Source of the DNA: Fusobacterium ulcerans ATCC 49185
Lineage (GTDB): Bacteria > Fusobacteriota > Fusobacteriia > Fusobacteriales > Fusobacteriaceae
Direction of reading: 5' to 3'
Assembly (NCBI RefSeq): GCF_900683735.1
Contig: NZ_LR215979.1
Coordinates: forward strand, 682,001 to 746,000
Length of the DNA: 64,000 bases
Below the pieces are notes generated by a model. The model worked only from the letters and a program-made list of their open reading frames with translations, made no database searches and had not been told where the DNA came from. Each line of letters begins with the position of its first letter. Within the stretch, counting starts at the first letter, position 1. The position numbers and the translations under genes are program-made. Below, piece by piece: positions 1 to 64,000 of the stretch.

Positions 1-1734
<1,734 letters not shown>

Positions 1735-1750
1735 TTATAATAGAATAATA

Positions 1751-1779
1751 AAAACCTCTCCTTAAAGGAGAGGTTTTTT
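1751..1779 (+). terminator. Intrinsic terminator after groEL
   Basis: An 11-bp stem (AAAACCTCTCC with GGAGAGGTTTT) and a TTAAA loop followed by a run of T. It lies 16 bases after the groEL stop and can also serve the converging gltS transcript, because the A-run on the left gives a T-run on the other strand. Confidence 0.9.
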
Positions 1780-1799
1780 GATTGAGGTTAAAAAAGGGA

Positions 1800-2987
1800 T
1801 TATTTAACCAAATTTATAAAAAATGTGATAATAGCAGCATTGAAAAAATCAATAAATAGTCCACCAACAATAGGAATAACAAAAAATGCTTTAGGTGATG
1901 GTAAATATTTTTCTGTGAGAGCTTCCATATTAGCAAGAGCTTTTGGAGTAGTACCAAAACCACATCCACAGTGTCCACCTGTCATAACAGCAGCATCATA
2001 ATCTCTACCAGTAATATTGAAAGTAACAAAATATGCAAATCCACCCATAAGAATAGTTTGACCAACAAGCATAAGGATTAAAGGTAGAGCTAATTCTTTT
2101 AATTCCCATAATTTGAAACTCATAAGTGTCATTGAAAGAAACATAGCAAGAGTAAAACTTCCAATAATAGAGATTATATCCAAATCAATTTCAAATTTTC
2201 CTGAATAGTCAGACATGTTTCTCATAATAGATGCTGCGAACATTGCTCCTATATATGGAGGAAGAACTAGACCTAAACTGCTTAGAAAATTTGAAATCAG
2301 GCTTCCAGCTCCCATGGCTATAACAATTTGAAACCCAGTTGGAAGAACTCTTTTAGCAGAAAGAAATTCATTTTTATTTCTAGAACTTTCAAAATCAGAT
2401 TTATTATTTTTCTTTTCAAGCAATTCATGTTTCTTTATAAGTCTTTTACATATAGGACCAGCAATTATACTTCCTGCAATAAGGGCGTAAGTAGCAGTTG
2501 CCATAGCAACCATAGTTGCTCCTTGAGCACCAAACTGTTCTATGATAGGGCCAAAAGCTCCAGCAGTACCAGGACCTCCAGTAGTAGCAAGAGAACCAGT
2601 AGCAAGTCCAATAAGTAGATTTATATGAAGGAATTTAGCCATTGCTACTCCAAAGATGTTTTGAAGAATAGCAAGACCTACAGCAGCCAGTAAAAACATT
2701 AAAACAGGAATTCCAGCTTTTTTTAATAATTTTATACTTGCAGAGAAACCAACTGTTGTGAAGAAGGCTATCATAAAAACTTCTCTCAATGTATCTTCAA
2801 ATACAAAAGAAAAAATACCAGTTTCATGTCCTATCAAAGTCAGTATAGAGAATATAGTCCCTCCTGTAACTGCGTCAGGAATACAGTTTTCTTTTAGAAA
2901 TTTGAAAGTGTTGTTGATAAATTTTCCAAAATAAAGAACTAAGACAGCTAATGCCATAGTTTGAATAGTGGTAAGATTTAATACCAT
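1800..2987 (-). CDS. gltS: Sodium/glutamate symporter GltS (ESS family)
   Basis: A 395-residue inner-membrane protein with about ten hydrophobic segments. It shows the ESS-family glycine-rich stretches (TGGPGTAGAFGP near residue 135 and TGGHCGCGFG near residue 340, the two re-entrant loop regions). The family imports glutamate with Na+. The length and N-terminus (MVLNLTTIQTMALAVLVLYFGKF) match the family. A GGAGGACAC box precedes the ATG. It is a single-gene unit, convergent with groEL and divergent from the phosphohexomutase. Substrate specificity is from family knowledge only. Confidence 0.9.
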   Translation of the reverse strand: MVLNLTTIQTMALAVLVLYFGKFINNTFKFLKENCIPDAVTGGTIFSILTLIGHETGIFSFVFEDTLREVFMIAFFTTVGFSASIKLLKKAGIPVLMFLLAAVGLAILQNIFGVAMAKFLHINLLIGLATGSLATTGGPGTAGAFGPIIEQFGAQGATMVAMATATYALIAGSIIAGPICKRLIKKHELLEKKNNKSDFESSRNKNEFLSAKRVLPTGFQIVIAMGAGSLISNFLSSLGLVLPPYIGAMFAASIMRNMSDYSGKFEIDLDIISIIGSFTLAMFLSMTLMSFKLWELKELALPLILMLVGQTILMGGFAYFVTFNITGRDYDAAVMTGGHCGCGFGTTPKALANMEALTEKYLPSPKAFFVIPIVGGLFIDFFNAAIITFFINLVK

Positions 2988-3318
2988 TTTGTGTCCTCCT
3001 TGAAAATATTGATTATTTTATACCGTAAAAAAATTATATTCTAATTATATATAAAATATACTACAAGAATCAATATACCACACTTTTTATATATAGTTCA
3101 AATATATATAATATATTAAATTTAAATAAAGTTAAATTTTATAAATGTTTTGTATATTTATAAGTCATTTGTCTAAAAAAATGAAACACTAAAAAGAGAA
3201 AAAGGAAGGGATTAAAAAAAATTTTTAAAAAAATATTTTCTAAATAAGGTTCAAATGAGGTATAATATATATTAGAATAATCTTTAACCGAAATGAAAAT
3301 CTTAAGATATTTGGAGGA
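2988..3318. promoter_or_regulatory. Divergent promoter region gltS / phosphohexomutase
   Basis: About 330 very AT-rich bases without a gene. On the plus strand a TATAAT at 3261-3266 is a good -10 for the downstream mutase, with only a weak -35. On the minus strand TTGATT near 3070 followed by an AT-rich -10 is a candidate for gltS. No operator palindrome stands out. Confidence 0.5.
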
Positions 3319-3324
3319 ATGGGT

Positions 3325-5055
3325 ATGGAAAAAGAAATTTTAAAAAGATATGAAATGTGGTTAGCTTCAGACTATCTTGATAAAGAAGATAGAGAAGAAT
3401 TAATGAGCATAAAAGGAAATAATGCAGAGATTGAAAGCAGATTCTATACAGACTTAAGTTTTGGCACTGCTGGAATGAGAGGAGTAAGAGGAATAGGGAG
3501 AAACAGAATCAATAAATATAATATAAGAAAAGCAACACAAGGACTTGCCAATTATATCATAGAAAGCACAGGTGAAACTGGAAAGAAAAAAGGAGTTGCT
3601 ATAGCTTATGACTGCAGAATAGGTTCTGTTGAATATGCATTAAATACTGCTCTTGTTTTAGCAGGAAATGGGATAAAAGCTTATCTTTTTACATCATTAA
3701 GATCAACACCTGAACTTTCATTTGCTACAAGAGAATTAAAAGCTCAAGCAGGGGTAATGGTAACAGCTTCTCATAACCCTCAGGAATATAATGGATATAA
3801 AGTATACTGGGAAGATGGAGCACAAATAGTAGAACCTCAGGCAAGTGGTATAGTAAATGGGGTGAACAATGTAGATATATTTAAGGATATAAAAATGATT
3901 TCAGAAGAGGAAGCTAAAACTAAAGGATTATTAGAATATATTGGTAAAGAAGTAGATGATAGATTTGTAGAGGAAGTGGAAAAACAGGCTATCAATAGAG
4001 ATATACCTGGAAAGAAAGATTTTAAAATAGTTTATTCACCACTTCATGGAACAGGAAGAGTAGCAGTACAGAGAGTATTGAGAGAAATGGGATTTGACTC
4101 TGTATATACAGTACCTGAGCAGGAAATGCCAGATGGAATGTTCCCAACTTGTTCATATGCCAATCCAGAAGATAAAGCTGTATTTAAATTAAGTACAGCA
4201 CTGGCTGATAAAATAGGAGCAGATATCTGTCTTGCTAATGATCCAGATGCTGATAGAACTGGTATGGCAATTAGAGATAATGAAGGAAACTGGGTATATC
4301 CTAATGGAAATCAAATAGGAGTTCTTTTAATGAACTATCTATTAGAAATGAATAAAAATATACCAGCTAATGGATCTATAATATCTACAATAGTTTCTAC
4401 TCCTATGCTTGATGTGATAGCTAAAGACAAAGGAATAAAATTATACAGAACACTTACAGGATTTAAATATATAGGAGAAAAAATTAGACAGTTTGAAACT
4501 AAAGAACTTGATGGAACTTTCTTGTTTGGATTTGAAGAATCTATTGGATATTTAGTAGGAACACATGTAAGAGATAAAGATGCTGTAGTAGCTACTTTAA
4601 TGATATCTGAAATGGCAGCTTATTATAACAGTATTGGGACAACTGTATATAAAGAACTAAATAAATTATATGATAAATATGGATGGTTTGTTGAAGAAAC
4701 AGTTGCTATAACTAAACAAGGCAAAGATGGATTAGAAGAAATTGGAAGAATAATGGAAAATCTTAGAACACATGAACATAAAGAAGTAGCAGGAAAAAAA
4801 GTTGAATGTTATAAAGATTTTAAACTTCAAGTAGAAAAAAATATGAAAACAGGAGAAACATCAAAAATAGATCTGCCTAAGTCAGATGTTATTCAATTCA
4901 TACTTGAAGATGGAACTTATGTAACAGCAAGACCATCTGGAACTGAGCCAAAAATTAAATATTATATCTGTGTTGTAGACTCAACTAAAGAAAAATCATT
5001 AGCTAAACTTGAAGAGATAAAAGCTGGATTCCAAGCTTATGTAGATTCATTATAA
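3325..5055 (+). CDS. Phosphoglucomutase/phosphomannomutase (alpha-D-phosphohexomutase)
   Basis: A 576-residue cytoplasmic enzyme that moves phosphate between C1 and C6 of hexoses, linking glycolysis to cell-surface sugar synthesis. The four family signatures are present in order: the phosphoserine loop TASHNPQEYNGYK (about residue 150), the metal loop DPDADR (about 310), the sugar loop FGFEESIGY (about 400) and the phosphate loop RPSGTEPKIKYY (about 540). An ATG two codons upstream is only one base from GGAGG, so the start 7 bases after it is preferred. HemW follows after 25 bases. Confidence 0.95.
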   Translation: MEKEILKRYEMWLASDYLDKEDREELMSIKGNNAEIESRFYTDLSFGTAGMRGVRGIGRNRINKYNIRKATQGLANYIIESTGETGKKKGVAIAYDCRIGSVEYALNTALVLAGNGIKAYLFTSLRSTPELSFATRELKAQAGVMVTASHNPQEYNGYKVYWEDGAQIVEPQASGIVNGVNNVDIFKDIKMISEEEAKTKGLLEYIGKEVDDRFVEEVEKQAINRDIPGKKDFKIVYSPLHGTGRVAVQRVLREMGFDSVYTVPEQEMPDGMFPTCSYANPEDKAVFKLSTALADKIGADICLANDPDADRTGMAIRDNEGNWVYPNGNQIGVLLMNYLLEMNKNIPANGSIISTIVSTPMLDVIAKDKGIKLYRTLTGFKYIGEKIRQFETKELDGTFLFGFEESIGYLVGTHVRDKDAVVATLMISEMAAYYNSIGTTVYKELNKLYDKYGWFVEETVAITKQGKDGLEEIGRIMENLRTHEHKEVAGKKVECYKDFKLQVEKNMKTGETSKIDLPKSDVIQFILEDGTYVTARPSGTEPKIKYYICVVDSTKEKSLAKLEEIKAGFQAYVDSL

Positions 5056-5080
5056 TTTAAATATAAATGGAGGAAAATCA

Positions 5081-6157
5081 TTGGTAGATGGAATATATAT
5101 ACATATTCCTTTCTGTTTAAACAAATGCAATTACTGCGATTTTCTATCATTCAAATCTAATAAAGAGAGCAGAAAGAAATATGTAGATTATTTATTGAAG
5201 GAAATAGAATTATATCCTTCATATAAATATAATACAGTTTACTTTGGGGGTGGTACCCCCTCTCTTTTGGATTTAGAAGATATAGAAAGAATATTGGAAA
5301 AACTAGATATAGAAGAAGGAGCAGAGGTAACTCTTGAAGTAAATCCTAAAACTGTAGATTATGACAAACTTGTCCAATTAAAAAAAATCGGAATAAACAG
5401 ATTGAGTATAGGAATACAATCATTTGATGAAAAATATTTGAGAATACTTGGAAGAATGCATTCTTCTGAAGAGGGAATAGAAACTTATTATAATGCAAGA
5501 AAAGCTGGATTTGAAAATATAAGTCTTGATTTGATGTTTTCACTGCCAGGACAAAGTGTGAAAGAAGTAGAAAATGATTTGAAGAAACTGTTAAGTATAA
5601 AGCCAGAACATTTTTCTATTTATTCACTTATTTGGGAAGAGGGAACTATATTTTTTGAGAAACTGAAAAAAGGACTTCTAAGAGAAACTGAAAATGAAAT
5701 AGAAGCAGATATGTTTGAAAGAATAATAGATACAGCTGAAAAGGCAGGATATATTCATTACGAAATATCTAATTTTTCTCTACCTGAGAAGGGAGCTGTC
5801 CATAACACAAAATACTGGGAAAATAAAGAATATCTAGGAATTGGATTAGGAGCTTCTGGATATATTGATGATATAAGATATAAAAATGAGATGAAATTTT
5901 TAGAATATTATGATAGTATAGAAAGTAGAACAAAACCAATTATGGAAAAAGAAGAGATAACTTTGAAAGAAAAAAAGGAATATAAATATATTCTAGGTTT
6001 TAGACTTTTAAAAAAAGGAGTTAAGCCAGATGGGGAGTATATTGAAAAGTGTATATCTCTTGAAAAAAGAGGTTATCTTATGAAAAAAGGTGAATATTTT
6101 ATTTTGACCAGAAAAGGACTTATGGTTGCAAATGATGTATTAGATGAATTTATATGA
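5081..6157 (+). CDS. hemW: Radical SAM heme chaperone HemW
   Basis: A 358-residue radical SAM protein of the HemN/HemW family. The N-terminus YIHIPFCLNKCNYCDF has the 4Fe-4S triad Cys12, Cys16 and Cys19. Ending the motif in CDF rather than CGC points to HemW (heme insertion chaperone) rather than true coproporphyrinogen dehydrogenase. Later HNTKYWENKEYLGIGLGASGY matches the HemW HNxxYW region. Translation starts at TTG, 7 bases after GGAGG; the nearby ATG is out of frame. It lies in a compact row with the mutase, YggS, sepF and a PP-loop gene (gaps of 2-25 bases), so cotranscription is likely. Confidence 0.9.
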   Translation: MVDGIYIHIPFCLNKCNYCDFLSFKSNKESRKKYVDYLLKEIELYPSYKYNTVYFGGGTPSLLDLEDIERILEKLDIEEGAEVTLEVNPKTVDYDKLVQLKKIGINRLSIGIQSFDEKYLRILGRMHSSEEGIETYYNARKAGFENISLDLMFSLPGQSVKEVENDLKKLLSIKPEHFSIYSLIWEEGTIFFEKLKKGLLRETENEIEADMFERIIDTAEKAGYIHYEISNFSLPEKGAVHNTKYWENKEYLGIGLGASGYIDDIRYKNEMKFLEYYDSIESRTKPIMEKEEITLKEKKEYKYILGFRLLKKGVKPDGEYIEKCISLEKRGYLMKKGEYFILTRKGLMVANDVLDEFI

Positions 6158-6171
6158 GGAGTTGAAAAATA

Positions 6172-6849
6172 ATGGGTGATATAAAAAAGAATATTTCAGA
6201 AATAGAAGAGGATATAAAAAAGCACTCATTAAATCCTGAAAAGTCAAGATTTATAGCTGTTACAAAATATGTAGGGCCAGAAGAGATGCTTCCAATAATA
6301 GATTGCGGAGTAAAAGTTTTTGGAGAAAACAAAGCTCAGGTTATGAAGGATAAACAGGAAAAATTTAATGAAATGGGAATAAAAGATGTAGAATGGCATT
6401 TCATTGGAAATCTTCAAAAAAATAAAGTTAAGTATATTGCTGAGTATGTAAAAATGATACATTCAGTAAATAAACTCTCTCTTGCTCAAGAGATTGACAA
6501 AAGAGCAAAACAGTATAATAGAATCATTGACGTTCTTCTTGAAATAAATATAGCTGGAGAAGAGAGTAAGGAAGGATATGATTTGGAAGAGCTGTACAAA
6601 GAACTTCCTCAGTTGATGGAACTGAAAAATATAAATATAATTGGACTTATGACTATGGCTCCATTCGTTGAAGATGAAGAGCTGTTGAGAAGTGTATTTA
6701 AAAGATTAAGAGAAATAAAAGATGAATTGAATGAAAAATGGTTTAAAGGAAAATTGGTTGAACTTTCTATGGGAATGACTAACGACTACAAGATAGCATT
6801 GGAAGAAGGGGCAACATTGATAAGAATAGGCAGAAAGATTTTTCAATAG
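6172..6849 (+). CDS. YggS/PLPBP-family pyridoxal phosphate homeostasis protein
   Basis: A 225-residue single-domain TIM-barrel PLP protein. The PLP lysine is K32 in FIAVTKY and the C-terminal phosphate-binding region reads LSMGMTNDYKIALEEGATLIRIGRKIF, close to the family consensus. The family keeps PLP and amino-acid pools balanced and has no established catalytic reaction. In many Gram-positive bacteria it sits directly upstream of sepF, as here (14-base gap). Confidence 0.93.
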   Translation: MGDIKKNISEIEEDIKKHSLNPEKSRFIAVTKYVGPEEMLPIIDCGVKVFGENKAQVMKDKQEKFNEMGIKDVEWHFIGNLQKNKVKYIAEYVKMIHSVNKLSLAQEIDKRAKQYNRIIDVLLEINIAGEESKEGYDLEELYKELPQLMELKNINIIGLMTMAPFVEDEELLRSVFKRLREIKDELNEKWFKGKLVELSMGMTNDYKIALEEGATLIRIGRKIFQ

Positions 6850-6863
6850 GAGGTTTTAATAGA

Positions 6864-7412
6864 ATGAAAAAAAAAGAAGGCGGAAAAAACTCTTTTAAAG
6901 TTTTTCAAGATTTAAAAGAACTTTTAGGGATAGATAATCCTGAAACAAATGAAATAGATGAGATGGATGGACTGGAAGGTCTTGATGAAACAGGAATAAT
7001 TGAAGTTAATTCTAATGGAAAAGATATTGAAACTTCTGCTCCAAAAGAAAGTACATCATTAAATCTAGGTGGATATGGCAAATCTTCTTCAAGTCTAGAA
7101 GCAGAATTGAATGCTGGAGGAAATTATCAAACTATATTTGTAGATCCTAAAACTTTTGCTGATTGTAAAAAGATAGCTGCATACATAAAGAGTGATAAAA
7201 TGGTAACTTTAAATCTGGAATATCTTGATCTGCCTACAGCTCAAAGATTGATGGATTTCCTAGCAGGAGCTATGAGTATAAAAGGTGCCAGTTTTATTGA
7301 AATAAGTAAAAAAGTATATACTGCTGTTCCTAAGAGTATGAAAGTATACTATGAAGGAAAAAAAGACAGTAAAGGAAGAACAATTTTAGATTTTGGAAGA
7401 GAGGAAAAATAG
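6864..7412 (+). CDS. sepF: Cell division protein SepF
   Basis: A 182-residue protein with a charged, acidic linker (residues 1-85) and a C-terminal SepF domain (about 88-165: YQTIFVDPKTFADCKKIAAYIKSDK..., MDFLAGAMSIKGASFIEIS). SepF binds FtsZ and tethers it to the membrane, usually through an N-terminal amphipathic helix; residues 8-22 (KNSFKVFQDLKELLG) could form one. Position after yggS supports the call. Confidence 0.9.
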   Translation: MKKKEGGKNSFKVFQDLKELLGIDNPETNEIDEMDGLEGLDETGIIEVNSNGKDIETSAPKESTSLNLGGYGKSSSSLEAELNAGGNYQTIFVDPKTFADCKKIAAYIKSDKMVTLNLEYLDLPTAQRLMDFLAGAMSIKGASFIEISKKVYTAVPKSMKVYYEGKKDSKGRTILDFGREEK

Positions 7413-7414
7413 AA

Positions 7415-8416
7415 GTGGAAAAAAAGATAAAGGCATTAGCTCTTTTTTCTGGAGGGCTGGATAGTGCGCTTGCTGTAAAAGTTGTAAAAGACCAGGGAGT
7501 AGAGGTTATAGCCCTGAACTTTGTTTCGCATTTTTTTGGTGGTAAAAATGAAAAAGCAGAAAAAATGGCAGAGCAGCTTGGAATAAAACTAAAATATATA
7601 GATTTTAAAAGAAGACATACAGAAATATTAAAAAATCCAGTATATGGAAGAGGGAAAAATATGAATCCATGTATTGACTGCCATTCACTAATGTTTAAGA
7701 TAGCAGGGGAACTTTTAGAAGGATATGGAGCTCAATTTGTAATATCTGGAGAAGTACTTGGTCAAAGACCAATGTCACAGAATGCAGCTGCATTAGAAAA
7801 AGTAAAAAAACTTTCAGGAATGGACGATTTAGTATTAAGACCATTGTCAGCTAAACTTCTTCCTCCAAGCAAGGCAGAACTGGAAGGATGGATAGACAGA
7901 GAAAAACTTCTTGATATTCAGGGTAGAGGTAGAGGAAGACAGATGGATCTTATGAAATACTATGGGATTGAAGATTACCCTACACCAGGTGGAGGATGTT
8001 TGCTGACTGATCCAGCTTATTCAGACAGGCTGGAAATATTAGAGAAGGATGGACTTCTTGAAGAGGAAAATTCATATCTGTTCCATTTGTTAAAAGTAGG
8101 AAGATTCTATAGATTGGATAAAGGAAAATATTTCTTCATTGGAAGAGATGAAGAAGGAAATAATAAGATAGATCAATATAAAGAAGTAGGAAGTCTTCAT
8201 GTAACAGGATGTCAGATAGCAGGGCCTCATATACTTGGTTATGGTGAGTTTACAGAAGAGGAAAAACAGTTTGCAGTAGATTTATTTTCAAGATATTCTA
8301 AAGTAAAAGGGAAAAGAGAGATAGAAGTTAGAGTAAATGGCAATATAGTAAAAGTTCTCCCAGTGGATATTGAGAAAGTAGAAGAAAAGATAAAAGAGTT
8401 TCAAATAGTAGGATAG
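7415..8416 (+). CDS. PP-loop ATPase, tRNA-thiolation (MnmA/ThiI-like) family
   Basis: A 333-residue protein with the adenylation PP-loop SGGLDSALA at residues 12-20. It has two cysteine motifs placed as in tRNA sulfurtransferases: NPCIDCHSLMF near residue 90 and PGGGCLLTDP near residue 195. It is therefore probably an ATP-dependent tRNA-thiolating or related enzyme; it lacks the C-terminal beta-barrel pattern of classical MnmA, and the exact target nucleoside cannot be read from sequence. It starts with GTG two bases after the sepF stop, with GAGG inside the sepF end. It closes the row of genes starting at hemW. Confidence 0.75.
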   Translation: MEKKIKALALFSGGLDSALAVKVVKDQGVEVIALNFVSHFFGGKNEKAEKMAEQLGIKLKYIDFKRRHTEILKNPVYGRGKNMNPCIDCHSLMFKIAGELLEGYGAQFVISGEVLGQRPMSQNAAALEKVKKLSGMDDLVLRPLSAKLLPPSKAELEGWIDREKLLDIQGRGRGRQMDLMKYYGIEDYPTPGGGCLLTDPAYSDRLEILEKDGLLEEENSYLFHLLKVGRFYRLDKGKYFFIGRDEEGNNKIDQYKEVGSLHVTGCQIAGPHILGYGEFTEEEKQFAVDLFSRYSKVKGKREIEVRVNGNIVKVLPVDIEKVEEKIKEFQIVG

Positions 8417-8444
8417 TAGAATAGAAAATATAAAGTAAAAAATT

Positions 8445-8524
8445 AAAAGAGTCTAATTCAAAAATTACTTGTATCTATTCACATCAGAGGGATATAAAGT
8501 ATTTTTGTATCAGGCTCTTTTTTT
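8445..8524 (+). promoter_or_regulatory. Structured leader / attenuator-like element before the AGCS symporter
   Basis: An outer stem pairs AAAAGAGTCT with AGGCTCTTTT (10 pairs, one G-U) across about 57 bases and is followed by a T-run. Inside it a second hairpin forms (TACTT/AAGTA plus TATC/GATA). The element ends 22 bases before the symporter start. It can be the terminator of the hemW-sepF row or a cis-regulatory attenuator; no known riboswitch class was recognised. Confidence 0.5.
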
Positions 8525-8546
8525 GTATTTAAAAATTGGAGGAAAA

Positions 8547-9878
8547 ATGAATTCTTTTGAGTCAATAGTTAATTTTATGAATAATATTATGTGGAATAAA
8601 AATTTATTAGTAGTAATATTAGTGGTGAGTGGAATAATATTTACTGTAAAAACAAAAGGAGTACAGTTCAGATTATTTGGTCATATGATATCTCTCATAA
8701 CAGAAAAAACGAAAAAAAATAGGGATGGAATAAGTTCGTTTCAGGCTTTTTGTATAAGTACAGCTTCAAGAGTAGGAGTAGGAAATCTGGCAGGAGTAGT
8801 AGCAGCAGTTTCAGTAGGAGGCCCAGGATCAGTCTTTTGGATGTGGGTAGTTGCTCTTTTGAGTTCAGCTACTGCATTTGTAGAATCAACAATAGCTTTG
8901 ATATATAGGGAAAAGGATCCTCAAGGTGGATATAGAGGAGGGGCTCCATATTTTCTTACAAAAGGATTGAATAAGAAATGGCTGGGAGTTTTATTTGTAA
9001 TATTTGCCCTCATATGCTGGGCTGGAGTATTTCAGATAATATCTAACTCTGTAACTGAATCTTTCAATACTGCTTTTGGAATAAGTACAAGAATTACATC
9101 TATAGTAATTGTAATGCTGGCAGCAGCAGTTCTTTTTGGAAGAAGGGATAAAATAGTAAAAGTTCTGGATAAAATGGTTCCTGCAATGGCAACTGTTTAC
9201 CTTATTGTAGTTATTTTTATTATATTAAAAAATATAACTATACTTCCAGCAACAATCAAGGATATTTTTGAACATGCCTTTGGAATAAAGCAATTTCTGG
9301 GGGGAACATTTGGAAGCGTAGTAATGCAGGGAGTAAAAAGAGGATTGTTTTCTAATGAAGCAGGGTCAGGATCTGCTCCATGTGCAGCAGCAGCAGCTGA
9401 TATAGATCATCCAGTAAAGCAGGGGTTAGTACAAGCTTTAGGTGTGTTTGTAGATACTATATTGATATGCAGTGCAACGGCTTTTGTTATACTTTTATCA
9501 AAGGGAGATATTGCAGAAGGAATTGGAGGGATGACACTCCTCCAAGAATCATTTAGATATCAGGTAGGAAACTGGGGAGTTGCATTTACAGCTGTTATAT
9601 TGTTCCTATTTTCCTTCAGTACTATATTGGGTGTAAGTTTCTATGCTAAACCAAATTTAGCCTTTTTATGTGACAAACCATGGCTTCAGGAAGCATTTAA
9701 AATCTTTACTCTGTTAATGCTTTTTGTTGGTGGAGTAAGACAGAACTTTTTAGTATGGAATCTGGCTGATTTAGGATTGGGACTTATGACAATAGTTAAT
9801 CTTATAGGAGTATATCCATTAACTTATAAAGCGATTGAATCATTAAAAGAATATGAAAAAGAATATATAAAGAAATAA
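8547..9878 (+). CDS. Sodium:alanine/glycine symporter, AGCS family
   Basis: A 443-residue membrane transporter with about ten hydrophobic segments. Family hallmarks are ISSFQAFCISTASRVGVGNLAGV (about residue 65), EKDPQGGYRGGAPYFLTKGL (about 125) and RGLFSNEAGSGSAPCAAAAA (about 265). AGCS proteins take up alanine or glycine with Na+. The frame stays open for 26 codons upstream through the leader hairpin, but the ATG after TTGGAGGAAAA is clearly the start and gives normal family length. A bidirectional terminator follows. Confidence 0.92.
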   Translation: MNSFESIVNFMNNIMWNKNLLVVILVVSGIIFTVKTKGVQFRLFGHMISLITEKTKKNRDGISSFQAFCISTASRVGVGNLAGVVAAVSVGGPGSVFWMWVVALLSSATAFVESTIALIYREKDPQGGYRGGAPYFLTKGLNKKWLGVLFVIFALICWAGVFQIISNSVTESFNTAFGISTRITSIVIVMLAAAVLFGRRDKIVKVLDKMVPAMATVYLIVVIFIILKNITILPATIKDIFEHAFGIKQFLGGTFGSVVMQGVKRGLFSNEAGSGSAPCAAAAADIDHPVKQGLVQALGVFVDTILICSATAFVILLSKGDIAEGIGGMTLLQESFRYQVGNWGVAFTAVILFLFSFSTILGVSFYAKPNLAFLCDKPWLQEAFKIFTLLMLFVGGVRQNFLVWNLADLGLGLMTIVNLIGVYPLTYKAIESLKEYEKEYIKK

Positions 9879-9880
9879 AA

Positions 9881-9910
9881 AAAATGGGTAACCTCTTGGA
9901 TACCCATTTT
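9881..9910. terminator. Bidirectional terminator between AGCS symporter and Rrf2 gene
   Basis: A 10-bp stem AAAATGGGTA / TACCCATTTT with a 10-base loop. A-run and T-run on the two sides let it stop both converging transcripts. Confidence 0.85.
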
Positions 9911-9920
9911 ATGTTAATTA

Positions 9921-10331
9921 TTATTGAGCAGCAGCATCTTTTAAATCTTTAAAGCTTGTATCACTCAATTTTTTCTTAACATCTTCCTGTATAGAGTAAA
10001 GCAGTGAATTCACTGGATCAGCCTCAACTTTTTTAGCAGAACTTACATTTTTTAAACTTGTATTGATAAAAAGGTCACCCTGAATCACTTCTATTACATT
10101 TCTCAAACTGATATCGTTTGCAGACTTTTTTAATTTGTATCCTCCTTTAATTCCTCTAAAAGATTCAACAAGTTTAACTTTACAAAGTCTTCTTAATATT
10201 TTAAGAGCAAATTTCATAGACATTTTTTCAGCTTCACTGATTTCTCTTGCATTTGCTATTTCACCTTTATCTAATTTTGATAAATATAATACGATCTTTA
10301 TTGCGTAATCACTTTCTTGTGTTATTTTCAT
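9921..10331 (-). CDS. Rrf2-family transcriptional regulator without cluster cysteines
   Basis: A 136-residue winged-helix regulator. The start MKITQESDYAIKIVLYLSKL and the wing FRGIKGGYKLKK (residues 58-69) are typical of Rrf2/IscR/NsrR. The only cysteine is C50; the three-cysteine Fe-S ligand set after residue 90 of IscR and NsrR is missing, so it is unlikely to sense through a 2Fe-2S cluster in the usual way. Divergent from the threonine/serine exporter pair 117 bases away, which may be its target. Confidence 0.85.
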   Translation of the reverse strand: MKITQESDYAIKIVLYLSKLDKGEIANAREISEAEKMSMKFALKILRRLCKVKLVESFRGIKGGYKLKKSANDISLRNVIEVIQGDLFINTSLKNVSSAKKVEADPVNSLLYSIQEDVKKKLSDTSFKDLKDAAAQ

Positions 10332-10448
10332 TTATGTATCACTCCTTATTTAATTAAATCATTTTATAAAATTGTATTTTTGTATATTCTATTTTTTATA
10401 TTTTGTGCTATAATTTAGGTAAATATAAATAATATCTGGGAGATTTTA

Positions 10449-11213
10449 ATGGATAAAAAAACTGAATATAAGATTCTTTCACTTGCCTGCCTTACAGGAA
10501 AAATTATGTTGCAGAACGGCTCTGAAGTATATAGAGTAGAAAATCATATATGCCAGGTAGCTGAATATTATGGTATGACTCCTCAATGTTTTGCTACACT
10601 TACCTGTATAATAATAACTCTTAAAAATTCTGAAGGGGAAGTTATCTCCCTAGTAGAAAGAGTGACGTCAAGAACTACTAATTTAGATAAAGTTTATCAA
10701 GTATATTCCCTTATAAGGGACATAAGCAATTACAGCTGTGATGAACTTAGAAATGAGCTTCTCAAGATTGAGAATGAAAAACCATATCCACTCCTCATAA
10801 ATATAGCAGGAAACTCTATAGGTGCTGGATTTTTTATCTTCCTTTTTTCAGGTAATATTAGAGAATTTATTGCTGCTTTTTTATGTGGTATAGTCATTGC
10901 AATAGCATCAAAAATTACAGACGCACTAAAATTAGGAACTTTTTTTACTAATCTTCTCTGTGGAGGAATTTCTTCAGGAACAGCCTGTTTATTTCTTTAT
11001 TTAGGATTTATAACAGATGTTTCTATTCCAATAATTTCCACATTGATGATATTAGTTCCAGGAGTTGCGTTTATTAATTCCATGAGAGATATATTCTCAG
11101 GAGATCTTGTTACAGGGCTTTCCAGACTGGGAGAAGTTGCCATGATAGGAACTTCAATAGCTGTTGGGTCAGGTATAGCACTGAAATTACTTCTAAACTT
11201 GGGAGGTGTATAA
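10449..11213 (+). CDS. Threonine/serine exporter ThrE, N-terminal half (DUF1212)
   Basis: A 254-residue protein: a cytoplasmic N-terminal part (NGSEVYRVENHICQVAEYYG, near residue 22) followed by five hydrophobic segments from about residue 115. This is the amino half of ThrE-like amino-acid exporters, which in some bacteria is a single chain and here is a separate gene. The carboxy half follows after one base. A -10 with TG extension (TGCTATAAT at 10406-10414) lies 35 bases upstream. Confidence 0.87.
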   Translation: MDKKTEYKILSLACLTGKIMLQNGSEVYRVENHICQVAEYYGMTPQCFATLTCIIITLKNSEGEVISLVERVTSRTTNLDKVYQVYSLIRDISNYSCDELRNELLKIENEKPYPLLINIAGNSIGAGFFIFLFSGNIREFIAAFLCGIVIAIASKITDALKLGTFFTNLLCGGISSGTACLFLYLGFITDVSIPIISTLMILVPGVAFINSMRDIFSGDLVTGLSRLGEVAMIGTSIAVGSGIALKLLLNLGGV

Positions 11214-11214
11214 T

Positions 11215-11673
11215 ATGTCAGTAGAAAAAATAATATTTCAGATTGCAGCTGCTGTATTTACTACCTTTGGGTTTGGGTTGATGTTTAACATAAAACACAA
11301 AAATCTCTTTCATACCAGTATAGCTGGAGGATTGAGTTGGGCAGTGTATCTTTTAGGACAGCACTTAAACTATTCTGAAGGATTAACATTTTTTATAGCA
11401 ACATTTGCACTTGCACTGTATTCAGAAGCAGTTTCCAGAATAATATATACGCCTGTAACAACGATATTAATAGCTGCTCTAATACCTTTGGCACCTGGAG
11501 GAGGTATTTATTATACAATGTATAATCTAATTGATAAAAATTATCCTATGGCAGTTCAAAAAGGTATTCAGACTTTTATTATAGCAGGAGCAATGGCTGT
11601 AGGAATCTTTTCAGCATCAACTGTCTTTAGACTTTATGATGAAATAAAGTCTAGAGTTAATAAGAATACTTAG
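11215..11673 (+). CDS. Threonine/serine exporter, C-terminal half (DUF3815/ThrE_2)
   Basis: A 152-residue, four- to five-segment membrane protein with PGGGIYYTMYNLI near residue 100, the ThrE_2 signature. It begins at the ATG 8 bases after GGGAGG, one base after the stop of its partner, which implies translational coupling. An upstream in-frame ATG inside the partner gene lies at the SD box and is unlikely to be used. The two proteins together should form the exporter. Confidence 0.85.
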   Translation: MSVEKIIFQIAAAVFTTFGFGLMFNIKHKNLFHTSIAGGLSWAVYLLGQHLNYSEGLTFFIATFALALYSEAVSRIIYTPVTTILIAALIPLAPGGGIYYTMYNLIDKNYPMAVQKGIQTFIIAGAMAVGIFSASTVFRLYDEIKSRVNKNT

Positions 11674-11676
11674 ATT

Positions 11677-11700
11677 AAGGGGGAATTTTTCCCCTTTTTA
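11677..11700. terminator. Terminator shared by thrE pair and HU gene
   Basis: Stem AAGGGGGAA / TTCCCCTT with a very short loop and a T-run, between two convergent genes. It overlaps the last codon of the HU gene by three bases. Confidence 0.75.
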
Positions 11701-11991
11701 ACTGTTTTTTACTCTTTCAGCAAATTTCTTTCCAACTGTAAATTTTAAAACTCTCTTAGCTGGAATTACTATTCTCTCTTTAGTTCTAGGGTTACCATAA
11801 GTTCTTTGTTCTCTATGTTCTATTTCAAATTTACCCCAGTCTTTAAAAATAACTTTTTCATCTTTATCAATAACTTGTTTTAAAGTATCAAAAAAAACTT
11901 TTACTCTTTTTTTAGCTTCACCTATATTTTTCAGTCTTCCATCCAACTTGAAAGATTCTAGATACATCTTCATAAATTCTTTTTCTGTCAT
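11698..11991 (-). CDS. HU/IHF-family DNA-binding protein
   Basis: A 97-residue histone-like protein. The beta-arm region reads FKDWGKFEIEHREQRTYGNPRTKERIVIPAKRVLKFTVGKKF, matching the HU signature GFGxFxxxxRxxRxGxNPxTxxxIxIPA with some drift; its first glycine is replaced by aspartate-tryptophan. It bends and compacts DNA as a dimer. An AAGGAGG box precedes the start. It is more divergent than a housekeeping HU, so a paralogue is possible. Confidence 0.85.
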   Translation of the reverse strand: MTEKEFMKMYLESFKLDGRLKNIGEAKKRVKVFFDTLKQVIDKDEKVIFKDWGKFEIEHREQRTYGNPRTKERIVIPAKRVLKFTVGKKFAERVKNS

Positions 11992-12208
11992 TTTTGTGTG
12001 CCTCCTTGACTTGTTCTATTTTTATTTTTAAAGATGGTTCTTTTTTTTCTTAAAATGAAGTATACTATGAGTATATTCATATTAATATAACCTATATTAA
12101 CATTGTTTTGATTAATATAAAATTCGAATTTTTTTTCAAAAATAATGAAAAAAATTTCATAGGTCACTTTTTCACAAATATGTATACAAAATTTGAAAGG
12201 AGTTAAAG

Positions 12209-13627
12209 ATGCTTAATGGAAAAAATCTGAATATTTTAGAACTTTTATTTCAGAATGAATACACTGTTGAGGATTTATCTTCTGTTTTAAATCTCAATTC
12301 GAGGACTATACGTTATAATATAAAAGATATAAATTCAGTGCTAAATAAATGTAATTTAAATGGAATATTAAAAAATAAAGATAAATATTTTCTTGAAAAA
12401 AAAGAAATGGTTAAAATAAAAAAGCTAATTTCAGAATTTTCTTCACTCACTTTTATTGACAGAAGAGATTATTTAATAACTAAACTTTTAATAGATGACA
12501 AAATAATATTGAGTCACGAAAGTAGAATATTAGATGTAACAAGAAGAACTTTAAATTATGATTTAGTAGAGATAAAAAAATTTTTGGCACCCTATTCTAT
12601 AACTGTTGAAGTTATACATGGAAAGGGAATAACTTTGCATGGAAACGAGAAACATCTAAAAATACTATTAATTGCTTTCCTTACTAAGTTTATTTCAAAA
12701 GGAAGAAAACTTAAAAATATATTTAAGGAGCTACTTTATTCAATAGTGACAGAAGAAAAATTAAATGAATATATGCTTAAAGGAAATAAATTACTTAAAA
12801 TGGCAGATAAAAATATTCAGACATATAGTTTTTATTCAATAATAGCTATATTTGTAGATTCACATTTAAAAAGAAAAAAATTTGAAGATAACTATATTTA
12901 TTCTTATTCTTCACAGCGGTATTATGAATATTTTAATCTGGTAAGAGAGTTTATAAAAGATGATATAAAGCTGAGCAACTTTGCTGTTCATAATATAACC
13001 CTCATACTTATGGAGATATATTCAACAGATTTAGATGAAAACCTACATAGAAATATAGAAGAGTTTTTAAAAGAATTAAAGAAAAGATGTAATAATGAAT
13101 TAAACATGAATGAAGAATTTGTTTATAGAATTTCTTCAGTTATCAAAATTTCAGTGTATAAATCAAAATTTAATATAGTACAGAAAAATCTTGATTTTAC
13201 AGATGTTCCTAAATATTGTTCAAAAATATTTAATACAATATATGAACTAATACCCAAATATTTTATGCAATTTGTTATGGAGGATTTCATACTTTTAGCA
13301 ATAATTATTCAGGAAAATATAGAAAAAGAAAAATATGCAGGAAGCAAACCTAAAAAAATACTTGTTGTAGATAATACTTTTGAACAGAGAGCTACCAAAA
13401 TGGTTATAAAAAAGCTTCAATGCACATATAATATAGAGATTATAGAAGTAATACCTGATTATAGGATAGAATATTTTCTTTCTGAAAATGAAGACATAGA
13501 TCTTATTATATCCCTTGCAAATTTAGATGATGAACCACATGGAATCCCAGTTTTAAAAATTTATCTCAGCGATTTTTGGAATGGAATAAATGTTTTAGAT
13601 GAATTTAACATACCAAAAAAATATTAA
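12209..13627 (+). CDS. PRD/BglG-type transcriptional regulator
   Basis: A 472-residue regulator. It has an N-terminal HTH (residues 8-60, EYTVEDLSSVLNLNSRTIRYNIKDIN), a second HTH-like part (about 95-140, ESRILDVTRRTLNYDLVEIKKFL), a long helical PRD-like middle and a C-terminal piece resembling an EIIB fold (KPKKILVVDNTFEQRATKMVIKKL, then DLIISLANLDDE). This is the layout of BglG/Mga-type activators. No PTS operon adjoins it, so its target cannot be inferred. The AAAGGAG box supports the start. Confidence 0.7.
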   Translation: MLNGKNLNILELLFQNEYTVEDLSSVLNLNSRTIRYNIKDINSVLNKCNLNGILKNKDKYFLEKKEMVKIKKLISEFSSLTFIDRRDYLITKLLIDDKIILSHESRILDVTRRTLNYDLVEIKKFLAPYSITVEVIHGKGITLHGNEKHLKILLIAFLTKFISKGRKLKNIFKELLYSIVTEEKLNEYMLKGNKLLKMADKNIQTYSFYSIIAIFVDSHLKRKKFEDNYIYSYSSQRYYEYFNLVREFIKDDIKLSNFAVHNITLILMEIYSTDLDENLHRNIEEFLKELKKRCNNELNMNEEFVYRISSVIKISVYKSKFNIVQKNLDFTDVPKYCSKIFNTIYELIPKYFMQFVMEDFILLAIIIQENIEKEKYAGSKPKKILVVDNTFEQRATKMVIKKLQCTYNIEIIEVIPDYRIEYFLSENEDIDLIISLANLDDEPHGIPVLKIYLSDFWNGINVLDEFNIPKKY

Positions 13628-13630
13628 AAT

Positions 13631-13665
13631 AAAAAGTTCTCTACAATTAAGCAAGAGAACTTTTT
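13631..13665. terminator. Bidirectional terminator between PRD regulator and GNAT gene
   Basis: A 12-bp stem AAAAAGTTCTCT / AGAGAACTTTTT with an 11-base loop between convergent genes. Confidence 0.88.
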
Positions 13666-13669
13666 ATTT

Positions 13670-14122
13670 TTAAGAAAGCTGCATATACATATCAATATGA
13701 GGTATTCCATCTTCATCATACACATCAGATACAGCTGTAAATCCTACTGAAGAATAAAAATCTTTTAGATAAAATTGAGCACCAATAGTAATTTCATTTT
13801 CTCCAAAAATATTTTTTACACATTCTATACATTGTAATACTAATTTTCTGGCATATCCATACTTTCTATAGCTGTTCAATACCATTACTCTTCCAATAGA
13901 AACAGTGTCATAAGATAATCCTTTAGCTAAAACTCTGGCATAACATATAATTTTACCAGTATCTTTATCTCTTGAATAAATATGGAGAGAATCAAAATCT
14001 TTTTCATCAAAATCTAAATAAGAACAATTCTGCTCTACTACGAATACTTCCTGTCTGATTTTTCCAATTTCATAAAGCTCTCTAGCAGATAATTCATCAA
14101 ATCTTTTTATAGAAAATTCCAT
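13670..14122 (-). CDS. GNAT N-acetyltransferase, ElaA-like
   Basis: A 150-residue acetyltransferase. The start region ELYEIGKIRQEVFVVEQNCSYLDFDEKD matches ElaA (xxLRxxVFVVEQxCxYxxxDxxD), the acetyl-CoA loop is MVLNSYRKYGYARKLV (residues 81-96), and the end FYSSVGFTAVSDVYDEDGIPHIDM is also ElaA-like. Substrate is unknown for this family. Monocistronic, convergent with the PRD regulator and divergent from rubrerythrin. Confidence 0.88.
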   Translation of the reverse strand: MEFSIKRFDELSARELYEIGKIRQEVFVVEQNCSYLDFDEKDFDSLHIYSRDKDTGKIICYARVLAKGLSYDTVSIGRVMVLNSYRKYGYARKLVLQCIECVKNIFGENEITIGAQFYLKDFYSSVGFTAVSDVYDEDGIPHIDMYMQLS

Positions 14123-14197
14123 GTGCTGTTCCCCCTTATTATTGTTAATATCTATCTCTAGATTATACCTTTAAATACAAAATATTTCAAAATTTAT

Positions 14198-14226
14198 TTG
14201 ACATTATCAAGATGATATGTTATCTT
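14198..14226 (+). promoter_or_regulatory. Rubrerythrin promoter with palindrome in spacer
   Basis: TTGACA, a 17-base spacer and TATCTT. The spacer holds the inverted repeat TATCA-AGA-TGATA (14205-14217). The 15-mer at 14204-14218 agrees with 10 of 14 positions of the PerR box TTATAATnATTATAA as I remember it, suggesting peroxide control; this is inference. Confidence 0.6.
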
Positions 14227-14276
14227 ATTTGTAGAGATTACAAAAATGTAAAAAGAAAATAAGGAGATGATTTTAA

Positions 14277-14816
14277 ATGGAATTGAAAGGGTCAAAAACA
14301 GAGAAGAATTTAATGACTGCATTTGCTGGGGAATCAGAAGCAAGAAATAAATATACATATTATGCATCAAAGGCTAAAAAAGATGGATTTGAGCAAGTGT
14401 CAAAATTATTTGAAGCAACTGCTAACAATGAGAAAGAACATGCTAAACTTTGGTTCAAACTTTTAAAAGGTGGAAATATTCCTTCAACTATTGATAATCT
14501 TTTAGATGCTGCTGAGGGAGAAAACTATGAGTGGACTGATATGTATGCTGAATTTGCAAAAGTAGCAAAAGAAGAAGGGTTCACTGAAATTGCTAGATTA
14601 TTTGAAGGTGTAGCAAAAGTAGAAAAAGAACATGAAGAAAGATATAGAAAATTATTAGCTAATATCAAAGAAGAAATGGTATTCGCAAGAGAAGAAGAGG
14701 TAGCATGGGAATGTATGAACTGTGGACATATTCACTATGGAAAGAAAGCTCCAGAAGTTTGTCCAGTATGTGCTCATCCACAAGCTTACTTCATGATTCA
14801 GCCTAAAAATTTCTAA
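14277..14816 (+). CDS. rbr: Rubrerythrin
   Basis: A 179-residue peroxide reductase. The ferritin-like four-helix part carries the di-iron motifs [11 protein letters not shown] (about residue 18), NNEKEHAKL (about 50) and [10 protein letters not shown] (about 118). The C-terminal rubredoxin domain has Cys146, Cys149, Cys162 and Cys165. In anaerobes it reduces hydrogen peroxide using electrons from rubredoxin or NADH-linked partners. It has its own promoter and a strong terminator, so it is monocistronic. Standard length and domain order. Confidence 0.97.
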
Positions 14817-14829
14817 TTAAGTAAAAATC

Positions 14830-14862
14830 AGACCAGCCTGTTAACTTCAAGCTGGTCTTTTT
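14830..14862. terminator. Terminator between rbr and phnW
   Basis: An 8-bp GC-rich stem AGACCAGC / GCTGGTCT and a T-run, between convergent genes. Confidence 0.88.
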
Positions 14863-14865
14863 ATA

Positions 14866-15984
14866 TTACCATGTAGCCTTTTCTATAGCTTTCAGTAGTG
14901 CATAAATATCATCTGGATATACTTCACCAATATTTCCTATTCTAAAACTTTCCATGTCAGTAACTTTTCCGGGATAGATGACGAATCCCTCTTTCTTTAA
15001 CTTATAATAGAATTTCTCAAAATTATAATCTGGATTTTCAGGTGCAAAGAAAGTAGTTATTATTGGGGATTGATACTCTTCAGAAATAAGTGATTTGAAG
15101 CCTAGATTTTTCATTCCCTCTCTCAAAATAGTATTATTTTTTCTGTATCTTTTTTCTCTTTCTATCACGCCCCCTTCTTTTTCTAATTCTAAAAGAGCCT
15201 GATAAAAAGCTCTTACAGTATGAGTAGGGGAAGTGAATCTCCATTTTCCATTATTTTCCTCCATGACTTTCCATTGATTGTATAGATCAAGAGAAAGAGA
15301 ACGAGCCTGCCCTGAACAGTTTTCTAAAACTTCTTTTCTGCATATGATGAAAGAGAAACCCGGAACACCTTGTATACATTTATTTGAAGAACTGATTATA
15401 AAATCTGCTTTTACCTCTTCAATATCTATTTCAATACCGCCAAAACTTGACATAGCATCAACAATATATATCTTATTAAATTCTTTAACTAATTCTCCTA
15501 TCTTTTCAATAGGATTTAAAATTCCACTTGTAGTTTCACTATGTACTACAGCTACATGAGTGATATCTGGATTAGATTCAAGGATTTCTCTCACTCTGTT
15601 GATATCTATAATATCTTTATCACCAAATTTTTCTATGATATTATTTATTTTTAAAACCTGAGCAATTTCTCCCATTCTGTTTCCATAAGCTCCATTTGAT
15701 AAAATTAATAACTTCCCATTTTCAGGAAGAGCAGTTCCTATAACAGATTCTACTCCAAAAGAACCGCTTCCCTGCATAAGAACAGAAGTATATTTATGAT
15801 AATTTCCTGATGGAACAGCTAATCTTACTAATTTTTCTCTTATTTCCTGAACTATATTATTATATTCTTTATCCCATGTACACCAGTCTTTAAGCATAGC
15901 CATTCTCACTCCATTGCTTGTAGTTAATGGTCCTGGTGTTAAAAGCAGATATGGTTTTTCTAAATATTCTTCTAAAGTATGCAT
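14866..15984 (-). CDS. phnW: 2-aminoethylphosphonate-pyruvate transaminase PhnW
   Basis: A 372-residue fold-type I PLP aminotransferase. The start YLLLTPGPLTTSNGVRMAMLKDWCTWD is characteristic of PhnW. PLP-binding Asp176 (IVDAMSSFGG) and the Schiff-base Lys202 (SSNKCIQGVPGF) are in place. It converts 2-aminoethylphosphonate plus pyruvate to phosphonoacetaldehyde plus alanine. It is the last gene of the minus-strand phosphonate operon, 25 bases after phnX. Confidence 0.95.
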   Translation of the reverse strand: MHTLEEYLEKPYLLLTPGPLTTSNGVRMAMLKDWCTWDKEYNNIVQEIREKLVRLAVPSGNYHKYTSVLMQGSGSFGVESVIGTALPENGKLLILSNGAYGNRMGEIAQVLKINNIIEKFGDKDIIDINRVREILESNPDITHVAVVHSETTSGILNPIEKIGELVKEFNKIYIVDAMSSFGGIEIDIEEVKADFIISSSNKCIQGVPGFSFIICRKEVLENCSGQARSLSLDLYNQWKVMEENNGKWRFTSPTHTVRAFYQALLELEKEGGVIEREKRYRKNNTILREGMKNLGFKSLISEEYQSPIITTFFAPENPDYNFEKFYYKLKKEGFVIYPGKVTDMESFRIGNIGEVYPDDIYALLKAIEKATW

Positions 15985-16009
15985 GTTTAATTCCTCCAGC
16001 TTAACTGTT

Positions 16010-16813
16010 TTAGGCTCTTTCGCCGTTTTTTAATTTGTTGTTGATAATATCTATAATATATGGAACTTTTGAAATGTCCTCTATTACAAAATGAGCTCCT
16101 GCTGAAAGCATTTTTTCAGCTGTTTTTTCCATCTTTTCTTTCAATTCTTTTTCAGAAAGAGAGTTTACTTCTTCAAGGGATAATCCTAGTTCACTGCTTC
16201 CTTTTAATATTCCAACTGTCCACACTTTCGCATTTCTTCCCTCTTTAATGTCAGAGATTGTATCTCCGATTTTTATAACACAGTCTGTGTCCTCTTCTCC
16301 AAGAGTAAGCATATTCTGATATATCATATATGGAGCAGGTCTTCCAGCTGGAACAGCATTAGGAGTAGTATAGTAATCTGGAGAATATCCCTGAGATTTT
16401 GCCCCAGCAGTGACAATGTCCATCATTTCCTGTGTGTATCCTGTTGTTGAACCTATTTTCAATCCTCTTTCCCTCAAAATATTTACAGTTTCTATGCAGT
16501 GTGGAACAGGTTCAGTATAGTCAGCAAGTATTTTAAAAAGCTTGTTTTCAAAATTTTTGTAAAGCTCTTCTATATCATTTTCATTCCACATTTTATTATA
16601 TTTTTCATTCCATAGAGCAGTAACTCTGTCAAGTGACAGCATAGCTTTGATATGATCTATTTTCAGCATTCCCATAGGGCCTCTTGCTTCTTCCAGTGTT
16701 ACATCTATATTTTTTTCTTTGAATATTTCAAGGAAAACCTGTACAGGAGCAAAGCATCCATAATCAACAGCAGTTCCAGCCCAGTCAAAAATTACAAGAT
16801 TTATTTTTTTCAT
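16010..16813 (-). CDS. phnX: Phosphonoacetaldehyde hydrolase (phosphonatase) PhnX
   Basis: A 267-residue HAD-superfamily enzyme. Motif I is FDWAGTAVDYG with nucleophile Asp10. The cap-domain lysine that forms the Schiff base with the substrate aldehyde is K51 in GPMGMLKIDHI, the diagnostic phosphonatase motif. The acidic motif KIGDTISDIKEG is near residue 190. It splits the C-P bond to give acetaldehyde and phosphate. Together with phnW it forms the complete two-step 2-aminoethylphosphonate pathway. Confidence 0.96.
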   Translation of the reverse strand: MKKINLVIFDWAGTAVDYGCFAPVQVFLEIFKEKNIDVTLEEARGPMGMLKIDHIKAMLSLDRVTALWNEKYNKMWNENDIEELYKNFENKLFKILADYTEPVPHCIETVNILRERGLKIGSTTGYTQEMMDIVTAGAKSQGYSPDYYTTPNAVPAGRPAPYMIYQNMLTLGEEDTDCVIKIGDTISDIKEGRNAKVWTVGILKGSSELGLSLEEVNSLSEKELKEKMEKTAEKMLSAGAHFVIEDISKVPYIIDIINNKLKNGERA

Positions 16814-16815
16814 AA

Positions 16816-18540
16816 TTAAACATTCTCCTCTTTCATTTTATTTTTTCTTTTTTGTAAAAACTTTAAAATTATCTGATATATTATTTTAATTATTATATTT
16901 GTAAGAAGTATTACTATGGACATTGCAGAAGCTTTTGCTATCTCCCCTGTATCATCCAGATTGATTACTGCTATGGAAAGGAGATTCAGACTTGATGTAT
17001 AAAGGAATACAAGAGCTGAAATAGTTACCATAGAATTTACAAAGTAATAGAAGAATATCTCTAATATTGATTCGAGACACATTGGGAAGGTTACATTGGA
17101 AAATGTTTTGTACCAAGGTATTCCCATTGAGAGAGAAACTCTTTCAAATTCTTTGTCCAGCTTCTTCAAAGCTGTGTTGGCAGTTAAAAAAGATATTGAG
17201 TAAAAATGTATCACATTTGCCAGTACCATTATCCAGATAGTCTTATACAATGAATTGAAAGGATTCATTATACTTATATTTAAAAAAGGTATTGTGAAAT
17301 AGCTTTTATTAAAAAAGAATATATATGAAATACCTATTACCATTCCTGGAAGTGCTAGGGGAACAAGAGAAAGAAAATATATCACTTTATCCTTTAAGGT
17401 TTTCTTTTCTTTTTTCTCAATAAGATAAGCACTCATAAATGTCATAAAAGTTCCAAATATTCCAGAAAGAACTGCAAGAATAAAAGAGTTTTTAAAGAAT
17501 ATCTCAATACCGCCGTTATAGTCATAAAATTTAAAATTATTCAGACTGAAACTAAGATCATAGGGCCATAGTTTAGAAAAAGCTGAAACAAATATTGTGA
17601 CAAAAATTGATATGATAAATAAACAAATCAATATAGTATAAATGTAGAAAAATATATTCCTCGCCTTATTTTCCTTTGCAGTATAGGGAATAGATTTTGC
17701 ATTGAGGACTACCCCCTGTTTTTTCTGTATCTTCTGATCAATAAAGAATGCTGCTACAGAAGGAATCAATAGAATGATACTGACAACAGCTCCCATAGAC
17801 ATATTATTCTGTCCAACTACTTTAATATATACATCTGTAGCCAGAACACTGAAATTTCCTCCTACTACTTTTGGAGCACCAAAATCTGTAAATGAAAGTA
17901 TGAATGCTATAATAAAAGAAGATATCATTCCATATTTCATATTTGGAAGAGTGATAGTAAAAAATTTTCTGAAATTACTTGTTCCCAGCATATCAGCAGC
18001 TTCATAAAGTCTGTAGTCAGTTGTAGAAAGAGCAATATTCAATACCAGAAATATCTGTGGAAAAATATATAAAACCTCAGCTATTATTATTCCAGTAGCA
18101 CCATAGAGATTAATATCAAAAGCAAACTGAGGAAGTTTATCAAAAAAACCAGTAGTTACAGCCCCTTTTCTCCCAAAGAGATACACAAGAGATATACCAT
18201 GCATCATTGTAGGAGCAAAGAGAGGCATGAGGGCTATATATTTGAATATATTTTTAAATCTGATTGTAGTTCTCTGTACACCATAGGCATAGATAAAAGC
18301 TAGTACCAGAGATATGATGCTTGAAGCTATTGAGATAGTAAATGTATTTTTTAATGAGATAAGAAGATTTTTATTTGAGAAATATTCTTTGAAGTTGCTG
18401 AGTCCAATAAATTCTCCAGAGTTGTTTTCAAAGGATTTCGTCAGTAAAAGCCCTAGAGGAAAAACTATGGCAACTATCAAAAAAATAAGGATAAACCAAG
18501 TGAGTATTTCTCTGATTACTTCATCTTTAGTTTTTTCCAT
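16816..18540 (-). CDS. 2-aminoethylphosphonate ABC transporter permease, two MetI units fused
   Basis: A 574-residue inner-membrane protein with two copies of the binding-protein-dependent permease domain. Each has the EAA-type loop: YEAADMLGTSNFRKFFTITLPNM (about 200-225) and FERVSLSMGIPWYKTFSNVTFP (about 480-500). About twelve hydrophobic segments are seen. A single fused chain replaces separate PhnU and PhnV permeases. The N-terminal codons overlap the phnT stop, and phnX begins 2 bases downstream, so the operon is translationally coupled. Substrate is inferred from phnW and phnX. Confidence 0.88.
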   Translation of the reverse strand: MEKTKDEVIREILTWFILIFLIVAIVFPLGLLLTKSFENNSGEFIGLSNFKEYFSNKNLLISLKNTFTISIASSIISLVLAFIYAYGVQRTTIRFKNIFKYIALMPLFAPTMMHGISLVYLFGRKGAVTTGFFDKLPQFAFDINLYGATGIIIAEVLYIFPQIFLVLNIALSTTDYRLYEAADMLGTSNFRKFFTITLPNMKYGMISSFIIAFILSFTDFGAPKVVGGNFSVLATDVYIKVVGQNNMSMGAVVSIILLIPSVAAFFIDQKIQKKQGVVLNAKSIPYTAKENKARNIFFYIYTILICLFIISIFVTIFVSAFSKLWPYDLSFSLNNFKFYDYNGGIEIFFKNSFILAVLSGIFGTFMTFMSAYLIEKKEKKTLKDKVIYFLSLVPLALPGMVIGISYIFFFNKSYFTIPFLNISIMNPFNSLYKTIWIMVLANVIHFYSISFLTANTALKKLDKEFERVSLSMGIPWYKTFSNVTFPMCLESILEIFFYYFVNSMVTISALVFLYTSSLNLLSIAVINLDDTGEIAKASAMSIVILLTNIIIKIIYQIILKFLQKRKNKMKEENV

Positions 18541-19523
18541 TATGATACCTCATCTCTGAAATCGAGATAGAAGCTTTCATCAAATTCAAGAAAAAATTTA
18601 TTTCCCTGTTTCAAAGTTTGTTCATTTATAAAATTACAAGGAACTTCAACTTTCAATATTCTATCTCTATTTTTGAAAAAAAGCCTGTAAGATGGGCCTA
18701 AGTATTCCCAGCTTTCTATTTCTCTCATTATAAATTTATTTTTATTACTCAATACATCAGATACTATTTTTACATGTTCTGGACGTATAGCCTTTCCATT
18801 TTCCAGAAAATTTATTTTACCTATGAAATCTGCTGTGAAAAATGAGTTGGGATTCTCATATATCTCTCTTGGACTTCCCCACTGCATTATTTCTCCATCT
18901 TTCATGACCATAATTTTATCTGACATAGATAAGGCTTCCTCTTGATCATGAGTTACCATAATAGTAGTAAGTCCAAGCTTCTTTTGCAGGGACTTAATAT
19001 CATTTCTTAATTTTTCTCTTACCTTTGCATCCAGTGCAGAAAGAGGTTCATCTAACAGAAGTATATCTGGTTCAAGGGCAACTGCTCTAGCAAGAGCCAC
19101 TCTCTGCTGCTGCCCTCCGCTCATTTCATTGGGATATTTATTGCTGATAGAAAAAAGTCCTACCATCTCCAATACACTTTTAACTTTCTTTTCTATTAAA
19201 TCTTTAGGCATTTTTTTATTTTTTAGTCCATAAGCTATATTTTCCCATGTTGTCATATTGGGGAAAAGGGCATATGACTGAAAAACTATAGAGAAGTTTC
19301 TTTTCGATGGATGAAGTGAAGAGATATCCTTTCCCTTTAGAAAAAGATTTCCAGAATTAAGTTCTTCCAGTCCAGATATAACTCTCAATAAAGTAGTTTT
19401 TCCACAGCCGCTGGGGCCGAGAAAGGAGATAAACTCCCCTTTCTCAATAGATAAGCTTATATTTTTTAAAGCATGAAATTTTCCATAATATTTATTTACA
19501 TTTTTTACTTCTAAATAACTCAT
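18540..19523 (-). CDS. phnT: 2-aminoethylphosphonate ABC transporter ATP-binding protein
   Basis: A 327-residue ABC ATPase of the CUT1/Fbp-like class. Walker A is GPSGCGKTT at residues 36-44, the signature MSGGQQQRVALARA is near 134, Walker B is ILLLDEPLSALD near 158 and the switch His lies in MVTHDQEEA. About 90 C-terminal residues form a TOBE-like domain (AIRPEHVKIVS). It powers uptake through the fused permease. The last base of its stop overlaps the first base of the next ATG. Confidence 0.92.
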   Translation of the reverse strand: MSYLEVKNVNKYYGKFHALKNISLSIEKGEFISFLGPSGCGKTTLLRVISGLEELNSGNLFLKGKDISSLHPSKRNFSIVFQSYALFPNMTTWENIAYGLKNKKMPKDLIEKKVKSVLEMVGLFSISNKYPNEMSGGQQQRVALARAVALEPDILLLDEPLSALDAKVREKLRNDIKSLQKKLGLTTIMVTHDQEEALSMSDKIMVMKDGEIMQWGSPREIYENPNSFFTADFIGKINFLENGKAIRPEHVKIVSDVLSNKNKFIMREIESWEYLGPSYRLFFKNRDRILKVEVPCNFINEQTLKQGNKFFLEFDESFYLDFRDEVS

Positions 19524-19547
19524 ATTTCCTCCAGAATCAGGATATTT

Positions 19548-20579
19548 CTATTTTTGTTCAGCTTTTGCACCAAATTTTTCACTCCATTTATCTAAAATAG
19601 TATTTTTGTTTTCTGCAAGCCATTTAAAATCATTTTTTACCAGATGGCTTACAGGGTCAGAAGGGTAGCCATTTGGAATAGGGTTGTTGATATCAATGCT
19701 TGTTATAGCATATTGAGTACCATAGAGCTTCATCATTTCTTCTGAGATAGCCCAGTCCAGAAATATTTTTGATTCCTCTTTTATATCTTTTTTGTTGATA
19801 AGGGCATTAGCTTCTGAATCCCAACCAGAACCCTCAGCTGGAAAGACTACTTCAATAGGGTTTCCTTCATTCATAAGTTTTACACTAGGGTAATCATAAG
19901 AGATTCCAATTGGATATTCTCCACTGGCAGCCTGTTTAGCAGGTTTTGAACCTGAATGAGTATATACCCCCATATTTTCATGAAGTTTTTTCATATACTC
20001 CCATGCTTCTTTTTCTCCCATTACCTGCATAAATCCTGCTATGGCAAGGAATCCAGTACCTGATGAAGCAGGATGGGGCATAGAAATTAGCCCTTTATAT
20101 CCTGGATTCAGAAGATCTTCATAAGTTCTGGGAATAGGAAGCCCAAGTTTTTCAAGCTCAGTTTTATTTACTGCAAAAGTTGCCATCCAAGCATTATTTC
20201 CTACCCATACAGGTTTTTCAGCAGAGTCTTTAAATTTAGGATCAACTTTTTCAAGTCCTTTTGGAGCATAAGGTTTTAAAAGATTTTCTTTGTCCAGCAT
20301 AAGAAGTCCAGTAGCAGCAGTTCCCCATACTACATCAGCTTGAGGATTATCCTTTTCAGCCAAGATTTTTGTGATAAGGACACCAGTTGAATCACGAGTT
20401 ATATTTAATTTGATATCAGGATGATGTTTTTTAAAATTTTCAAGGAATACAGGTATTTGTTCATTTTCAAGAGCAGTGTAGACATTGATTTCTTTTGGTT
20501 TTTGAGAAGAACTGCTTTCTTTAGACTGGCAGCTTGTCAATAAAAGTCCTGCAAAAAGAATAGTTAAAAATTTTTTCAT
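19548..20579 (-). CDS. phnS: 2-aminoethylphosphonate-binding lipoprotein (ABC substrate-binding)
   Basis: A 343-residue extracytoplasmic solute-binding protein of the iron/2-aminoethylphosphonate group. The signal peptide ends in LLLTSC with lipid-attachment Cys17, then a Ser/Lys-rich linker and the domain start INVYTALENEQIPVFLENFKK. NPGYKGLISMPHPASSGTGFLA near residue 170 is the usual ligand-loop region. It is the first gene of the operon and carries the ligand to the permease. Ligand identity comes from the catabolic genes downstream. Confidence 0.92.
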   Translation of the reverse strand: MKKFLTILFAGLLLTSCQSKESSSSQKPKEINVYTALENEQIPVFLENFKKHHPDIKLNITRDSTGVLITKILAEKDNPQADVVWGTAATGLLMLDKENLLKPYAPKGLEKVDPKFKDSAEKPVWVGNNAWMATFAVNKTELEKLGLPIPRTYEDLLNPGYKGLISMPHPASSGTGFLAIAGFMQVMGEKEAWEYMKKLHENMGVYTHSGSKPAKQAASGEYPIGISYDYPSVKLMNEGNPIEVVFPAEGSGWDSEANALINKKDIKEESKIFLDWAISEEMMKLYGTQYAITSIDINNPIPNGYPSDPVSHLVKNDFKWLAENKNTILDKWSEKFGAKAEQK

Positions 20580-20708
20580 TATTTTCCTCCATACATATAA
20601 TTTGTATTTTTATATTTTTTCTAGTTTAAAATATAGATGTTAATGAAGTTTTAATTTGAAGTAAAAAGAAAGTGAAAAGGGAATTAACACTGTATTTACA
20701 CAAAACTA

Positions 20709-20737
20709 TTGATTTTTTTATATATAAAGAATAGAAT
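20709..20737 (+). promoter_or_regulatory. Promoter of the short EamA gene
   Basis: TTGATT, 17-base spacer, TAGAAT, ending 38 bases before the start codon. Confidence 0.6.
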
Positions 20738-20775
20738 TAAAAGGTATATTAAAAAATTATACAGGAGGAAAGGAA

Positions 20776-21189
20776 ATGTGGTTTATATTTGCATTGCTGT
20801 CAGCAGTATTTGCAGCACTTACATCTATTTTTGCAAAGATAGGGATAGAGGGAATAAATTCTAATCTGGCAACAGCTATAAGGACAGTTGTGGTATTGTT
20901 TATGGCATGGGGAATGGTATTTGTTACTGGGACTCAAAATCAGATAGGAAATATAGGGCAGAAAAGCTGGATATTTTTAATATTGTCAGGAATGGCAACT
21001 GGATTTTCATGGCTGTTTTATTACAAGGCTCTACAGATAGGGGAAGCTTCAAAAGTTGTTCCAGTGGATAAATTCAGTGTGGTTATAACTATGATAATGG
21101 CTTTTATGATATTGAAAGAGGCAGTTACATTAAAAACTGTTTTAGGGGGAATATTTATAACAATAGGAACATTTATTATGATATTGTAA
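20776..21189 (+). CDS. Short EamA/DMT-family membrane transporter (single domain)
   Basis: A 137-residue protein with four to five hydrophobic segments. It starts MWFIFALLSAVFAALTSIFAKIGIEG and has SWLFYYKALQIGEASKVVPVDKFSVV near residue 82, the conserved EamA half-domain region. Most DMT exporters have two such domains; this one-domain form is a known subfamily that probably works as a dimer. Substrate unknown. Good AGGAGGAAAGG box. Its stop touches the MITE-like element. Confidence 0.85.
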   Translation: MWFIFALLSAVFAALTSIFAKIGIEGINSNLATAIRTVVVLFMAWGMVFVTGTQNQIGNIGQKSWIFLILSGMATGFSWLFYYKALQIGEASKVVPVDKFSVVITMIMAFMILKEAVTLKTVLGGIFITIGTFIMIL

Positions 21190-21190
21190 A

Positions 21191-21358
21191 AAGAGGTTGG
21201 CTTGTAGTTAGAAATATAATTTTAGAATTTTTTCAGCAGAAAGATTTGCAGTTAATTTTGCTTATAAAACTAGAAATAATAAATTCACTTCATTAAAAAA
21301 GTGTTACTTCTATTTTTTTAACTTCTAAAATTTATTTTAACTTTTTAGTCAACCTCTT
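21191..21358. repeat. MITE-like element with long imperfect terminal inverted repeats
   Basis: A 168-base, gene-free segment between convergent genes. The left end (21191-21227) and right end (21323-21358) are inverted repeats of about 36 bases, sharing AAGAGGTTG-CT at the tip and AATTTTAGAA at the inner end with several mismatches and one gap. It has no coding capacity. It may be a non-autonomous transposon relic that now also serves as a bidirectional transcription stop. No second copy is present in this window. Confidence 0.55.
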
Positions 21359-21366
21359 ATTTAACT

Positions 21367-22782
21367 TTATAATATATCGTTTAATTTATAATCTGTAACT
21401 ATACTTTCAGATTCAGTAATAAATTCATCTAGGAATTTTATATGTGCATTGATGCTCTCTTTTCCAGGTCCTCCAAGAGTACAACGTTTTTCCACACAGT
21501 TTTTGATAGAAATCATTTCATAGATATCTTTGTCAAATAAAGGAGAAAATTCTTTGTAAGTTTTTATTGAAATTTCTTCGAAAGTAGTATTGTTGTCAAT
21601 ACAGTAAGCAACCATACCTCCAACTATTTTATAGGCATCTCTGAAGCTCATTCCCTTTTCAGTCAGATAATCAGCTACATCTGTTGCATTGATAAATCCT
21701 TGAGCAGCAGCTGCCAGAAGTCTCTCTTTTTTTACAGTCATAGTGTGAATCATTCCATTGAATACAGCCAGACACCCTTTTACTGTATCAAGGCTGTCAA
21801 AGAAGTTTTCTTTGTCTTCCTGCATATCTTTATTATATGCAAGAGGAATTCCTTTCATAGTTGTAAGTAGAGCCATTAAATCTCCAAAAACTCTTCCGCT
21901 TTTTCCTCTTATAAGTTCAGCAGCGTCAGGATTTTTCTTTTGAGGCATTATACTGCTTCCAGTAGAGAAAGAATCACTTAATTCTATGTAGCCAAAGTCA
22001 TTAGAACTATAGATTATTATTTCTTCACAGAAACGAGAAAGGTGTACCATAATAAGTGCAAAAGCATTCATTATTTCAATCAGGTAATCTCTGTCACTTA
22101 CACTGTCCATACTGTTCCAAGTAGGAGAAGAGAATCCAAGTATAGAACTTGTGAAATTTCTGTCCAAAGGATAAGTAGTTCCAGCTAGAGCAGCAGATCC
22201 AAGTGGTGATGTATCAGCTAAAGCAGCAGCATTTTTAAGTCTGATAAAATCTCTTCTGAACATTTCAGCATAAGCTAAAATATAGTGAGAAAAAGAAACT
22301 GGTTGAGCTTTTTGCAGATGAGTGAATCCAGGCATATATGTAGATATATTTTCTTTAGCAATTCCATTTATTATTTCAAGCAGATCAAGAAGCTGTGCCT
22401 GTACTTTTACTATTTCATCTTTTGTAAATAATTTCATATCTAAAGCAACCTGATCGTTTCTGCTTCTTCCAGTATGAAGTTTTTTTCCTACATCTCCAAT
22501 TCTATCTATAAGTATTTTTTCGATATTCATATGAATATCTTCATATTCTATTGAGAAAGTAATTTTCCCCTCTTCAATGTCATTTAGTATCTCTCTAAGT
22601 GTTTTTTCTATAAGTTCACAGTCTGAAACAGGTATTATTCCTTGTTTACCAAGCCCTCTTACATGAGCAATGCTTCCCATAATATCATATTTGTAAAGTC
22701 TCTTATCAAAGTTTATTGATGAATGAAAGTCAAGAATAAGATGACTTGCCTTTTCTTTGAATCTTCCTGAAAAAAATTGCAT
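21367..22782 (-). CDS. argH: Argininosuccinate lyase ArgH
   Basis: A 471-residue fumarase/aspartase-superfamily enzyme. It starts with FSGRFKEKASHLILDFHSSINFD, has HTGRSRNDQVALD near residue 105 and the catalytic-serine loop TGSSIMPQKKNPDAAELIRGK near residue 275. It splits argininosuccinate to arginine and fumarate. No other arg biosynthesis gene is near; it follows an NhaC-type antiporter by 19 bases on the same strand, so a catabolic or transport-linked role is possible. Confidence 0.95.
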   Translation of the reverse strand: MQFFSGRFKEKASHLILDFHSSINFDKRLYKYDIMGSIAHVRGLGKQGIIPVSDCELIEKTLREILNDIEEGKITFSIEYEDIHMNIEKILIDRIGDVGKKLHTGRSRNDQVALDMKLFTKDEIVKVQAQLLDLLEIINGIAKENISTYMPGFTHLQKAQPVSFSHYILAYAEMFRRDFIRLKNAAALADTSPLGSAALAGTTYPLDRNFTSSILGFSSPTWNSMDSVSDRDYLIEIMNAFALIMVHLSRFCEEIIIYSSNDFGYIELSDSFSTGSSIMPQKKNPDAAELIRGKSGRVFGDLMALLTTMKGIPLAYNKDMQEDKENFFDSLDTVKGCLAVFNGMIHTMTVKKERLLAAAAQGFINATDVADYLTEKGMSFRDAYKIVGGMVAYCIDNNTTFEEISIKTYKEFSPLFDKDIYEMISIKNCVEKRCTLGGPGKESINAHIKFLDEFITESESIVTDYKLNDIL

Positions 22783-22801
22783 TATAACATCTCCTTAAAA
22801 A

Positions 22802-24280
22802 TTATTTATTTACCTGTTTTATTTTTATAACTGTTAAAATTGTAAGCTGTAAAACAATAGCAGCTGCAAGAACCAGATAACTCTGGAAGAATCCACCTAT
22901 AAGGAAAGTTCCCATAGAGATTATTCCGTTGATAGATGCATAGTAGAATTGAGTTTTTACGTGTTCAATATGACTGCATCCAGAACCAGCAGAAGCCAAT
23001 ATAGTTGTATCAGATATTGGTGAAACATGGTCTCCAAATAGACCACCAGATAATATAGAACCAATAGTTACATATAATGGAGCATTAAGTGCAACAGCCA
23101 TAGGTATAACTATAGGAATCATTATACTATATGTTCCCCAAGAACTTCCAGTAGAAAACGATATTATACATCCAAGAAGAAAAGCTATCATTGGAATAAA
23201 ACCTGAATTAAGGTTTATACTTTTTATAAAATGAACAATATAATCTGCAGAACCAAGATTTTTATTAATAGTTCCTAAAGACCATGCAAGTATTAAAATA
23301 ATTGCTATTTGAGTCATTTTATTTATACCATTTAGGTATATTGAAAATATTTCATCAAAAGTTTTACTTTTGTTTATAATCATCATAACAGAAAGAACAA
23401 TAGCTGCATAAAGATATCCACTGCTTAATGCAGCTCTGAATTCACTTCCAGAAAATCTTTTAAACATGAAATCAAATCCAAGCATAGAAAATAGTGTAAT
23501 TAAAAGTACTAATATAGGTAGCCATACATAGATAGGTTTAGCATTTTCTACAATATACTCTTTTTTCTCAAGAACTTCAAGTTCTCTCTCATTAAATATA
23601 TCATCTTCAGCTTTTTTCATAGGTCCAAAATCCAGCTTCATAAGAGCTAGAGCAGGAACAATAGTAAGAGCAAGAAGAGGATATGTGTTAAATGGAATTG
23701 ATTTCACAAAACTTTCATAGTCTGAAAGATTTAAATTTAAATTTTCAAACTCTTTTTGAAGAAGCCCAATGATAAAAACTCCCCACCCTATAAAAGGAAC
23801 TAATACTGCTACAGGTGATGAAGTAGTATCAAGTATAAAAGCAAGTTTTTCTTTAGAGATCTTTAGTTTTTTGAAAAATGGAGCAAATATTGGTCCTACA
23901 ATTAAAGGAGTTCCTAAATCAGAAAAGAAAATAATTATTCCTGCAAGGTAAGCTGAAAGCTGAGCTTTAGTCTTTGAATTGATATACTTACCAACACTTT
24001 GAGCAAAAGCATAGGCTCCTCCAGATCTCATCATAAGTTCAATAAATCCACCTATGAATATCATTAAAACAATGACTCCAGCATTGTAACTGTCAGTCAG
24101 TTGTTTTACAAAATAATCTGTCATCAATGTTTTTGTTGTAAGAAGAGGATTATAATTTAATAGTATAAGAGCCCCTAAAAAGACACTGCTGAAAAGTGAT
24201 AAAATTACATTTTTGGTTTTTATTGCCATAGCTACTGCTATTATAATAGGCAATATAGATAAAAATCCATAGTTTTCCAT
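22802..24280 (-). CDS. nhaC: NhaC-family Na+/H+ (or amino/organic acid) antiporter
   Basis: A 492-residue membrane protein with about twelve hydrophobic segments. Family motifs include FFSDLGTPLIVGPIFAPFF (about 135) and SSWGTYSIMIPIVIPMAVALNAP (about 400), followed by FGDHVSPISDTTILAS-like GLFGDHVSPISDTTILASAG. NhaC relatives exchange Na+/H+ or couple organic-acid or amino-acid exchange. The start chosen follows AAGGGGGAA by 8 bases; the frame stays open 27 codons further into the leader, which is not expected to be coding. Cotranscribed with argH, so arginine-related exchange is one hypothesis. Confidence 0.85.
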   Translation of the reverse strand: MENYGFLSILPIIIAVAMAIKTKNVILSLFSSVFLGALILLNYNPLLTTKTLMTDYFVKQLTDSYNAGVIVLMIFIGGFIELMMRSGGAYAFAQSVGKYINSKTKAQLSAYLAGIIIFFSDLGTPLIVGPIFAPFFKKLKISKEKLAFILDTTSSPVAVLVPFIGWGVFIIGLLQKEFENLNLNLSDYESFVKSIPFNTYPLLALTIVPALALMKLDFGPMKKAEDDIFNERELEVLEKKEYIVENAKPIYVWLPILVLLITLFSMLGFDFMFKRFSGSEFRAALSSGYLYAAIVLSVMMIINKSKTFDEIFSIYLNGINKMTQIAIILILAWSLGTINKNLGSADYIVHFIKSINLNSGFIPMIAFLLGCIISFSTGSSWGTYSIMIPIVIPMAVALNAPLYVTIGSILSGGLFGDHVSPISDTTILASAGSGCSHIEHVKTQFYYASINGIISMGTFLIGGFFQSYLVLAAAIVLQLTILTVIKIKQVNK

Positions 24281-24549
24281 AAAAAATTCCCCCTTGAAAT
24301 TAATTTTAATATAAAAAGCCAGCCAAATAAATGACCAGCTTGATTTTAATAAAAAAGCCAATAGATATACTATTGGCTAAAAAACTTTTTTATGCTCATA
24401 AAGATAAAAATTGTATCTTTAATCTTTTCCAAAAGAAATAAATCAGTCAGCCATTGAAAGTGGAATATTAGTTTTATAAGTTAGATATACCATGCCTTTC
24501 ATGCCTCAATAACATTTTATTTCCCCCAGTTTTACTTTTTATCTAAGTT
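24281..24549 (-). promoter_or_regulatory. Long leader with tandem terminators before nhaC-argH
   Basis: About 260 bases between the promoter and the nhaC start. A clear terminator pairs AGCCAATA (24356-24363) with TATTGGCT (24371-24378) and is followed on the minus strand by TTTTTT. A second weaker stem with several G-U pairs and a T-run lies at 24313-24341. Upstream of these are further short stems. This is the layout of an attenuator or riboswitch; I could not match the conserved core to lysine, T-box, SAM, glycine or Mg2+ classes. Confidence 0.6.
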
Positions 24550-24578
24550 ATACTACTAAAAAAAAGCAGATATGTCAA
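24550..24578 (-). promoter_or_regulatory. Promoter of nhaC-argH
   Basis: On the minus strand TTGACA (24573-24578), 17-base spacer and TAGTAT (24550-24555). It lies just past the end of cobQ. Confidence 0.65.
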
Positions 24579-24585
24579 TAAAAAA

Positions 24586-26079
24586 TTATTTTAAAATATT
24601 ATATATTGCATCTATATCCAAATTATTTCTAAGTAAATCAGCTAATTTATCATATTCATTTTCTTTAAATTCAGAAAATTCAAAAAGTTCATTCAATGGA
24701 TTTAATCCTTTTTTCTTTCTGATATTATTTAAAAATGTTCTGGTGAATTTGCTGTTATCAAAGATTCCATGAATGTATGTTCCGAAGGCATTATTTTTTG
24801 CAAGAACAGTGTAGTCGCTTTCCAAAGTAAGATTTTTTTCACTTCCATGTGTAATTCCCTGATGAATTTCATAACCTTTTATATGAAGCCCTTCACAATC
24901 GGCTAGTAGACCACACTTAGAATCAGAAAGAGTTTTTTCTACCTGTTTTGTATATTTCATTTTTTCCATTGTAGTAACAGTATCCATTATTCCAAAACCT
25001 TCAGTTTTCTCGATGTCGCTTTCAATATGGTGAGGATCAAATATCTCTTTTCCCATCATTTGAAATCCACCACATATACCTATTACAGTAGTTCCAGCAG
25101 AGTATAGTTTTTTTATTTTATCAAAAATACCATTAGCTTTCAGTAGTTCAAGATCAGAAAGAGTATTTTTACTTCCTGGAAGAATAATTATATCCTCGTC
25201 TCCAAGCTGTTCAGGCCTATATACATAATTCAGAGCTACATCAGGATATTGGCTTAAAGCATCAAAGTCAGTGTAGTTAGACATTTTATTAGTTCTTATT
25301 ACACTGATGTTTATATCTCTTTTTTCATTTGTATTAGTAGTTAACTTTTTAGCCAGAACATCCTCTTCTTCAATATCCAGCTTTTCATATGGAACTACAC
25401 CTAATACTTTTATATTCAGCCCTTCATCTTTTAATTTCTTTTCAAACATACCTATACCTGGTTTTAAAAGTTCCAGATCACCTCTGAATTTATTTATTAT
25501 AACCCCTTTTATTCTTTTTCTGTCATTTTCATCAAGTAAGGCAATGGTTCCATACAGTGAAGCAAAGACTCCACCAGTTTCAATATTTCCAACTAAAATA
25601 ACAGGAGCATCTACGAGTTCAGCCATTCCCATATTTACCAGATCCCATTTTCTAAGATTAATTTCAGCTGGGCTTCCTCCACCCTCTAACACTCCAATAT
25701 CAAAATTATTTTCTATTATATCATAATTTCTTTTTGCTATAACTTTCAATTCTTTAGAATTTGAAAAATAATCTACAGCATTCATATTTGTATTTGGGAT
25801 TCCTTCAATAATAATTTGGGAATTATTATCTGAGTTTGGTTTTAAAAGTATGGGATTCATAAAAACTCTTGGAAGTTCCATAGCAGCTTCAGCCTGTACT
25901 ACCTGAGCTCTTCCCATTTCTAATCCGTCTATATCTACAAATGAGTTGAGAGCCATATTTTGAGATTTAAAAGGAGAAACTCTGTATCCATCTTGAGCAA
26001 ATATTCTGCATAATCCAGCAGTTATAATGCTCTTTCCAACAGATGAACCAGTTCCTTGTATCATAATTTTTTTATGCAT
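24586..26079 (-). CDS. cobQ: Cobyric acid synthase CobQ/CbiP
   Basis: A 497-residue amidotransferase of cobalamin synthesis. The N-terminal ATP-binding domain has GTGSSVGKSIITAGLCRIF (residue 8 on) and SPFKSQNMALNSFV. The C-terminal class I glutaminase has GICGGFQMMGKEIFDP with the nucleophile Cys near residue 333, and the His in TYIHGIFDN near 440. It amidates four carboxyl groups of the corrin ring. It is alone on the minus strand, divergent from the B12-riboswitch uptake operon. Confidence 0.96.
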   Translation of the reverse strand: MHKKIMIQGTGSSVGKSIITAGLCRIFAQDGYRVSPFKSQNMALNSFVDIDGLEMGRAQVVQAEAAMELPRVFMNPILLKPNSDNNSQIIIEGIPNTNMNAVDYFSNSKELKVIAKRNYDIIENNFDIGVLEGGGSPAEINLRKWDLVNMGMAELVDAPVILVGNIETGGVFASLYGTIALLDENDRKRIKGVIINKFRGDLELLKPGIGMFEKKLKDEGLNIKVLGVVPYEKLDIEEEDVLAKKLTTNTNEKRDINISVIRTNKMSNYTDFDALSQYPDVALNYVYRPEQLGDEDIIILPGSKNTLSDLELLKANGIFDKIKKLYSAGTTVIGICGGFQMMGKEIFDPHHIESDIEKTEGFGIMDTVTTMEKMKYTKQVEKTLSDSKCGLLADCEGLHIKGYEIHQGITHGSEKNLTLESDYTVLAKNNAFGTYIHGIFDNSKFTRTFLNNIRKKKGLNPLNELFEFSEFKENEYDKLADLLRNNLDIDAIYNILK

Positions 26080-26204
26080 AATACACCTCTATTATTATTT
26101 TCTTTCAATTAGATGGTATCATAGTTTTGTGTATAATTTCAACAGCTAAAAAATATATGAATAGGAAATAAAACTTTTAATATTTGAATGTAATTCTAAA
26201 GAGA

Positions 26205-26233
26205 TTGACAAAAATGTCTAAAAATTATATCAT
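26205..26233 (+). promoter_or_regulatory. Promoter of the cobalamin-riboswitch operon
   Basis: TTGACA, 17-base spacer, TATCAT, ending about 30 bases before the riboswitch aptamer. Confidence 0.7.
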
Positions 26234-26263
26234 AAAGTTGATAAACAAACAGAGAAATAAAAA

Positions 26264-26412
26264 TAAGGTGCTTATTTAAGCTTAATAGAGGAAGATGGGT
26301 GTGAACCCCACACAGCGAAAGCTACTGTATAGAGGACGAAATCACGTGTGCCACTGGGAAACTGGGAAGGTGTGAAAGTAGAAAGATTCTGAGTCAGGAG
26401 ACTTACCAATAG
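26264..26412 (+). promoter_or_regulatory. Cobalamin (AdoCbl-type) riboswitch aptamer
   Basis: The conserved cobalamin-riboswitch blocks are present in order: AAGGTGCTTAT, GGGTGTGAACCCCACACAGC, AGAGGACGAA, the B12 box GTGCCACTGGGAAACTGGGAAGG and GAGTCAGGAGACTTACC. It precedes a BtuB-like receptor operon, the expected target: cobalamin binding should lower expression. Confidence 0.95.
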
Positions 26413-26476
26413 ATAAAAGTATATTTTGATATATTTATCCAGTAAGGTAGGCAGACTATTTTATTGGATTTTTTAT
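26406..26476 (+). terminator. Expression platform / terminator of the cobalamin riboswitch
   Basis: CCAATAGA (26406-26413) can pair with TTTATTGG ending at 26467, followed by ATTTTTTATTT, across a smaller internal hairpin (GATAAAAG / TTTATC region). The left arm overlaps the 3' end of the aptamer, so aptamer folding and terminator formation can be mutually dependent. The pairing is read by eye. Confidence 0.55.
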
Positions 26477-26489
26477 TTGGAGGTTTTTG

Positions 26490-27458
26490 ATGAGGAAAAT
26501 TCTTAATATAACAGATTTTTATACTAATGAAGAAAATGAAAAAATGATGAAATATTATTGTGATAAGTATAATTTTAATGGCTTTGAGCTTATAAAATTT
26601 AATCTAGAAAAGGACAATGCTCCATTGAAAAAATTGATAAGAGGTTATCATATGAGATTTTTTCCAATGTGGCTGGATCTATATCAGGGAAAATATGAGA
26701 TGCTCAAAGAAAAATTTAAAGAGAATCAGGAAATATTTTACTGGTGTGGTGGAACTACCAGAGAGGAATTAATTGAGTACTATAAAAAAGAATTAGAAAC
26801 AGCAGATAAACTTGAAGCAGAATATGTTGTATTTCATGCATGCTATGTAGATGATGAAGGAAGTTTAATATATGAATTTCAATATTCAGATAAAGAGGTT
26901 CTTCAAAATGTTGTTGATCTGGTGAATGAAGTTTTTGGAGAGAAAAAATATAAGTTTAAACTTCTATTAGAAAATTTATGGTGGCCAGGTCTTAGATTGA
27001 CTTCAAGAGAAGAGATAGAATTTCTGTTGGAAAATATAAACTATGAAAATATTGGCTTCATGCTTGATACAGGGCATATGCTGAATAATGAACTTAAGCT
27101 TAGAACAGTTGATGAAGGAATAGAGTATATTGAGAAAAATATTGCTGAAATGGGAGAATTGAAAAAGTATATAAAGGGAGTTCATCTGAACTTTTCTCTT
27201 TCAGGAAAATATTTTACAGAAGCTATAGAAAAACATAAAAGTTCAGAAGCTGAGAGAGAAAAAACTTTAAAAAATATATACAGTCATGTAAGTCAAATAG
27301 ATCAACATCTTCCTTTTGAAGATGGAAGAATAATAGAAATATTGGAAAGTCTGCCATTGGATTGGGTGGTATATGAGTTTATATATTATGATGTTGAGGA
27401 TTTAGAGAAAAAGGTAGAATGTCAGGATAAAATATTAAAGAAATTAAATTTTAAATAA
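26490..27458 (+). CDS. Xylose-isomerase-like TIM-barrel protein in B12 operon
   Basis: A 322-residue protein of the AP_endonuc_2/sugar-phosphate isomerase fold. Likely metal ligands can be seen in YVVFHACYVDD (His), LLLENLWWPG (Glu), FMLDTGHMLNN (Asp/His) and IKGVHLNFSLSG (His), in the order of the family. It is the first gene after a cobalamin riboswitch and is followed 15 bases later by the receptor gene, so it probably acts on corrinoids or their loop ligands; that is inference. The ATG 6 bases after GGAGG is preferred to the TTG just before it. Confidence 0.7.
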   Translation: MRKILNITDFYTNEENEKMMKYYCDKYNFNGFELIKFNLEKDNAPLKKLIRGYHMRFFPMWLDLYQGKYEMLKEKFKENQEIFYWCGGTTREELIEYYKKELETADKLEAEYVVFHACYVDDEGSLIYEFQYSDKEVLQNVVDLVNEVFGEKKYKFKLLLENLWWPGLRLTSREEIEFLLENINYENIGFMLDTGHMLNNELKLRTVDEGIEYIEKNIAEMGELKKYIKGVHLNFSLSGKYFTEAIEKHKSSEAEREKTLKNIYSHVSQIDQHLPFEDGRIIEILESLPLDWVVYEFIYYDVEDLEKKVECQDKILKKLNFK

Positions 27459-27473
27459 AGTCTGGGAGGAAAA

Positions 27474-29429
27474 ATGAAAAAAGTTTTAATGGCAGCAGCA
27501 ATACTAACAGTGAGTACAACAATAATGGCAGAGGAAAATATAGCCAGTCAGAGATTAAATGAATCAGTTATTTCTACAGAGAATTTTGAAACAAGTGTAT
27601 TGGATACTGCTAAAAATGTAACTATTGTAACTCAGGAAGATATCCAGAATAAGGGAGCCAGCACAGTGGCAGAAGCTCTTAGAGGAGTTCCGGGGTTAGA
27701 TATAAGATCAATGGATGGTTCCGATCCAGTATTTGATATGAGAGGATCAGGAGCTACAGCAGGAAGTAACACGCTTGTACTTTTAGATGGAGTTCCTTTG
27801 AATAATATAGAAGGAAGATATTTTACAAGTCAAATTCCTATTGATCAAATAGAGAAGATAGAAGTAATTCCTTCAGGTGGAGCTGTAATGTATGGAGATG
27901 GAGCTACTGGTGGAGTGATAAATATCATTACAAAACTTCCTCAAGATAAGAAAAATTATGGTAGTGTAAATATGGAAGCAGGGTCGTGGAACACAAGAAA
28001 AGGAACTGTAAATTATGGAACTAAAATAGGAGATAAATTTTTGTTGGATACTTCATATACATATACTGAGGGAGATGGATATAGAACTCCTCATCCTGAC
28101 TATAAAGATGGAGATACAAAGAAATCGCTTTGGCTAAGAGGTAGATATCTGCTTGATGATGGATATTTGGAAATGAGATATAATTATAACAAAGTAGAAG
28201 ATAGCTACAGTGATTATTTAACAAAAGAAAAATTTGATGACAGTATAAAACAACATGGAGCATCAGGAGGAAAATATAAAAATATATCAAATGAATATAC
28301 TTTGACATATAATAAAAAATTATCTGATAAATTATCTTTTCTGATTTATGGAGGATATACAGAGAATGATTATAGATATAAAGCAACATATTATCCAACT
28401 GCATACAATGAAAATAAAAGAAATTTAATAACTCAATACTATATAAAACCACAATTAAAATATACTTATGGAAAAGATAGTTATGTGATTTTGGGTGGAG
28501 ATTATAAAAATGGGAAAGTAGAAGATAGAGTATCTAAAAATCCAGATAAAGAAAAAGAATCATATGGAGGGTATATTTTAAATAAAACAACAGTTGGGCA
28601 ATTCCAATTTACTCAGGGATATAGAAAAGAGAGAAGTGATTTTGATTATTTTGAGTTTTCACAACCAGATATTAAAATAAAAAAGAAATTTTCAAGTGAT
28701 GCCTATGAATTAGCAGCAAATTATTTGTATTCTGATACAGGTAGTATTTATTTAAGTTTTACACAAGGATTTAGAACTCCAAATGCAGATGATTTAGGAG
28801 CATGGTATGGAGATATTGATGTGCAAGAAACAAAAGCATATGAACTTGGAGTAAAAGATATGTATAAAAATACATATATTTCTTCTTCTATATTTTTAAT
28901 TGATACAGATAATGAAATTTATTTGAAAAAAGATCCTACAGATAAAGATTATGGAAAATATGGAAAAAATACTAACTTTGATGGAAAAGTAAGGAGAATA
29001 GGGGGACAAGTTTCTCTACAACATTATTTTGATAGATTAACTTTAAGAGAAAATATTTCATATATTCAACCTAAAGTAACAAGTGGAAAATATGATGGAA
29101 AAGAATTTGCTGGAGTGCCAAGATGGAATGCTAATTTAGGAGCAACATATAACTTTACTGATAATATTTTAGGAAACTTAGATATATATTACTCAAGCAA
29201 AACTTATTCAACTGATGACTTTGCTAATAAATTAGGTAAGGATAATGATTATATAACAGTTGATACTAACTTGAAATATAATTTTGAAAATGGTTTAGAA
29301 ATATACACAGGAATAAGAAATTTATTTGATAAAAAATATGCAAATATTGTAACATCTAATACTCAATATAAAGTATGCTATCCAGCAGATGGAAGAAGTT
29401 ATTATGCAGGATTTAAATATAATTTTTAG
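27474..29429 (+). CDS. btuB: TonB-dependent cobalamin/corrinoid receptor, BtuB-like
   Basis: A 651-residue outer-membrane receptor. A signal peptide (residues 1-19) ends TTIMAEE. The plug domain begins TAKNVTIVTQEDIQNKGASTVAEALRGVPGLDIR and contains RGSGATAGSNTLVLLDGVPLN and MYGDGATGGVINIIT. The beta-barrel runs to the terminal YYAGFKYNF with C-terminal Phe, the outer-membrane insertion signal. Cobalamin specificity is inferred from the riboswitch and the BtuF-like gene. A terminator stands between it and btuF. Confidence 0.92.
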   Translation: MKKVLMAAAILTVSTTIMAEENIASQRLNESVISTENFETSVLDTAKNVTIVTQEDIQNKGASTVAEALRGVPGLDIRSMDGSDPVFDMRGSGATAGSNTLVLLDGVPLNNIEGRYFTSQIPIDQIEKIEVIPSGGAVMYGDGATGGVINIITKLPQDKKNYGSVNMEAGSWNTRKGTVNYGTKIGDKFLLDTSYTYTEGDGYRTPHPDYKDGDTKKSLWLRGRYLLDDGYLEMRYNYNKVEDSYSDYLTKEKFDDSIKQHGASGGKYKNISNEYTLTYNKKLSDKLSFLIYGGYTENDYRYKATYYPTAYNENKRNLITQYYIKPQLKYTYGKDSYVILGGDYKNGKVEDRVSKNPDKEKESYGGYILNKTTVGQFQFTQGYRKERSDFDYFEFSQPDIKIKKKFSSDAYELAANYLYSDTGSIYLSFTQGFRTPNADDLGAWYGDIDVQETKAYELGVKDMYKNTYISSSIFLIDTDNEIYLKKDPTDKDYGKYGKNTNFDGKVRRIGGQVSLQHYFDRLTLRENISYIQPKVTSGKYDGKEFAGVPRWNANLGATYNFTDNILGNLDIYYSSKTYSTDDFANKLGKDNDYITVDTNLKYNFENGLEIYTGIRNLFDKKYANIVTSNTQYKVCYPADGRSYYAGFKYNF

Positions 29430-29453
29430 GATGGCATAATAAAATGATATAAT

Positions 29454-29482
29454 AGATAGACAGAGATTTCTCTGTCTATTTT
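29454..29482 (+). terminator. Intrinsic terminator between btuB-like and btuF-like genes
   Basis: Near-perfect stem ATAGACAGAGA / TCTCTGTCTAT with a minimal loop and TTTT. It should limit btuF expression relative to btuB. Confidence 0.8.
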
Positions 29483-29503
29483 AAAATTAAAGGATAAGTG
29501 ATA

Positions 29504-30352
29504 ATGATGATAAAAAAGTTTTTAGTAATAATTTTATTCCTTTTTTCAGTTACATCTTTTTCTAAAGAATACAACAGGATAGCATCTGGAAGTCCATCAG
29601 TAACAGAAATACTTTATGAATTAGGATTGAAAGATAAAATAATTGCAATGGATAAAAATTCTGATGTAAAAGGGTTAGATGATATGAAAATACCAAAAGT
29701 AAGTTTTTATCAAATAGATACTGAAAGTATTTTCTCATTAAAAGCAGACTTGATAATACTTTCTACATTTAACAGAGCAGATAGAGAAGATTTTATTGAA
29801 TTTATGAAGAAAAAGGGAACAGATGTAATTTATATTTCTGATATAAAAAGTATAGAGGATATTTATAGTTGTATTAGAGAAATAGGAGAAAAGACAGAAA
29901 GGAAATCTGAAGCAGAAAATATAATTTCTAAAATGGAAAAAGAAATAAACGAAGTAAAAGAAATAAGTAAAAATATAAAAAATAAAAAGAAAGCATATTT
30001 TGAAATATCACCCTTCCCTTCTATGTATACATTTGGCAAAGATGTATTTATGAATGAAATGTTAGAAATTGCAGGGGTAGAAAATATATTTAATGATAAA
30101 AGCGGATGGTTTATTCCAAGTTTAGAAGTTATAGCAAGAAGAAATCCAGATATAATATTTACAAGTACTTATCAAGTTGATGATCCAGTAAAAGAAATTA
30201 TTGATAGAGGAAATTGGAATATAATAAAAGCTGTAAGAGAAAGAAAAATATATCCAATAAGCAGAGAAGCTGTCAGACCATCTATTAGAATAATTGAAGT
30301 AATAAAAAGAATAGCAGAAGTAAGTTATCCAGAGTATTATGAAAGTAAATAA
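29504..30352 (+). CDS. btuF: Periplasmic corrinoid-binding protein, BtuF-like
   Basis: A 282-residue TroA-fold binding protein. The N-terminal signal (MMIKKFLVIILFLFSVTSFS) has no lipobox cysteine, so it is a soluble periplasmic protein. RIASGSPSVTEILYELGLKDKIIAMDK and GVENIFNDKSGWFIPSLEVIARRNPDIIF are typical of BtuF. Several start codons (GTG, ATG, ATG) lie within 10 bases; the first ATG is best spaced from AGGA. No BtuC or BtuD gene is adjacent, so the permease must be elsewhere. Confidence 0.85.
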   Translation: MMIKKFLVIILFLFSVTSFSKEYNRIASGSPSVTEILYELGLKDKIIAMDKNSDVKGLDDMKIPKVSFYQIDTESIFSLKADLIILSTFNRADREDFIEFMKKKGTDVIYISDIKSIEDIYSCIREIGEKTERKSEAENIISKMEKEINEVKEISKNIKNKKKAYFEISPFPSMYTFGKDVFMNEMLEIAGVENIFNDKSGWFIPSLEVIARRNPDIIFTSTYQVDDPVKEIIDRGNWNIIKAVRERKIYPISREAVRPSIRIIEVIKRIAEVSYPEYYESK

Positions 30353-30435
30353 AAGTTCTTGAAGTAGAAATAGAAAAGAAAAATATTGTTACTTTATGAT
30401 GTAATTAAAAATAATATCTATGGAGGAAATGCTTT

Positions 30436-30756
30436 ATGAAAAAAATTGTAATAATCTTTATGTTAGCTATGCTGTCTTTGAATATTTATGCTTCTGTTAA
30501 AGGAACAACATTGAATGGATATCTTTTTGCGAGAACTAAGGAACAAATGGTTAAGCTTGTGGAATATGTAAGAAATAACAATAAAAAAGAATTTATTAAA
30601 TATATTAAAGAATTGCAGATAACAGGTGAGGGCGGAGCATTAGATGGAGGGTTGGAAGTTGAAATTGTAGACAGCAGTCAAGGATTGGTTCAAATAAGGT
30701 TAGTTGGGAGAACAGAAACAGTTTGGACAGTAACAGAAGCAATAAATAGAGAATAA
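30436..30756 (+). CDS. Small secreted protein of unknown function
   Basis: A 106-residue protein. Residues 1-19 form a signal peptide (MKKIVIIFMLAMLSLNIYA). The rest is a small domain with GEGGALDGGLEVEIVDSSQGLVQIRLVGRTETVWTV near the end, which looks like beta strands. I do not recognise the family. An ATGGAGGAAATGC box precedes the start. It follows the btuF-like gene in the same direction after 83 bases but may be independent. Confidence 0.7.
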   Translation: MKKIVIIFMLAMLSLNIYASVKGTTLNGYLFARTKEQMVKLVEYVRNNNKKEFIKYIKELQITGEGGALDGGLEVEIVDSSQGLVQIRLVGRTETVWTVTEAINRE

Positions 30757-30903
30757 TTAAAAAAGTTGGGGGAAAATTTATTAGCTTAATTTTCAGCATA
30801 AATTTTGCTGTTAACTAAGAATAAAAAATAGATAGAGATTAAAGAAATCATTAAATAATAAGTGTTGTGGTTGGTCACAAGTATAAAATAAAATATCTGT
30901 AAA

Positions 30904-30950
30904 TTAGAAATAGGATCTAAGACATTGGGAGTCTCAGATCCTATTTCTAA
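30904..30950. repeat. 20-bp hairpin with 7-base loop
   Basis: TTAGAAATAGGATCTAAGAC (30904-30923) pairs with its inverted copy at 30931-30950 with one mismatch. Neither strand is followed by a convincing T-run, so it is not a typical terminator. Confidence 0.8.
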
Positions 30951-31140
30951 ATTTGGTTAAATTTAAAATACAGTAACACTTCAAGGAAAGGGTCATCTTT
31001 ATAATATCATTAGTTTAATATTTTGTCAACAAATATTTTGATAATCAAAAAATATTTTTTAAGAAGTATTATATATTTTGTTAAAAATATCTCTAAAATT
31101 ATAGAAAATAAAGATATAGATAATTCTAATTTTAATAAAT

Positions 31141-31174
31141 AAAAAAACTAGTGAAAAAATTATTTTCACTAGTT
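31141..31174 (-). terminator. Terminator of the minus-strand membrane-protein gene
   Basis: Perfect 12-bp stem AACTAGTGAAAA / TTTTCACTAGTT followed on the minus strand by a T-run. Confidence 0.85.
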
Positions 31175-31184
31175 AGAATAAAAT

Positions 31185-31580
31185 TTATAAATTGTTTGAA
31201 CGCAATGATTTTTTCTTTAAAAATTGATAGATAAAAGAAGTGATAAATGTATTAACGATTCCAAGAGTTAGTGTTATTAATATATTTTGAAATAAATCTG
31301 AAATATCTAGACAATCTAAAAGTGTTCTAGTAAATACTATAGAAAAGGTATTTGTGAGAGAAAAGTTAAAATAAAAGCTGATGAGAGTATAAATTAAAAA
31401 ATATTTAAATTTAAAATCTTTATCTCTCAACCAATATATAAAAATTATAAAATAAAAAGAAAAATAGACATATTTTTTTATATTGAATAAATGTATACTT
31501 ACAAAAATTTGTAAAAATATAGCAATGAAAGTAAATATAATTCCAAGTATAATAAGAAATTTATCAAATTTTTTATTCAT
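31185..31580 (-). CDS. Small integral membrane protein, unknown function
   Basis: A 131-residue, very hydrophobic protein with four predicted membrane segments (about residues 8-28, 38-54, 60-78 and 100-122) and basic ends (MNKKFDKF and KKKSLRS). A TTAGGAGGTC box lies 7 bases before the ATG and a strong terminator follows, so it is a real single-gene unit. I do not recognise the family. It lies in the accessory stretch beside the prophage. Confidence 0.65.
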   Translation of the reverse strand: MNKKFDKFLIILGIIFTFIAIFLQIFVSIHLFNIKKYVYFSFYFIIFIYWLRDKDFKFKYFLIYTLISFYFNFSLTNTFSIVFTRTLLDCLDISDLFQNILITLTLGIVNTFITSFIYQFLKKKSLRSNNL

Positions 31581-31826
31581 AAAAGACCTCCTAATTGATG
31601 ATAAATTTTATCATAATTTTAAGTTCGTTACAAGAAAATTTGATGTCTTTAAAATAGGAATATAGGATGTTTTAAAAAAAGATATAAGGTTTTAAATCTT
31701 GTTTGGAATGAGACTTATATATAATTTTATTTGAAAATTGTATTGTTTTAAGTAGACAACACAAATCAATTTCTGTTAAACTACAAATACAATTAAGAAT
31801 TACTAGGAGAGAAGAGGTGTTTATTT

Positions 31827-32237
31827 TTGGAAGGAAGATGTAAAAGATGTAACAAAAGACTTTTTTGGTTTAAAGAAGTAAATATGTATAGAGGGGAAGA
31901 ATATTGTAATAAATGTTATGAGATACTTTCTAGGGAAAGTAAAAAAGGAATAGAAATAAATGGAAGTGAAATAGTTAAAAAAGAAGAAAAAATAAAATCT
32001 GAGCCTGATAAAAAATTATTTGAAGATATAAGTATAAATGATAAAGGTGGTATAGGTTGGTTACTGATTGGTCTTTTAAGTTCAGGAATAGGGATTATAT
32101 TATTTGTTATTTTTCATAAAAAATATCCTAAAAGAGCCAAGTCATTACTTTTAGGAGTAGGACTAAGTGTAATACTTCCTATTGTAATATTTGGAATAAT
32201 GGTGATTATAGAATTAATTTCAGGAGAATTAACTTAA
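31827..32237 (+). CDS. Zinc-ribbon membrane protein
   Basis: A 136-residue protein. An N-terminal treble-clef or zinc-ribbon has Cys5, Cys8, Cys27 and Cys30 (CxxC...CxxC), then a charged linker, then two membrane segments from about residue 72 (WLLIGLLSSGIGIILFVIF) and 104 onward with a basic loop between them. This form is seen in small bacterial stress or superinfection-related membrane proteins but has no assigned function. Start is TTG, preceded by GAAGAGGTG. Confidence 0.65.
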   Translation: MEGRCKRCNKRLFWFKEVNMYRGEEYCNKCYEILSRESKKGIEINGSEIVKKEEKIKSEPDKKLFEDISINDKGGIGWLLIGLLSSGIGIILFVIFHKKYPKRAKSLLLGVGLSVILPIVIFGIMVIIELISGELT

Positions 32238-32462
32238 TATAAGATTAAATAAAATGTTTCTAAAGTATCTAGTTAAAAAATTATATTTTGAGAAGCATTT
32301 TTTATTTTTGCAGTGATTATAAAATAGTTATCTTAAGAAGCAAATAAAATTTTAAAGGAGAATTTTTATATTAGATAATTTACATATTTGGTATGTTTTA
32401 AATTTAGGTGTTATGATGAGTTATCTCTAGAGAAAAAGTAACTTTTATAGGAGGTAATAAAT

Positions 32463-32741
32463 ATGCAACAAATTGTATTAAAAAATGTTAAAATCGGAAA
32501 TATTATAAGAGATGTTATTTTTCAAGCAGATACAATAACTTCTTTTCCCAAAACTCTTGGGTATGTTTGTGAAGGAAATGTGACATGGGATACTAGTATT
32601 GTTATGAATGATACAACTTATGAATGTACTGGATATACTGGATTTGCAAATAATGCTTTTAAAATTAGTAAAGTAAGATTAAATCTTACTCTTAGTCAAC
32701 CTGGAAATATTCCAAATAAAGTAGTGATTAGTTTTAATTAA
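32463..32741 (+). CDS. Hypothetical 92-residue protein
   Basis: A short protein with no signal peptide and alternating hydrophobic/polar residues (VLKNVKIGNIIRDVIFQAD, KVRLNLTLSQPGNIPNKVVISF) that suggest beta structure. Two cysteines (about 36 and 56). Strong box AGGAGGTAATAA and a terminator 10 bases after the stop show it is an independent unit. Family not recognised. Confidence 0.65.
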   Translation: MQQIVLKNVKIGNIIRDVIFQADTITSFPKTLGYVCEGNVTWDTSIVMNDTTYECTGYTGFANNAFKISKVRLNLTLSQPGNIPNKVVISFN

Positions 32742-32750
32742 TCATTTTTA

Positions 32751-32782
32751 AAATCAGGAAGATTAATGTCTTCCTGGTTTTT
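32751..32782 (+). terminator. Intrinsic terminator
   Basis: Stem AAATCAGGAAGA / TCTTCCTGGTTT with a 6-base loop and a T-run. Confidence 0.85.
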
Positions 32783-33168
32783 ATATTCTGTTCTATTTGA
32801 TAAAAACACTTTGGGTACCTAAGTAATTTAATAAATATTTAATTTTGTACTATTTATTTTGATATGGCTTATTTTTAAAGAGTTTTAAATGGTCCAAACT
32901 TCTCTTTTTTATTCAGTAATTTTCTCAAACACACAACAAAAGCTCCCTTGAGAGTGAGAGCTTTTGTTCGTAGAAATTAAAATGTAATAAAATAACAAAA
33001 TTCAAAAACAACAAACTATCTATATTCCTTGAAAATGAATAGATAAAAATGGGTATAAAATTACATGAAATTTTCTCGGGTGGTCACGCGTTGGTCACAA
33101 ATAGAAAATTTTATAGTATTTAATATTTAATACTAATATATTGTTGATAAAAATTTTAACATATAAAA
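32783..33168. other. Candidate prophage left end (attL region)
   Basis: A gene-free, AT-rich stretch. It contains a hairpin AACAAAAGCTC / GAGCTTTTGTT (32935-32968) that can end the integrase transcript, and the paired motifs GTGGTCAC and TTGGTCAC (33080-33098), which look like arm-type integrase sites. The core att sequence cannot be fixed because the right end is outside the window. Confidence 0.5.
32935..32968. terminator. Hairpin terminator at the prophage left edge
   Basis: An 11-bp stem AACAAAAGCTC / GAGCTTTTGTT with a 12-base loop, suited to end minus-strand transcription from the integrase gene. Confidence 0.65.
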
Positions 33169-34197
33169 TTAATTTATCTTTTCTATAGCTTTTTTGAGTT
33201 CATCTATACTTTTATGTGTGTATACTTGCTCAGTAAGATCAAAGCTGCTATGGCCAATTATATTTTTAATTGCTGTGGTATTTGCATCAGCATTATTTAA
33301 AAGTGTAGCAAAGGTATGCCTGCAATCATGGGCACTGTGATAGTGTAATTTTAATTCTTTTGTTAATTTATCTAAAGCTCTTCTATAATGTTGATGCTTT
33401 GCTCCATATGTATTACCTGGAAACTCAAAAATATATTCACTAGAAGTCATTTTATACCTATTGAGGATTAGTCTATATATTTTTGAATGGATTGGAACTA
33501 CTCTTTTTTTACCAGCATCTGTTTTTATTCCAGCTCCTTTGATAATTCCACTTTCTAAATCAACATTCTCTTTTTTCATAGCTATAATTTCACCAATACG
33601 CAATCCAGAATAAATCATAATGAGTGTTGTATCTACCTCTTCATGTTTATATAAATTATTCCATAATTCTTGTATTTCTTCATCAGTAAATGTTTTCTTT
33701 TCACGTTTAACCTCATGTTTTTTCCTGTATTCTAAAAATAGGCTATAGTCTTTTTCTATCAAGTCATTTTTCATAGCAAACTTAGAAACTTTGCTAAATA
33801 AGTTTTTTATTTCAATACCTATTGAATGGGTGTTTTCATCTAGAATTATTGAAAAATCTGTGTGACGCAATTCTTTAAATTTGACATTGTGTAAAATAAA
33901 ACATTTTTCAAACATTCTTTTATACACATATTGACGTTCCTTACTTAATAGAGGGAATTCATAATCAACCCATCTGTCATATATATTTTTAAAAGTAAGT
34001 TTATCAAGAGATAAATCCCTTGGGTTAGTTTGAAAAGCTGCTAAAGCTTCTACAGCTTCTTTTTTAGTTTTATAGCATCCTAAATTAACTCTGTAGGTTC
34101 TTCCATCAGAATTTTTAGTTGCTATTCTTACTCTCCAAGGATTACGCCTATTTCCAGTTAATTTGGTTATACTACCAGTTCCATTAGCTCTTTTCAT
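33169..34197 (-). CDS. Phage tyrosine integrase
   Basis: A 342-residue tyrosine recombinase: an N-terminal arm-binding part (ANGTGSITKLTGNRRNPWRVRIATKN), a core-binding domain (about 65-165) and the catalytic domain. The catalytic residues are visible as Arg in YSGLRIGEI, the His-x-x-Arg in SAHDCRHTFATLLN, His in IIGHSSFDLTEQ and Tyr in VYTH. It integrates and excises the prophage, and it lies at the left end next to presumed arm sites. Transcribed away from the cargo operon. Confidence 0.95.
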   Translation of the reverse strand: MKRANGTGSITKLTGNRRNPWRVRIATKNSDGRTYRVNLGCYKTKKEAVEALAAFQTNPRDLSLDKLTFKNIYDRWVDYEFPLLSKERQYVYKRMFEKCFILHNVKFKELRHTDFSIILDENTHSIGIEIKNLFSKVSKFAMKNDLIEKDYSLFLEYRKKHEVKREKKTFTDEEIQELWNNLYKHEEVDTTLIMIYSGLRIGEIIAMKKENVDLESGIIKGAGIKTDAGKKRVVPIHSKIYRLILNRYKMTSSEYIFEFPGNTYGAKHQHYRRALDKLTKELKLHYHSAHDCRHTFATLLNNADANTTAIKNIIGHSSFDLTEQVYTHKSIDELKKAIEKIN

Positions 34198-34249
34198 AAA
34201 ACAATCTCCTTAGTATTAAAACTATATTTCTATAAAATTTATTATCAAT

Positions 34250-34278
34250 ATAGTATATCGATAGCTATACGATGTCAA
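34250..34278 (-). promoter_or_regulatory. Integrase promoter with palindromic operator
   Basis: Minus-strand TTGACA (34273-34278), 17-base spacer and TACTAT (34250-34255). The spacer holds a palindrome (ATCG-ATAGCTAT-A-CGAT), a candidate site for the divergent XRE regulator. Confidence 0.65.
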
Positions 34279-34344
34279 TCTTTTTTTACTTTTTATGGAA
34301 AATAAGTTATAATATAATGAAAAATAAAAATTAAGGTGAGAATA

Positions 34345-34782
34345 ATGAGTTTTGGAAAAGAGTTAGAAAAAATAAGGAAAAAGAACAAAGATAGCCTTAG
34401 AAAATTAGCTGAAAAAACTGGAGTAACTCATAGTTATATTCAACAAATCGAAAATGGAACTCGACCTTCAAGTTTAGAATTTTTAGAAAAAGTAACAATA
34501 ATTTATTCAGAAGATAAAGAAGCTTTAGAATTAACATATTGTAAGGAAAAAATCCCTAAATCTATCTATAGTAGAATAGATGAAATGACTAATATAATAT
34601 TAAAAGAGGATTCTTTTAATATCTTTTTTTTAAAATTATTTAGTAAATTAGATATTAATGGAAAAAAACAAGTAATGGAATTGATTGTAAGTAAATTAGA
34701 AAAGCTGAGTGATGATGAGAAATACAAAAAAGATGAGAAGCTATTAGAAGAGATAAGAGAGTTTATAAAAAAAATTGGATAA
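34345..34782 (+). CDS. XRE-family transcriptional regulator at head of defence-like operon
   Basis: A 145-residue protein with an N-terminal HTH (residues 2-60: LRKLAEKTGVTHSYIQQIENGTRPSSLEFL) and a C-terminal helical part. The chosen ATG is 5-6 bases after AAGGTGAG. It lies 50 bases before the nuclease gene in the same direction, so it may control that operon and the divergent integrase promoter. Confidence 0.88.
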   Translation: MSFGKELEKIRKKNKDSLRKLAEKTGVTHSYIQQIENGTRPSSLEFLEKVTIIYSEDKEALELTYCKEKIPKSIYSRIDEMTNIILKEDSFNIFFLKLFSKLDINGKKQVMELIVSKLEKLSDDEKYKKDEKLLEEIREFIKKIG

Positions 34783-34832
34783 AATCATTTACAAGTTATA
34801 AATAAAAATATATACTTAAGAAAAGGTGAGTT

Positions 34833-35894
34833 ATGAACAATAAAAGACAGGCTACAGCTAGTGCAAAGGGGTACATTTTACAAAGTTATTTTGGAATATA
34901 TTTTTTCTTTAAAGATGAAAATTATAAAGAAATTGATTGGGTTAAAATTGAAGGAGAAAAAGAAGATATAGAAATTTATTATTATGATAAAACTAAGGAT
35001 TATATTCAAGTAAAAACTCAAGAAAAACCAGCAAAAGCCACTTGTTTTGATGGAAAAAAATTTAAAAAAGGAATTTTAACACTATATGAAGCCCTTGAAG
35101 TAGCTGAAAAAGAAGGTGAAAAAGTAAATAAACTTATTCTAGCTAATAATATGTTTTTTCAGGGAATAAAAAGATTAGATAAAAAAATAGAAAAAGGAGA
35201 AGAAGAAAATTTTATCTATAATTTATATGAAGATTTTTCAGATGAGGAAATTTCTGATTTTTCTAAAAAAGTTAATTATACTATAGATCAAAAGCTTTAT
35301 TTGGCTAGAATAGATGATTCTTTTTTATTGAATCAATCTAAAATTATCCCAGAGTTAAAAAAAATAATAAATAAGTTAGCATTGAATGACATTGAAAGTA
35401 ATATTTATGATGCTTTAAAAGTATTGTTTACTGAAAATAGTTGTGATCGTATAAAAAAAATTACCAAAAAAAATGTAGCATGGACATTTATAAAAAAGAA
35501 AATAAACCAAGAAAAAATAGTTAATAAATTTAATGAAGAATTTAGTAAAGAATTAGATGATTCAGATGTAACTGATATAGAGTTCTTGCTAGAAGATGTG
35601 AGTATTATTGATATGATAGAAAACTATTCGGAATACTATGAAATTTATATGCATTTCCAAAAATTAAGTGAGGATTTTTTTATAAGCAAGGGAAAGCCTA
35701 GTAAAAATAATATCAAAGAATTTATTGAATATATATCTATCCCCTTTAAAGAAAAAGAATATTTATATATAAAATGCTCAGATAATTACAAAGAACAAGA
35801 AATTAAACTTATTTATTATTTTTTCTCTTACTACATGTATTTGAAAAAAAATGATGCTAGAAAAATATATGATGAATTTGACATTAGGGGATGA
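34833..35894 (+). CDS. DUF4297/Cap4-like nuclease, effector of a two-gene defence-like module
   Basis: A 353-residue protein. Residues 7-65 match the N-terminal pattern of DUF4297/Cap4 nucleases of the PD-(D/E)xK fold: GYILQSYF (Gln17), KIEGEKEDIEI (Glu40, Asp45) and the core YIQVKT (Gln59, Lys61). The remaining 280 residues are helical with no motif that I recognise. In Lamassu and related systems a Cap4-type nuclease is paired with an SMC-like ATPase, as here: the ATPase begins 4 bases after this stop. Predicted to cut DNA when the ATPase senses invasion. Family assignment is by eye and not certain. Confidence 0.65.
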   Translation: MNNKRQATASAKGYILQSYFGIYFFFKDENYKEIDWVKIEGEKEDIEIYYYDKTKDYIQVKTQEKPAKATCFDGKKFKKGILTLYEALEVAEKEGEKVNKLILANNMFFQGIKRLDKKIEKGEEENFIYNLYEDFSDEEISDFSKKVNYTIDQKLYLARIDDSFLLNQSKIIPELKKIINKLALNDIESNIYDALKVLFTENSCDRIKKITKKNVAWTFIKKKINQEKIVNKFNEEFSKELDDSDVTDIEFLLEDVSIIDMIENYSEYYEIYMHFQKLSEDFFISKGKPSKNNIKEFIEYISIPFKEKEYLYIKCSDNYKEQEIKLIYYFFSYYMYLKKNDARKIYDEFDIRG

Positions 35895-35898
35895 AAAT

Positions 35899-37389
35899 AT
35901 GAAAATATCAAAATTAATAATAGAACATTCAGAAAAAAATTTAACCCTATTTCCTAGAAAAACAGTATATGATTTCGGAGAAAATACTTTAATAACTAGT
36001 CATGCTGGAAATACTCAAGGAAAAACTACTTTAATAAGATTTATTTTATATGCATTAGGTTATAAAATTCCTCAAACTGATGGAATGAAAATATATGAAT
36101 ACAAAACTAATCTAGAAGTTTTACATGATAATAAAAAATATTCTTTAATTAGAGATGGGCAAAAGCAATATATTACAGATGGAAACAATACAACACAACT
36201 TGTTCAAGCTAATGATTTGGGAGAATCTATTCCTATGCTAAGTATTGTTTTAGGAATAAAAAATGAATATATATCTAGTTCATTACTGGGGTGTTTTTAC
36301 ATAGATCAAGAAAAAGGTTGGACTTTATTGAACAGAGGTATAGTTATAGGAAAAATTAGATTTAATATTGAACAATTTCTTATAAATATTGAAAACAAAG
36401 TAGAATTTGAAAATTATTTTTTAGAAAACAGAACTCTTGAGAATGGAATAGAAAGAGCTAACTTTTTATTAAAAGTAATGAAAGAAAATTATATTTACAA
36501 TGAAACTCCAGAAGAAAATAGAAAAGAAATTATTAATACAATTAAAAATTTAGAAAAAGAAAAAAATATATTAAGTCAAAAGATTTATTCAAAAAAAAGA
36601 GAACTAGATATTTTAAAAGATATTTTATTTCAAAATGAAAACTTTGCTAAAAAGATTGAAGATATGAATATTATTATCAATTACAATGGAAAAGATATAG
36701 TAGTTAATAAAGAGAACTTAAAGTCATATGATTATAACAATGATATTTTAGAAATGAAAAGAAATGAAATAGAATTAGAAATAGTGTACTTAGAGAAAGA
36801 AAATAATAAAATAAAAACTGAAATAAGAAAAATAAGGAAAGATAATGAAGAAACAGATTCTAACAATGAATTGTCAAAACTTTTTAGCAAATTAAAAAAC
36901 AATGACTTTTCAGCAGAAGAATTAGAATTGCTTAAAGATTCTAATAGAAGAAAAATAAAAGAAAATAATAAAATTATAAATGAAGAAATAAAAAAAACTA
37001 TTGATGAATTTTGGGAAATATTGCTTCCTATTTTAAATGATTTAGAAATAGGGAAAGAATACAAAGATAAAAAAATAATTTTAACTAATGATATGGCAGG
37101 AAAATCAGGAACACAGATGCATCAGTTATCATTAGCTTATAAAATTGCATTAACTAAATTGGTTGAAGTTAAGTTTGGAATAAAACTTCCGTTTATAATT
37201 GATTCTCCAAGAGCAAGTGAAATGAAAGAAGAAGTAGCTACTCTAATGTTAGAAATTACTAAAAAATATTTACCTAATAACCAATTAATAGTTTCTTCTG
37301 TTTTCTTTGATTTTGAAACAAATTTTCAGTTTGATAAAAAAATTTTTTTAGAAGATGGAGTGGTTAAAGAATTAGAAAAATTTATTTAA
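35899..37389 (+). CDS. SMC/ABC-like ATPase, partner of Cap4-like nuclease
   Basis: A 496-residue ATPase. Walker A is HAGNTQGKTTLIRFILYALGY (about residue 35; first Gly of the loop replaced by Ala). A coiled-coil-rich middle spans about 175-345 (NRKEIINTIKNLEKEKNIL, ELEIVYLEKENNKIKTEIRKI). The C-terminal head has a degenerate signature (MHQLSLAYKIALTKL) and Walker B/D-loop LPFIIDSPRASEM followed by LIVSSVF. This resembles DUF2326/LmuB-type ATPases but with a short coiled coil. The ATG has AGGGGATG upstream, overlapping the nuclease stop. Confidence 0.7.
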   Translation: MKISKLIIEHSEKNLTLFPRKTVYDFGENTLITSHAGNTQGKTTLIRFILYALGYKIPQTDGMKIYEYKTNLEVLHDNKKYSLIRDGQKQYITDGNNTTQLVQANDLGESIPMLSIVLGIKNEYISSSLLGCFYIDQEKGWTLLNRGIVIGKIRFNIEQFLINIENKVEFENYFLENRTLENGIERANFLLKVMKENYIYNETPEENRKEIINTIKNLEKEKNILSQKIYSKKRELDILKDILFQNENFAKKIEDMNIIINYNGKDIVVNKENLKSYDYNNDILEMKRNEIELEIVYLEKENNKIKTEIRKIRKDNEETDSNNELSKLFSKLKNNDFSAEELELLKDSNRRKIKENNKIINEEIKKTIDEFWEILLPILNDLEIGKEYKDKKIILTNDMAGKSGTQMHQLSLAYKIALTKLVEVKFGIKLPFIIDSPRASEMKEEVATLMLEITKKYLPNNQLIVSSVFFDFETNFQFDKKIFLEDGVVKELEKFI

Positions 37390-37448
37390 GTCTGAATAGT
37401 AATTTTTAAGAAATAAACTTTTTTATCAAAATAATAAAGAATGATTTA

Positions 37449-37480
37449 AAACTCACACTTTGAGTAGTGTGAGTTTTTTT
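37449..37480 (+). terminator. Terminator after the nuclease-ATPase operon
   Basis: Stem AAACTCACACT / AGTGTGAGTTT with a 6-base loop and TTTTTTT. It closes the operon. Confidence 0.88.
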
Positions 37481-37635
37481 GTTTAAAATAGGCTAATATT
37501 TATTACTTAGTTAATTTAATAATGGTAATTTTATCAACTTAATATTTTTATGTTCTTTCTTAAATTAATACACCAAGAGTGTAAAAAGAAATTAAAGTTG
37601 ATACATTTTTTATGTTTTTAAGTTATTTTTATAGT

Positions 37636-37664
37636 TTGACATTTTATATTTTTAATTATAAAAT
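37636..37664 (+). promoter_or_regulatory. Promoter of the sce7726-type gene
   Basis: TTGACA, 17-base spacer, TAAAAT, 31 bases before the start codon. The rest of the 306-base gap (37390-37695) is AT-rich and holds only the terminator and this promoter. Confidence 0.7.
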
Positions 37665-37695
37665 AGCTGTATAATATTTCTAGGAGGAAAGTGTC

Positions 37696-38301
37696 TTGAA
37701 AATTTATGATAAAGATATTAGACCAATTTTATATGATAAAATTTCAAACTTGAAGGAATTTACTTCAGATAATACTTCTATTATTATAGATGAATTTCCT
37801 GTAGTTGAAGGATCTGCTAGAGTTGATATAGCTGTGGTTAATGGAAAACTACATGGTTTTGAAATTAAAAGTGAACAAGATACATTAGATAGACTTTCAG
37901 ATCAAATATTCTTTTATAATATGGTTTTTGATAAAATGACATTGGTTGTTTCTGAGAAGTTTAAAGATAAATTAATAAACATAATTCCTAAATGGTGGGG
38001 GATATATTATATAAAAACAGTTGGAAATAAACCTAAGTTAGTTGTAGAAAAAAAATCAAAATTGAATAAAGATATTAAAATAGAGGCATTTCTATCCTTA
38101 TTATGGAGAAATGAAATGCTGGAATTATTGTTATCTAATAATATTAAAAAAGGAGTGAAATCTAAAAATAAAGAAGATCTCACTCAAATTATTATAAAAA
38201 ATTTTTCTTTTAATGAAATTAAAAACTTCACTAGACTTAAATTAAAGACTCGTAATATTGAGAGAGCTGTTCTAGTATCAAAACTATGTGATGATTTGTA
38301 G
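37696..38301 (+). CDS. sce7726-family protein, PD-(D/E)xK nuclease-like
   Basis: A 201-residue protein. DEFPVVEGSARVDIAVVNGKLHGFEIKSEQDTLDRL has the PD-(D/E)xK pattern: Glu33/Glu38, Asp44 and Glu56-Ile-Lys58, followed by a helix with QIFFYNMVFDKMTLVVSEKF. This matches my recollection of the sce7726 family, which is commonly found beside sce7725 (beta-family) genes. Start is TTG after AGGAGGAAAG. It has its own promoter and its 3' end overlaps the convergent partner gene. Role unknown; a nuclease in a two-gene defence pair is plausible. Confidence 0.75.
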   Translation: MKIYDKDIRPILYDKISNLKEFTSDNTSIIIDEFPVVEGSARVDIAVVNGKLHGFEIKSEQDTLDRLSDQIFFYNMVFDKMTLVVSEKFKDKLINIIPKWWGIYYIKTVGNKPKLVVEKKSKLNKDIKIEAFLSLLWRNEMLELLLSNNIKKGVKSKNKEDLTQIIIKNFSFNEIKNFTRLKLKTRNIERAVLVSKLCDDL

Positions 38302-39343
38302 TATATTCTATTACTTGTTTAGGTGTTCCCTTGCTTTTAGGATCATCTAATATTTCTTTTAGTTTTTTATCTCCAGTTGAAAAATCTTCTCCTAAAAATT
38401 TATCAGAATCTATTAGCTTTTTTATAAGCTCCTTGATAGAAATTTTAGGTGTTTGCAATTTTTTATCAGCATTTTTTCCTTTTAATAAAAAATATGACTC
38501 TGGTAAAGTATATCTTATTTTTGCCAAAATGCTTTGTTTATTTATTTTTGAAAAATCTATCATAACATCAACATTTTTAGCTATTCCATAATCTGAATAA
38601 ATAAATTTTAAATTTTTAAATTTAGAACATAGTTTTTTAAAAATTTCAAACTCTAATTTTAAAAATTCTTTTGTTCCTCCATTCTCAATTTCTTCAAGAT
38701 TTTTAGGTAAAGAAGATGAAGATATGATTATTTCATTTTTTAGATCATTTTTTTCAAAAAATTCTAATATTTTTTTTGCTTGACTATAATTTTCTCTAGT
38801 ATTGCTATCATTGTATGCATCTTGTAGATCAAGATTAATCAATATTTTAAATTCTTTTTCATATTTTTTTACAATATTTAAAATTTCTTCTTCTTCCATT
38901 TCATCTATAAAAATTGGCAATTTCATTCTTAAAATAAAGTTTTTTATTTTTTTATTTTGCAATATATTTTTTTCAAAGATAGAAAAATATTTACTTTCAA
39001 CTACTGGAATAATATTTTCATATTCTTCTACCATTGTTTCTAAAAACTCATAATGATTTTTACTATCTAAGCCATAAAAAGAAGCACAAGTTTTATCTAT
39101 ATTTTTTTTCAGTGATTTTTTTGTTTTTTCTATTTCCTGCTCTTGCTCACTTTCAGTTTTAAATTTTTTTAATTCTTCAATTGTTTTCATTTCAAATATT
39201 GGAATCATTTTATTTTTATTTTTTTTTTCTAACATATAATAACCATTAAACTCACCTTGATTTGCTTTTAAAATAGGCATATAAATAATATTGTCTATAA
39301 TTTTAACCTCCTTTGATTGATGTATTGTTAGATCATTGTTCAT
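38237..39343 (-). CDS. Beta-family (sce7725-type) protein
   Basis: A 368-residue protein. The N-terminal YMPILKANQGEFNGYYMLEKKNKNKMIPIFEMK matches the family named after phage T4 beta protein (Y-P-I-L-K-x-x-x-G-E). Alternating strands and helices (IIPVVESKYF, FKILINLDLQDA, NEIIISSSSLP, LKFIYSDYGIAKN) suggest a TIM-barrel-like fold. AAGGAGGTAAATA precedes the start. Its last 65 bases overlap the convergent sce7726-type gene. Function is not established. Confidence 0.75.
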   Translation of the reverse strand: MNNDLTIHQSKEVKIIDNIIYMPILKANQGEFNGYYMLEKKNKNKMIPIFEMKTIEELKKFKTESEQEQEIEKTKKSLKKNIDKTCASFYGLDSKNHYEFLETMVEEYENIIPVVESKYFSIFEKNILQNKKIKNFILRMKLPIFIDEMEEEEILNIVKKYEKEFKILINLDLQDAYNDSNTRENYSQAKKILEFFEKNDLKNEIIISSSSLPKNLEEIENGGTKEFLKLEFEIFKKLCSKFKNLKFIYSDYGIAKNVDVMIDFSKINKQSILAKIRYTLPESYFLLKGKNADKKLQTPKISIKELIKKLIDSDKFLGEDFSTGDKKLKEILDDPKSKGTPKQVIEYTTNHHIVLILEQLSQYYESLI

Positions 39344-39554
39344 TATTTACCTCCTTTTTATCTTGATTTGTAAAATTTATGTTAAATTTTTTCACTTTAG
39401 GATAGTAAAATCAAAGTTATTTAGTTATGATATTTAATTTTATTTAAAAGCAATATTAATTATTTTTTATAAAATTATTTCCAGTTTTAATAAATTTAAG
39501 AATAATTTAAAATTCTTACTTGAATATGATTCATGTGAATTAAAGATGTTTTAT

Positions 39555-40229
39555 TTAGAAAATTCTCTGTTTAAAAGTGTTCAAAATAGGAGTGTTATAA
39601 CCTTCTATAAATCTTGAAACAAATAAATGAGAAGTAGCTTCAGAAAGACCACAATTATAGTGAAGAAATAGTTTCAATCTTAATGCTAACGAAGGTGAAT
39701 CAATACCAAATTTTTGACAAAGAAATTTAAAACTATGTTCTTTGATAATATGATTATAAAGTGCCATATCATTAATCATAAAAATTAAAGCGCCAAAGTC
39801 TGCTTCTGCTTCATCTCTTTGCTCAGATTCAGAATAAGCAAAATAATTTAAAATTTTAGAAAAGTTTTGAGAATGCAGATTAGATTTTGTATGCATTAAT
39901 CCATGAGTTGTTTCATGCATTTTTGTTAAATTTTGTTTTTCTTTACTAATATTAGAATTAACATTAACCCCTATAACTATTTTTCCATTTTCTCCTCTTA
40001 CTAAACTTCCAGCTATGATATAAGCTTTGTCAGATAAAGGATAATCAGCATAAGTATAATTAAATTTTTCTTCATAATATTTTTGAATTTCTTTGAAAGT
40101 GATATCATTGAAAGAAATTTTAAAACAATCATTAATATCTCTAATTACTTGTGTTATTTTAAAGTGAAGAAATCTATACATCTCTTCTGAAACCTCAATA
40201 TTTCCATAACGCATCCAGAAATCACTCAA
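39555..40229 (-). CDS. ImmA/IrrE-family metallopeptidase
   Basis: A 224-residue protein with the zinc motif HETTHGLMH near residue 105 and a further acidic ligand region (EAEADFGALIFMI). ImmA-type proteases cleave a CI-like repressor to induce a prophage, as in ICEBs1. Its start overlaps the repressor stop (ATGA-type coupling), so it is made together with its presumed substrate. Confidence 0.9.
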   Translation of the reverse strand: MSDFWMRYGNIEVSEEMYRFLHFKITQVIRDINDCFKISFNDITFKEIQKYYEEKFNYTYADYPLSDKAYIIAGSLVRGENGKIVIGVNVNSNISKEKQNLTKMHETTHGLMHTKSNLHSQNFSKILNYFAYSESEQRDEAEADFGALIFMINDMALYNHIIKEHSFKFLCQKFGIDSPSLALRLKLFLHYNCGLSEATSHLFVSRFIEGYNTPILNTFKQRIF

Positions 40230-40585
40230 TCCTTTTTATTTTTTAATTTTGAAATTAGGTAATCAGTAAAAGAATCAAGTTCTTTCTTCAATTCTTCTAT
40301 ATCAGCAGTTTTTAATCCATCAGTATCTATTTTATATGTAATAAAAGGGTCTTCTATAGAAGTTGCATTTTCTACATTTTCTTTTTCCCATCCCATTAAG
40401 ATACCAGGAGACACTTTTAATACTTCTGCAATTTTTTCTATTTTATCTGAAGGAATATTAGTAATAACTCCACTTTCGTATCTTTGAATAGTTTGTTTAC
40501 TTGTTCCTACTTCATTAGCTAAGGCTTCTAAAGTAAAGTTTCTTTTTAATCGATATTTTTTTATATTAGTATTTAATATTCCCAC
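40226..40585 (-). CDS. CI-like phage repressor (XRE family)
   Basis: A 119-residue repressor. HTH at residues 8-62 (NFTLEALANEVGTSKQTIQRYESG) and an acidic C-terminal tail. Without a LexA-type peptidase domain, cleavage would depend on the ImmA/IrrE gene coupled to it. It faces the Cro-like gene across the operator region. AAGGAGG box before the start. Confidence 0.9.
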   Translation of the reverse strand: MGILNTNIKKYRLKRNFTLEALANEVGTSKQTIQRYESGVITNIPSDKIEKIAEVLKVSPGILMGWEKENVENATSIEDPFITYKIDTDGLKTADIEELKKELDSFTDYLISKLKNKKD

Positions 40586-40611
40586 AACTAAGCCTCCTTA
40601 TGTTATTGTTT

Positions 40612-40705
40612 ATATTAATTATAACATATTTCACATGTTATGCAACTAAAAAGTTTAAAAAAAGCAAAAAAATCACTTGACACGTGATAGAAGACATGAT
40701 AATAT
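40612..40705. promoter_or_regulatory. CI/Cro divergent operator-promoter region
   Basis: Rightward: TTGACA (40677-40682), 17-base spacer, TAATAT (40700-40705). Leftward: TTGCAT, 16-base spacer, TATAAT (40617-40622 on the complementary strand). A perfect 7-bp inverted repeat ATAACAT-n7-ATGTTAT (40621-40641) covers the leftward promoter. Related half-sites (CACGTGATA, GACATGATA) lie in the rightward spacer. This is the lysis/lysogeny switch. Confidence 0.8.
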
Positions 40706-40749
40706 TTAGTTACTTGTTGAGTGACGAAACAAAAAAGGAGGTTTAAAAT

Positions 40750-40956
40750 ATGATAGATGTGAATGAGTTAAGAGGAATAATAGCAAAAAGAGGATTTTCA
40801 CAAGCTAGTGTAGCTAAAAAACTAGAAATTACACCTAAAACTTTTTATGAAAAAATGAAAAAAGGAGTTTTTGACAGTGATGAAATAGAAGAAATGATTA
40901 ATATCTTAAATATTGATAATCCAATTGAAATTTTTTTTAAAAAATCTGTCACTTAA
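40750..40956 (+). CDS. Cro-like phage regulator
   Basis: A 68-residue protein consisting only of an HTH domain (KRGFSQASVAKKLEITPKTFYEKMKKG). It is the first rightward gene from the early promoter, divergent from the CI-like repressor. AAAGGAGG box 8 bases before the ATG. Expected to repress CI synthesis during lytic growth. Confidence 0.85.
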   Translation: MIDVNELRGIIAKRGFSQASVAKKLEITPKTFYEKMKKGVFDSDEIEEMINILNIDNPIEIFFKKSVT

Positions 40957-40993
40957 AAAGTGACTTAATAAAAGCTTAAGTTAAAAAGTTTAT

Positions 40994-41020
40994 TAGGGTA
41001 GCATTTTATTTACTACCCTC
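40994..41020. terminator. Hairpin between cro-like gene and small antisense gene
   Basis: Stem AGGGTAG / CTACCCT with a 12-base loop between convergent genes; T-rich flanks on both sides are modest. Confidence 0.6.
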
Positions 41021-41026
41021 AATTAA

Positions 41027-41173
41027 CTATTTCTTTTTAGAACTTTTTGTTGTCTTTGTTTGAGACAAAGCACTACCAGCAACAGATTTAGCAGCATCAC
41101 TATATCTGGCATCTTTCAAAATTTTAGATGCAGTTGTTGCTACTCCTTTAGAAGTTTGCTTTTTATTTGCCAT
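41027..41173 (-). CDS. Small basic protein, 48 residues
   Basis: It starts MANKKQTSKGVATTASKILKD and ends KTTKSSKKK; it is rich in Lys, Thr and Ser. GAGGAGATG lies before the ATG, and a TTGACA/TAATAT promoter lies upstream. Similar short basic proteins occur in other phages and bacteria without known function. It lies against the early genes, so it is probably expressed separately, perhaps in the lysogen. Confidence 0.65.
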   Translation of the reverse strand: MANKKQTSKGVATTASKILKDARYSDAAKSVAGSALSQTKTTKSSKKK

Positions 41174-41275
41174 GGAAATCATCTCCTCATGAAATATGAA
41201 AAATAAAGATAATCAAAGAAAACATACCACCATTAGTTGTATTAGCGTTTTTATAGAACGATTTCTAATATCTAT

Positions 41276-41305
41276 ATATTATCATAAATAACAAAAATGT
41301 GTCAA
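41276..41305 (-). promoter_or_regulatory. Promoter of the small basic protein gene
   Basis: Minus strand TTGACA (41300-41305), 18-base spacer, TAATAT (41276-41281). Just downstream is a short palindrome TAGAA-ATCG-TTCTA, a possible operator. The rest of the 400-base gap up to the KilA-N gene shows no gene. Confidence 0.65.
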
Positions 41306-41573
41306 GAGAAAAATGTATTTATTAGAGTAAGTTGGTGATGAAAAATAACAAGATTTAATTAATAGTATAGAAAATTGTATAAGATAAATTATTAATGTAT
41401 TATCATGATGTAAATGTGATTACTTTTTTATGAAATATATGTTAATAAAAATGATTATTTTACGCTTCACAAGAGAAGAAAAATAAAATTAAACTCTTTT
41501 GAAAAGGAAAATTGAGATTAAAATTATAATTATAAAAATTTAAAATAATTAATAAAGATGTGGGAGGTAACTA

Positions 41574-42308
41574 ATGAAAAACTTAGTAATTAAAGATTAT
41601 TTAGGAAATAGTATGGAATTTAGAGTAGTAGATGGATGTGTATATGCAAATGCAAATAGAATGGCTGATGGTTTTGGAGGAAATCAAAAACTGAAAGATT
41701 GGAAAGATAGTCCTAATACCAAAAGATACCTTGAAGCCTTTAAAAGTAAACTAGGGAAAATTTCCCTAGTTAAAAGTGAAGAGGGAAGATATGGTGGAAC
41801 ATGGATACATGAAAAACTTATTTTAAATTTTGCAAGATACCTTAATGTAGAATTCGAGTTATGGTGTGATGAACAAATAGCTACTTTATTGAGAGAAGGG
41901 AGAGTAGAAAGTAAAAATCCTATTTCTAAAGAAAAAAGGCTTGAAATAATGGAAAAGAATGCTAATGTCAGAATGAGTAAACAATATTTAAAACTAGCAG
42001 AATTAACAAATAATCCAAGATACAAAGAAGTTTTAATTGCTTTGGGAACTAATACTATGAGTAATAAAGAAATTTTACCATTACCAAAATTAGAACAAAA
42101 AAGCTATACAGCTGAAGAAATAGGAGAAATATTAGGTATATCTAAAAATATGGTAGGAAGAATAGCAAATGCTAATGGATTAAAAATTGAAAAAAATGGT
42201 TATTTAGCTCAAGATAAATCACCTTATAGTAATAAGTCTGTAGAAGCTTTTAGATATTATGAGTGTGCTATAGAGGAATTTAAGAAAGTATTAAATGGAG
42301 GAAATTAA
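41574..42308 (+). CDS. KilA-N domain protein (phage antirepressor-like)
   Basis: A 244-residue protein. The KilA-N domain covers about residues 5-110 (YANANRMADGFGGNQKLKDWKDSPNTKRYLEAF, then GGTWIHEKLILNFARYLNVEFELWCDEQI). The C-terminal half has an HTH-like part (YTAEEIGEILGISKNMVGRIANANGLKIEKNGYL) as in phage antirepressors. GTGGGAGGT box. Likely an early regulator that counteracts the repressor. Confidence 0.9.
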   Translation: MKNLVIKDYLGNSMEFRVVDGCVYANANRMADGFGGNQKLKDWKDSPNTKRYLEAFKSKLGKISLVKSEEGRYGGTWIHEKLILNFARYLNVEFELWCDEQIATLLREGRVESKNPISKEKRLEIMEKNANVRMSKQYLKLAELTNNPRYKEVLIALGTNTMSNKEILPLPKLEQKSYTAEEIGEILGISKNMVGRIANANGLKIEKNGYLAQDKSPYSNKSVEAFRYYECAIEEFKKVLNGGN

Positions 42309-42349
42309 AAATAAATTATACATATGATGATTTAAAAAGAGAAAGAGTG

Positions 42350-42544
42350 ATGGTGTTAATAGATAGTTTAATTATAGAATTAGCACAACAAGACAAGATT
42401 GTATTTTATAAGGATAGTGATATGAAGAAAAAACATACTTGTAATGAATCAGCAGAAATATTAATGAATATATTAAATGAGCGAGATGATGAAGAATATG
42501 AACAATTTTTAAATAATTTGAGAGAAACACTATTAGATTTATAA
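42350..42544 (+). CDS. Hypothetical small early phage protein
   Basis: A 64-residue acidic protein (ends DDEEYEQFLNNLRETLLDL) with no recognised domain. Start is uncertain: GTG, ATG and GTG codons lie close together after AGAGAAAGAG. Confidence 0.5.
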   Translation: MVLIDSLIIELAQQDKIVFYKDSDMKKKHTCNESAEILMNILNERDDEEYEQFLNNLRETLLDL

Positions 42545-42558
42545 AAAGAGATGAGTTT

Positions 42559-42657
42559 ATGACAAATAGGATGAATGAAAATGAGAAAAAAATAAAAGAA
42601 ATTTTAGAACAGATGTATAGGTATACTATCAATTCAAATAAAATAGAAAATTCATAA
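42559..42657 (+). CDS. Possible 32-residue early phage peptide
   Basis: MTNRMNENEKKIKEILEQMY... is a short charged helix-like peptide that ends just before the strong box of the next gene. Its own ribosome binding site is weak (AAAAAGAGATGAG), so it may not be made. Confidence 0.3.
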   Translation: MTNRMNENEKKIKEILEQMYRYTINSNKIENS

Positions 42658-42673
42658 TTAAGGAGGAATAAAT

Positions 42674-42967
42674 ATGTTAATGGAGTCAAATAGCCAATTA
42701 ACACCAGAGCAAAAGAATTTAATATTTTTCTTTTTACAAGCAACAGACATGGACAAAACTACAGAAGCTGAAAAAGAAATAATTACAGAAGTTTTTGAAA
42801 TGGGAGAATACTTTGAAGGAATTAATCATGAAGAATTTAAAATTAAAGCTAATCAACTAGAAGAAAAAATTTTAAATCTCATAAGTAAACTAAAAAATCA
42901 ATATTTTGATTATGGAGCAGTAGCTAGAGAAATATCAGAATATAAGTTATCAGAGGATAGGGAGTGA
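42674..42967 (+). CDS. Hypothetical early phage protein, 97 residues
   Basis: Acidic and helical. The C-terminal SKLKNQYFDYGAVAREISEYKL resembles the end of the next gene (VKEKYFEYGMLYMDTVV), which suggests that the two are distant duplicates. AAGGAGGAATAA box. Function not recognised. Its stop lies a few bases before the next start. Confidence 0.65.
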   Translation: MLMESNSQLTPEQKNLIFFFLQATDMDKTTEAEKEIITEVFEMGEYFEGINHEEFKIKANQLEEKILNLISKLKNQYFDYGAVAREISEYKLSEDRE

Positions 42968-42972
42968 GGAAT

Positions 42973-43233
42973 ATGTTAACTGAAACAAGTAAAGAAATAT
43001 TAGAATTCATTCAAACTTGTTATGACAATAGATGCTATAAAGATGAAGTATTTGAAAAAACAGAAGAGGTAATGAAAGAACTTTATAAGGTAAAGGAGCT
43101 TTTAAAGGGCACTGAAAATGGAAATGAAAGATCAGAAGCTTTAGAAAATGCTGTATTGGGTTCTTTACAAGTAGTTAAAGAAAAATATTTTGAATATGGA
43201 ATGTTGTATATGGATACGGTAGTATCAAAATAA
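42973..43233 (+). CDS. Hypothetical early phage protein, 86 residues
   Basis: A helical protein with two cysteines (TCYDNRCYKDE). The ATG 8 bases after GGAG is preferred to the GTG nine bases earlier, which overlaps the previous gene. Possibly a paralogue of the preceding gene. No domain recognised. Confidence 0.65.
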   Translation: MLTETSKEILEFIQTCYDNRCYKDEVFEKTEEVMKELYKVKELLKGTENGNERSEALENAVLGSLQVVKEKYFEYGMLYMDTVVSK

Positions 43234-43242
43234 GGAGGAGTT

Positions 43243-43779
43243 ATGAAAGACATGAGAAGTTATTTAGAAATTAGATATTCAGAAACTGAAAAAGAAATAG
43301 GATTTATAGAATTGATCAAAGATGAAGCTGGGGAAACAGTATCATTTCAAGAAATAGCAAGATTTAAAAATCCATCTGAGGCAGCAAAAGCAAGAAATAT
43401 ATTAAGGTATACTTGGCAGCAGTTTGATGAAGTAGATTTTAAAATAACACAAGAAAAATTAGATAATCCTGAGGCATCATATAAAACAATAGGAGAAGCT
43501 TCAGAAAATATTTTAATGAGGTATGATGCATTAATAAAAAAAGATGAAGAAAAAGAAAAATTTACTTCAAAGGAAGAGATGGCATTATTTTTACTTATTG
43601 GTGAATTGTTTAACTGTACAGGCCATAATTTTTATAAAGATGGGACATTACAAGAAAATATAAATTGGGAAGTTATTCATAAAATTTTAGAAGAAGAAGC
43701 AACAAAAGAGAAATTCTATGAAGCAATACTGGATATCTTGGCAGAAGAGATAAAAAAATATTGTGGAGAGGAGGAATAA
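43243..43779 (+). CDS. Hypothetical early phage protein, 178 residues
   Basis: A soluble, acidic protein starting MKDMRSYLEIRYSETEKEIGFIELIKDEAGE. No recognised domain. AAGGAGGAG box 9 bases after the preceding stop; part of the early operon. Confidence 0.7.
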   Translation: MKDMRSYLEIRYSETEKEIGFIELIKDEAGETVSFQEIARFKNPSEAAKARNILRYTWQQFDEVDFKITQEKLDNPEASYKTIGEASENILMRYDALIKKDEEKEKFTSKEEMALFLLIGELFNCTGHNFYKDGTLQENINWEVIHKILEEEATKEKFYEAILDILAEEIKKYCGEEE

Positions 43780-43781
43780 AT

Positions 43782-43886
43782 ATGGATAGAGAAACTAAAA
43801 CAATAGTAATTGAAGCACTTAAAGAAATTAGTGAGATTGCAAAAATTTTAAATACTCCAAGCGTTGAAGGGAGTGTAAATGGGTAG
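43782..43886 (+). CDS. Small early phage protein, 34 residues
   Basis: MDRETKTIVIEALKEISEIAKIL... is a single amphipathic helix with a strong AGAGGAGGAATAA box. Its last bases overlap the start of the next gene, which implies coupled translation. Confidence 0.5.
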   Translation: MDRETKTIVIEALKEISEIAKILNTPSVEGSVNG

Positions 43887-44043
43887 AGGTAAAAGTGCAA
43901 CAAAGAAAAGGGCAAAGAGGATAAGAGAGAAAAATCAAGCTAACTTAGCAAAAATGAAAGAATTAGGAGCTCAATTAAAAGAAAAAGAATCACTTAAAAA
44001 ATTGAGGGCAAAGAAAAAAGCACCAAGACAAAACATAGCTTAG
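43879..44043 (+). CDS. Small, highly basic phage protein, 54 residues
   Basis: MGRGKSATKKRAKRIREKNQ... with KKLRAKKKAPRQNIA at the end: nearly one third Lys/Arg, so nucleic-acid binding is likely. It overlaps the preceding 34-codon gene by 8 bases and has AAGGGAG upstream. Confidence 0.5.
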   Translation: MGRGKSATKKRAKRIREKNQANLAKMKELGAQLKEKESLKKLRAKKKAPRQNIA

Positions 44044-44053
44044 GAGGTAAAAA

Positions 44054-44314
44054 ATGGTAAAAGTCGGAGACAGTGAAGAAAAATTGACATTGAAACCAGA
44101 AGAAGCTAGAAAATGGTTAGGTAGAGGAACAGACTTTATAAGAGAACTCCTCATAAGTGGTGTTGAGTGGGGAGAAGCTGTTAAGATGCCATCAGGGCAA
44201 TGGAATTTTATAATCTATACAGCAAAATTACTTACTGTTTTAGGTATTCCACATACTGTAGTAATTAAAAAAGCACCTGAAGATCTGGCAGGATCAACAA
44301 GTGCAAATAACTAA
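44054..44314 (+). CDS. Excisionase-like HTH protein
   Basis: An 86-residue protein. LKPEEARKWLGRGTDFIRELLISGVEWGEAVKMPSGQWNFIIYTAKL resembles the winged-helix pattern of small phage DNA-binding/excisionase-like proteins (EAAxxLGxSxxxVRxxLxxGxxxxGxAVKxxxxW). Not certain to be the true Xis. TAGGAGGTAAAA box. Confidence 0.6.
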   Translation: MVKVGDSEEKLTLKPEEARKWLGRGTDFIRELLISGVEWGEAVKMPSGQWNFIIYTAKLLTVLGIPHTVVIKKAPEDLAGSTSANN

Positions 44315-44350
44315 AAACGTTACTTGAATTATAGCACAGGAGGTGCTTAA

Positions 44351-44533
44351 ATGACAATTAAAAAATTTATTAGAAGAAATATAGCAAAGACATATATTTT
44401 ATCTGCATTGATAACAATACTGAGTATGCCAGTAGCCTATGAGCGCAGAGGATATTTTGCTTTAGGTGGAGAAATACTTATTCCACTTATACCTGTAATG
44501 TTGCATATGTGGATAAAAATAGAAGATATGTGA
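44351..44533 (+). CDS. Small membrane protein, 60 residues
   Basis: Two hydrophobic segments (TYILSALITILSMPVAY and IPLIPVMLHMWI) and a basic N-terminus (MTIKKFIRRNIAK). AGGAGGTGC box. Unknown function; small phage membrane proteins of this kind can act in superinfection exclusion. Confidence 0.5.
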   Translation: MTIKKFIRRNIAKTYILSALITILSMPVAYERRGYFALGGEILIPLIPVMLHMWIKIEDM

Positions 44534-44623
44534 ATAAATTCAAAAAGATAATTTTAAAGAAAATATATCTAACCTCTAGATAGAGAACTAGGGGTTAGAT
44601 TATTGCAATGTTAAGGAGGAGAA

Positions 44624-45481
44624 ATGTCTGTAACAAAAAAATATTACTGGTTAAAATTGAATATAGATTTCTTTGATAGAGAGGAAATAAAACTTATAGA
44701 AAATTCTCCAAATGGAAAAGATTATATTATTTTTTATATGAAATTATTGTTAAAAAGTACTAATACTGATGGAAGATTGATGTTCAAGGATGTTATTCCT
44801 TACACTGATGAAATGTTAGCAACTATAACAAATACAAATATAGATGTTGTGAGAAGTGCTGTAAAAATGTTTATTCAATTGGGTATGATGGATAAACTTG
44901 ATGATGGAGCTCTATTCATGATTGAAACTCAAAATATGATAGGAAGTGAAACTGAATACGCAAAGAAACAGAGGGAATATAGAGAGAAAAAGAAACAAGA
45001 ATTAATTGAGGACAAAAGAGAAGACAATATTGAGACAAAAAAAGACATTGTCCGACAAGAGAAAGAGATAGAGTTAGATAAAGAGATAGATATAAATAAT
45101 ACACACACAGAGAAAATTGAAAAAGTAGAAAATTTAAATAATGATCCTGTAATAATCCAGCAGGTATTAAAAAAATATAAAGAGTTAGGATTGCCAGAAT
45201 ATGAGTATAGACCAGATAACTACGTAATCCTTGAAGTATATAACAATTTAGGAGCTAATAAACTACTGGAAGCACTAAAGATAATGAGTGAAAGTGAATT
45301 TGTTAAAAACAATCTAAGCATTAACACTATATTCAAGCTAGATAATTTAAAAAAGGCTCTTAATGGGAATTTTAAGGAAAAGAAAAAAACAAAAGATAAA
45401 CCTAAAGAATTTAAAAAAACAGAATATAAAGATTTTACAGGAGATATCATAGATGAAATACTTGGAATTGAAGGAGGATAA
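44624..45481 (+). CDS. Phage replisome organizer (N-terminal Phage_rep_org_N)
   Basis: A 285-residue protein. Residues 4-125 (YYWLKLNIDFFDREEIKLIENSPNGKDYIIFYMKLLLKSTN...) match the replisome-organizer N-terminal domain. A charged linker rich in Glu/Lys follows, then a DnaD-like C-terminal part (about 195-255). It binds the phage origin and recruits the helicase loader encoded just downstream. A 10-bp hairpin (CTAACCTCT / GGGGTTAG) lies 30 bases upstream. Confidence 0.87.
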   Translation: MSVTKKYYWLKLNIDFFDREEIKLIENSPNGKDYIIFYMKLLLKSTNTDGRLMFKDVIPYTDEMLATITNTNIDVVRSAVKMFIQLGMMDKLDDGALFMIETQNMIGSETEYAKKQREYREKKKQELIEDKREDNIETKKDIVRQEKEIELDKEIDINNTHTEKIEKVENLNNDPVIIQQVLKKYKELGLPEYEYRPDNYVILEVYNNLGANKLLEALKIMSESEFVKNNLSINTIFKLDNLKKALNGNFKEKKKTKDKPKEFKKTEYKDFTGDIIDEILGIEGG

Positions 45482-45483
45482 AA

Positions 45484-46290
45484 GTGAAAAAATGTGAACA
45501 TTGTGGAAAAGAGTATATAGAAAATCCTAGTATTCATGAGGCATTACCAGAATACATAAAAGAAAAAATAAAGCTTATTCCATCTTGTGACTGTTTGGAA
45601 AAACAAAGAGAAAAAGAACTGAAAGAGCTAGAAAAAAAGAGACTTCAAGAATGTATCATGAACAGAGTAAAAAAATATAAAGATATTTCTGTAATAGATT
45701 CTAAATTCTTAAAAAGCAAATTTGAAAATGCTGATATGAGTGAAAAACATATGGTTTTAGTTAAAAGATATGCAGATAATTTTTTAGTAAAGGACAAACC
45801 AATAGGTATGTTACTTTATGGTGATGTAGGTATTGGAAAAACATTTGCTATAGCTTGCATAGCTAACTATCTCATGGAGAAAGGGAAAACAGTCCTTGCA
45901 ATGAATTTAGCTTTATATCTTGGAAAGTTAAGAAGAGAATGGGATGAAGCAGAGCAAGATATATTAAAGCAAGCTGAAACTTGTGATCTTTTGGTAATCG
46001 ATGACTTTGGGGCAGAAAAAGGACTGGATGGCAACCAAACAGGGTGGAGAGCAGAGAAAATATACAACTTGATTGATGCTAGATACAGAGCAGAAAAACC
46101 TTTAATTATATCAACTAACTTAAATTTTGACAAAGATGAAAAAAAATGTGAAATAACAGAAAAATTCTCTAGTCAAGGAAAGAACAGAATAAGAGATAGA
46201 ATAATTGATATGTGTTTTCCTGTAAAGGTAGAAGGAAGCAGTAAAAGAGGAAAAATAATTGGAGAAAATTTTAAGAACTTTATGTCATAA
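45484..46290 (+). CDS. DnaC-like helicase loader ATPase
   Basis: A 268-residue AAA+ protein of the DnaC/IstB group. An N-terminal zinc-type cluster (CEHCGKEY..., SCDCLEK) precedes Walker A LLYGDVGIGKTFAIACIA (about 110) and Walker B LLVIDDFGAEK (about 170). The arginine-finger region is FSSQGKNRIRDRI. Start is GTG with AAGGAGG upstream, 2 bases after the organizer stop. It loads the replicative helicase during phage DNA replication. Confidence 0.92.
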   Translation: MKKCEHCGKEYIENPSIHEALPEYIKEKIKLIPSCDCLEKQREKELKELEKKRLQECIMNRVKKYKDISVIDSKFLKSKFENADMSEKHMVLVKRYADNFLVKDKPIGMLLYGDVGIGKTFAIACIANYLMEKGKTVLAMNLALYLGKLRREWDEAEQDILKQAETCDLLVIDDFGAEKGLDGNQTGWRAEKIYNLIDARYRAEKPLIISTNLNFDKDEKKCEITEKFSSQGKNRIRDRIIDMCFPVKVEGSSKRGKIIGENFKNFMS

Positions 46291-46382
46291 AAATAAAAAA
46301 TAATTCTAAAGCTGTGAAATTGATTTTAAAAGAATTACAAGATATGGAAAAATTAAAATAAAAATGTAAGAGAGGAGAAAAG

Positions 46383-46712
46383 ATGAAACTAGAAGAAAAA
46401 ACACTAACTATACAGTTTTTAAAAGATTCAAATAAAGTTTGTTTCAGAGAAATTACTGAGATTATTAAAATTTCAGAAGAAGGTTTCAAAGAAAAAAGCA
46501 ATCTTTTAAGAGAATTTGATATTCCATCAGAATATAAACAATCTATCCTGTATTTAGAGGAACTTATAAAAACTTTTGAAATTTTTAGTTTTTATAAATT
46601 TAGTGAAGAATATGAAGTTCTTTACATAGAAGAGGAAAATATTTATGGAGATATTATTCAAATATATAAAAGTATGTTTGATAGAGAAGATTTGATTATG
46701 AGAACTAAATAA
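46383..46712 (+). CDS. Hypothetical phage protein, 109 residues
   Basis: A helical, acidic protein starting MKLEEKTLTIQFLKDSNKVCFREITEI, not recognised. AGAGGAG box. A 92-base gap separates it from the helicase loader. Confidence 0.6.
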   Translation: MKLEEKTLTIQFLKDSNKVCFREITEIIKISEEGFKEKSNLLREFDIPSEYKQSILYLEELIKTFEIFSFYKFSEEYEVLYIEEENIYGDIIQIYKSMFDREDLIMRTK

Positions 46713-46728
46713 TTAGGGAGGAATAAAA

Positions 46729-46863
46729 ATGACTAAGAGAGAGCAAATAGTAAAAATGTTAAAAGATAGAGAATTATGTGATTGTGAAATAGCAGTTCAT
46801 TTTGATGAAAATGGAGAAATTGATCAAGCCACAATAACAAGAAATATAGAATTTGAAGAATAA
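46729..46863 (+). CDS. Small phage protein, 44 residues, HTH-like
   Basis: MTKREQIVKMLKDRELCDCEIAVHFDENGEIDQATITRN... has the rhythm of a small HTH (LKDRELCDCEIAVHF...ATITRNIEF) though too short to assign. AGGGAGGAATAA box. Confidence 0.45.
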   Translation: MTKREQIVKMLKDRELCDCEIAVHFDENGEIDQATITRNIEFEE

Positions 46864-46913
46864 TACTTATAAGAACTAAAGTACATTGGCAAGTGAATAA
46901 TTTGAGGAATGCT

Positions 46914-46938
46914 ATGTTATTACATGGTATAATAACAT
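46914..46938. promoter_or_regulatory. Palindrome over the -10 of the lipoprotein cassette
   Basis: ATGTTATTA and TAATAACAT form a 9-bp inverted repeat with a 7-base centre. TATAAT (46928-46933) overlaps the right arm. The half-site ATAACAT is the one seen in the CI operator, but in everted orientation. Confidence 0.5.
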
Positions 46939-46967
46939 CATGAAAATATTTATGGAGGAGTGATTTT

Positions 46968-47270
46968 ATGAAAAAATTTTTATTAATTTTATCAGTTGTA
47001 TTTTTATTAACAACAGAAGTTTCAACATTTGCATGTTCAGATAAAAATTTGCATGAGGAAGTACAAGTAATACTTAAGATGAAAGATGGTCTAATGTATA
47101 TAAAAGATAAAAAATTAATTGTAAAAGGTCAAACATTGCTTTCATTACTTTTATTGCTAAATGATTTTGATAAAACAAAAATAGAAGAGCAAATAGAAAC
47201 ACTTGGATTTTTACTTGCAACATATGCAGTGAATCATGGTTTAGATTTGGAATTATCAGAAGAACAATAA
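46968..47270 (+). CDS. Small secreted protein, first gene of envelope-protein cassette
   Basis: A 100-residue protein with a signal peptide (MKKFLLILSVVFLLTTEVSTFA) and a Cys directly after the likely cleavage site; the lipobox is not ideal, so soluble or lipid-anchored are both possible. The mature part is helical. TGGAGGAG box. Family not recognised. Cotranscribed with two further envelope proteins. Confidence 0.6.
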   Translation: MKKFLLILSVVFLLTTEVSTFACSDKNLHEEVQVILKMKDGLMYIKDKKLIVKGQTLLSLLLLLNDFDKTKIEEQIETLGFLLATYAVNHGLDLELSEEQ

Positions 47271-47283
47271 TAGGAGTGGATGT

Positions 47284-47760
47284 ATGAAAAAAATTGTATT
47301 AATATTAATTATGTTTTTGTTAACATTAACAGGATGTGGCAAAGAAAGAATTGAAGACAATTCAAAAAGAGAAATAAAAAATGATAAAATTTATGTAATA
47401 GGTGAAAATAAACCATATACAGGAGTATTTATTAAAAAATATGAAAATGGTGACTTAGCAAAAATAAATAGATTTAAAAATGGTATTTTACATGGGAAAC
47501 AAGAAACATATTATAAAGATGGTCAATTAGCATTAATAGATGTATGCAAAAATGGTCAATTAGATGGAGCTCATAAAGGTTATTATGAAAATAGAAATTT
47601 AAAAACTGAAGCCACATATAGAAATGGAAAATATAATGGGTCTGTAAGAGTTTATTATGAAAATGGTCAATTATGGAGTGAATCAAAATACAAGAATGGT
47701 GAAAAAATAGCTCCAACAAACTGGTATGATGAGAATGGGAATCCTAAACCTTCTTTATAA
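47284..47760 (+). CDS. MORN-repeat lipoprotein (YwqK-type)
   Basis: A 158-residue lipoprotein: signal peptide with lipobox LTLTGC (Cys19), then four to five MORN_2-like repeats of about 22 residues (GDLAKINRFKNGILHGKQETYYKDGQLAL, GKYNGSVRVYYENGQLWSESKYKNGE). Proteins of this type are annotated as YwqK-family antitoxin-like, but no toxin is seen here. It probably acts at the cell envelope of the lysogen. Confidence 0.75.
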   Translation: MKKIVLILIMFLLTLTGCGKERIEDNSKREIKNDKIYVIGENKPYTGVFIKKYENGDLAKINRFKNGILHGKQETYYKDGQLALIDVCKNGQLDGAHKGYYENRNLKTEATYRNGKYNGSVRVYYENGQLWSESKYKNGEKIAPTNWYDENGNPKPSL

Positions 47761-47780
47761 AAATTTGAAAGGAATGATTT

Positions 47781-48068
47781 ATGAAAGATAAGCCCACTAA
47801 AATTATATTTCTAATTGGGTTTATAATATTGGCAATTATTTTTTATACAAGAGAAGTTGATATCTCTAGAAAAAGGGCACTGCTAACTATTGTTTACCTT
47901 GAAAGAGAGTATATACCATATACAGGTACAATAATAGGAAGGCATAAGAATGGAATTATTCACAAAGAAGAAAGATATATTTTAGGATTAAGAATGGGAT
48001 TACAAAGAATTTATGATGAAGAAGGAGATATAATAAGGGCTCAATATATTGGATATAGTCCAATTTAA
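47781..48068 (+). CDS. Membrane-anchored protein with one MORN-like repeat
   Basis: A 95-residue protein with an N-terminal membrane anchor (KIIFLIGFIILAIIFYT) and a single MORN-like stretch (YTGTIIGRHKNGIIHKEERYILGLRMG). Likely a relative of the preceding lipoprotein. A strong terminator follows and closes the three-gene cassette. Confidence 0.6.
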   Translation: MKDKPTKIIFLIGFIILAIIFYTREVDISRKRALLTIVYLEREYIPYTGTIIGRHKNGIIHKEERYILGLRMGLQRIYDEEGDIIRAQYIGYSPI

Positions 48069-48080
48069 TATAGTTATTTT

Positions 48081-48112
48081 ACCCCTCAGATTATTCAGTT
48101 GAGGGGTTTTTT
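48081..48112 (+). terminator. Terminator of the envelope-protein cassette
   Basis: GC-rich stem ACCCCTCA / TGAGGGGT with an 11-base loop and TTTTT. Confidence 0.88.
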
Positions 48113-48136
48113 AATAACAAATTGAGGTGAAACAAA

Positions 48137-48562
48137 ATGACAAAGAAAGAATATCTTAGACAAGGATTTAAGTTAAAAAGAGAGATTGAACATGATAAAG
48201 AAATTTTAAAAGAATTGCAGGCAAATTTAGATGGACTTAAAGCTATGCAAAATTCAGAAAGAGTTCAGGGTGGACCTACTAAAGATGACAGTAATATAGT
48301 CAATAGAATGAATAAAATTATAGAATTAGAAAACAGAATAAAATATAAGATATGCAAACTTGATGATTTTCAACAAAAATTATTGTCAGAATTAGAAAAA
48401 ATAGAGAATATAGATGAGAAAGTTTTGATGGAGAGTAAATATATTCTTAATCTTTCATGGGACCAGATAGCTGATAAAATATGCTATTCTCTTAGCCATA
48501 CTTACAGAATTCATGGTAAAGCATTAGTAAATTTTAAATTTTATAAAAATGATAGTGAATGA
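48137..48562 (+). CDS. DUF1492/ArpU-RinA-like late transcription regulator
   Basis: A 141-residue protein. The coiled N-terminal half (KREIEHDKEILKELQANLDGLKAM) is followed by a sigma-70-region-4-like HTH at the end (LNLSWDQIADKICYSLSHTYRIHGKAL). This is the DUF1492 arrangement found in phages before the packaging genes, where such proteins activate late transcription. Start ATG after TGAGGTGAA. Confidence 0.75.
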   Translation: MTKKEYLRQGFKLKREIEHDKEILKELQANLDGLKAMQNSERVQGGPTKDDSNIVNRMNKIIELENRIKYKICKLDDFQQKLLSELEKIENIDEKVLMESKYILNLSWDQIADKICYSLSHTYRIHGKALVNFKFYKNDSE

Positions 48563-48653
48563 TAGTAAAAAATATGATATTATATAAAATATAGAAATAA
48601 GTTATTTAAAGTAATCTTTATAAAATATTGGACTTTTTGGAGGGAAATATAAA

Positions 48654-48983
48654 ATGCTAAGAACTGATATAATTATTAGAGTTTCATTTTTAGACCAACT
48701 AAAAAAAGCTGTGGAACATCTAAAAAATGTAAGAACAGAAAAGAAAAGTGGACAACTTATTTTAGATCTTGTAAGTGATTGTAAAACAGCAGTCACATGT
48801 ATAATAAATGCTACAAATGCAGATAAAGAAGAAAGTGAAATAGAAAAAGGTTGGAAAAAGATTTTTGATGACTTAGAAAATAGACTTACATTTGAGTCAG
48901 ATATTTATAAAAACCAAGAAAATTGGGAAGGTTTCTTAGACGAGTTAGTAGAGACAACACAAAAATGTTTTGATAGTATATAA
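48654..48983 (+). CDS. Hypothetical phage protein, 109 residues
   Basis: A helical protein starting MLRTDIIIRVSFLDQLKKAVEHLKNV; no recognised domain. TGGAGGGAAATA box; its own terminator 7 bases after the stop makes it a single-gene unit. Confidence 0.65.
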   Translation: MLRTDIIIRVSFLDQLKKAVEHLKNVRTEKKSGQLILDLVSDCKTAVTCIINATNADKEESEIEKGWKKIFDDLENRLTFESDIYKNQENWEGFLDELVETTQKCFDSI

Positions 48984-48989
48984 TTACAG

Positions 48990-49024
48990 AAAAAGAGAAG
49001 AATCAGTAAAATGGTTCTCTTTTT
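48990..49024 (+). terminator. Intrinsic terminator
   Basis: A 10-bp stem AAAAAGAGAA / TTCTCTTTTT with a 15-base loop. Confidence 0.75.
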
Positions 49025-49040
49025 AGTTTATTAAATGGAT

Positions 49041-49069
49041 TTGATTAGTAGCTTTTTATTTGGTATAAT
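49041..49069 (+). promoter_or_regulatory. Strong promoter of a two-gene moron
   Basis: TTGATT, 17-base spacer, perfect TATAAT. With the flanking terminators (48990-49024 and 50211-50243) it defines an autonomous transcription unit inside the prophage. Confidence 0.75.
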
Positions 49070-49113
49070 ATAAAAAAAATATTTTAAATAAAAACCATAG
49101 GAGAAAAGTTATT

Positions 49114-49749
49114 ATGCCAAAGAATGAATGTAAATTTAAAGAAGAAACAAGTGAATGCCAATTTAAGGAAAATACAAATGAATGTGATATATTTAATGAA
49201 TATGAAAAATTAAAACCTTTGTTAAAATTAGGTATTGCAGTAGAAGTTTTTAAGTATAAATGGGGAAAGTATACTTTAATGGCATTATTTTTTAGCTTAG
49301 GGTTTATTTTTGTTTCAGGAGTTATCTCTAATTTAATTGATATTAAACTTTTTATTGATGATAACAATAGGATGTTTCTACATTTAAAAGGTGTATTTGA
49401 AATATTCAATCTAATACAGTTATGGGTAGGATTGGGGTTAGGTATGGTTGCCATGGTCTTTAGTATAATTTCTATGTTTTTAAGTTTTTATAATTTAGAA
49501 CTGCAAAAAGAGAGTGAAAAAAATATTAAAGAGAAACTAGATAGTATGACAAAGAATGTAGTTAAGGATGTTAGAGATGAAGTTAAAGAGAATCTTAATA
49601 TAATAAAAAAAGAAATGAATGAGCATTTTACAAAAATAGAAGATACAATACTTGAAATTAAAAACAGAGTTCCTAAATTAAATATAGATATATCTACTGA
49701 AAAACCGCAAGAAACAAAAGGTACAAAATATTTAGAAGAAGAAGATTAG
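49114..49749 (+). CDS. Membrane protein with Cys-repeat N-terminus and coiled-coil tail
   Basis: A 211-residue protein. The N-terminus has three copies of an 8-residue unit (NECKFKEE, SECQFKEN, NECDIFNE). Two membrane segments follow (about 50-70 and 105-130), then a long charged coiled coil (about 134-190: KNVVKDVRDEVKENLNIIKKEMNEHFTKIEDTILEIK). Not recognised. Expressed with the next gene from its own promoter; suited to a membrane-linked lysogenic or exclusion role, which is inference. Confidence 0.65.
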   Translation: MPKNECKFKEETSECQFKENTNECDIFNEYEKLKPLLKLGIAVEVFKYKWGKYTLMALFFSLGFIFVSGVISNLIDIKLFIDDNNRMFLHLKGVFEIFNLIQLWVGLGLGMVAMVFSIISMFLSFYNLELQKESEKNIKEKLDSMTKNVVKDVRDEVKENLNIIKKEMNEHFTKIEDTILEIKNRVPKLNIDISTEKPQETKGTKYLEEED

Positions 49750-49774
49750 AAATTATTTTTGGTAGGAGATGAAA

Positions 49775-50212
49775 ATGAAAATAAAAAAAGAAAAATTATA
49801 TAATGACTTGAATTTTATTATAACTTTAAAAAATGAGCTTAATACTATTTATGTGCCATTGGAAGAAGAAAAAATAAAAATACCTTTTAATATATACTCA
49901 CAATTTTTTGATAAAGAATCTGTTTATAATATAGAATTAAACTTGTATTATAGACCAAACAATACTGATGGAACCTTTAAGACATATAAAGTTGGGGATT
50001 ATTTATTAGATAAAAATGGAATGAGAGAAAAGAATAAAGAAATAAATAGTAGAATAGAAACAAATATTGGGATTATAACAAATGCAACTTCAAAAATAGC
50101 ATTGAATTTAAATATTACTTCTAATGAAGGAAATTATGATTTAATAGCTATAAGTGAAGATAAAATTTTAGCAACTAAGGGATTTAACATAAGAAAAAAA
50201 TCAAATGATTAA
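49775..50212 (+). CDS. Hypothetical protein, second gene of the moron
   Basis: A 145-residue soluble protein with alternating beta-type sequence (FNIYSQFFDKESVYNIELNLYYRPNN, IALNLNITSNEGNYDLIAISEDKILATKGF), reminiscent of an immunoglobulin-like or C2-like beta sandwich. The ATG 7 bases after GGTAGGAG is preferred over one directly adjoining the box. No family recognised. Confidence 0.6.
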   Translation: MKIKKEKLYNDLNFIITLKNELNTIYVPLEEEKIKIPFNIYSQFFDKESVYNIELNLYYRPNNTDGTFKTYKVGDYLLDKNGMREKNKEINSRIETNIGIITNATSKIALNLNITSNEGNYDLIAISEDKILATKGFNIRKKSND

Positions 50213-50243
50213 AAAGAGAGTCATTAATTTGATTCTCTTTTTT
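50211..50243 (+). terminator. Terminator of the two-gene moron
   Basis: A 12-pair stem AAAAAGAGAGTC / GATTCTCTTTTT (one G-U) with an 8-base loop, overlapping the last stop codon. Confidence 0.85.
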
Positions 50244-50259
50244 ATTTGCTGGAGGATAT

Positions 50260-50691
50260 ATGCTATATAAAATATGTGGCAGCTGTGGAAATAAAATAAA
50301 ACATGATGAGATTTGTTCTTGTAGAAAGAAGAGGGGGAGGGGGTATGATAGGGAAAATAGAAATAAAGTAAATGCCAAGTTCTATAATAGCAGAGAATGG
50401 AAGAAACTGACTAGACTATGTAAACTTAGAGCAAATGGATTAGATCTATATGAGCTTGAGATAAATAAAAGAATAGTTAAAGGTAGTCTGACACACCATA
50501 TAGAAGAGCTAGAAGAGAATAGAGGAAGAGCCTTAGATATTAATAATCTTATATGGGTAGGGGATAGGACACATGCCTTCATACATGCAGAGTATATAAA
50601 GAGTGCTGAAGCTAAAGAGAAGATGCAAGAAATATTATTTAATATTATAAAAAAATATACCTATGGGGGAGATAAAAAAAGTTTTGGGTAA
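50260..50691 (+). CDS. Phage HNH endonuclease
   Basis: A 143-residue protein. N-terminal zinc cysteines (CGSCGNKIKHDEICSC) are followed by FYNSREWKKLTRLCKLRANGLDLYEL and the HNH core LTHHIEELEENRGRALDINNLIWVGDRTHAFIH. Such proteins sit just before the terminase in HK97-type phages and assist DNA packaging by nicking. It ends 92 bases before the small terminase. Confidence 0.9.
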   Translation: MLYKICGSCGNKIKHDEICSCRKKRGRGYDRENRNKVNAKFYNSREWKKLTRLCKLRANGLDLYELEINKRIVKGSLTHHIEELEENRGRALDINNLIWVGDRTHAFIHAEYIKSAEAKEKMQEILFNIIKKYTYGGDKKSFG

Positions 50692-50782
50692 GGGTTCGTA
50701 ATACCGCATCCCCCATATTTTCCCAAGAAAATGCCAGAAATGAAATTTCAATAAAATTCAAAATAAAAAAGGAGGTGTTATC

Positions 50783-51274
50783 ATGGCAGGAAGGCCAAGA
50801 AAAGTAATTGATATTTCAACAGGAAAAATTGGAAAAGAAGCAATTAAAAATAGAAAAATCCAGGAAGAAAAATTAAAACTTGGAAGAGAACAATTGAAAG
50901 CTCCTGAATGGCTTAGAGTTGAGGCTAAAGAAGAATTTGAAAGAGTTGTTGAAGAAGCAGAAAAAATAGATATCCTAGATAATTTGGATCTGGGAATACT
51001 TGCAATTTATTGTAATGCATATTCCTACTATGTTGATGTTTCTAAATTAATTCAGGAAAATGGTTATCTTGGAATGAGAACAACTAAATATGATGACTAT
51101 GAAACAGTACATCCTCTTTTAATAGTTCAAGAAAAATATGTAAAACAAATAATGCAGTGTTCTACAAAACTTGGATTGGCCACAACAGACAGACTAAAGT
51201 TGATTGTTCCAACAAAAGAAGATCCAAAAGAAAATAAGTTTATAGAATTGATAAGAAATCGAAAACAAGGATAG
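50783..51274 (+). CDS. terS: Terminase small subunit, P27 family
   Basis: A 163-residue protein starting MAGRPRKVIDISTGKIGKEAIKNRKIQEEKL, with LKAPEWLRVEAKEEFERVVEEAEKIDILDNLDLGILAIYCNAYSYY, typical of phage P27-type small terminases. It recognises the packaging site. AAAGGAGGTG box; the large subunit begins 3 bases later. Confidence 0.92.
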   Translation: MAGRPRKVIDISTGKIGKEAIKNRKIQEEKLKLGREQLKAPEWLRVEAKEEFERVVEEAEKIDILDNLDLGILAIYCNAYSYYVDVSKLIQENGYLGMRTTKYDDYETVHPLLIVQEKYVKQIMQCSTKLGLATTDRLKLIVPTKEDPKENKFIELIRNRKQG

Positions 51275-51277
51275 CTT

Positions 51278-52984
51278 ATGAGACAAGATAGAACAACATT
51301 ATATGCAAAGTCGGTAGTTAGTGGTAAAAAAATAGCTGGAAGAAAAGAGTTTTTAGCATGTAAAAGACATCTTGATGATTTAAAAAGAAAGAAATTTGAG
51401 TTCAAATTTGATGTTGAAGAGGCAGAATTTGCTATTGATTTTGCAAATACCCTTATTATGAAGAATGGAGAACCTTTAAAAACAAGAGGTTTTCAAGATT
51501 TTATTATTGGTTCTTTACATGGATGGAGAAGAAAAAGAACAAAAGAAAGACGTTTCAGGGAAGCATATATTCAAGTAGGTAGAAGAAATGGGAAATCTTT
51601 TTTATCTGGAGAACAGGCAACATTCTTTAGCAGCTATTTAGGAATGAAAGACAGGATATTTTGTGCAGCAACAAAGCAAGAACAGGCTAATATAGTGTGG
51701 GATGATATTCGTAATTTTATAGAATCTGATGTGGATTTGATTGAATTATATAAAGTAAAAGAACATGATAGAACCATAAAAAGTTTAATTACAGATACAG
51801 TTATTAAGTCTTTGGGTAGAGATACAAAATCAATGGATGGTTTTGGAAATATTCTAGCTATTTGTGATGAGCTGCATGCACATCCAAATAACCAAATGTA
51901 TAAGCTTTTATTAGATGGTCAAGCTGATGTAGATAATGCTTTAACTTTAGCAATTACAACAGCAGGCTTTAACTTAAACAGCTTTTGTTATGAACACTAT
52001 CAATTTTGTGAAAAAATATTAGAGGGACTTGTGGATAAGGAGTCTCTTTTTATTTTTATTTGCGAAATGGATAAAGATGATGATATTTGGGAACCTAAAA
52101 ATTGGTTAAAAGCAAATCCTTATTTCCTTTTCAATGAAGATGGGACAATAAATGAAAAGAAACTGGCTAGATATGCAGAGAAAGCAATTGATGCAAAAGA
52201 AAAAGGCGGAGAAGATCTTACCAATTTTTTAACAAAACAGTTGAATATGTGGGTTAGTGCAAAAGGTGGTCAATACATTGATTTAGCAAAGTTTAAAAGT
52301 TGTGAAAGTGAACTTACATTAAAAGACATGAAAGGAAGAAAAGCTTATTTAGGTTTTGACCTTTCCAAAGGTGGGGATTTAACTAGCATAGCTCTTATTT
52401 TCCCTATGGAAGAAGAGAAGGTTTATATCTATAGTCACTCTTTCATGCCTGAACTTAGATTGGCAGAACATGAAAAAACAGATGATGTACCTTATAGAAT
52501 TTGGGTAAGAGAAGGACTTTTAACACTTACTACTGGGGGCTTTGGAGTAAAGACAGACTATAAGTTTATTATTTCACATTTGAAAGAAATTATAGAAAAG
52601 TATGAAATTGAAATCCTAGAATGCGGTTATGATGCTCATAATGCAGGGTCTTTTTTAAGTGATTTAGAATTTTTAGATTGCGATTTAACAGAAGTGAAAC
52701 AATCAGCAAAATCTTTAAATGATGCAACAATTGATTTTGCTCTATCTGTAAAGGCAATACAAGTACTTTATGATAAGAGAAATAGTTTATTGAAATGGTC
52801 AATTGCAAATGCAACAACAACAAGTAATAGCTTTGGAGAAATTAAGATTGATAAACAAGCACAAAAAAATAGAATTGATCCTGTAGATGCAATTATTGAT
52901 GCATGGAAAATTATGTTGCTAAATAAAAAAGAAGATGTTGACATCAACGAATCTGTAAAGGATTGGTTGGAGTTGATGGGATAA
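51278..52984 (+). CDS. terL: Terminase large subunit
   Basis: A 568-residue packaging motor. The ATPase domain has Walker A QVGRRNGKSFLSGEQA (about 93) and Walker B ILAICDELHAHP (about 195). The nuclease domain has LGFDLSKGGDLTSIALIF (about 365) and the acidic end IDPVDAIIDAWKIML (about 535). Length and order are normal, so it appears intact. Confidence 0.95.
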   Translation: MRQDRTTLYAKSVVSGKKIAGRKEFLACKRHLDDLKRKKFEFKFDVEEAEFAIDFANTLIMKNGEPLKTRGFQDFIIGSLHGWRRKRTKERRFREAYIQVGRRNGKSFLSGEQATFFSSYLGMKDRIFCAATKQEQANIVWDDIRNFIESDVDLIELYKVKEHDRTIKSLITDTVIKSLGRDTKSMDGFGNILAICDELHAHPNNQMYKLLLDGQADVDNALTLAITTAGFNLNSFCYEHYQFCEKILEGLVDKESLFIFICEMDKDDDIWEPKNWLKANPYFLFNEDGTINEKKLARYAEKAIDAKEKGGEDLTNFLTKQLNMWVSAKGGQYIDLAKFKSCESELTLKDMKGRKAYLGFDLSKGGDLTSIALIFPMEEEKVYIYSHSFMPELRLAEHEKTDDVPYRIWVREGLLTLTTGGFGVKTDYKFIISHLKEIIEKYEIEILECGYDAHNAGSFLSDLEFLDCDLTEVKQSAKSLNDATIDFALSVKAIQVLYDKRNSLLKWSIANATTTSNSFGEIKIDKQAQKNRIDPVDAIIDAWKIMLLNKKEDVDINESVKDWLELMG

Positions 52985-53006
52985 GAAATTATAAAGGGGG
53001 TGAAAT

Positions 53007-54227
53007 ATGGGAATTATAAAAAGATTTTTCAATAAAGATGCAACAAAAACAGAAAGTACAAGAATAACAGGAATGAATTTTGGAGAATTTTTTGGCTTGA
53101 AAACAGGAACAGATTTATCAGAAGTTACTTATTTCACCTGCTTAAAAGTACTCTCAGAGAGCCTTGGAAAGTTATCACTGCATTTAAAAGATAGTGATAA
53201 TAATAGGATTACTAATCATGATGCATTACAGCGATTAAAAAATGGAGTAAATCCTTTTATGACATCAAGCACATTTAAAACTTTATTAGAATATTGGAGA
53301 AATCATTATGGAAATGCTTATGCATATCTTAGTTATGACCTTAATGGGAATTTAATTGGAATATATCCATTGGATCCGCAATATGTAAGAATTTGGATAG
53401 ATAATACAGGACTTTTTAATGGCACAGAAACACTTTGGTATGAATATAATAAAGAGGGAAAGTCATATTTTTTTAGTAAAGATGAGATTTTACACTTGAA
53501 AGGAGGACTAAGTAAAGATGGAATAGTAGGTATGTCAGTGCGTGAAACACTTGCTACAACACTTCGAGGGGTAAAAGCTAGCCAACAGTACCTCAATAAT
53601 CTCTATGATAGAGGATTGACTGCTAAAGCAATTTTAAGATATACAGGAGATTTGAATAAAGATTTGCAAAAAAAACTATTGGAAAAAATTGAAGATTTTA
53701 TCAATTCAAAAACCAATCCTACTGGAGTTATGCCATTACCTCCTGGAATGGATGTTGTTCCTTTGGATCTTAAACTAACAGATAGCCAATTCTTTGAATT
53801 AAAAAAATTCACAGCATTACAGGTTGCAGCAGCCTATGGAGTAAAGCCTAACCATTTAAATAATTATGATAAGTCAAGTTATGCAAATTCAGAAATGCAA
53901 AACTTGACTTTTTATATTGATACACTTTTATATATTCTGACTTTGTATGAAGAAGAATTCAATTTGAAATTACTGACAGAAAAAGAAAGAGCACAAGGGA
54001 TACATTTTGAATTCAATGTTGCAAGTATTTTAAGAGGAGATTTAAAGACACAGGCAGAATGTTTAAATAAATATGTTTCTGGAGGAATTTACACAATAAA
54101 TGAGGCAAGAAAACGTGCAGGAATGCCTGAAGTTGAAGGAGGAGATGTGATTATATTAAATGGAAGCTATGTACCATTAGAGCAAATAGGAGCAGCATAT
54201 CGAAAGTGGGGTGAAGAAAGTGAATAA
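53007..54227 (+). CDS. Portal protein, HK97 family
   Basis: A 406-residue portal. TYFTCLKVLSESLGKLSLHL (about 35), EYWRNHYGNAYAYL (about 95) and ILHLKGGLSKDGIVGMSV (about 155) are typical. It forms the dodecameric DNA entry ring of the head. It overlaps the protease gene at its end. Confidence 0.94.
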   Translation: MGIIKRFFNKDATKTESTRITGMNFGEFFGLKTGTDLSEVTYFTCLKVLSESLGKLSLHLKDSDNNRITNHDALQRLKNGVNPFMTSSTFKTLLEYWRNHYGNAYAYLSYDLNGNLIGIYPLDPQYVRIWIDNTGLFNGTETLWYEYNKEGKSYFFSKDEILHLKGGLSKDGIVGMSVRETLATTLRGVKASQQYLNNLYDRGLTAKAILRYTGDLNKDLQKKLLEKIEDFINSKTNPTGVMPLPPGMDVVPLDLKLTDSQFFELKKFTALQVAAAYGVKPNHLNNYDKSSYANSEMQNLTFYIDTLLYILTLYEEEFNLKLLTEKERAQGIHFEFNVASILRGDLKTQAECLNKYVSGGIYTINEARKRAGMPEVEGGDVIILNGSYVPLEQIGAAYRKWGEESE

Positions 54228-54963
54228 AAAGTGGTTAGAAATTAGAAATCAAGCAGAAATTACAGAAATTTTTATCAATGGAGATATAGAAAATGATGCT
54301 CATAATGATGGTATCATGGAGCAATGGTTTGGCTTGAAAGATACAAATACATATCCATTAGAAGTAAAAAAAGCTTTAGATGAGGCAGATAATAAAGAAG
54401 TCCATGTTCATATCAATAGTTATGGCGGAGAAGTTTTTGCAGGAGTAGCCATTTGCAATATGTTAAAAAATTATAAAGGAAAAACAGTTGCTTACGTTGA
54501 TGGATTAGCTGCAAGTGCTGCATCAATCATTGCTTTTGGTTGTGATGAAGTTATTATTCCAAATAATGCATACCTTATGATACACAGAGTAAGTTGTGGA
54601 GTTTTTGGAAATGCTGATGATTTGAGAACTCAAATTGAAGTTTTAGAAAAACTAGAAGATGGAATTGCAAATACTTATGAAGAAAAAGCAGTTGAAGGAG
54701 TAACCAAAGAGGAAATTTTAAATTTAATGAAAGAAGAAACATGGTTCACAGGTAAAGATGCAGTAAAATATTTCAATATAACTTTAGAGCAAGGAAGTAA
54801 CTTTGTAAATTATGTTGGGACAAATCAGAAATTTAAGAATATTCCAAAAGAAATTATAAATAAAACAGATCATAAAAATGATGAATTAAAAGCAAAAGAA
54901 GTGGCAAGACTGGAAAATTTAAGTAAAGAAATTGATATTACATTAGCCTTAGGAGGGATTTAA
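54220..54963 (+). CDS. Head maturation protease, ClpP-related
   Basis: About 247 residues. The ClpP-like fold shows VHVHINSYGGEVFAGVAICNML (about 60), the nucleophile Ser in DGLAASAASIIAFGCD (about 95) and the His in YLMIHRVSCGVFGNADDL (about 118). It processes the capsid during maturation. The GTG 5 bases after GGGGTGA is preferred; another GTG three codons earlier is possible. Overlaps the portal stop. Confidence 0.92.
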   Translation: MNKKWLEIRNQAEITEIFINGDIENDAHNDGIMEQWFGLKDTNTYPLEVKKALDEADNKEVHVHINSYGGEVFAGVAICNMLKNYKGKTVAYVDGLAASAASIIAFGCDEVIIPNNAYLMIHRVSCGVFGNADDLRTQIEVLEKLEDGIANTYEEKAVEGVTKEEILNLMKEETWFTGKDAVKYFNITLEQGSNFVNYVGTNQKFKNIPKEIINKTDHKNDELKAKEVARLENLSKEIDITLALGGI

Positions 54964-54965
54964 TT

Positions 54966-56099
54966 ATGAAAAAATCGGTAGAATTAAGAAAAGATGCAGA
55001 AGCAATGAGAAACAAAATCAAAAATTTAAAAGCAGAAAACAAAGTTGAAGAAGCACATGGAATGTTGCAAAGTTTAAAAGATATCGAAAACAAAATCAGA
55101 GAAGCAGAGTTGGAAGAAAGTTTAAATGCAGGAGGAGATAAGCAACAAGTGACAAATAAAAAAGAAATGAACTTAAATAGAATTTATAACAGAGTATTAC
55201 TTGGAAAGTCAGTTTCAGAAGAAGAAATGGCTTTTTTAAATGCTGCAGGAACACCAGGACAAGTAGAAGCTACTGATGGAAAGGGAGGATACTTAGTTCC
55301 TACTGAGCAATTTACACAAATTAAAGAATTAAGAAGAACTTTAGTTTCTTTAAAAACTTTATGTAACATTGTTCCAGTTACTTCTTTTAAAGGTACAATG
55401 CCTATTGAAAAAGATGGAACAGGAGAATTAATTGCATTTGAGGAATTAAATGAAATAGATCAATCAGATGTGGATTTTGCACAAGTTGCATACAATACAG
55501 CAGACTATGGGGATATTATTCCTATATCCAATACTTTATTAGCAGATGAAAAAGCTAATCTAATATCATACATAGGAAAGAGATTTAATAAAAAAGCTGT
55601 TAACACTGAGAATAAAAAGATTATTGATTTATTAAATACTCTAACTGCTACAGCAGTTCCTAACTATAAAGGAATTATTACAGCTTTAAATAAAGATTTA
55701 GATCCTGCAATTTCTCAAAATGCAGTCATAATTACAAATCAAACCTATTTTGATATTCTGGACCAAATGGAAGATAAACAAGGAAGACCACTTTTAACAG
55801 TTAGTTTACAAGATGAAACTAAAAAACTGTTAAAAGGAAGACAAATAATAGTACTTTCTGATGTACTGTTACCAATGAAAGCAACAAAAGCTCCTGTATT
55901 TGTTGGAGATATGACGGAATTTGCAACATTCTTTGACAGAGAAGGGTTAGAGCTTGCAATATCTAGTGAGGCAGGATTCACTAAAAATGCTACTTATATC
56001 AGGGCTATTGAAAGATTTGATGTTAAAAAGGTAGATGGAAAAGCAATGGTATATTTGGAAGTGGAAACAGCAGCTGAGGAGGGTAGCTTATGCTTTTAG
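54966..56099 (+). CDS. Major capsid protein, HK97 family
   Basis: A 377-residue capsid precursor. The N-terminal coiled coil (residues 1-70, MRNKIKNLKAENKVEEAHGMLQSLKD) acts as scaffold; the mature capsid part starts near GGKGGYLVPTEQFTQIKELRRTLVSLK. The HK97-fold core follows with ILDQMEDKQGRPLLTVSL and FEREGLELAISSEAGF-type sequences. The upstream protease is expected to remove the N-terminal part. Confidence 0.94.
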   Translation: MKKSVELRKDAEAMRNKIKNLKAENKVEEAHGMLQSLKDIENKIREAELEESLNAGGDKQQVTNKKEMNLNRIYNRVLLGKSVSEEEMAFLNAAGTPGQVEATDGKGGYLVPTEQFTQIKELRRTLVSLKTLCNIVPVTSFKGTMPIEKDGTGELIAFEELNEIDQSDVDFAQVAYNTADYGDIIPISNTLLADEKANLISYIGKRFNKKAVNTENKKIIDLLNTLTATAVPNYKGIITALNKDLDPAISQNAVIITNQTYFDILDQMEDKQGRPLLTVSLQDETKKLLKGRQIIVLSDVLLPMKATKAPVFVGDMTEFATFFDREGLELAISSEAGFTKNATYIRAIERFDVKKVDGKAMVYLEVETAAEEGSLCF

Positions 56100-56368
56100 A
56101 AATAGAAGATGTAAAGGACTATCTCAGGATTGATTATGATGAAGATGATAATTTGCTGCAATCTTTAATGGTTGCAGCAGAAAATTATTTAAATGATGCT
56201 ATATGTAACCTGAAAGAACATTTGGAAAAAGAAGAATTTAAAGAAAGAGCTAAAATTTTAATGTATGTAATTATCCAGGATTGGTATGATAATCGCGAAG
56301 CAGGGGAAAGCAAGGACTTTAATTATACAATAAGAAGTATGATGACACAATTGCAAGCAGGTGGCTAA
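56090..56368 (+). CDS. Head-tail connector protein (gp6-like)
   Basis: A 92-residue protein: LEIEDVKDYLRIDYDEDDNLLQSLMVAAENYLNDAI is the gp6/YqbG-type head-tail connector motif. It overlaps the capsid end by 10 bases. Forms the connector ring below the portal. Confidence 0.9.
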   Translation: MLLEIEDVKDYLRIDYDEDDNLLQSLMVAAENYLNDAICNLKEHLEKEEFKERAKILMYVIIQDWYDNREAGESKDFNYTIRSMMTQLQAGG

Positions 56369-56704
56369 ATGAATAATATAACAAAGCGATTAAGGCATTC
56401 TGTAGAAGTATGGCATATGATAGATGGTAAAAATGAACTTGGAGAGAATGAAAAAATACCAGAAAAATTTAAAAATGCTTTTAGTGAAATTGTTCCTCAA
56501 AACTCTAGTGTGAAACAGGGACAGGCAGAAACGGAGAGTAACGAACATCAATTTAAATTCACATTTAGAAGAAAATCAGTTCAAGGAATTCAAAAGGACT
56601 GGTTTTTTATATTTGAGAAAGAAAAATATGAAGTTGTCTATTTCAACAGAGACTTTAAAGATAATCAATTCATTGAGGTATTCTGTAAAAGAATAGAGGA
56701 GTAA
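56369..56704 (+). CDS. Head closure protein (SPP1 gp16/HK97 gp7-like)
   Basis: A 111-residue head-tail adaptor: MNNITKRLRHSVEVWHMIDGKNELGENEKIPEKFKNAFSEIVPQ is typical of phage head closure proteins. Its start adjoins the connector stop. It plugs the portal after packaging. Confidence 0.88.
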   Translation: MNNITKRLRHSVEVWHMIDGKNELGENEKIPEKFKNAFSEIVPQNSSVKQGQAETESNEHQFKFTFRRKSVQGIQKDWFFIFEKEKYEVVYFNRDFKDNQFIEVFCKRIEE

Positions 56705-56709
56705 AAACT

Positions 56710-57129
56710 ATGGATGGATTTAGCTCAAGAGATTTAGAAAATTTGGAGAGAGAAGTTTTAAGACTTGCAAAAAAGTATCCAAAAGAAACAAAGAAATTTT
56801 TACAAAATCAGGGAAATAAGCTAAAAGCAAGAGTAAAAAAGAAAGCAAAATCCAAATTAAAAGAAAAAAGTGGAAACTATCTGAAAGGGTTTAAACGTGG
56901 GAAAGTTTATAAATACAATCAAGAAGAGGATACAGTGAGAGTTTATAATAATATGCTACATGCTCACTTAATTGAATATGGGCATACAATTAAAGACAAG
57001 ACAGGGAAAGAACATGGGTTTTAAAAAGGATATAGGATTTTAGAAGAAGCAAGAGCAGAATTTCAAAATGAATTTGTAAAGAATGCAGATGGATTGATGG
57101 ATGAAATTATCAAAAATGGAGGTTTCTAA
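56710..57129 (+). pseudogene. HK97 gp10-like tail completion gene with in-frame TAA
   Basis: The first 104 codons encode a gp10-family protein (KARVKKKAKSKLKEKSGNYLKGFKRGKV, then MLHAHLIEYGHTIKDKTGKEHGF). A TAA at 57022-57024 interrupts it, but the same frame stays open beyond, giving KGYRILEEARAEFQNEFVKNADG... up to a TAA that overlaps the next ATG (TAATG). The continuation matches the expected gp10 C-terminus, so the internal ochre codon is a nonsense mutation (or a readthrough site). Undisturbed length would be 139 residues. Confidence 0.85.
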
Positions 57130-57563
57130 TGGTTAAATTGAGTGAAATTTTAAAAGCAGTAAATGATAAACTTGCAGAAACCTTTCCTAAAGTTGAAATA
57201 GATAGTAAAGATATAACAGAAAAGTTTAATCGGCCTAGCTTTCGTACAGAGCTAGAAGGGTTAAGAACAAGTGCTTTTATGACAACTTATAAAGAACGAA
57301 ATTTAACAATCAGAATTTACTATTTCCCTAAAAATATTGGAAAATCAAGAATAGAAAGACTAAAAATGATAGATGATTTAGAAGAAGCTTTTCTTGGAAC
57401 TCTTTGGATAAATGAAAGTTTTGCTATTCCTGCAGAAAAGATTGAATTTGAGGAAACAGATGGGGTATTAATAGCAAGCATTGACAGTTATACAATGGAA
57501 GAGATTGAAAATGATATTACTGGAGATATGATGGAGGAACTAGAATTTAATTATAAAAGTTAG
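57129..57563 (+). CDS. Tail completion/terminator-like protein
   Basis: A 144-residue protein starting MVKLSEILKAVNDKLAETFPKVEIDSKDITEKFNRPSFRTEL, typical of the phage protein (YqbJ/gpU-like) before the tail sheath gene. Its start overlaps the stop of the disrupted gp10-like gene in a TAATG. It closes the tail at the head-proximal end. Confidence 0.8.
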   Translation: MVKLSEILKAVNDKLAETFPKVEIDSKDITEKFNRPSFRTELEGLRTSAFMTTYKERNLTIRIYYFPKNIGKSRIERLKMIDDLEEAFLGTLWINESFAIPAEKIEFEETDGVLIASIDSYTMEEIENDITGDMMEELEFNYKS

Positions 57564-57572
57564 GAGGAAAAA

Positions 57573-58637
57573 ATGGGTAGACCAACTATTGATATTATTT
57601 TTAAACAGAAAGCAATTACTGCAGTAAAAAGAAGTCAATTAGGAATTGTGGGATTGATTATAAAAGATCCAACAAAAGATTGGACAAGAAAAGAATATAA
57701 AATTATAACAGATATTAAAGATGAAGATTATACAGAGGATTTTTTGCAATTGGTAAAAGACTGTTTTCAATTCACTCCAGCTAAAGTGGTTGTATTTAAT
57801 ATAAAAGATGGAACTTTAGCAAATATACTGAAATTGGTAGCTCAAGAGAGAATTAATTGGTTAGGATTAGGGTATGATGGAGCAGAAGCTGATACGGCAA
57901 CACTTGTTTCTTGGATAAAATCAATGAGAAAAGCAGGAAAAACTTATAAAGCAGTAGTTCATAAAGCTGTAAAGCCAGATAACAAAGGGATAGTTAATTT
58001 AATGAATGAAAAAGTTACATTTGTTGATAGTCGTGGAGAAGTAGAAGGGTGGCAGTATATCCCATCTATTTTAGGAATGTTGGCAGGGCTTCCAATGACA
58101 AGATCTGCAACAAGTTTTTTATGTAGTAATTTACAAGAAGTATCAATAATTGATGATATTGATGAGGTTATTGACAAAGGAGGATTTTGCCTACATAAAG
58201 ATGAGGGAGATATAAGGGTTGCAAGAGCTTGTACATCACTACAGGAAATCACACAGAATGAAACTGAAGACATGAAAGATATTATCATTATCGAGTCTAT
58301 GGACCTAATGAGGGATGATATTTACTCTACATTTAAAGGATGGATAGGAAAGTATAAAAATAAATATGATAATCAGGTTTTATTCTTTTCTGCAATTAAT
58401 GCATATTTTAAAGAATTGGCTCGAGAAGATATCCTGGATAAAGAGTATAACAATTATTCAGAGGTTGATGTTGAAGCTCAAAGGTTAGCATGGTTAGCAG
58501 TTGGAAAAACAGAAGTTGAAGATATGGAAGATGAAGAAATTAAAAAACTGACATTTAAGAAAAAAGTATTTATGATGGCACAAATCAAAATATTGAATGC
58601 AGTAGAAGACTTTATATTTACCATTGATATGTTTTAG
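57573..58637 (+). CDS. Contractile tail sheath protein
   Basis: A 354-residue sheath protein of the Clostridium/PBSX (XkdK) type: it starts MGRPTIDIIFKQKAITAVKRSQLGIVGLII and has the conserved VTFVDSRGEVEGWQYIPSILGMLAGLPMTRSATSF near residue 145-185. Its presence shows a contractile (myovirus-type) tail. Length is normal. Confidence 0.93.
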   Translation: MGRPTIDIIFKQKAITAVKRSQLGIVGLIIKDPTKDWTRKEYKIITDIKDEDYTEDFLQLVKDCFQFTPAKVVVFNIKDGTLANILKLVAQERINWLGLGYDGAEADTATLVSWIKSMRKAGKTYKAVVHKAVKPDNKGIVNLMNEKVTFVDSRGEVEGWQYIPSILGMLAGLPMTRSATSFLCSNLQEVSIIDDIDEVIDKGGFCLHKDEGDIRVARACTSLQEITQNETEDMKDIIIIESMDLMRDDIYSTFKGWIGKYKNKYDNQVLFFSAINAYFKELAREDILDKEYNNYSEVDVEAQRLAWLAVGKTEVEDMEDEEIKKLTFKKKVFMMAQIKILNAVEDFIFTIDMF

Positions 58638-58649
58638 GAGGGGAGATAA

Positions 58650-59084
58650 ATGGCAAAAAAAATGGATAAAAATAAAATATTGCGTGGTTCTTTTGGGGCT
58701 GTCTGGCTAAACAATGATGAACTAGGAGCAGCAAAGTCTTTTGAGGCTAAGATAAACTTAGAATATGAAGATATTGACATTGTGGGAGATTTAGGAAAGC
58801 ATAAAAGATATATGGGCTTTACAGGTGAAGGAACTATGACATTACATAAAATAGATTCTTCTATTGCTGAGCTATTACATGAAGGAATTCAAACTGGAGA
58901 TCTTCCTGATATAAAGTTAGTTGGAAAATTAGAAGATCCAACAGCATATGGGGCAGAACGTGTAGAATTTACTGGAGTAACAATAAATGAACTAATGGCT
59001 TTAAAATGGGCAAATAAGGAAATCAGAGAAGAAGAAGTTCCATTTTCTTTTTCAGGATATAGATTCATTGATATGATTAAATAA
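58650..59084 (+). CDS. Tail tube protein (XkdM-like)
   Basis: A 144-residue tube protein: KILRGSFGAVWLNNDELGAAKSFEAKINLEYEDIDIVGDLGKHKRYMGFTGEGTMTLHKI is diagnostic for XkdM. It forms the inner tube inside the sheath. GGAGGGGAG box 8 bases before the start. Confidence 0.93.
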   Translation: MAKKMDKNKILRGSFGAVWLNNDELGAAKSFEAKINLEYEDIDIVGDLGKHKRYMGFTGEGTMTLHKIDSSIAELLHEGIQTGDLPDIKLVGKLEDPTAYGAERVEFTGVTINELMALKWANKEIREEEVPFSFSGYRFIDMIK

Positions 59085-59102
59085 TTTAGGAGGGAACATA
59101 AA

Positions 59103-59671
59103 ATGGCTAAAAATATAACTTTGGAAACATTACTTGCAAGAAAGCAGCAATCAGAAAATGATAAAATGAAAGTATTTCTTTTTAATTCAGAAGTTCTGGG
59201 GGGAAATATTGAAATTATAAAACAAAAAGCAAGAGATATTATGAAAATTATGGACAGTTCAGATGAGAGAGGGATGGAGGCTTCAAATGAAATGAATTGT
59301 AAGATAATTTTAAAACATTGTCCAATCTTTAGAGAAAAAGAATTATAAACAGCTTATGGAGTAGCAGAACCTCACGAATTAGTGATTAAAGTTTTTGATG
59401 AAAATTTGGGAGAGATTGGAAAACTAGCAGAGAAAATACTGGGGATTTATGGGTTAGCAGATGAAAAGAAAAAATCAAATTTAATTGAAGAAGAGGTTGA
59501 AGAAATAAAAAACTAATATTGGGGGATGCTGAAATGGCATTCCTCTCTTTTTATACATTGAAAGGATTTAAAATAGATTACTTATTAAATTTAAATATAA
59601 CTGAAAAGATGTTTATGTTTGCAACAATGGAGCTGGAGATTGAAAGAATGAATAAAGAAGTAAAATTATAG
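59103..59671 (+). pseudogene. Tail assembly chaperone gene (XkdN-like) with in-frame TAA and -1 frameshift extension
   Basis: The frame starts MAKNITLETLLARKQQ and is stopped by TAA at 59346-59348 after 81 codons (end FREKEL). It continues in the same frame as TAYGVAEPHELVIKVFDENLGEIGKLAEKILGIYGL... to a TAA at 59514-59516, giving the normal 137-residue XkdN length if the internal codon were sense (Gln expected). At the end lies a -1 slippery site; the shifted frame encodes a further 54 codons to TAG at 59669. The long form is the usual G-T type chaperone. The internal ochre codon should block both forms unless read through. Confidence 0.8.
59507..59545 (+). promoter_or_regulatory. Programmed -1 ribosomal frameshift signal
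   Basis: Slippery heptamer A AAA AAC (59507-59513) sits directly before the zero-frame TAA. A 7-base spacer is followed by a hairpin with nine pairs (GGGGGATGC at 59521-59529 and GCATTCCTC at 59537-59545, two G-U) and a 7-base loop. The -1 frame stays open to 59671 and encodes LILGDAEMAFLSFYTLKGFKIDYLL..., a typical T-domain of tail chaperones. Confidence 0.85.
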
Positions 59672-59775
59672 CTTTGTAAAATTGATTTTAAAGCCTTTCA
59701 AAACTTGGGTGAAAGTATTGTGAAAGGCTTCCAAATGAGTTTTATAAACAAATAGCAAAATTTAGGGGGTGAAAA

Positions 59776-61647
59776 ATGGCTAAAAATATAAATGTCTTAT
59801 TGAGCTTGAAAGACCAATTTACAAAACCATTACAAAATGCAACTAAAAATACAAAAGTACTGGATAACCATTTGCAGAAAGCAAGTAATAAAGTAAAAGC
59901 TTTTGGGAATGCAACAAAAGAAGCGATGAAGACAGCAGCAAAGTATACAGCAATAGGATTTGGTGCATTAACTGCAGCAGCAGGGGTATTTATAAAGCAA
60001 TCTATTGATGCAGCAAAAGATAAATTGAAAGTAGATAGATTACTTGAAGCAAATTTGAAGAGAACAAAGAATTTTTCAATAGAAAGAATGTCAGCACTCA
60101 AGGATGAAGCAGGAGCTTTACAAGATTTGGGAGTAGTTGGAGATGATGTTATACTTGCAGGAGCAGGACAGCTTGCTATGTATAAATTGAATTATGATCA
60201 AATTAAAAAAACTATGCCTATTTTGGGTGATATGGTGGCTAAAGAAAAAGGATTTAATGCAACACAAGAAGATAGTATCGCTATGGCAGATGCTATTGGA
60301 AAAGCTTTGGATGGTAAAACTAAAGGGCTATTAAAATATGGAGTTCAATTGACAAAAGCAGAAGAAAAGGTTTTTAAAACAATGAAGGCTGAAAAAAGAT
60401 TGGATTTTATCACTAAAAAATTAAATACATCTATAGGAGGAACAAATAAAGCTTTAAGAGAAACTGATGAAGGGAAAATAATTTCAGCACAAGGAGCTTT
60501 TGGAGACATGCAGGCAGAAGTAGGAAAGAAACTTATGCCTTATTTAGGTAAATTAGCTGTATGGTTTCATTCTAAAATTCCAGGTATACAAGATTTGATA
60601 TTGGGAACTGCTGATAAAGTAGAACAGCTTATTATAAAAATTGATCCATATGTTACACAAATCAAGCAGTTGTTTGGCAGCTTATGGGATAAAGGAAAAC
60701 CTGCACTTGAAGAATTTAAAAATATATTATTGGAAGGAGCAGGACAGGCTATAGATATTGCACAAAGCATTATCGATAACTGGGACAGGATAAGTCCAAT
60801 AGTTTATACTGTGGTTGGTGCTTTGGCTGCATATAAAACTGTCATGTTTATTTCATCTACTTACACTTTAGCTATGGTTGGAGCTATGAAGCTAAAAACT
60901 ATATGGGATGGAATACAGGCAGCTAAAACTAAAGGGCTTACAATCCAGCAAATAGCTTTGAATGTTGCCATGAGTGCTAATCCAATTGGAATAGTTATTA
61001 CAGCAGTAGCAGCATTAGTAGGAGTTGGATGGATGCTATATAAAAATTGGGATTTAGTAAAAGCAAAAACTTTGCAACTTTGGGAGATGCTTGACAATAA
61101 TCCAATTGGGCGTGTGATTAAATGGTTTATTAAGTTTGTAAATCCAATTGGACAGGCTATTAATTTATTTTTGTGGTTAAAAGAAAATATTTATGATAAC
61201 TGGGATGTAATAAAAAATAAATTTATTCCTATTTTAGAAATGATAAAAAATCCAGTAGATACGGCTAAAAATGCTATTGGTGGGCTTATTGATAAACTTA
61301 AATTTTGGAATAATACAGAAATAAAAGATAAAACTATTAATATTACAGAGAATAAAGCCTCAGATAAATCTAAAACTAGGACAATTGGAAGGAAAGCACT
61401 TGGAACAAGTTATTTTAAAGGTGGGGAAACACAAATAAATGAAGGTGGCAGAACAGAAACGGCTATCTTACCAGCAGGAACAAAAGTAATGAGCCATGAA
61501 CAAAGTAAAACTATGATTGGAAAATCTAATCAAAAAGTAGAAGTACATGTTCATATTAGTGGAAATTTTATTGGAGAAAGGGAACATATGGAACGATATG
61601 CAGAATATACAGGAAGAAAAGTTATAGCAGCAATAGGTAATATGTAA
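59776..61647 (+). CDS. Tail tape measure protein
   Basis: A 623-residue protein. The N-terminal part (KDQFTKPLQNATKNTKVLDNHLQKASNKVKAFG) is helical, a hydrophobic stretch lies near residues 56-76 (IGFGALTAAAGVFI), and larger hydrophobic segments are at about 335-360 and 395-425. The C-terminus has GRKALGTSYFKGGETQINEGGRTETAILPAGTKVMSHEQS, common in tape measure proteins. It sets tail length and follows the chaperone gene as expected. AGGGGGTGA box. Confidence 0.92.
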   Translation: MAKNINVLLSLKDQFTKPLQNATKNTKVLDNHLQKASNKVKAFGNATKEAMKTAAKYTAIGFGALTAAAGVFIKQSIDAAKDKLKVDRLLEANLKRTKNFSIERMSALKDEAGALQDLGVVGDDVILAGAGQLAMYKLNYDQIKKTMPILGDMVAKEKGFNATQEDSIAMADAIGKALDGKTKGLLKYGVQLTKAEEKVFKTMKAEKRLDFITKKLNTSIGGTNKALRETDEGKIISAQGAFGDMQAEVGKKLMPYLGKLAVWFHSKIPGIQDLILGTADKVEQLIIKIDPYVTQIKQLFGSLWDKGKPALEEFKNILLEGAGQAIDIAQSIIDNWDRISPIVYTVVGALAAYKTVMFISSTYTLAMVGAMKLKTIWDGIQAAKTKGLTIQQIALNVAMSANPIGIVITAVAALVGVGWMLYKNWDLVKAKTLQLWEMLDNNPIGRVIKWFIKFVNPIGQAINLFLWLKENIYDNWDVIKNKFIPILEMIKNPVDTAKNAIGGLIDKLKFWNNTEIKDKTINITENKASDKSKTRTIGRKALGTSYFKGGETQINEGGRTETAILPAGTKVMSHEQSKTMIGKSNQKVEVHVHISGNFIGEREHMERYAEYTGRKVIAAIGNM

Positions 61648-61660
61648 GGAGGTGCAGGGT

Positions 61661-62101
61661 TTGGATATTATATTTATAGCAGAAAATGAAAATGGCCAAC
61701 AAGAAACAATCACAATCCCTGTAGTTCAGGGAATTGAGCCAATTATTTGTGAAACTACTGATGAAGAATTTCAAACGATAGATGGATCTGTTTTAAATTT
61801 AATAGGAGGAAAAGGATTAAGAAGTTTTTCCTTTTCCTCTTTTTTTCCTAGCAAGAAATATAGTTTTGTGAGTTGGGTAAGATACCAAGACATGCAAGAG
61901 TATGTTGATTTTTTAGAAAAATATAGAGATTTAAAAATCCCAATCAGGATAATTGTAGTAGATAGATATAAAGTAGTTTTAAATATGCTTTGCAGATATA
62001 AGTTTACTTATGCATTAAGAGATAAAGCTGGAGATATTCCATACACACTGGAAATAAAAGAATATGTTTTGCCAGTTCAAAGAAGTGATAACAATGTATA
62101 A
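61661..62101 (+). CDS. Baseplate/tail protein, XkdP-like
   Basis: A 146-residue protein. Start TTG is 7 bases after AAGGAGGTG; a GTG three codons upstream lies inside that box. GKGLRSFSFSSFFPSKKYSFV and IPIRIIVVDRYKVVLNMLCRYKFTYALRDKAGDIPYTLEIKEY match the core of XkdP-type proteins, without their C-terminal LysM part. It probably joins the tube tip to the baseplate. Confidence 0.8.
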   Translation: MDIIFIAENENGQQETITIPVVQGIEPIICETTDEEFQTIDGSVLNLIGGKGLRSFSFSSFFPSKKYSFVSWVRYQDMQEYVDFLEKYRDLKIPIRIIVVDRYKVVLNMLCRYKFTYALRDKAGDIPYTLEIKEYVLPVQRSDNNV

Positions 62102-63071
62102 AATTATTGTAAAAGATAAGGATATAACAGCTTACACAGCAAATCTAAATTGGCGTGATAGTGTTGATACATTAGGAGTAGAGTTAAATTTTGATGTGGC
62201 AGTAAATAGACATGATGAAAACTTTTCTTTTCTCTGGGATATCACACTTGGGGATAATGTACAGCTCATAAATAGTAAAGGTGAAAGTTTGCTTCAAGCT
62301 ATTATTGTATCAGAAAATTTAAATGAAAAAACAACAAACTTTGTGGCATATGATATGGCTTGGTATTTAAATAAATCTACAGTTATTAGACAATTTAAAA
62401 AAATGATAGGAAATGAATGTGTAAAATCTTTATGTGAAGAAATTGGAATTAAAGTTGAAGTTTCTGGGTTAGATACTAAGATAGATAAAATATATAAAGA
62501 TAAAGCTGTTTCAGAAGTGATTTATGACATTATTAATCAATGCTCACAACACAATTCCAAGAAATTTTTTATTGAAATGGATAAAGGGATATTGAAAGTA
62601 GGGTCTTTTAAAAAAATAAAGGTAACAGGGCAGTATGAGCTACATAAAAATCACTTTGTTAATGTGGCTGATTTTGTAGGTAATGTTTCTTTAAATAAAT
62701 CTATTATTGACATGAAAAACTCTGTCTTGGTAATAACAGCAGATAAAGAAGCTGTGAGAACAGTAGGAAAGGAACAGGATCAAGAAAGTATTAAAAAGTA
62801 TGGAATGTTGCAAGAGGTTGTAATACTTGATGAAAAGGAATATAAAAAAGCAAAACTTGTGGCAAAGAATGAGTTAAAAAAATTAAATAGAATTACTGAA
62901 AATTTTTCTATCACTATCTTAGGGGATGATAAAGTGAAAAGTGGCAGAGTAATTGATTTAGAAATACCTTTTTTCAATTTAAAAGGGGAATATTTAATAA
63001 AGGAAAGCAATCATATAGTACAAAATGGAATTCACAAATCAGAACTAAAGTTGGAGGTGTATCAGGAATGA
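62094..63071 (+). CDS. Baseplate hub protein, XkdQ-like
   Basis: A 325-residue protein: MYKIIVKDKDITAYTANLNWRDSVDTLGVELNFDV at the start and LKKLNRITENFSITILGDDKVKSGRVIDLEIPFFNLKGEYLIKESNHIV at the end are typical of XkdQ/gp27-like hub proteins. It overlaps the previous gene by 8 bases. Forms the hub to which spike proteins bind. Confidence 0.88.
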   Translation: MYKIIVKDKDITAYTANLNWRDSVDTLGVELNFDVAVNRHDENFSFLWDITLGDNVQLINSKGESLLQAIIVSENLNEKTTNFVAYDMAWYLNKSTVIRQFKKMIGNECVKSLCEEIGIKVEVSGLDTKIDKIYKDKAVSEVIYDIINQCSQHNSKKFFIEMDKGILKVGSFKKIKVTGQYELHKNHFVNVADFVGNVSLNKSIIDMKNSVLVITADKEAVRTVGKEQDQESIKKYGMLQEVVILDEKEYKKAKLVAKNELKKLNRITENFSITILGDDKVKSGRVIDLEIPFFNLKGEYLIKESNHIVQNGIHKSELKLEVYQE

Positions 63072-63604
63072 GTGATAATCAAAAAGCTTGGGATATAGCT
63101 ATGGCAGAGAAATTTAAAGAAAGAGATAACCCAAAGCCTATTGGAGCAGTCTTAGGAAAAATTTTAAGGCCACTTCCTGATATATCAATTGAATTATTAG
63201 GCGGTTATGGGATTTTAGATGCAGATAAGATTTATCTTTCTAATGCTATTACAAATAGATTAGCTATAGAATGCACAATAAAGGACTTTGAAAGTATGGG
63301 TAATAGTATTGAAAACATGAAAAGTTCCTTTATGGAGACTGGAACATGGACCCCATTCAAGCCTATTACTTTACCTTTACCATCAAATGATAAGACAGAA
63401 AGTGTTGATATAAAAATCCCAAAACAAACAAATGAAAAAGAAAATAAAACTAAAGGAAAATTTATACTGCAGACTGTATTTAATTTAATTCCTGGAATGT
63501 ATGTTTTAGTAATACCTAACTATGAGGAAGATAAATTTTTTGTAGTTGATGTATTTAATTATGCTCCGGAGGTGAGCCTTGAATGGGAATATTACCAGAA
63601 ATAA
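63068..63604 (+). CDS. DUF2577 baseplate protein (XkdR-like)
   Basis: A 178-residue protein. PKPIGAVLGKILRPLPDISIELLGGYGILDADKIYLSNAI and the end VLVIPNYEEDKFFVVDVF are typical of DUF2577 (OB-fold spike region). It begins within the XkdQ stop (ATGA) and overlaps the start of the next gene. Confidence 0.88.
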   Translation: MSDNQKAWDIAMAEKFKERDNPKPIGAVLGKILRPLPDISIELLGGYGILDADKIYLSNAITNRLAIECTIKDFESMGNSIENMKSSFMETGTWTPFKPITLPLPSNDKTESVDIKIPKQTNEKENKTKGKFILQTVFNLIPGMYVLVIPNYEEDKFFVVDVFNYAPEVSLEWEYYQK

Positions 63605-64000
63605 ATTTTATTGATTATTCAAAACAAGTAGCAGAGATTCAAAAAGAAACAAATGGAAAAACCTTTCTAATCGATTTCAAAAAAGGGAAGATGTTAAGAA
63701 AAAATGGAAAACTAATTAAAACAGATGATGAAAGAGCTGTAAGGATGTGGCTAGAAAAAGTACTTTTGACAGAGAAATATAAATGGAATATTTACAAAGG
63801 TAATGGAATTAATCAATATGGAATGACTTATAAAGCCAATTTACAAGGACAAAGATTTCCAACTCCTGTTTTATATAGTGAATTCATAAGAGAGCTGAAA
63901 GAAACAATATTAAAAAATAAACAAATTATTGAAATAAAAAACATAGACATACAACTAATAAAACATACATTGGAAACTAAATTTACAGTAGTGTTAAAGG
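63583..64000 (+). CDS. DUF2634 baseplate protein (XkdS-like), 3' end outside window
   Basis: It starts MGILPEINFIDYSKQVAEIQKE and has KTDDERAVRMWLEKVLLTEKYKWNIYKGNGINQYGM, the family pattern. GGAGGTGA lies 7 bases before the ATG. The gene runs off the right edge after 139 codons. Baseplate wedge protein of gp25-like type. Confidence 0.88.
   Translation, partial: MGILPEINFIDYSKQVAEIQKETNGKTFLIDFKKGKMLRKNGKLIKTDDERAVRMWLEKVLLTEKYKWNIYKGNGINQYGMTYKANLQGQRFPTPVLYSEFIRELKETILKNKQIIEIKNIDIQLIKHTLETKFTVVLK

Follow-up and report, generated by a model that had tools for sequence, protein, structure and literature searches.

A prophage of Fusobacterium ulcerans ATCC 49185 carries two convergent genes, one of the sce7726 family and one of the beta family, whose coding sequences overlap tail to tail. 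As judged by sequence comparison, the pair is the beta and cII parts of the gop-beta-cII system of satellite P4, without gop. The kind of system is therefore a known one, and what is new is the gop-less form with a phylum-wide antisense overlap that appears to be dual coding. The pair lies in a window of 64,000 nucleotides, the whole stretch of DNA that was analysed (contig NZ_LR215979.1, positions 682,001 to 746,000), and positions below are those of the window. The features discussed are as follows.

34336-37389: defence-like module, PADLOC PDC-M46A/B
37636-37664, + strand: promoter-like site of the sce7726 gene, TTGACA-17-TAAAAT, agreeing with the consensus at 11 of 12 bases, a consensus match only
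37682-37687, + strand: AGGAGG, Shine-Dalgarno-like, separated by 8 nt from the TTG start, read from the sequence
37696-38301, + strand: sce7726-family gene (P4 cII relative), 201 aa, TTG start, open ORF
38237-38301, both strands: 65 bp of apparent dual-coding antisense overlap between sce7726 residues 181-201 and beta residues 348-368
38237-39343, - strand: beta-family gene, 368 aa, ATG start, open ORF
39350-39354, - strand: GGAGG, Shine-Dalgarno-like, for beta, read from the sequence
39555-40229, same strand as beta and upstream of it: ImmA/IrrE-like gene, 211 nt from beta
40226-40585, same strand as beta and upstream of it: HTH gene

The coordinates of the two reading frames and of their 65-base overlap agree with the original prediction, which had a 201-aa protein and a 368-aa protein meeting tail to tail. 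The TTGACA/TAAAAT promoter that had been assigned to the first gene is also present and is the best promoter-like site within 36000-40500, such sites being overall not enriched relative to shuffled sequences (31 observed, 35 expected). Assignment of the first protein to the sce7726 family was borne out by NF033832 (1.7e-49, 168.3 bits against a cut-off of 70), and the PADLOC model cll matched it at 1.6e-33. The second protein had been called a T4 beta-family protein of the sce7725 type. Its place in the beta family stood (PF14350 Beta_protein, 1.4e-41, 143.6 bits against a gathering cut-off of 27), but the family takes its name from satellite P4 and not from T4, and the label sce7725 was lost: NF033831 (sce7725) had no match to the window beta at E up to 0.1 and matched only 1 of 56 relatives, weakly (2e-4). 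Among PADLOC models the protein is nearer PD-Lambda-2_C (3.3e-40) than beta (5.2e-10). The view that the two families lack an assigned function also had to be given up, since they are beta and cII of gop-beta-cII (PMC9122126), and beta relatives are component C of PD-lambda-2.

The predicted structure of the sce7726 protein (pLDDT 95.5) has a PD-(D/E)xK nuclease fold and a C-terminal SAP-like helical part, in keeping with the nuclease fold proposed for it. Asp44 and Glu56-x-Lys58, the residues originally singled out, are present and, together with E33, S59, D62, R66 and Q70, are invariant in 63 diverse homologues. Structural matches of the model were mostly to restriction-type and repair nucleases, with 3dnx the best at Z 10, PaqCI at 8.3 and Can2 at 7.6; the fold match is a general one, its top Z of 10 being to an uncharacterised protein. 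The C-terminal part resembles a domain of FAN1, and the SAP sequence match was sub-threshold. PaqCI, Can2, EndoMS, YaeQ and SfsA share the fold and the D-(11)-ExK arrangement with a downstream Q, but they have no detectable sequence similarity to the sce7726 protein, which is smaller and has the SAP-like C-terminal part. Sequence searches for solved-structure relatives found none. As modelled, the sce7726 protein has the core fold and the acidic/lysine active site of the PD-(D/E)xK superfamily.

The beta protein was predicted to be a TIM barrel (pLDDT 85.9). Because the first 16 residues of the model are of low confidence, the true start could lie slightly downstream of the annotated ATG. E31, R139, D170, D251 and H352 are near-invariant polar residues, several of them near strand ends in the model, and are suggestive of a ligand pocket or an active site. 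A specific enzyme class was considered and dropped, the fold matches being a broad TIM-barrel set with a best Z of 12.9 and many ties. The last helix, residues 341-367, is mostly encoded in the overlap. Rows from phage records were left out of the alignments used for structure prediction.

As had been proposed, the pair occupies a prophage cargo site beside another defence-like operon. The integrase (33169-34197, phrog_1) precedes the defence-like module, and G+C content is ~22-26% over the integrase-proximal cargo (33000-40500), dropping to ~22% over the cargo itself, and ~30% on both flanks. The pair is followed by the HTH, ImmA-like and divergent Cro-like genes, then by KilA-N/antirepressor and replisome organiser genes; farther along are ORFs that read, by eye, as terminase, portal, protease, capsid, tail sheath and tape measure. 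Two genes adjoining the pair at 34833-37389 match the PADLOC candidates PDC-M46A (6e-16) and PDC-M46B (1.6e-81) and read as Cap4-nuclease-like (0.0035) and as a Lamassu-LmuB-like ATPase; an HTH gene precedes them and a terminator-like hairpin (37448-37477) follows. On the other side of the pair, the HTH and ImmA/IrrE-like genes (39555-40585) overlap by 4 nt and sit between beta and the divergent Cro-like gene. The ImmA-like protein matches the phage family phrog_1516, and these two genes could be a phage repressor module or part of a defence unit.

The expectation that the two families are commonly neighbours was confirmed. A beta profile, assembled from the loci in iterative rounds, detected beta in 149 of the 164 sce7726-anchored loci, and in every one of the 149 it is convergent with sce7726; 136 of these pairs overlap by 4-155 nt, and the other 13 are 0-37 nt apart. 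The 15 loci without beta include about five at a contig edge. The two scans anchored on sce7726 alone took in 79 viral loci and, from genomes, the best 80 of 149, and in about 9 of these 159 the sce7726 gene lacks beta though the contig continues; sce7726 stands alone in L004, L074, L079, L142, L144 and L150, among others. Anchoring on beta gave convergent pairs as well, in 15 of 15 viral loci and in all 6 loci that whole-genome PF14350 searches recovered, one of which is the window's own; a viral scan using the window beta alone gave no match. Genomes were sampled thinly at class level. Among 389 whole genomes, PF14350 and above-cut-off NF033832 matches occurred in exactly the same five, again including the window's own. 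Distances among the sce7726 proteins are correlated with those among the betas (Mantel r 0.71, 0 of 2000 permutations). Exceptions to the pairing are, besides the lone sce7726 genes, the PD-lambda-2-like plasmid loci L188, L189 and L195, which have beta without an annotated sce7726 gene.

Lone sce7726-family genes were also seen in phages. Staphylococcus phages of the Romulus/Remus/Stau2 type (~50 records) and Gordonia phages (4 records, including DumpsterDude and Powerball) carry them with no beta found by tblastn with the window beta. These may represent use of the fold as a phage nuclease or in counter-defence.

Both family matches enter the overlap: that of sce7726 spans residues 4-187, with the overlap beginning at 181, and that of beta spans 21-354, with the overlap beginning at ~348. 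The overlap contains beta NHH 350-352 and sce7726 K184 and R186. The betas were grouped at 50% identity into 65 clusters, and a single phase of overlap, 123:132 (length mod 3 = 2), was found in 50 of the 57 overlapping clusters; among overlaps of at least 50 nt, 59 of 60 loci were in this phase. Of the E. coli convergent overlaps that exceed 4 nt, 46% are in this phase (PMC2174442), and by our own arithmetic the excess over that baseline is ~six standard deviations. Further, in 37 of 61 beta-cluster representatives, which are less than 50% identical, the distance from the codon of sce7726 K184 to that of beta H352 is exactly 45 nt, as judged from two independently built protein alignments. Among these 37, overlap length varies from 20 to 134 nt. 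The constant spacing means that the conserved sce7726 end LKxRxxWR faces the conserved beta end NHHIxxVxxQLxN. According to the record titles, the 45-nt representatives include Bacillota, Acidobacteriota, Myxococcota, Nitrospirota, Planctomycetota, Bacteroidota, Omnitrophota, Gemmatimonadota, Actinomycetota and Pseudomonadota. The P4-type members differ, in that the sce7726 tail is longer and the overlap is little or absent.

Within clusters, third-position identity at codons whose amino acid is unchanged was higher in the overlap than elsewhere for both genes: 0.78 versus 0.53 for beta, with 16 of 17 clusters showing the rise, and 0.80 versus 0.53 for sce7726, with 16 of 18 clusters doing so. 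Amino-acid identity in the overlap was no lower for beta and slightly lower for sce7726. A conserved terminator or RNA structure was considered as the cause of the kept overlap and was rejected, since none was seen generally at the junctions; terminator-like sites were found in 5 and 9 of the 65 loci, with mean folding z values of -0.4 and -0.8. The method does recover the P4 cII terminator, and at the window junction it found no intrinsic terminator between sce7726 and beta. The raised third-position identity in both genes, together with the lack of a general RNA structure, favours true dual coding over an RNA element. Because the arrangement, often in the same register, recurs in very distant bacteria, the interlocked pair appears from these comparisons to be a unit frozen long ago, and the overlap not to be due to chance. 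We know of no other tail-to-tail antisense overlap whose register is kept across many bacterial phyla, as far as a limited literature search extends, and a partial search found no publication describing the conserved overlap. In one Virgibacillus locus (L018, 4995-5609) an sce7726 gene with no detectable beta ends in PQLCDDLQQS, a residue pattern of the type found elsewhere antisense to beta NHH; tblastn found no beta relic in L018.

Among the closest known systems is gop-beta-cII of P4 (PADLOC gop_beta_cll), which protects E. coli against λ and P1 and in which gop is toxic without beta, leading its authors to suggest abortive infection (PMC9122126). A limited literature search found no reported role for P4 cII. 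In the P4 genome gop (247-648, +) and beta (651-1718, +) converge on cII (1746-2540, -), which is annotated 'sce7726 family'; as in the window, beta and cII are convergent and lie in a mobile element with an adjoining integrase. P4 differs in that beta and cII are separated by a 27 nt gap with an annotated terminator, and its cII has a longer C-terminal tail. Since P4 has no overlap, the overlap is dispensable in the P4 branch. The window has the convergent beta and cII of this system but not the gop beside beta: a profile from P4 and Pmp11 found no gop in the window, and no ORF longer than 33 aa lies between beta and the ImmA-like gene. The window beta is, as noted above, nearer the PADLOC PD-Lambda-2_C model. 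PD-lambda-2 consists of HigB-like A, XRE-peptidase B and beta-like C, the last of the same family as the window beta, and its component C is needed for defence, although the toxin is neutralised without it (PMC9519451). As published, PD-lambda-2 is without an sce7726 gene (PMC9519451), whereas the window is without A or B by PADLOC, and genome G000 has no match to PDLC03982, for component B, at E 1e-20. The window HTH/ImmA pair was tried as a member of PD-lambda-2 and set aside, no model matching it. The E. coli Rac prophage pair (Rac-SA53) is likewise a convergent, gop-less pair of two genes, with a 41 nt overlap, and of 5,426 complete E. coli genomes, 93 carry Rac-type Beta/CII-like pairs. 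The Rac-SA53 pair differs from the window pair in lying among other phage genes, beside hok and not beside a repressor; its sce7726 protein is 35% identical to the window's.

The gene upstream of beta varies. It is gop in 24 loci of the P4/Pasteurella type, and PD-lambda-2B lies directly upstream in 5 of the 65 clusters, with gaps of -28 to +26 nt, and in genomes G274 and G349. In the prophage loci L010, L012 and L101, beta follows cI-type repressors with an S24 peptidase, the Agrobacterium plasmid locus L193 repeats the window order (HTH, ImmA/IrrE, beta, convergent sce7726), and the remaining loci have no obvious third partner. Because the upstream partner varies, the constant part is beta-sce7726. 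Strong PD-lambda-2B matches before beta, with a convergent sce7726 gene, were seen in L036 (5001-7828, Nitrospirae), L088 (1608-4453, Omnitrophota), G274 and G349; these are PD-lambda-2-like loci that may have an extra nuclease component.

We propose that the pair is a two-gene anti-phage cargo sited in the prophage's lysogeny region, the beta-cII core without gop, in which sce7726 is the DNA-cutting effector and beta the control or sensor; the chances for and against this proposal seem to us evenly balanced. The sce7726 protein would cut DNA by means of its predicted PD-(D/E)xK active site, with the SAP-like tail serving for DNA binding. Beta, whose predicted TIM barrel has conserved polar residues in a pocket, would restrain or license sce7726 and read the trigger. 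A third gene upstream of beta (gop, an XRE-M78 peptidase, CI or none) would set the trigger or add a second toxin. Less firmly, convergent transcription might yield mutual antisense RNA and keep both products low in the uninfected lysogen; read-through between the two genes is plausible because no intrinsic terminator separates them. The defence-cargo proposal draws on the PADLOC matches, the convergent layout in P4, the known defence by gop-beta-cII and the need for PD-lambda-2C; on the pairing, orientation, phase, 45 nt register, third-position identity and correlated distances; and on the nuclease fold with its invariant residues and the PD-lambda-2B or cI-type repressors before beta. Against it, the lone sce7726 loci and lone-beta plasmid loci indicate that each protein can work apart, beta acts in P4 as the antitoxin of gop, P4 lacks the overlap, and the sce7726 fold match is a general one. 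In a bolder version, which we think rather unlikely, beta-sce7726 would be the common core of several separately named systems (gop-beta-cII, many PD-lambda-2-like loci and the prophage pairs), and the overlap found across phyla would be a regulatory lock under selection. Either gene, when transcribed, would then repress its partner, and an infection-induced shift in transcription would flip the pair from safe to active.

The overlap might instead be neutral, an ordinary co-spreading defence pair having become entangled so that the two genes are inseparable without damage to both, with no regulatory role; we give this a little less than an even chance. An ancestral overlap free of indels would by itself keep phase and register, the junction has no conserved terminator or RNA structure, and P4, which with its kin overlaps little or not at all, still defends (PMC9122126). 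Yet the overlap is kept in 136 of 149 loci though stops have moved (20-134 nt in the same register), so that shortening was possible, and the convergent orientation is never broken in paired loci. That a shifted stop codon in one gene made the overlap, by chance or as an annotation artefact, is almost certainly wrong: convergent overlaps are general in bacteria (58 in E. coli; PMC2174442), but here the overlap is reached by the two family models and by the conserved C-terminal motif of each protein, and the comparative data, with the arrangement recurring in 136 loci in fixed register, already refute the idea. It is doubtful that the pair is a toxin-antitoxin system, with sce7726 the nuclease toxin, beta the antitoxin, and abortive infection following when phage shut-off depletes beta. 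The pairing is nearly strict, and in P4 beta neutralises gop and abortive infection was proposed (PMC9122126); the lone sce7726 genes would, however, not be easily tolerated if lethal, PD-lambda-2C is unnecessary for toxin neutralisation (PMC9519451), and beta is a large TIM barrel, unlike the usual antitoxins. Less probable still is a larger unit, in which the HTH (40226-40585) and ImmA/IrrE-like (39555-40229) genes belong with the pair as a split PD-lambda-2B. The gene order of plasmid locus L193 and the fused PD-lambda-2B directly before beta in five clusters speak for such a unit, but neither the HTH nor the ImmA-like protein of the window matches PD-lambda-2B, and the phrog_1516 ImmA-like gene, 211 nt from beta, faces the divergent Cro-like gene like a phage repressor module.

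If the register conservation holds, the pair is well suited to testing whether antisense overlap of genes can be selected for. A shared beta-nuclease core, if true, would unite gop-beta-cII with part of the PD-lambda-2 family, and sce7726 may then have been missed as a part of PD-lambda-2-like loci in bacteria other than E. coli.
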